A DNA stretch of 7,865 bases from positions 1 through 7,865 of the forward strand of contig JAADFV010000084.1 of NCBI GenBank assembly GCA_013152695.1. Direction: 5' to 3'. Below are positions 1 through 7,865 of this stretch, in pieces; positions within the stretch are counted from its first letter, which is position 1, and the number at the start of each line of letters is the position of its first letter. The notes beneath the pieces were generated by a model. It saw only the letters and a program-made list of their open reading frames with translations, was not told the DNA's origin and searched no databases. A program made the position numbers and the translations under genes. This stretch comes from Chloroflexota bacterium (GTDB taxonomy: Bacteria > Chloroflexota > Anaerolineae > J102).

Positions 1-171
1 ATGCGCACCATTCGCCAGAATCTCTTCTGGGCGTTCATTTACAACATCATTGGTATTCCCTTCGCAGCATCCGGCTATCTCAACCCCATTATTGCCGCAG
101 GTGCGATGGCGTTTAGTAGCATCTTCGTAGTCACCAATTCCTTACGTTTACGGGGCTATAAGCTACACTAG
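1..171 (+). CDS. copA: Cu(I)-exporting P1B-type ATPase, C-terminal end (partial)
   Basis: This is the last 56 codons of a heavy-metal P-type ATPase; the gene begins upstream, and the ATG at position 1 is an internal methionine. The visible part covers the final two transmembrane helices. It opens with [14 protein letters not shown], the usual sequence just after the ATP-hydrolysis domain. It contains the YN pair (residues 14-15) and the MxxSS motif (MAFSS, residues 36-40), which in the family belong to the Cu(I) sites within the membrane. The basic tail [10 protein letters not shown] is the normal ending, so the gene is not truncated at its 3' end. The role in the family is ATP-driven copper export across the cytoplasmic membrane. 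The CPC motif, the DKTG phosphorylation site and any N-terminal metal-binding domain lie outside the window, so Cu over Ag rests on YN/MxxSS alone. No clear terminator follows. Confidence 0.93.
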
Positions 172-209
172 GCGCTCAGGCGAAATACCGACAATTTGTA
201 ACAATAACA

Positions 210-222
210 GGTTATCGTAACC
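210..222. repeat. Short inverted repeat GGTTA-TCG-TAACC
   Basis: A perfect 5-bp inverted repeat with a 3-nt centre lies 39 nt after the copper ATPase stop. It is the size of a half-operator or small protein-binding palindrome, but no promoter is recognisable around it. It is too short and lacks a T-tract, so it is not a terminator. It may be chance. Confidence 0.3.
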
Positions 223-240
223 GACAAGAGTTCTGCCTGA

Positions 241-277
241 AACAAGGCCGGTACTTGGTAGACCGGTAGAACAAGGC
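241..277. repeat. Direct repeat AACAAGGC flanking a CCGGT/ACCGG hairpin
   Basis: The octamer AACAAGGC occurs at 241-248 and again at 270-277, 29 bp apart. Between the copies, CCGGT (248-252) and ACCGG (262-266) form an inverted repeat with a 9-nt loop. The arrangement could be a regulator-binding region for the downstream dehydrogenase gene or a small RNA structure. No T-run follows it, so it is not an intrinsic terminator. Function unknown. Confidence 0.35.
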
Positions 278-304
278 TGATCGAAATTGACGCTGATAAC
301 TCCT

Positions 305-328
305 GGTTTACCGGTTTACTGGTTGATT
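305..328. repeat. Three tandem octamers (GGTTTACC, GGTTTACT, GGTTGATT)
   Basis: Three adjacent 8-bp units share the core GGTT(T/G)A(C/T)(C/T). The first two differ only in the last base, and the third differs at three positions from the first. They end 86 bp before the dehydrogenase start codon. Tandem octamers upstream of a gene can be iterons or operator arrays; three degenerate copies are too few to decide, and small slippage-derived repetition is equally possible. Confidence 0.4.
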
Positions 329-402
329 AAATAGTTTTCATTCAGACACAAATGGGGAAACAAGAAACGAGCATTTGTGTCTTCTCTATTTGGATTTACC
401 TC

Positions 403-406
403 GGAG
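403..406 (+). promoter_or_regulatory. Ribosome binding site deciding the dehydrogenase start
   Basis: GGAG lies 8 nt before the ATG at 415. The in-frame ATG at 352 has no Shine-Dalgarno sequence and would add 21 residues that do not look like the family's N-terminus. The site therefore supports 415 as the start. Confidence 0.7.
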
Positions 407-414
407 TTTCGTTG

Positions 415-1386
415 ATGCGAGCGCTTTTTTTACAACATGGACAGCTTTTTTTACGTACCGATTATCCTCAGCCCCAACCTCAAGGGGACGAAGCCCTGCT
501 CCGGGTACGCATGGCCGGTGTTTGCGGCACAGATCTGGCTTTACTGAAGGGGTACAAAGGGGGGGTATCGTTGGTGTTGGGGCACGAGTATGTGGCTGAG
601 GTTATAGCAGCCCCTGGCCACGAAGAATGGGTAGGCCGTCGTGTGGTGGGGGAGATCAATACAGCTTGCGGGCAGTGTGAGCACTGTAAACGGGGGTTGA
701 TCACGCACTGCCTCCGGCGCCGGGTGTTAGGGATCATGAATTGGGATGGCGCTTTTGCCGAATATATGGTCAGTCCTATTGCCAACCTCCATCCTGTCCC
801 CGCCAACATATCGGACGAACAAGCAGTTTTTACCGAACCCCTGGCTGCTGCCTATGCCGCCCTGCGTGACATGCCATCTGATGCCGGCGAGCGCATTGTT
901 ATCTTCGGTGATGGCAAACTAGGACAGTTGATCGCCCGTGTTTTTCATGTCGAAGGCTATGATCCTCTGCTTGTGGGGCGTCACGAAGCCAAATTGGCTT
1001 TGGCTGCTGCGGTAAACATCCGCACCCTCAAAGTGCAGTCCGTGCGTGAGGTTACACAACTACCTGAATTCGATGTAGCCGTCGACGCTACGGGCAATCC
1101 CCAAGCCATTTCTGATATCCTCGCCTGTCTACGTCCCCGTGGCACCCTCATTCTCAAGACGACTACCGAACAGCCTTCGGATTTAGATTTGGCGGAAGTC
1201 GTTGTCAATGAATTACGCATCATTGGTTCGCGCTGTGGGCCTTTTCCGCCGGCATTGGCGGCCTTGGAAACTGGTCGGATCGATCCCAGGCCCTTGATCA
1301 GCGCTCGTTACCCTCTCACCCAGGGAGTACAGGCCTTACAGCGCGCCAGTCAACGAGATAGCCTGAAGGTCCTCGTCATCCCTTGA
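415..1386 (+). CDS. Zinc-dependent medium-chain alcohol dehydrogenase-like oxidoreductase
   Basis: A 323-residue cytoplasmic oxidoreductase of the medium-chain dehydrogenase/reductase superfamily, expected to oxidise an alcohol or polyol with NAD(P). Catalytic zinc ligands are visible: C37 in GVCGTD, H57-E58 in GHEY, and probably E141 in TEPLAA. The structural zinc lobe is complete, with C85, C88, C91 and C99. The Rossmann dinucleotide loop is GDGKLG at 165-170. A later conserved block, IGSRCGPFPPAL, and the C-terminal LKVLVIP match what I recall of a subgroup of uncharacterised zinc MDR proteins common in Chloroflexota. At 323 residues it is slightly shorter than classical ADHs, as that subgroup is. 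The start at 415 is chosen because GGAG lies 8 nt upstream and the family begins with an M-[KR]-A-L-type strand. The substrate cannot be told from sequence: threonine, sorbitol or sugar-alcohol dehydrogenases are all relatives. Nothing ties it to the copper ATPase upstream. Confidence 0.92.
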   Translation: MRALFLQHGQLFLRTDYPQPQPQGDEALLRVRMAGVCGTDLALLKGYKGGVSLVLGHEYVAEVIAAPGHEEWVGRRVVGEINTACGQCEHCKRGLITHCLRRRVLGIMNWDGAFAEYMVSPIANLHPVPANISDEQAVFTEPLAAAYAALRDMPSDAGERIVIFGDGKLGQLIARVFHVEGYDPLLVGRHEAKLALAAAVNIRTLKVQSVREVTQLPEFDVAVDATGNPQAISDILACLRPRGTLILKTTTEQPSDLDLAEVVVNELRIIGSRCGPFPPALAALETGRIDPRPLISARYPLTQGVQALQRASQRDSLKVLVIP

Positions 1387-1424
1387 TTTCCTCATATCCT
1401 ATCTTTCGGGCTGAGGCCAAGCCA

Positions 1425-1433
1425 TGCTATAAT
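1425..1433 (+). promoter_or_regulatory. Extended -10 promoter for the secreted VCBS protein gene
   Basis: TGCTATAAT combines a perfect sigma-70-type -10 hexamer (TATAAT, 1428-1433) with the TG dinucleotide of an extended -10. The -35 region about 18 bp upstream (TTTCGG, 1404-1409) is poor, which is usual for extended -10 promoters. It starts 39 nt after the dehydrogenase stop. Transcription would begin near 1440, giving a leader of about 115 nt before the ATG at 1555. This implies the secreted protein is transcribed separately. Confidence 0.6.
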
Positions 1434-1477
1434 CTCGTGCTGCTGTGTTTTTCGGAACCAGTAGACCCTAAAGCTCA

Positions 1478-1518
1478 AAAGGCCTGCAACACGATTCAGC
1501 GTAGCCGGACAGGCCTTT
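1478..1518 (+). promoter_or_regulatory. 9-bp perfect stem-loop in the 5' leader
   Basis: AAAGGCCTG (1478-1486) pairs perfectly with CAGGCCTTT (1510-1518) around a 23-nt loop. It lies between the predicted transcription start (about 1440) and the AGGAG site at 1541. Only three Ts end the stem on the + strand, so it is a poor terminator in isolation. It could be an mRNA-stabilising leader hairpin, an attenuator, or the terminator of dehydrogenase read-through. No known riboswitch class is recognised in the leader. Confidence 0.5.
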
Positions 1519-1540
1519 GTGGAGCAGTCAATCATTTTTC

Positions 1541-1545
1541 AGGAG
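1541..1545 (+). promoter_or_regulatory. Ribosome binding site deciding the secreted protein start
   Basis: AGGAG lies 9 nt before the ATG at 1555. The in-frame ATG at 1519 lies upstream of this site, inside the end of the leader hairpin, and would put a 12-residue polar extension before the signal peptide. The site therefore fixes the start at 1555. Confidence 0.85.
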
Positions 1546-1554
1546 AATGGAAAC

Positions 1555-3894
1555 ATGCGAAATCGCACACTCAAATTGAGCTTGGCAGCTCTTATGCTGC
1601 TGGTGGCGGTATGGGCGTTGATTGCGGTACTGCCTGGTCAAGCCAGCGTCGCCGAAAGTATTCCCGACGATGAAGTTGCTTTCATCAACAGTAGCGGCAA
1701 TGTTCAAATTGTCGATCCCTCCCCGGTTACAGGCACACCCTTCAACTGGACCTCCTCCTCCGGGGGCTGGACCGATATGGCCGTCTTAGATTCCAATGGG
1801 GATGGTGTTGATGAAATCATCGCTATCGGCGGCAATCGTGCTCAAATCCTCGCGCCTTATGTACCTGGTGGCACGGCTCCCTCTTTTTCCAAAACAATCG
1901 CTGGCGCCTATCAGTTCAACTGGGTGGCCACCGGTGATATTGTCCCCGGCGACCAAGGCCGAGATGAAATTTTACTGCAACATACTGATGTGCTGGATGG
2001 CCAGACCGCCTATCGCGTGTTGATCTACGACGGTAATGCCGATGGAACACAGTGGACCGAGGTTTATAACGCTCTCTTTGGTATTCCCTGGCTCCGTATC
2101 GAAATGGGCGATGTTGATGGTCTCGAAGGTGATGAGGTTGTGATGGCGCGCGTCGGTCCCCAGGACAACCGCGACAAGCGTCTGAAGATCATGAAATACG
2201 TCTCCGGTACCAGTTTTGCTACCCTTTTTGAACAGGTCTACAATTTCCCTTGGGTGGACATGGCCATTGGCAATACCCACGACAATAATGGCACCCTCGA
2301 AGAAATCGTGATCAATCGTGATGGGGTTGCCAAAGGCGCCGGCTCGGTACCTTCTTTCCTCGTTTTTCAATACCACGCCAATAGTCTTTCCGACGCTCCC
2401 AATTCCCAGGCATTTTACTATCCCCCTTGGAGCGACATTGCTACCGGCGATGTCAACGCCAGCGGTGACGACGAAGTCTTTATGGTGCGTGACCCGGCAG
2501 GAACACCCAGCGGCGTCAGTCTTCTCGGCCGCAACTGGGGCACCGATGCTTTCCCCAGCGCCTGGACTAGCCCTGGCATCCAATTGGGCAATAATTATCA
2601 GGAAGTCGAGTTAGGCGATGTTGATGGTGATGGCAAGGATGAATTGCTTGTCGCCCAGCCCAGTAGCTATCGCATTTACTGGGACCCCGGCACCACCATT
2701 AGCAGCTTCGATGATTATCCCACCGCTTTACGTGATCCCGTTTCGATCAAACTGGGCAATTTCGATGGCGAAGGTGTCAGCACCGAACCGCAAAAACTCG
2801 CGGTCAGCGTGACATCTCTTCAGTTCGAGATGACCCGTGGTGAAGCCAATCCCGCTCCCGTGACATTCCAGGTTACCAATGCCGGCGGTGGTGGCGCCAT
2901 TGCTTACAACGTCACCCGTCAGATCGACGGCAATTGGCTGGATGTCACACCCTACGACGGCAGCACCCCCGGCACAGAGACGGTGAGCATCAATGCCTCG
3001 AATCTTGCCGCCGGAACCTATGATGGCACCATTACCGTCACTGCTGTCAATGACACGGTTCTCGATAGTCCCCAAATCATCCAGGTGCGCCTGATTGTCA
3101 ATCCCACCGGACCCATGCTAGACGTGGATCCCAGCAGTTTGGTTTACAGCATGCACTTTGGTGGCGTCATCCCCAATCCCGTCGATCTTACGATTCGCAA
3201 TACGGGCGATGGTGGTGCCCAGGCTTACGACATCAGCGTCACTTACCAGGAAGGTAGTGATTGGCTGCTGGTCGAGCCCATCCATGGCTCTACCGACGGC
3301 ACTGCTACCGTAACCTTGCTGCCGCGTAATCTGGCGCCGGGAACCTACCATGCCACCATCCGTATCGATGCCGGTGCTATCGAAGCAAGCCCCTTCGACG
3401 TGCCAGTGACCCTCACCATCGAAGCGACAGGCATGGTCGTGACCCCCACCGAGCTCTTCTTCCTGGCATTTTCCGGCAAACCCACGCCGGTCGCTTCTGT
3501 TCAGATCGATCAGGCTGTAGAAGGCTCCGGTGCCATTACCTGGCGCGCCTACGCCGTCGAAGCAGGTGACTGGTGGAGCCAGGATGTGCAAGCGCTTCTG
3601 CAGCAAGGTGATTACACCATGCAAAAGCACGGTGACCAACTCAGTTTTGCCGGCGCCGATGGCGCTGAACTGGTTGTCGATACCTTGCCTTGGGTTTTGC
3701 TCACACCTGACCGCGGCATTACCCCCCGCACCATGCAAGTCAGTCTCGATATGGCCAATGCCCCCATTGGCGAAAGCCGTGTAACGATCCTGGTCGATGG
3801 TGGTCCCGGAACCCCCAACCGCTTCCAGGGTGTCGATATGCGTGTGCTGGTCAGTGAGGGCGGCGTGTGGCTACCCATCGTCGTCAACGAATAA
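1555..3894 (+). CDS. Secreted protein with FG-GAP/VCBS propeller, three BACON/Ig-like domains and LPIV tail
   Basis: A 779-residue exported protein. Residues 1-33 form a Sec signal peptide: basic MRNRTLK, a hydrophobic core, and likely cleavage after ASVA. Seven acidic FG-GAP/VCBS-like repeats follow, with motifs starting near residues 79, 127, 185, 239, 298, 354 and 401, consistent with a seven-bladed beta-propeller. Full calcium-loop motifs (DxNxDGxDE or DxDxDGxDE) occur at 79-87 and 355-363; the others are degenerate. Three BACON/Ig-like domains come next, at about 415-517, 521-623 and 627-770. Each has a W-[LV]-x-[VL]-[TE]-P strand (W461, W570, W713), and the third carries an extra ~40 residues before it. 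The protein ends in VWLPIVVNE, like the tails I recall on many secreted Chloroflexota proteins. There is no C-terminal membrane helix or LPXTG sortase signal, and no catalytic domain is seen. An adhesion or surface-binding role is plausible, not shown. Its own promoter and terminator make it monocistronic. Confidence 0.88.
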   Translation: MRNRTLKLSLAALMLLVAVWALIAVLPGQASVAESIPDDEVAFINSSGNVQIVDPSPVTGTPFNWTSSSGGWTDMAVLDSNGDGVDEIIAIGGNRAQILAPYVPGGTAPSFSKTIAGAYQFNWVATGDIVPGDQGRDEILLQHTDVLDGQTAYRVLIYDGNADGTQWTEVYNALFGIPWLRIEMGDVDGLEGDEVVMARVGPQDNRDKRLKIMKYVSGTSFATLFEQVYNFPWVDMAIGNTHDNNGTLEEIVINRDGVAKGAGSVPSFLVFQYHANSLSDAPNSQAFYYPPWSDIATGDVNASGDDEVFMVRDPAGTPSGVSLLGRNWGTDAFPSAWTSPGIQLGNNYQEVELGDVDGDGKDELLVAQPSSYRIYWDPGTTISSFDDYPTALRDPVSIKLGNFDGEGVSTEPQKLAVSVTSLQFEMTRGEANPAPVTFQVTNAGGGGAIAYNVTRQIDGNWLDVTPYDGSTPGTETVSINASNLAAGTYDGTITVTAVNDTVLDSPQIIQVRLIVNPTGPMLDVDPSSLVYSMHFGGVIPNPVDLTIRNTGDGGAQAYDISVTYQEGSDWLLVEPIHGSTDGTATVTLLPRNLAPGTYHATIRIDAGAIEASPFDVPVTLTIEATGMVVTPTELFFLAFSGKPTPVASVQIDQAVEGSGAITWRAYAVEAGDWWSQDVQALLQQGDYTMQKHGDQLSFAGADGAELVVDTLPWVLLTPDRGITPRTMQVSLDMANAPIGESRVTILVDGGPGTPNRFQGVDMRVLVSEGGVWLPIVVNE

Positions 3895-3927
3895 GTGATC
3901 GCTTCCTAAGTTTCTTCTCTTAGTAGC

Positions 3928-3961
3928 AAACAGCGCCTCGTTCTCGGGGCGCTGTTTTTTT
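3928..3961 (+). terminator. Intrinsic terminator after the secreted protein gene
   Basis: The stem CAGCGCC (3931-3937) pairs with GGCGCTG (3948-3954) and can be extended by AAA/TTT at its base and a T-G and a C-G pair at the top. A run of seven Ts follows at once (3955-3961). The stem starts 34 nt after the stop codon. GC-rich stem, small loop and T-tract make a textbook rho-independent terminator, separating this gene from the glycosyltransferase gene. Confidence 0.9.
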
Positions 3962-4030
3962 GTCCACAGGAATGAGAGGTTCACACTCCGCGATGACACC
4001 AGGCTTGAGACGATAGACCGGCAAACTAAA

Positions 4031-4059
4031 TTGCAGGAATGATTTTCATTCGTTATACT
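4031..4059 (+). promoter_or_regulatory. Candidate promoter upstream of the glycosyltransferase fusion (first)
   Basis: TTGCAG (4031-4036) and TATACT (4054-4059) are separated by 17 bp. The -10 matches the sigma-70 consensus at five of six bases; the -35 matches at three of six. Transcription would start near 4066 and leave a leader of about 150 nt. This is a consensus match only. Confidence 0.35.
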
Positions 4060-4093
4060 GTGGGCGTGTGCACATACCATTGCTGTGTCTGGC

Positions 4094-4121
4094 TTGACTC
4101 AGATTTCTCCCTTTTTATTTC
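4094..4121 (+). promoter_or_regulatory. Candidate promoter upstream of the glycosyltransferase fusion (second)
   Basis: TTGACT (4094-4099) matches the -35 consensus at five of six bases. With a 16-bp spacer the -10 would be TATTTC (4116-4121), which matches at only three. It is an alternative to the candidate at 4031-4059 and is weaker in its -10 element. Confidence 0.25.
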
Positions 4122-4216
4122 ATTGCCTTATCGCCTGTGAGGCATGCACGTCCCTTTGATTGATGCTTGCTGCTCACAGATTACTCTGACTTTCTCCGTT
4201 TTCTCGTCAAACGCTT

Positions 4217-7200
4217 ATGACTCGTCTGCTATACCTCATCATTGCCTTGATACTTGCCCTGGTGGCACAGCACTGGCTGACCGAGGGGGGCATTCCTCGT
4301 GATGCCCTGATCTTTTTTGTGTTGGGAGGCGGACTTTTCGCATGGGCAGCTGAGGCTCCACCGTCCTGGCCTGCCTTGCCCGGCCGTCGTCGCTGGCAAC
4401 GCTGGGGCCTGGCGCTGGCCGTGGCCGCGGTTGTGGTAGTTTTGGCTGTGGCCTTCACGCGTTTTTGGTCGGGACAGTACGGCGGTTGGGGGTTGTGGTT
4501 ATGGTTGCTGGCCGTGGTGGCCTACATGGTGGGAACCTGGATAGAAGAACCTGTTGAATCAGCCGCAACTGAGCCCGACAAAATCGGGAACTCATCTCTG
4601 CCTTCCTATCTAAATCCGCGCCTCGTTCTCATTTTACTCCTGGCCATCCTCCTCATCGCTACAGCGGTACGTTTTTATGCCCTCGATACGTATCCCAACG
4701 GCTGCCAATCGGATGAGTGTAACAACGGTCTGGATGCTCTGAAATGGTTGTCGGGTGCTCCCTACATGCCCTATGCCGAGACGAACGAGGGTCAGGCGAC
4801 CTTGTTCACCTACGTCATCGCGCTGTTCATCAAGCTATTTGGTCAGAGCGTGACCAGTATGCGCATGGTCTCAGCCTCGGTGGGGGTGCTCACGGTGCTG
4901 GCATTCTATGCCCTCGCCCGTGAACTCTACAACCGGCCTATTGCCTTGCTCACGGCCGCCTTACTCGCCGCCGATCGCTGGCATCTTACCTTTAGCCGTA
5001 TTGTTTACGAGCTGATTATGATGCCCCTGGTGCTCTCATTGCAGATGTGGTTCCTGATCAAGGCCCTGAAGACGGGGCGGCGGCGTTGGTGGGCTCTGTC
5101 GGGGTTGATGTTGGCTTTGGGAATGAACACCTACACCGCCTATCGTGTCGTACCCTTTCTTACAGGCTTATATTTTCTCTATTGGTTGATTGCCCATCGT
5201 CAACGCATTCGCCAGGATTTTGAGGGGATGCTCACCTTCGCCGGCGCCGCTCTTGTCGGTGTGGCGCCCTTGGGTGTGTATATCATCCGCAATTGGAATG
5301 TATTTATCTCGCGTATCAACCATATTTCTATTTTTCGGGATGTCGAGGCAGCAGGTTCATACGCGCCTTTATGGTCGAATCTAGAAAAGACTCTGTTCAT
5401 GTTCAATTGGAAGGGTGACAATGCTGCCCTGAACAATTTGCCCGGCGCCCCTTTGTTACAAAGTGTGGTGGCGGCACTCTTGATACTGGCTGTTTTTTGG
5501 GCTGTGCGCTGGCTATGGAAAGAATTGCCGTTTTTGTATGTCACCTGGTTCTTGGCGATTGGCAGTCTGGCCGTACTATCGGTGGCGCACGAAGCACCCA
5601 CTGCCCGTCGTCCCATCGGTTTAGTTCCGGTGATTTATCTCTTGGTGGCGGCGGTGTTTGACCAGTTTTGGCGGGCATGGATACGCGCCTGGGGGCAAAA
5701 ACGCTGGCGTCCCCTCGCCGTGGGATTGACCGTAATCGTGCTTTATGTGATGGGATCGAATATCCACACTTATTTCCGTGTCCAGGCCGTGGATCCCTCA
5801 GTGTGGGGGGCTTACAGTCCGAACGAGTCAGCCGTGGGTGAATATCTGGCCACGGTGCCGGAATCGGTCCACATTTACATGACTCCCCAATACACGCATC
5901 ATTCCGCCGTTAAATTTATCGGCGGCCCTCACAAAATTACCGTGCTCAACCTGGCCCAACACATTCCCTTGCGTGAGGACCCCGGCGCTGATGTCGAGTT
6001 CATTCTCGAGCCGGTGGATGAACGGCTAGTGCCTCTCTTGCAACAACTGTATCCAGGCGGCACCTACAATGCCCACCGCGATCGCTATGGCCGCACCCTG
6101 TTCCTCAGTTATCATGTGCCCCGCGCTTTGTATGATGCCGCACGGGGTTTACAGGCGGTTTACATTGCCGGAACCGATCCGTCGCAGCCACCGGCACAAC
6201 GGGGGAAACAGGATTCGCTGCAAGTCGATTTCGCCACATCATCCCCCTTGCCGCCGCCCTTTGTCGCCCGCTTCCAGGGAGCACTGCTGGCGCCCAAATA
6301 CGGTGCTTACACCTTCGAAGTGGATGTGCGCGGCGGTGAAGCCGCCCTCTATCTTGATGAATCGGAAGTGCTGCGCGTTCGAGATGGCCGCGAGAGTCTG
6401 GAACGAACGCTGGCGGGAGGATTTCAGGGCTTGAAGGTGGTCGTTTGGGCGGATACAGCTACCGCCACTTTGAGCGTACGCTGGGCTACACCCGACAACC
6501 CCCAACTCCACCCCATCGACGAGGGCGCCCTCTACAATTTGCCCGGTGCCTCTAACGGTCTGGTGGGTTATTACTACCATACGCCTGACTGGAGTGGCAC
6601 GCCCAACTTGATTCAGCGAGACCTCTTCATTCTACCCAACAACATTTTACGCGAACCCTTCTCCATCCGCTGGGTAGGAAAAATAGCCGCCCCAGTCAGC
6701 GGTACCTATCTCTTCGCCACACGTTCCGATGATGGTTCGCTGGTGTACATCGATGACCAGTTGGTGGTCGACAACAGCGGTTCGCATGGGGCTCAGGACC
6801 GGCAGGGAACGATTGAGCTCAGCGAAGGGTTCCATGATATTCAGGTGTTGTACAATGAGCTGGGAGGGTCACGCGAGATGCAGTTGTGGTGGCAACCTCC
6901 CGGACGTAATCGCAGTATCATCCCCAGCATCTACCTTTATCCTGTCGAAGATGAGTTACCGTCAGACCTGGTTTTACCGCCCTTACCCAGCAATCAACCC
7001 CCTGAACCGGTTGTCTCCCAACCCGGCGGTGGTATCCAGCCCCAACCCGAGCCTGTTGCCCCCGCCCCTCCTGCTGCTTCCGCCCTGGGCGATTTCCCCA
7101 ATGTGCAGTTGGATGTGCTGTGGACGTATGGCACTTGCGGTTCGGGCAAGAAGGAGCTGCAAAAGCCCATGGGTGTCGCTGTTGATGGCAATGGTGATGT

Positions 7201-7865
7201 TTATATCGCCGACATGGCTAATCAGCGTCTGGTACATCTTGATGCTACAGGTAAGCGGGTTGGGTCCTGGGGTGAGGCTGGGGAAGGTCCCGGTCAATTT
7301 ACCGAGGTCTTCGATCTGGTCGTGACCCCATCTGGCGATATTGCCGTGCTCGACGCCGTCAATCAGGTGATTTCAGTATGGTTGGCAGAGGGTGATTTTG
7401 CCCGCCAATTCGGGGCGGATCTGGCCACTTACCGTCCTCGCGGCCTGGGCATCACGCCTGCTGGCGAATATCTCATCGCCGATACGGGCGGGGTACGGGT
7501 GCTTCTCGTAGGTCCAGATGGCCAGCGTTTGCAGCAGTTCGGTGGCCCCGACGCCGAACTTGGGCCCGGCCAGCCTACTGATGCCGCCTACGGGCCGGGG
7601 GATATCATTTATGTGGTCGAACCGATTTCCGGCGCTCTCTGGCGCGTCGATGCTGTTTCCGGTCAGATGCAGCGTTATCCCTCACCCGAGGCCAACACCA
7701 TCGAATCACCGCATCTTGCCGTAAGCAGCGACGGTCGCATCTTTGTGACAGACCCCGAAGGCGGCCGGGTTTTGGTTTACAGCGCTGATATGCAGCCTTT
7801 GGCACAGTTTGGGGGTAAAGGAACCCAAGCCGGGCTCTTCAGCCGACCCGTGGGCATTGCCCTGA
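4217..7865 (+). CDS. GT-C (GT39/PMT-like) membrane glycosyltransferase fused to PA14 domains and NHL propeller (partial, 3' end off window)
   Basis: One frame stays open for 1216 codons, from ATG 4217 to the window end. Residues 1-110 hold four predicted membrane helices, then a polar linker to about 135. A GT-C core follows (about 136-515): a first helix ending in VRFYALDTYP, an outer loop with the acidic pair D166-E167 (SDE), expected catalytic base of PMT/ArnT-type enzymes, then HLTFSR (256-261) and many further helices. Such enzymes move sugars from polyprenyl-phosphate donors to lipid, glycan or protein on the outer membrane face. A soluble region (about 520-640) leads to two PA14-type domains: 644-758, degenerate, and 781-895, with SDDGSLVYIDDQLV intact. 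Linker 909-961 is Pro-rich. NHL repeats begin near 981, 1028, 1072, 1120, 1162 and 1208; the last is cut. The start is the first possible ATG after the stop at 4187-4189, with no clear ribosome binding site. Acceptor unknown. Confidence 0.88.
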   Translation, partial: MTRLLYLIIALILALVAQHWLTEGGIPRDALIFFVLGGGLFAWAAEAPPSWPALPGRRRWQRWGLALAVAAVVVVLAVAFTRFWSGQYGGWGLWLWLLAVVAYMVGTWIEEPVESAATEPDKIGNSSLPSYLNPRLVLILLLAILLIATAVRFYALDTYPNGCQSDECNNGLDALKWLSGAPYMPYAETNEGQATLFTYVIALFIKLFGQSVTSMRMVSASVGVLTVLAFYALARELYNRPIALLTAALLAADRWHLTFSRIVYELIMMPLVLSLQMWFLIKALKTGRRRWWALSGLMLALGMNTYTAYRVVPFLTGLYFLYWLIAHRQRIRQDFEGMLTFAGAALVGVAPLGVYIIRNWNVFISRINHISIFRDVEAAGSYAPLWSNLEKTLFMFNWKGDNAALNNLPGAPLLQSVVAALLILAVFWAVRWLWKELPFLYVTWFLAIGSLAVLSVAHEAPTARRPIGLVPVIYLLVAAVFDQFWRAWIRAWGQKRWRPLAVGLTVIVLYVMGSNIHTYFRVQAVDPSVWGAYSPNESAVGEYLATVPESVHIYMTPQYTHHSAVKFIGGPHKITVLNLAQHIPLREDPGADVEFILEPVDERLVPLLQQLYPGGTYNAHRDRYGRTLFLSYHVPRALYDAARGLQAVYIAGTDPSQPPAQRGKQDSLQVDFATSSPLPPPFVARFQGALLAPKYGAYTFEVDVRGGEAALYLDESEVLRVRDGRESLERTLAGGFQGLKVVVWADTATATLSVRWATPDNPQLHPIDEGALYNLPGASNGLVGYYYHTPDWSGTPNLIQRDLFILPNNILREPFSIRWVGKIAAPVSGTYLFATRSDDGSLVYIDDQLVVDNSGSHGAQDRQGTIELSEGFHDIQVLYNELGGSREMQLWWQPPGRNRSIIPSIYLYPVEDELPSDLVLPPLPSNQPPEPVVSQPGGGIQPQPEPVAPAPPAASALGDFPNVQLDVLWTYGTCGSGKKELQKPMGVAVDGNGDVYIADMANQRLVHLDATGKRVGSWGEAGEGPGQFTEVFDLVVTPSGDIAVLDAVNQVISVWLAEGDFARQFGADLATYRPRGLGITPAGEYLIADTGGVRVLLVGPDGQRLQQFGGPDAELGPGQPTDAAYGPGDIIYVVEPISGALWRVDAVSGQMQRYPSPEANTIESPHLAVSSDGRIFVTDPEGGRVLVYSADMQPLAQFGGKGTQAGLFSRPVGIAL

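Follow-up and report, generated by a model that had tools for sequence, protein, structure and literature searches.

To our knowledge, the GT-C enzymes ArnT and Pmt (PF13231/PF02366) carry neither PA14 nor NHL domains. In the mammalian proteins B4GALNT3/4 the catalytic domain is a different one (B4GALNT3 is not a GT-C enzyme) and no NHL propeller is known; mycobacterial EmbB is not known to have a propeller either, and its modules are other β-sandwich CBMs, one of them N-terminal. PA14 domains without sugar binding also occur, and the NHL propellers of TRIM71 and TRIM2, for which some structure entries were solved with RNA, belong to cytoplasmic E3 ligases. GT-C enzymes are defined by an acidic motif of the DxD/DD type that lies in their first outer loop (PMC6801728, excerpt), and EmbB, a GT-C arabinosyltransferase, has two additional helices at its N-terminus and includes two carbohydrate-binding modules in its chain (PMC7341804, excerpt). 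PA14 is fused to a glycosyltransferase in B4GALNT3/4, where it is required for activity (PMC11254600, excerpt). In MhPA14, which like MpPA14 is a domain of a giant RTX adhesin and not an enzyme, a D-cis-D pair (residues 136-137 in the numbering of 6m8m) belongs to the calcium/glucose site, and a fucose contact was proposed by docking for the region around residue 154 (PMC6650083, excerpt).

The window analysed here, that is the whole 7,865-nucleotide stretch of contig JAADFV010000084.1 from a Chloroflexota bacterium, encodes a GT-C/PA14/NHL fusion that is genuine and conserved, the component parts of which are of known kinds (Table 1). The ATG-initiated frame of 1216 aa is single and stop-free up to the contig end; measured against a homologue of 1240 aa (locus L025), about 24 C-terminal residues are missing, so that propeller blade 6 is incomplete. 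From its N-terminus the protein comprises four extra membrane helices, the GT-C core and a small soluble domain; two PA14 domains come next, and a proline-rich linker joins them to a six-bladed NHL propeller. The order GT-C, two PA14, linker and six NHL repeats put forward in a sequence-only reading thus stands, except that the sixth repeat is cut by the contig end and that four helices precede the core. Pfam matches follow the same order, all above curated cut-offs: PMT_2 (PF13231, 68.8 bits against 26.1), PA14 (PF07691, 83.8 against 24, in two stretches with limits printed for the second copy) and NHL (PF01436, 47.8 against 20, in a region that also has the six-bladed fold). PF02366 was absent among the Pfam matches at E up to 1, and membership of ScyF (NF035926, 76.6 bits against 350) and of Agl23 (TIGR03663, 34.9 against 126.25) was rejected. 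The AlphaFold2 model of the whole protein (overall pTM 0.68) has two strand-rich regions where the PA14 domains are expected and a propeller spanning residues 961-1216. Its first Foldseek match was the PA14 protein 6qe7. Propeller and PA14 chains filled the best 50 rows, so a separate model was made of the GT part.

Table 1. Features of the fusion gene and its surroundings (window positions; residues numbered along the fusion protein).
Feature	Position	Strand	Remark
Fusion open frame	4217..7864	+	no stop before contig end
Four extra N-terminal transmembrane helices, residues 1-108	4217..4540	+	poorly conserved
GT-C membrane core, residues ~127-520	4595..5776	+	
C163-Q-S-D166-E167-C168 after first core helix	4703..4720	+	conservation in 69 aligned rows
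Small alpha/beta soluble domain after last membrane helix, residues 521-640	5777..6136	+	
PA14a, residues 645-778, without D-D motif	6149..6550	+	
PA14b, residues 779-905	6551..6931	+	most conserved segment by measure used
D838-D839 of PA14b	6728..6733	+	aligned with residues 136-137 of chain 6m8m
PA14b loop N853-S-G-S-H857-G858	6773..6790	+	aligned with 6m8m stretch around residue 154
Proline-rich linker, residues 906-964, variable	6932..7108	+	
NHL six-bladed propeller, residues 965-1216	7109..7864	+	last blade cut
Cys974	7136..7138	+	partner Cys in relatives lies C-terminal, beyond window
Terminator-like hairpin between upstream gene and fusion gene	3928..3957	+	

With a probability of roughly 0.6, the fusion protein is a Chloroflexota cell-surface GT-C glycosyltransferase in which the membrane core would take a sugar from a polyprenyl-phosphate carrier at the outer membrane face (as the fold and a D-E pair suggest), PA14b would hold the acceptor glycan through a calcium-dependent sugar site, PA14a would be a spacer or structural wall without a sugar site, and the propeller, which a disulfide probably closes, would be tethered by a flexible linker and dock a partner that is most likely a protein. 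Architecture, fold, conservation and gene linkage were computed; the enzyme's activity with its donor and acceptor, the binding of calcium, the side of the membrane and the partner are inferred.

In AlphaFold2 the GT part adopts a GT-C fold, aligned with known structures mostly over residues 127-638. This fold and the acidic pair in the first outer loop are common to ArnT and Pmt and, as ArnT aligns to residue 638, so is the small soluble part after the last helix; however, identity in the structure alignments is 14% and the four extra N-terminal helices set the fusion protein apart. Most PDB alignments begin near residue 127-140, and between residues 18 and 134 only 3 of 117 positions are conserved at 95% or more. 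Conservation was read from 69 rows, namely the window protein and 68 proteins picked for length from 120 listed homologues (of at least 178 found at E ≤ 1e-3). D166 and E167 are invariant in all 69 and follow the first core helix, presumably on the outer side, thus providing the acidic motif of GT-C enzymes, and the pair is expected to be catalytic. The cysteines bracketing it (C163/C168) are both present in 49 rows, both absent in 14 and reduced to the first in six. Some sources label homologues glycosyltransferase family 39. The membrane protein is probably a sugar-transferring enzyme. A simple hydropathy count gave 14 membrane segments, an even number that by count alone would leave the C-terminal arm on the inner side, and residues 110-135, a loop assigned to that side, are acidic (two K/R, five D/E); it is the GT-C fold that would put the arm outside the membrane. 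As worded, the notion that GT-C chains usually stop at a small soluble domain finds no support, because EmbB carries two carbohydrate-binding modules on the GT-C chain (PMC7341804, excerpt).

PA14b is, by the measure used, the most conserved segment, at least equal to the GT core. Its D838-D839 pair, which aligns with the D-cis-D calcium sugar site of MhPA14/MpPA14, is kept as a residue pair in 69/69 rows, as is each of N853, H857 and G858 in the neighbouring loop. The family nevertheless differs from these adhesin lectins in that the column of the third calcium ligand is variable (E in 28 rows, D in 10 and Q in 31). No D-D motif was found in PA14a in any of the 69 rows, and the two PA14 domains are thus not equals: the expectation that they would bind carbohydrate is plausible for PA14b, a candidate glycan-binding domain judging from these residues, and is not upheld for PA14a. 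The conservation of PA14b could also be accounted for if it belonged to the catalytic site, as has been reported for B4GALNT3, instead of forming a separate acceptor arm, but this is unlikely. GT-C paralogues in L025, L002, L003 and L004 have one PA14 domain and the distant proteins L053 4527-6356 and L055 13376-15382 have none; relatives keep the GT core with fewer PA14 domains, and PA14 is therefore modular.

The gene neighbourhood suggests a surface-glycosylation system, and in many relatives the fusion gene lies within or near an Agl23/DUF2298 cluster. Among 10 genomes, six picked from the loci (G001-G006) and four carriers from a sample of the phylum, the fusion gene is near an Agl23-type gene and among DUF2298 genes in five; in the others, Agl23 is on another contig (four) or far away (one). 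In G002 the Agl23 gene is split between two contigs, and the piece adjoining the fusion gene is by itself below the cut-off. In L002, L003, L004 and L025 the two genes are adjacent. DUF2298 was found in 65 of the 101 sampled phylum genomes, both families also have matches in Haloferax volcanii and Methanosarcina acetivorans, whose genomes served as controls, and an appendix table lists DUF2298 beside a PMT2/PA14 protein (PMC8756737, excerpt). No title or abstract start among the literature matches listed dealt with the whole architecture.

Chloroflexota Agl23 with a C-terminal NHL is itself a membrane glycosylation protein with a related propeller: five Agl23-type propellers from related clusters are 32-36% identical to the fusion propeller of L025. 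This similarity and the weak TIGR03663 match raise the alternative of a membrane part that translocates lipid-linked sugars in the manner of Agl23, with arms that bind either the glycan once flipped or an enzyme acting as partner, all the more as lipid-linked glycan translocation was found to depend on purified Rft1 or archaeal Agl23 (PMC11182771, excerpt). It is nevertheless improbable. The match is far below its cut-off, while PMT_2 passes its own; in 10/10 genomes searched, a match above the Agl23 cut-off falls in a frame distinct from that of the fusion gene; and the invariant acidic and arginine residues would resemble a transferase active site. Agl23 is a separate family, without PA14 (in L025) and without the cysteine pair described below (in the five propellers). 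A wider scheme, in which two DUF2298 membrane proteins, a ~590-aa protein, an Agl23-type translocator with its own propeller and at least one PA14/NHL-armed GT-C transferase would form a surface-glycosylation complex, with related propellers coupling lipid-linked sugar flipping to calcium-dependent, lectin-guided transfer, is conceivable although doubtful.

Some neighbourhood findings speak against the glycosyltransferase reading. In the window, the 4.2 kb upstream of the fusion gene encode a zinc alcohol dehydrogenase and then an FG-GAP protein, and no glycosylation gene was found there. The hairpin after the FG-GAP gene (13 pairs, 8 of them G-C, and a T run) is one of two overlapping terminator-like sites in 3800-4300, against 0.4 expected. 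No GT-C/PA14/NHL relative was found upstream in 12 of the 20 loci with at least 3.5 kb of upstream sequence. The C-terminal LPxV-like motif of the upstream protein has a pattern present in 2 of 229 ORFs of at least 200 aa (window and L001-L034), which therefore shows nothing general, and no RNA family reached its gathering score within the window.

The linker contains a 63-residue stretch with 27% Pro and was largely modelled with low confidence (pLDDT below 50 for model residues 910-937, window residues 927-954). Beyond it, Cys974 and a C-terminal cysteine are found together in 60 of the 67 rows in which both columns are occupied, are both missing in seven and never occur singly; a disulfide between them probably closes the propeller, and the pattern may reflect one loss in one clade. 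The best Foldseek matches of the propeller are the binding propellers of TRIM71, TRIM2 and Thin. R1075, Q1119, D1122 and H1166 are invariant, which together with a weak SGL match and the presence of virginiamycin B lyase 2z2n in the Foldseek list (TMt 0.56) could point to an SGL/virginiamycin-lyase-type lyase or hydrolase, and hence to a bifunctional transferase-lyase. This is very improbable, since the SGL score (16.1 against 26.3) is below the cut-off, the top structural matches are binding propellers, and there is one His among the four invariant positions, whereas such lyases use several metal-binding or catalytic histidines.

That the parts form one polypeptide, as first proposed, is borne out by the stop-free frame, the Pfam order, the AlphaFold2 folds and the homologues. 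P0002 matches the query along its full length (100%) at 89% identity, and 112 of the 120 homologues listed (of at least 178) have all five profiled segments in one chain, the profiles having been built from 39 proteins that are themselves among the 120; these two findings speak against gene merging through a lost stop or frameshift. The exceptions lack the GT part (P0083, P0114), are labelled partial (P0038, P0113), have tails read as frame-shifted (P0049, P0095, P0112) or end within the linker (P0045). Consistent splitting of homologues at the linker was not seen either: among the homologues listed, all of 0.55-1.75 times the query length (a range that a separate propeller of ~270 aa falls outside), and the loci, only P0045 and L013 end there. 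L013 stops at a contig end, its final bases repeat upstream sequence in reverse, and the stop is read as an assembly artefact. That the fusion itself might stem from a sequencing or assembly error by which separate genes were joined, as relatives ending early could hint, has virtually no chance of being right and is already refuted by the one-chain homologues, the breaks in L032 (within PA14a) and L029 (at several points) lying elsewhere than the linker. Two NHL-less proteins with GT-C, two PA14 domains and a proline-rich tail (L030 9776-12736, L031 1363-4332) are taken as relatives and not as split halves; the next gene in L031 encodes a GT-C/PA14/PA14/NHL protein, and in L030 the sequence ends 126 bases past the gene. 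The suggested link to Chloroflexota holds, as each of the 34 genome loci found bears a Chloroflexota name and a near-full-length single-frame match occurs in at least 5 of the 101 sampled phylum genomes, including the one at the centre of this study.

GT-C enzymes with sugar-binding modules were already known from EmbB, and the GT-C/PA14/NHL fusion is a variation on them. If the glycosyltransferase reading is true, it would define a recognizable family of self-guided extracytoplasmic glycosyltransferases in a phylum with few cultured members, and would offer a compact way of testing whether the acceptor choice of GT-C enzymes is set by lectin arms. It would also point to the DUF2298/Agl23 cluster as a glycosylation system common to Chloroflexota and archaea.

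The reading frame of the fusion gene is open to the end of the contig, and its product has Pfam matches to PMT_2, to PA14 (two stretches) and to NHL. Since the homologue in L025, the nearest of those in the retrieved genome loci (best segment 90% identical), is 1240 aa long, the window protein is about 24 residues short, with an incomplete sixth propeller blade. At least 178 homologues were found at E ≤ 1e-3 and, of the 120 listed, 112 carry all five segments in one protein according to our own segment profiles, so that both doubts attached to the sequence-only reading, a sequencing error and homologues consistently split at the proline-rich linker, fall away. Among the others, P0083 and P0114 have no GT part, P0038 and P0113 lack NHL and are labelled partial by a source, P0045 stops within the linker, and P0049, P0095 and P0112 are read as having frame-shifted tails.

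Two peptide patterns run against 84,980 species genomes yielded 34 loci, some partial, all with titles naming Chloroflexota or taxa inside it (placement was checked for Caldilineae, Caldilineales, Anaerolineae and Litorilinea; Anaerolinea and Anaerolineales belong to Anaerolineae). At least five of 101 sampled phylum genomes (G012, G044, G071, G095 and the sample's centre G001, which is counted) have a near-full-length single-frame match, with up to six candidates scored per genome, whereas DUF2298 was detected at E ≤ 1e-20 in 65, and the fusion is thus an accessory part.

Features of the window and of related genome loci
Feature	Location	Position	Strand
Zinc-binding alcohol dehydrogenase-like gene (PF08240, PF00107)	window	352-1386	+
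791-aa protein; FG-GAP, BACON and CARDB matches; C-terminal VWLPIVVNE	window	1519-3894	+
Terminator-like hairpin between FG-GAP and fusion genes	window	3928-3957	
Promoter-like site (one, weak)	window	4005-4032	
Fusion ORF, no stop up to contig end	window	4217-7864	+
Agl23-type protein, own C-terminal NHL propeller, 1104 aa	L025	3538-6852	
Conserved Chloroflexota cluster: DUF2298 proteins, ~590-aa protein, Agl23 with NHL	L025	2-6852	
Same cluster	L052	7689-19337	
Same cluster	L053	6485-18286	
Relative without NHL, proline-rich tail after second PA14	L030	9776-12736	
Same type of relative	L031	1363-4332	

Together, the hairpin and the promoter-like site predict that the fusion gene is likely transcribed apart from the FG-GAP gene, the product of which is probably secreted.

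Conservation, measured as positions with one residue at ≥95% in 69 aligned sequences, is such that PA14b (35/127) is under no weaker constraint than the membrane GT core (91/386). The propeller (31/252), soluble domain (14/120), PA14a (7/134), N-terminal helices (3/117) and linker (1/59) complete the series. Separately, C163 and C168 flank D166-E167 (window 4703-4720), with both present in 49 rows, neither in 14 and the first only in 6; this pair may serve a redox or structural purpose.

D838 and D839, invariant in the alignment like N853, H857 and G858 in the loop beside them, line up with residues 136 and 137 of the 6m8m chain, an adhesin domain. In MhPA14, Asp136 and Asp137 form a D-cis-D calcium site binding glucose (PMC6650083), and molecule name and numbering suggest that 6m8m is that paper's entry, the code being absent from its text. 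The position aligned with the third side-chain ligand, Asp181, varies (E, D or Q), and in PA14a the D-D pair occurs in none of the 69 rows.

R1075, Q1119, D1122 and H1166 of the propeller are also invariant. Of these four residues, five Agl23 propellers compared have only R1075, and since they differ at the other three positions, the two kinds of propeller probably have different binding partners. Of the 67 rows that have a residue in each of the two columns, 60 carry Cys974 together with a C-terminal Cys that lies outside the window, 7 lack both and none has just one, a pattern in which a disulfide likely joins the first and last propeller strands; the seven rows may be one clade.

In L025, the gene order is DUF2298, a 588-aa protein, Agl23 with NHL, GT-C with PA14, the fusion gene, a response regulator and a histidine kinase; L002 and L004 share it from DUF2298 through the fusion gene, and L003 from Agl23 onward. 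The L025 Agl23-type protein is itself a second fusion of a propeller to a membrane glycosylation protein. In all 10 genomes searched, Agl23 scores above its cut-off and DUF2298 is matched twice. Agl23 lies within 12 kb of the fusion gene on one contig in five (G001, G002, G012, G044, G095), is far from it in G003 and is on a different contig in G004, G005, G006 and G071. Among 20 loci with at least 3.5 kb upstream of the best-matching gene, a GT-C/PA14 relative precedes it in eight (L002, L003, L004, L005, L014, L025, L027, L032), four of these also with an upstream Agl23 with NHL; no such relative was found in the other 12, nor upstream in the window. The next gene in L011 and L024 encodes an LPG_synthase_TM protein, followed in L024 by a UDP-sugar dehydrogenase; the remaining neighbours (20 proteins scanned) are mostly metabolic, L033 having a CBM96 protein and a sulfotransferase.

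Archaeal Agl23 putatively flips hexose-P-dolichol, and in liposomes translocation of lipid-linked glycan required purified Rft1 or Agl23 (PMC11182771). GT-C enzymes with sugar-binding modules include EmbB, where these may feed the acceptor (PMC7341804), and, in a review, AftD and possibly YfhO (PMC8035078), and B4GALNT3 is an example of a glycosyltransferase to which its PA14 domain is essential (PMC11254600). On these precedents, our reading, to which we give a probability of roughly 0.6, is that the fusion protein is a lectin-guided extracytoplasmic transferase. The GT-C enzyme beside Agl23 would transfer flipped sugars outside the cell, with the propeller as a putative protein-docking module, the least supported step of this mechanism; a coupled complex of fusion protein and Agl23 would be a bold extension. 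A literature search of titles and abstract starts found, among the papers listed, none devoted to PA14-PA14-NHL on a GT-C enzyme; the sequences are in public records, with labels like PA14 domain-containing protein. The individual parts and the principle are already known, and their combination here is therefore a variation on an existing type.
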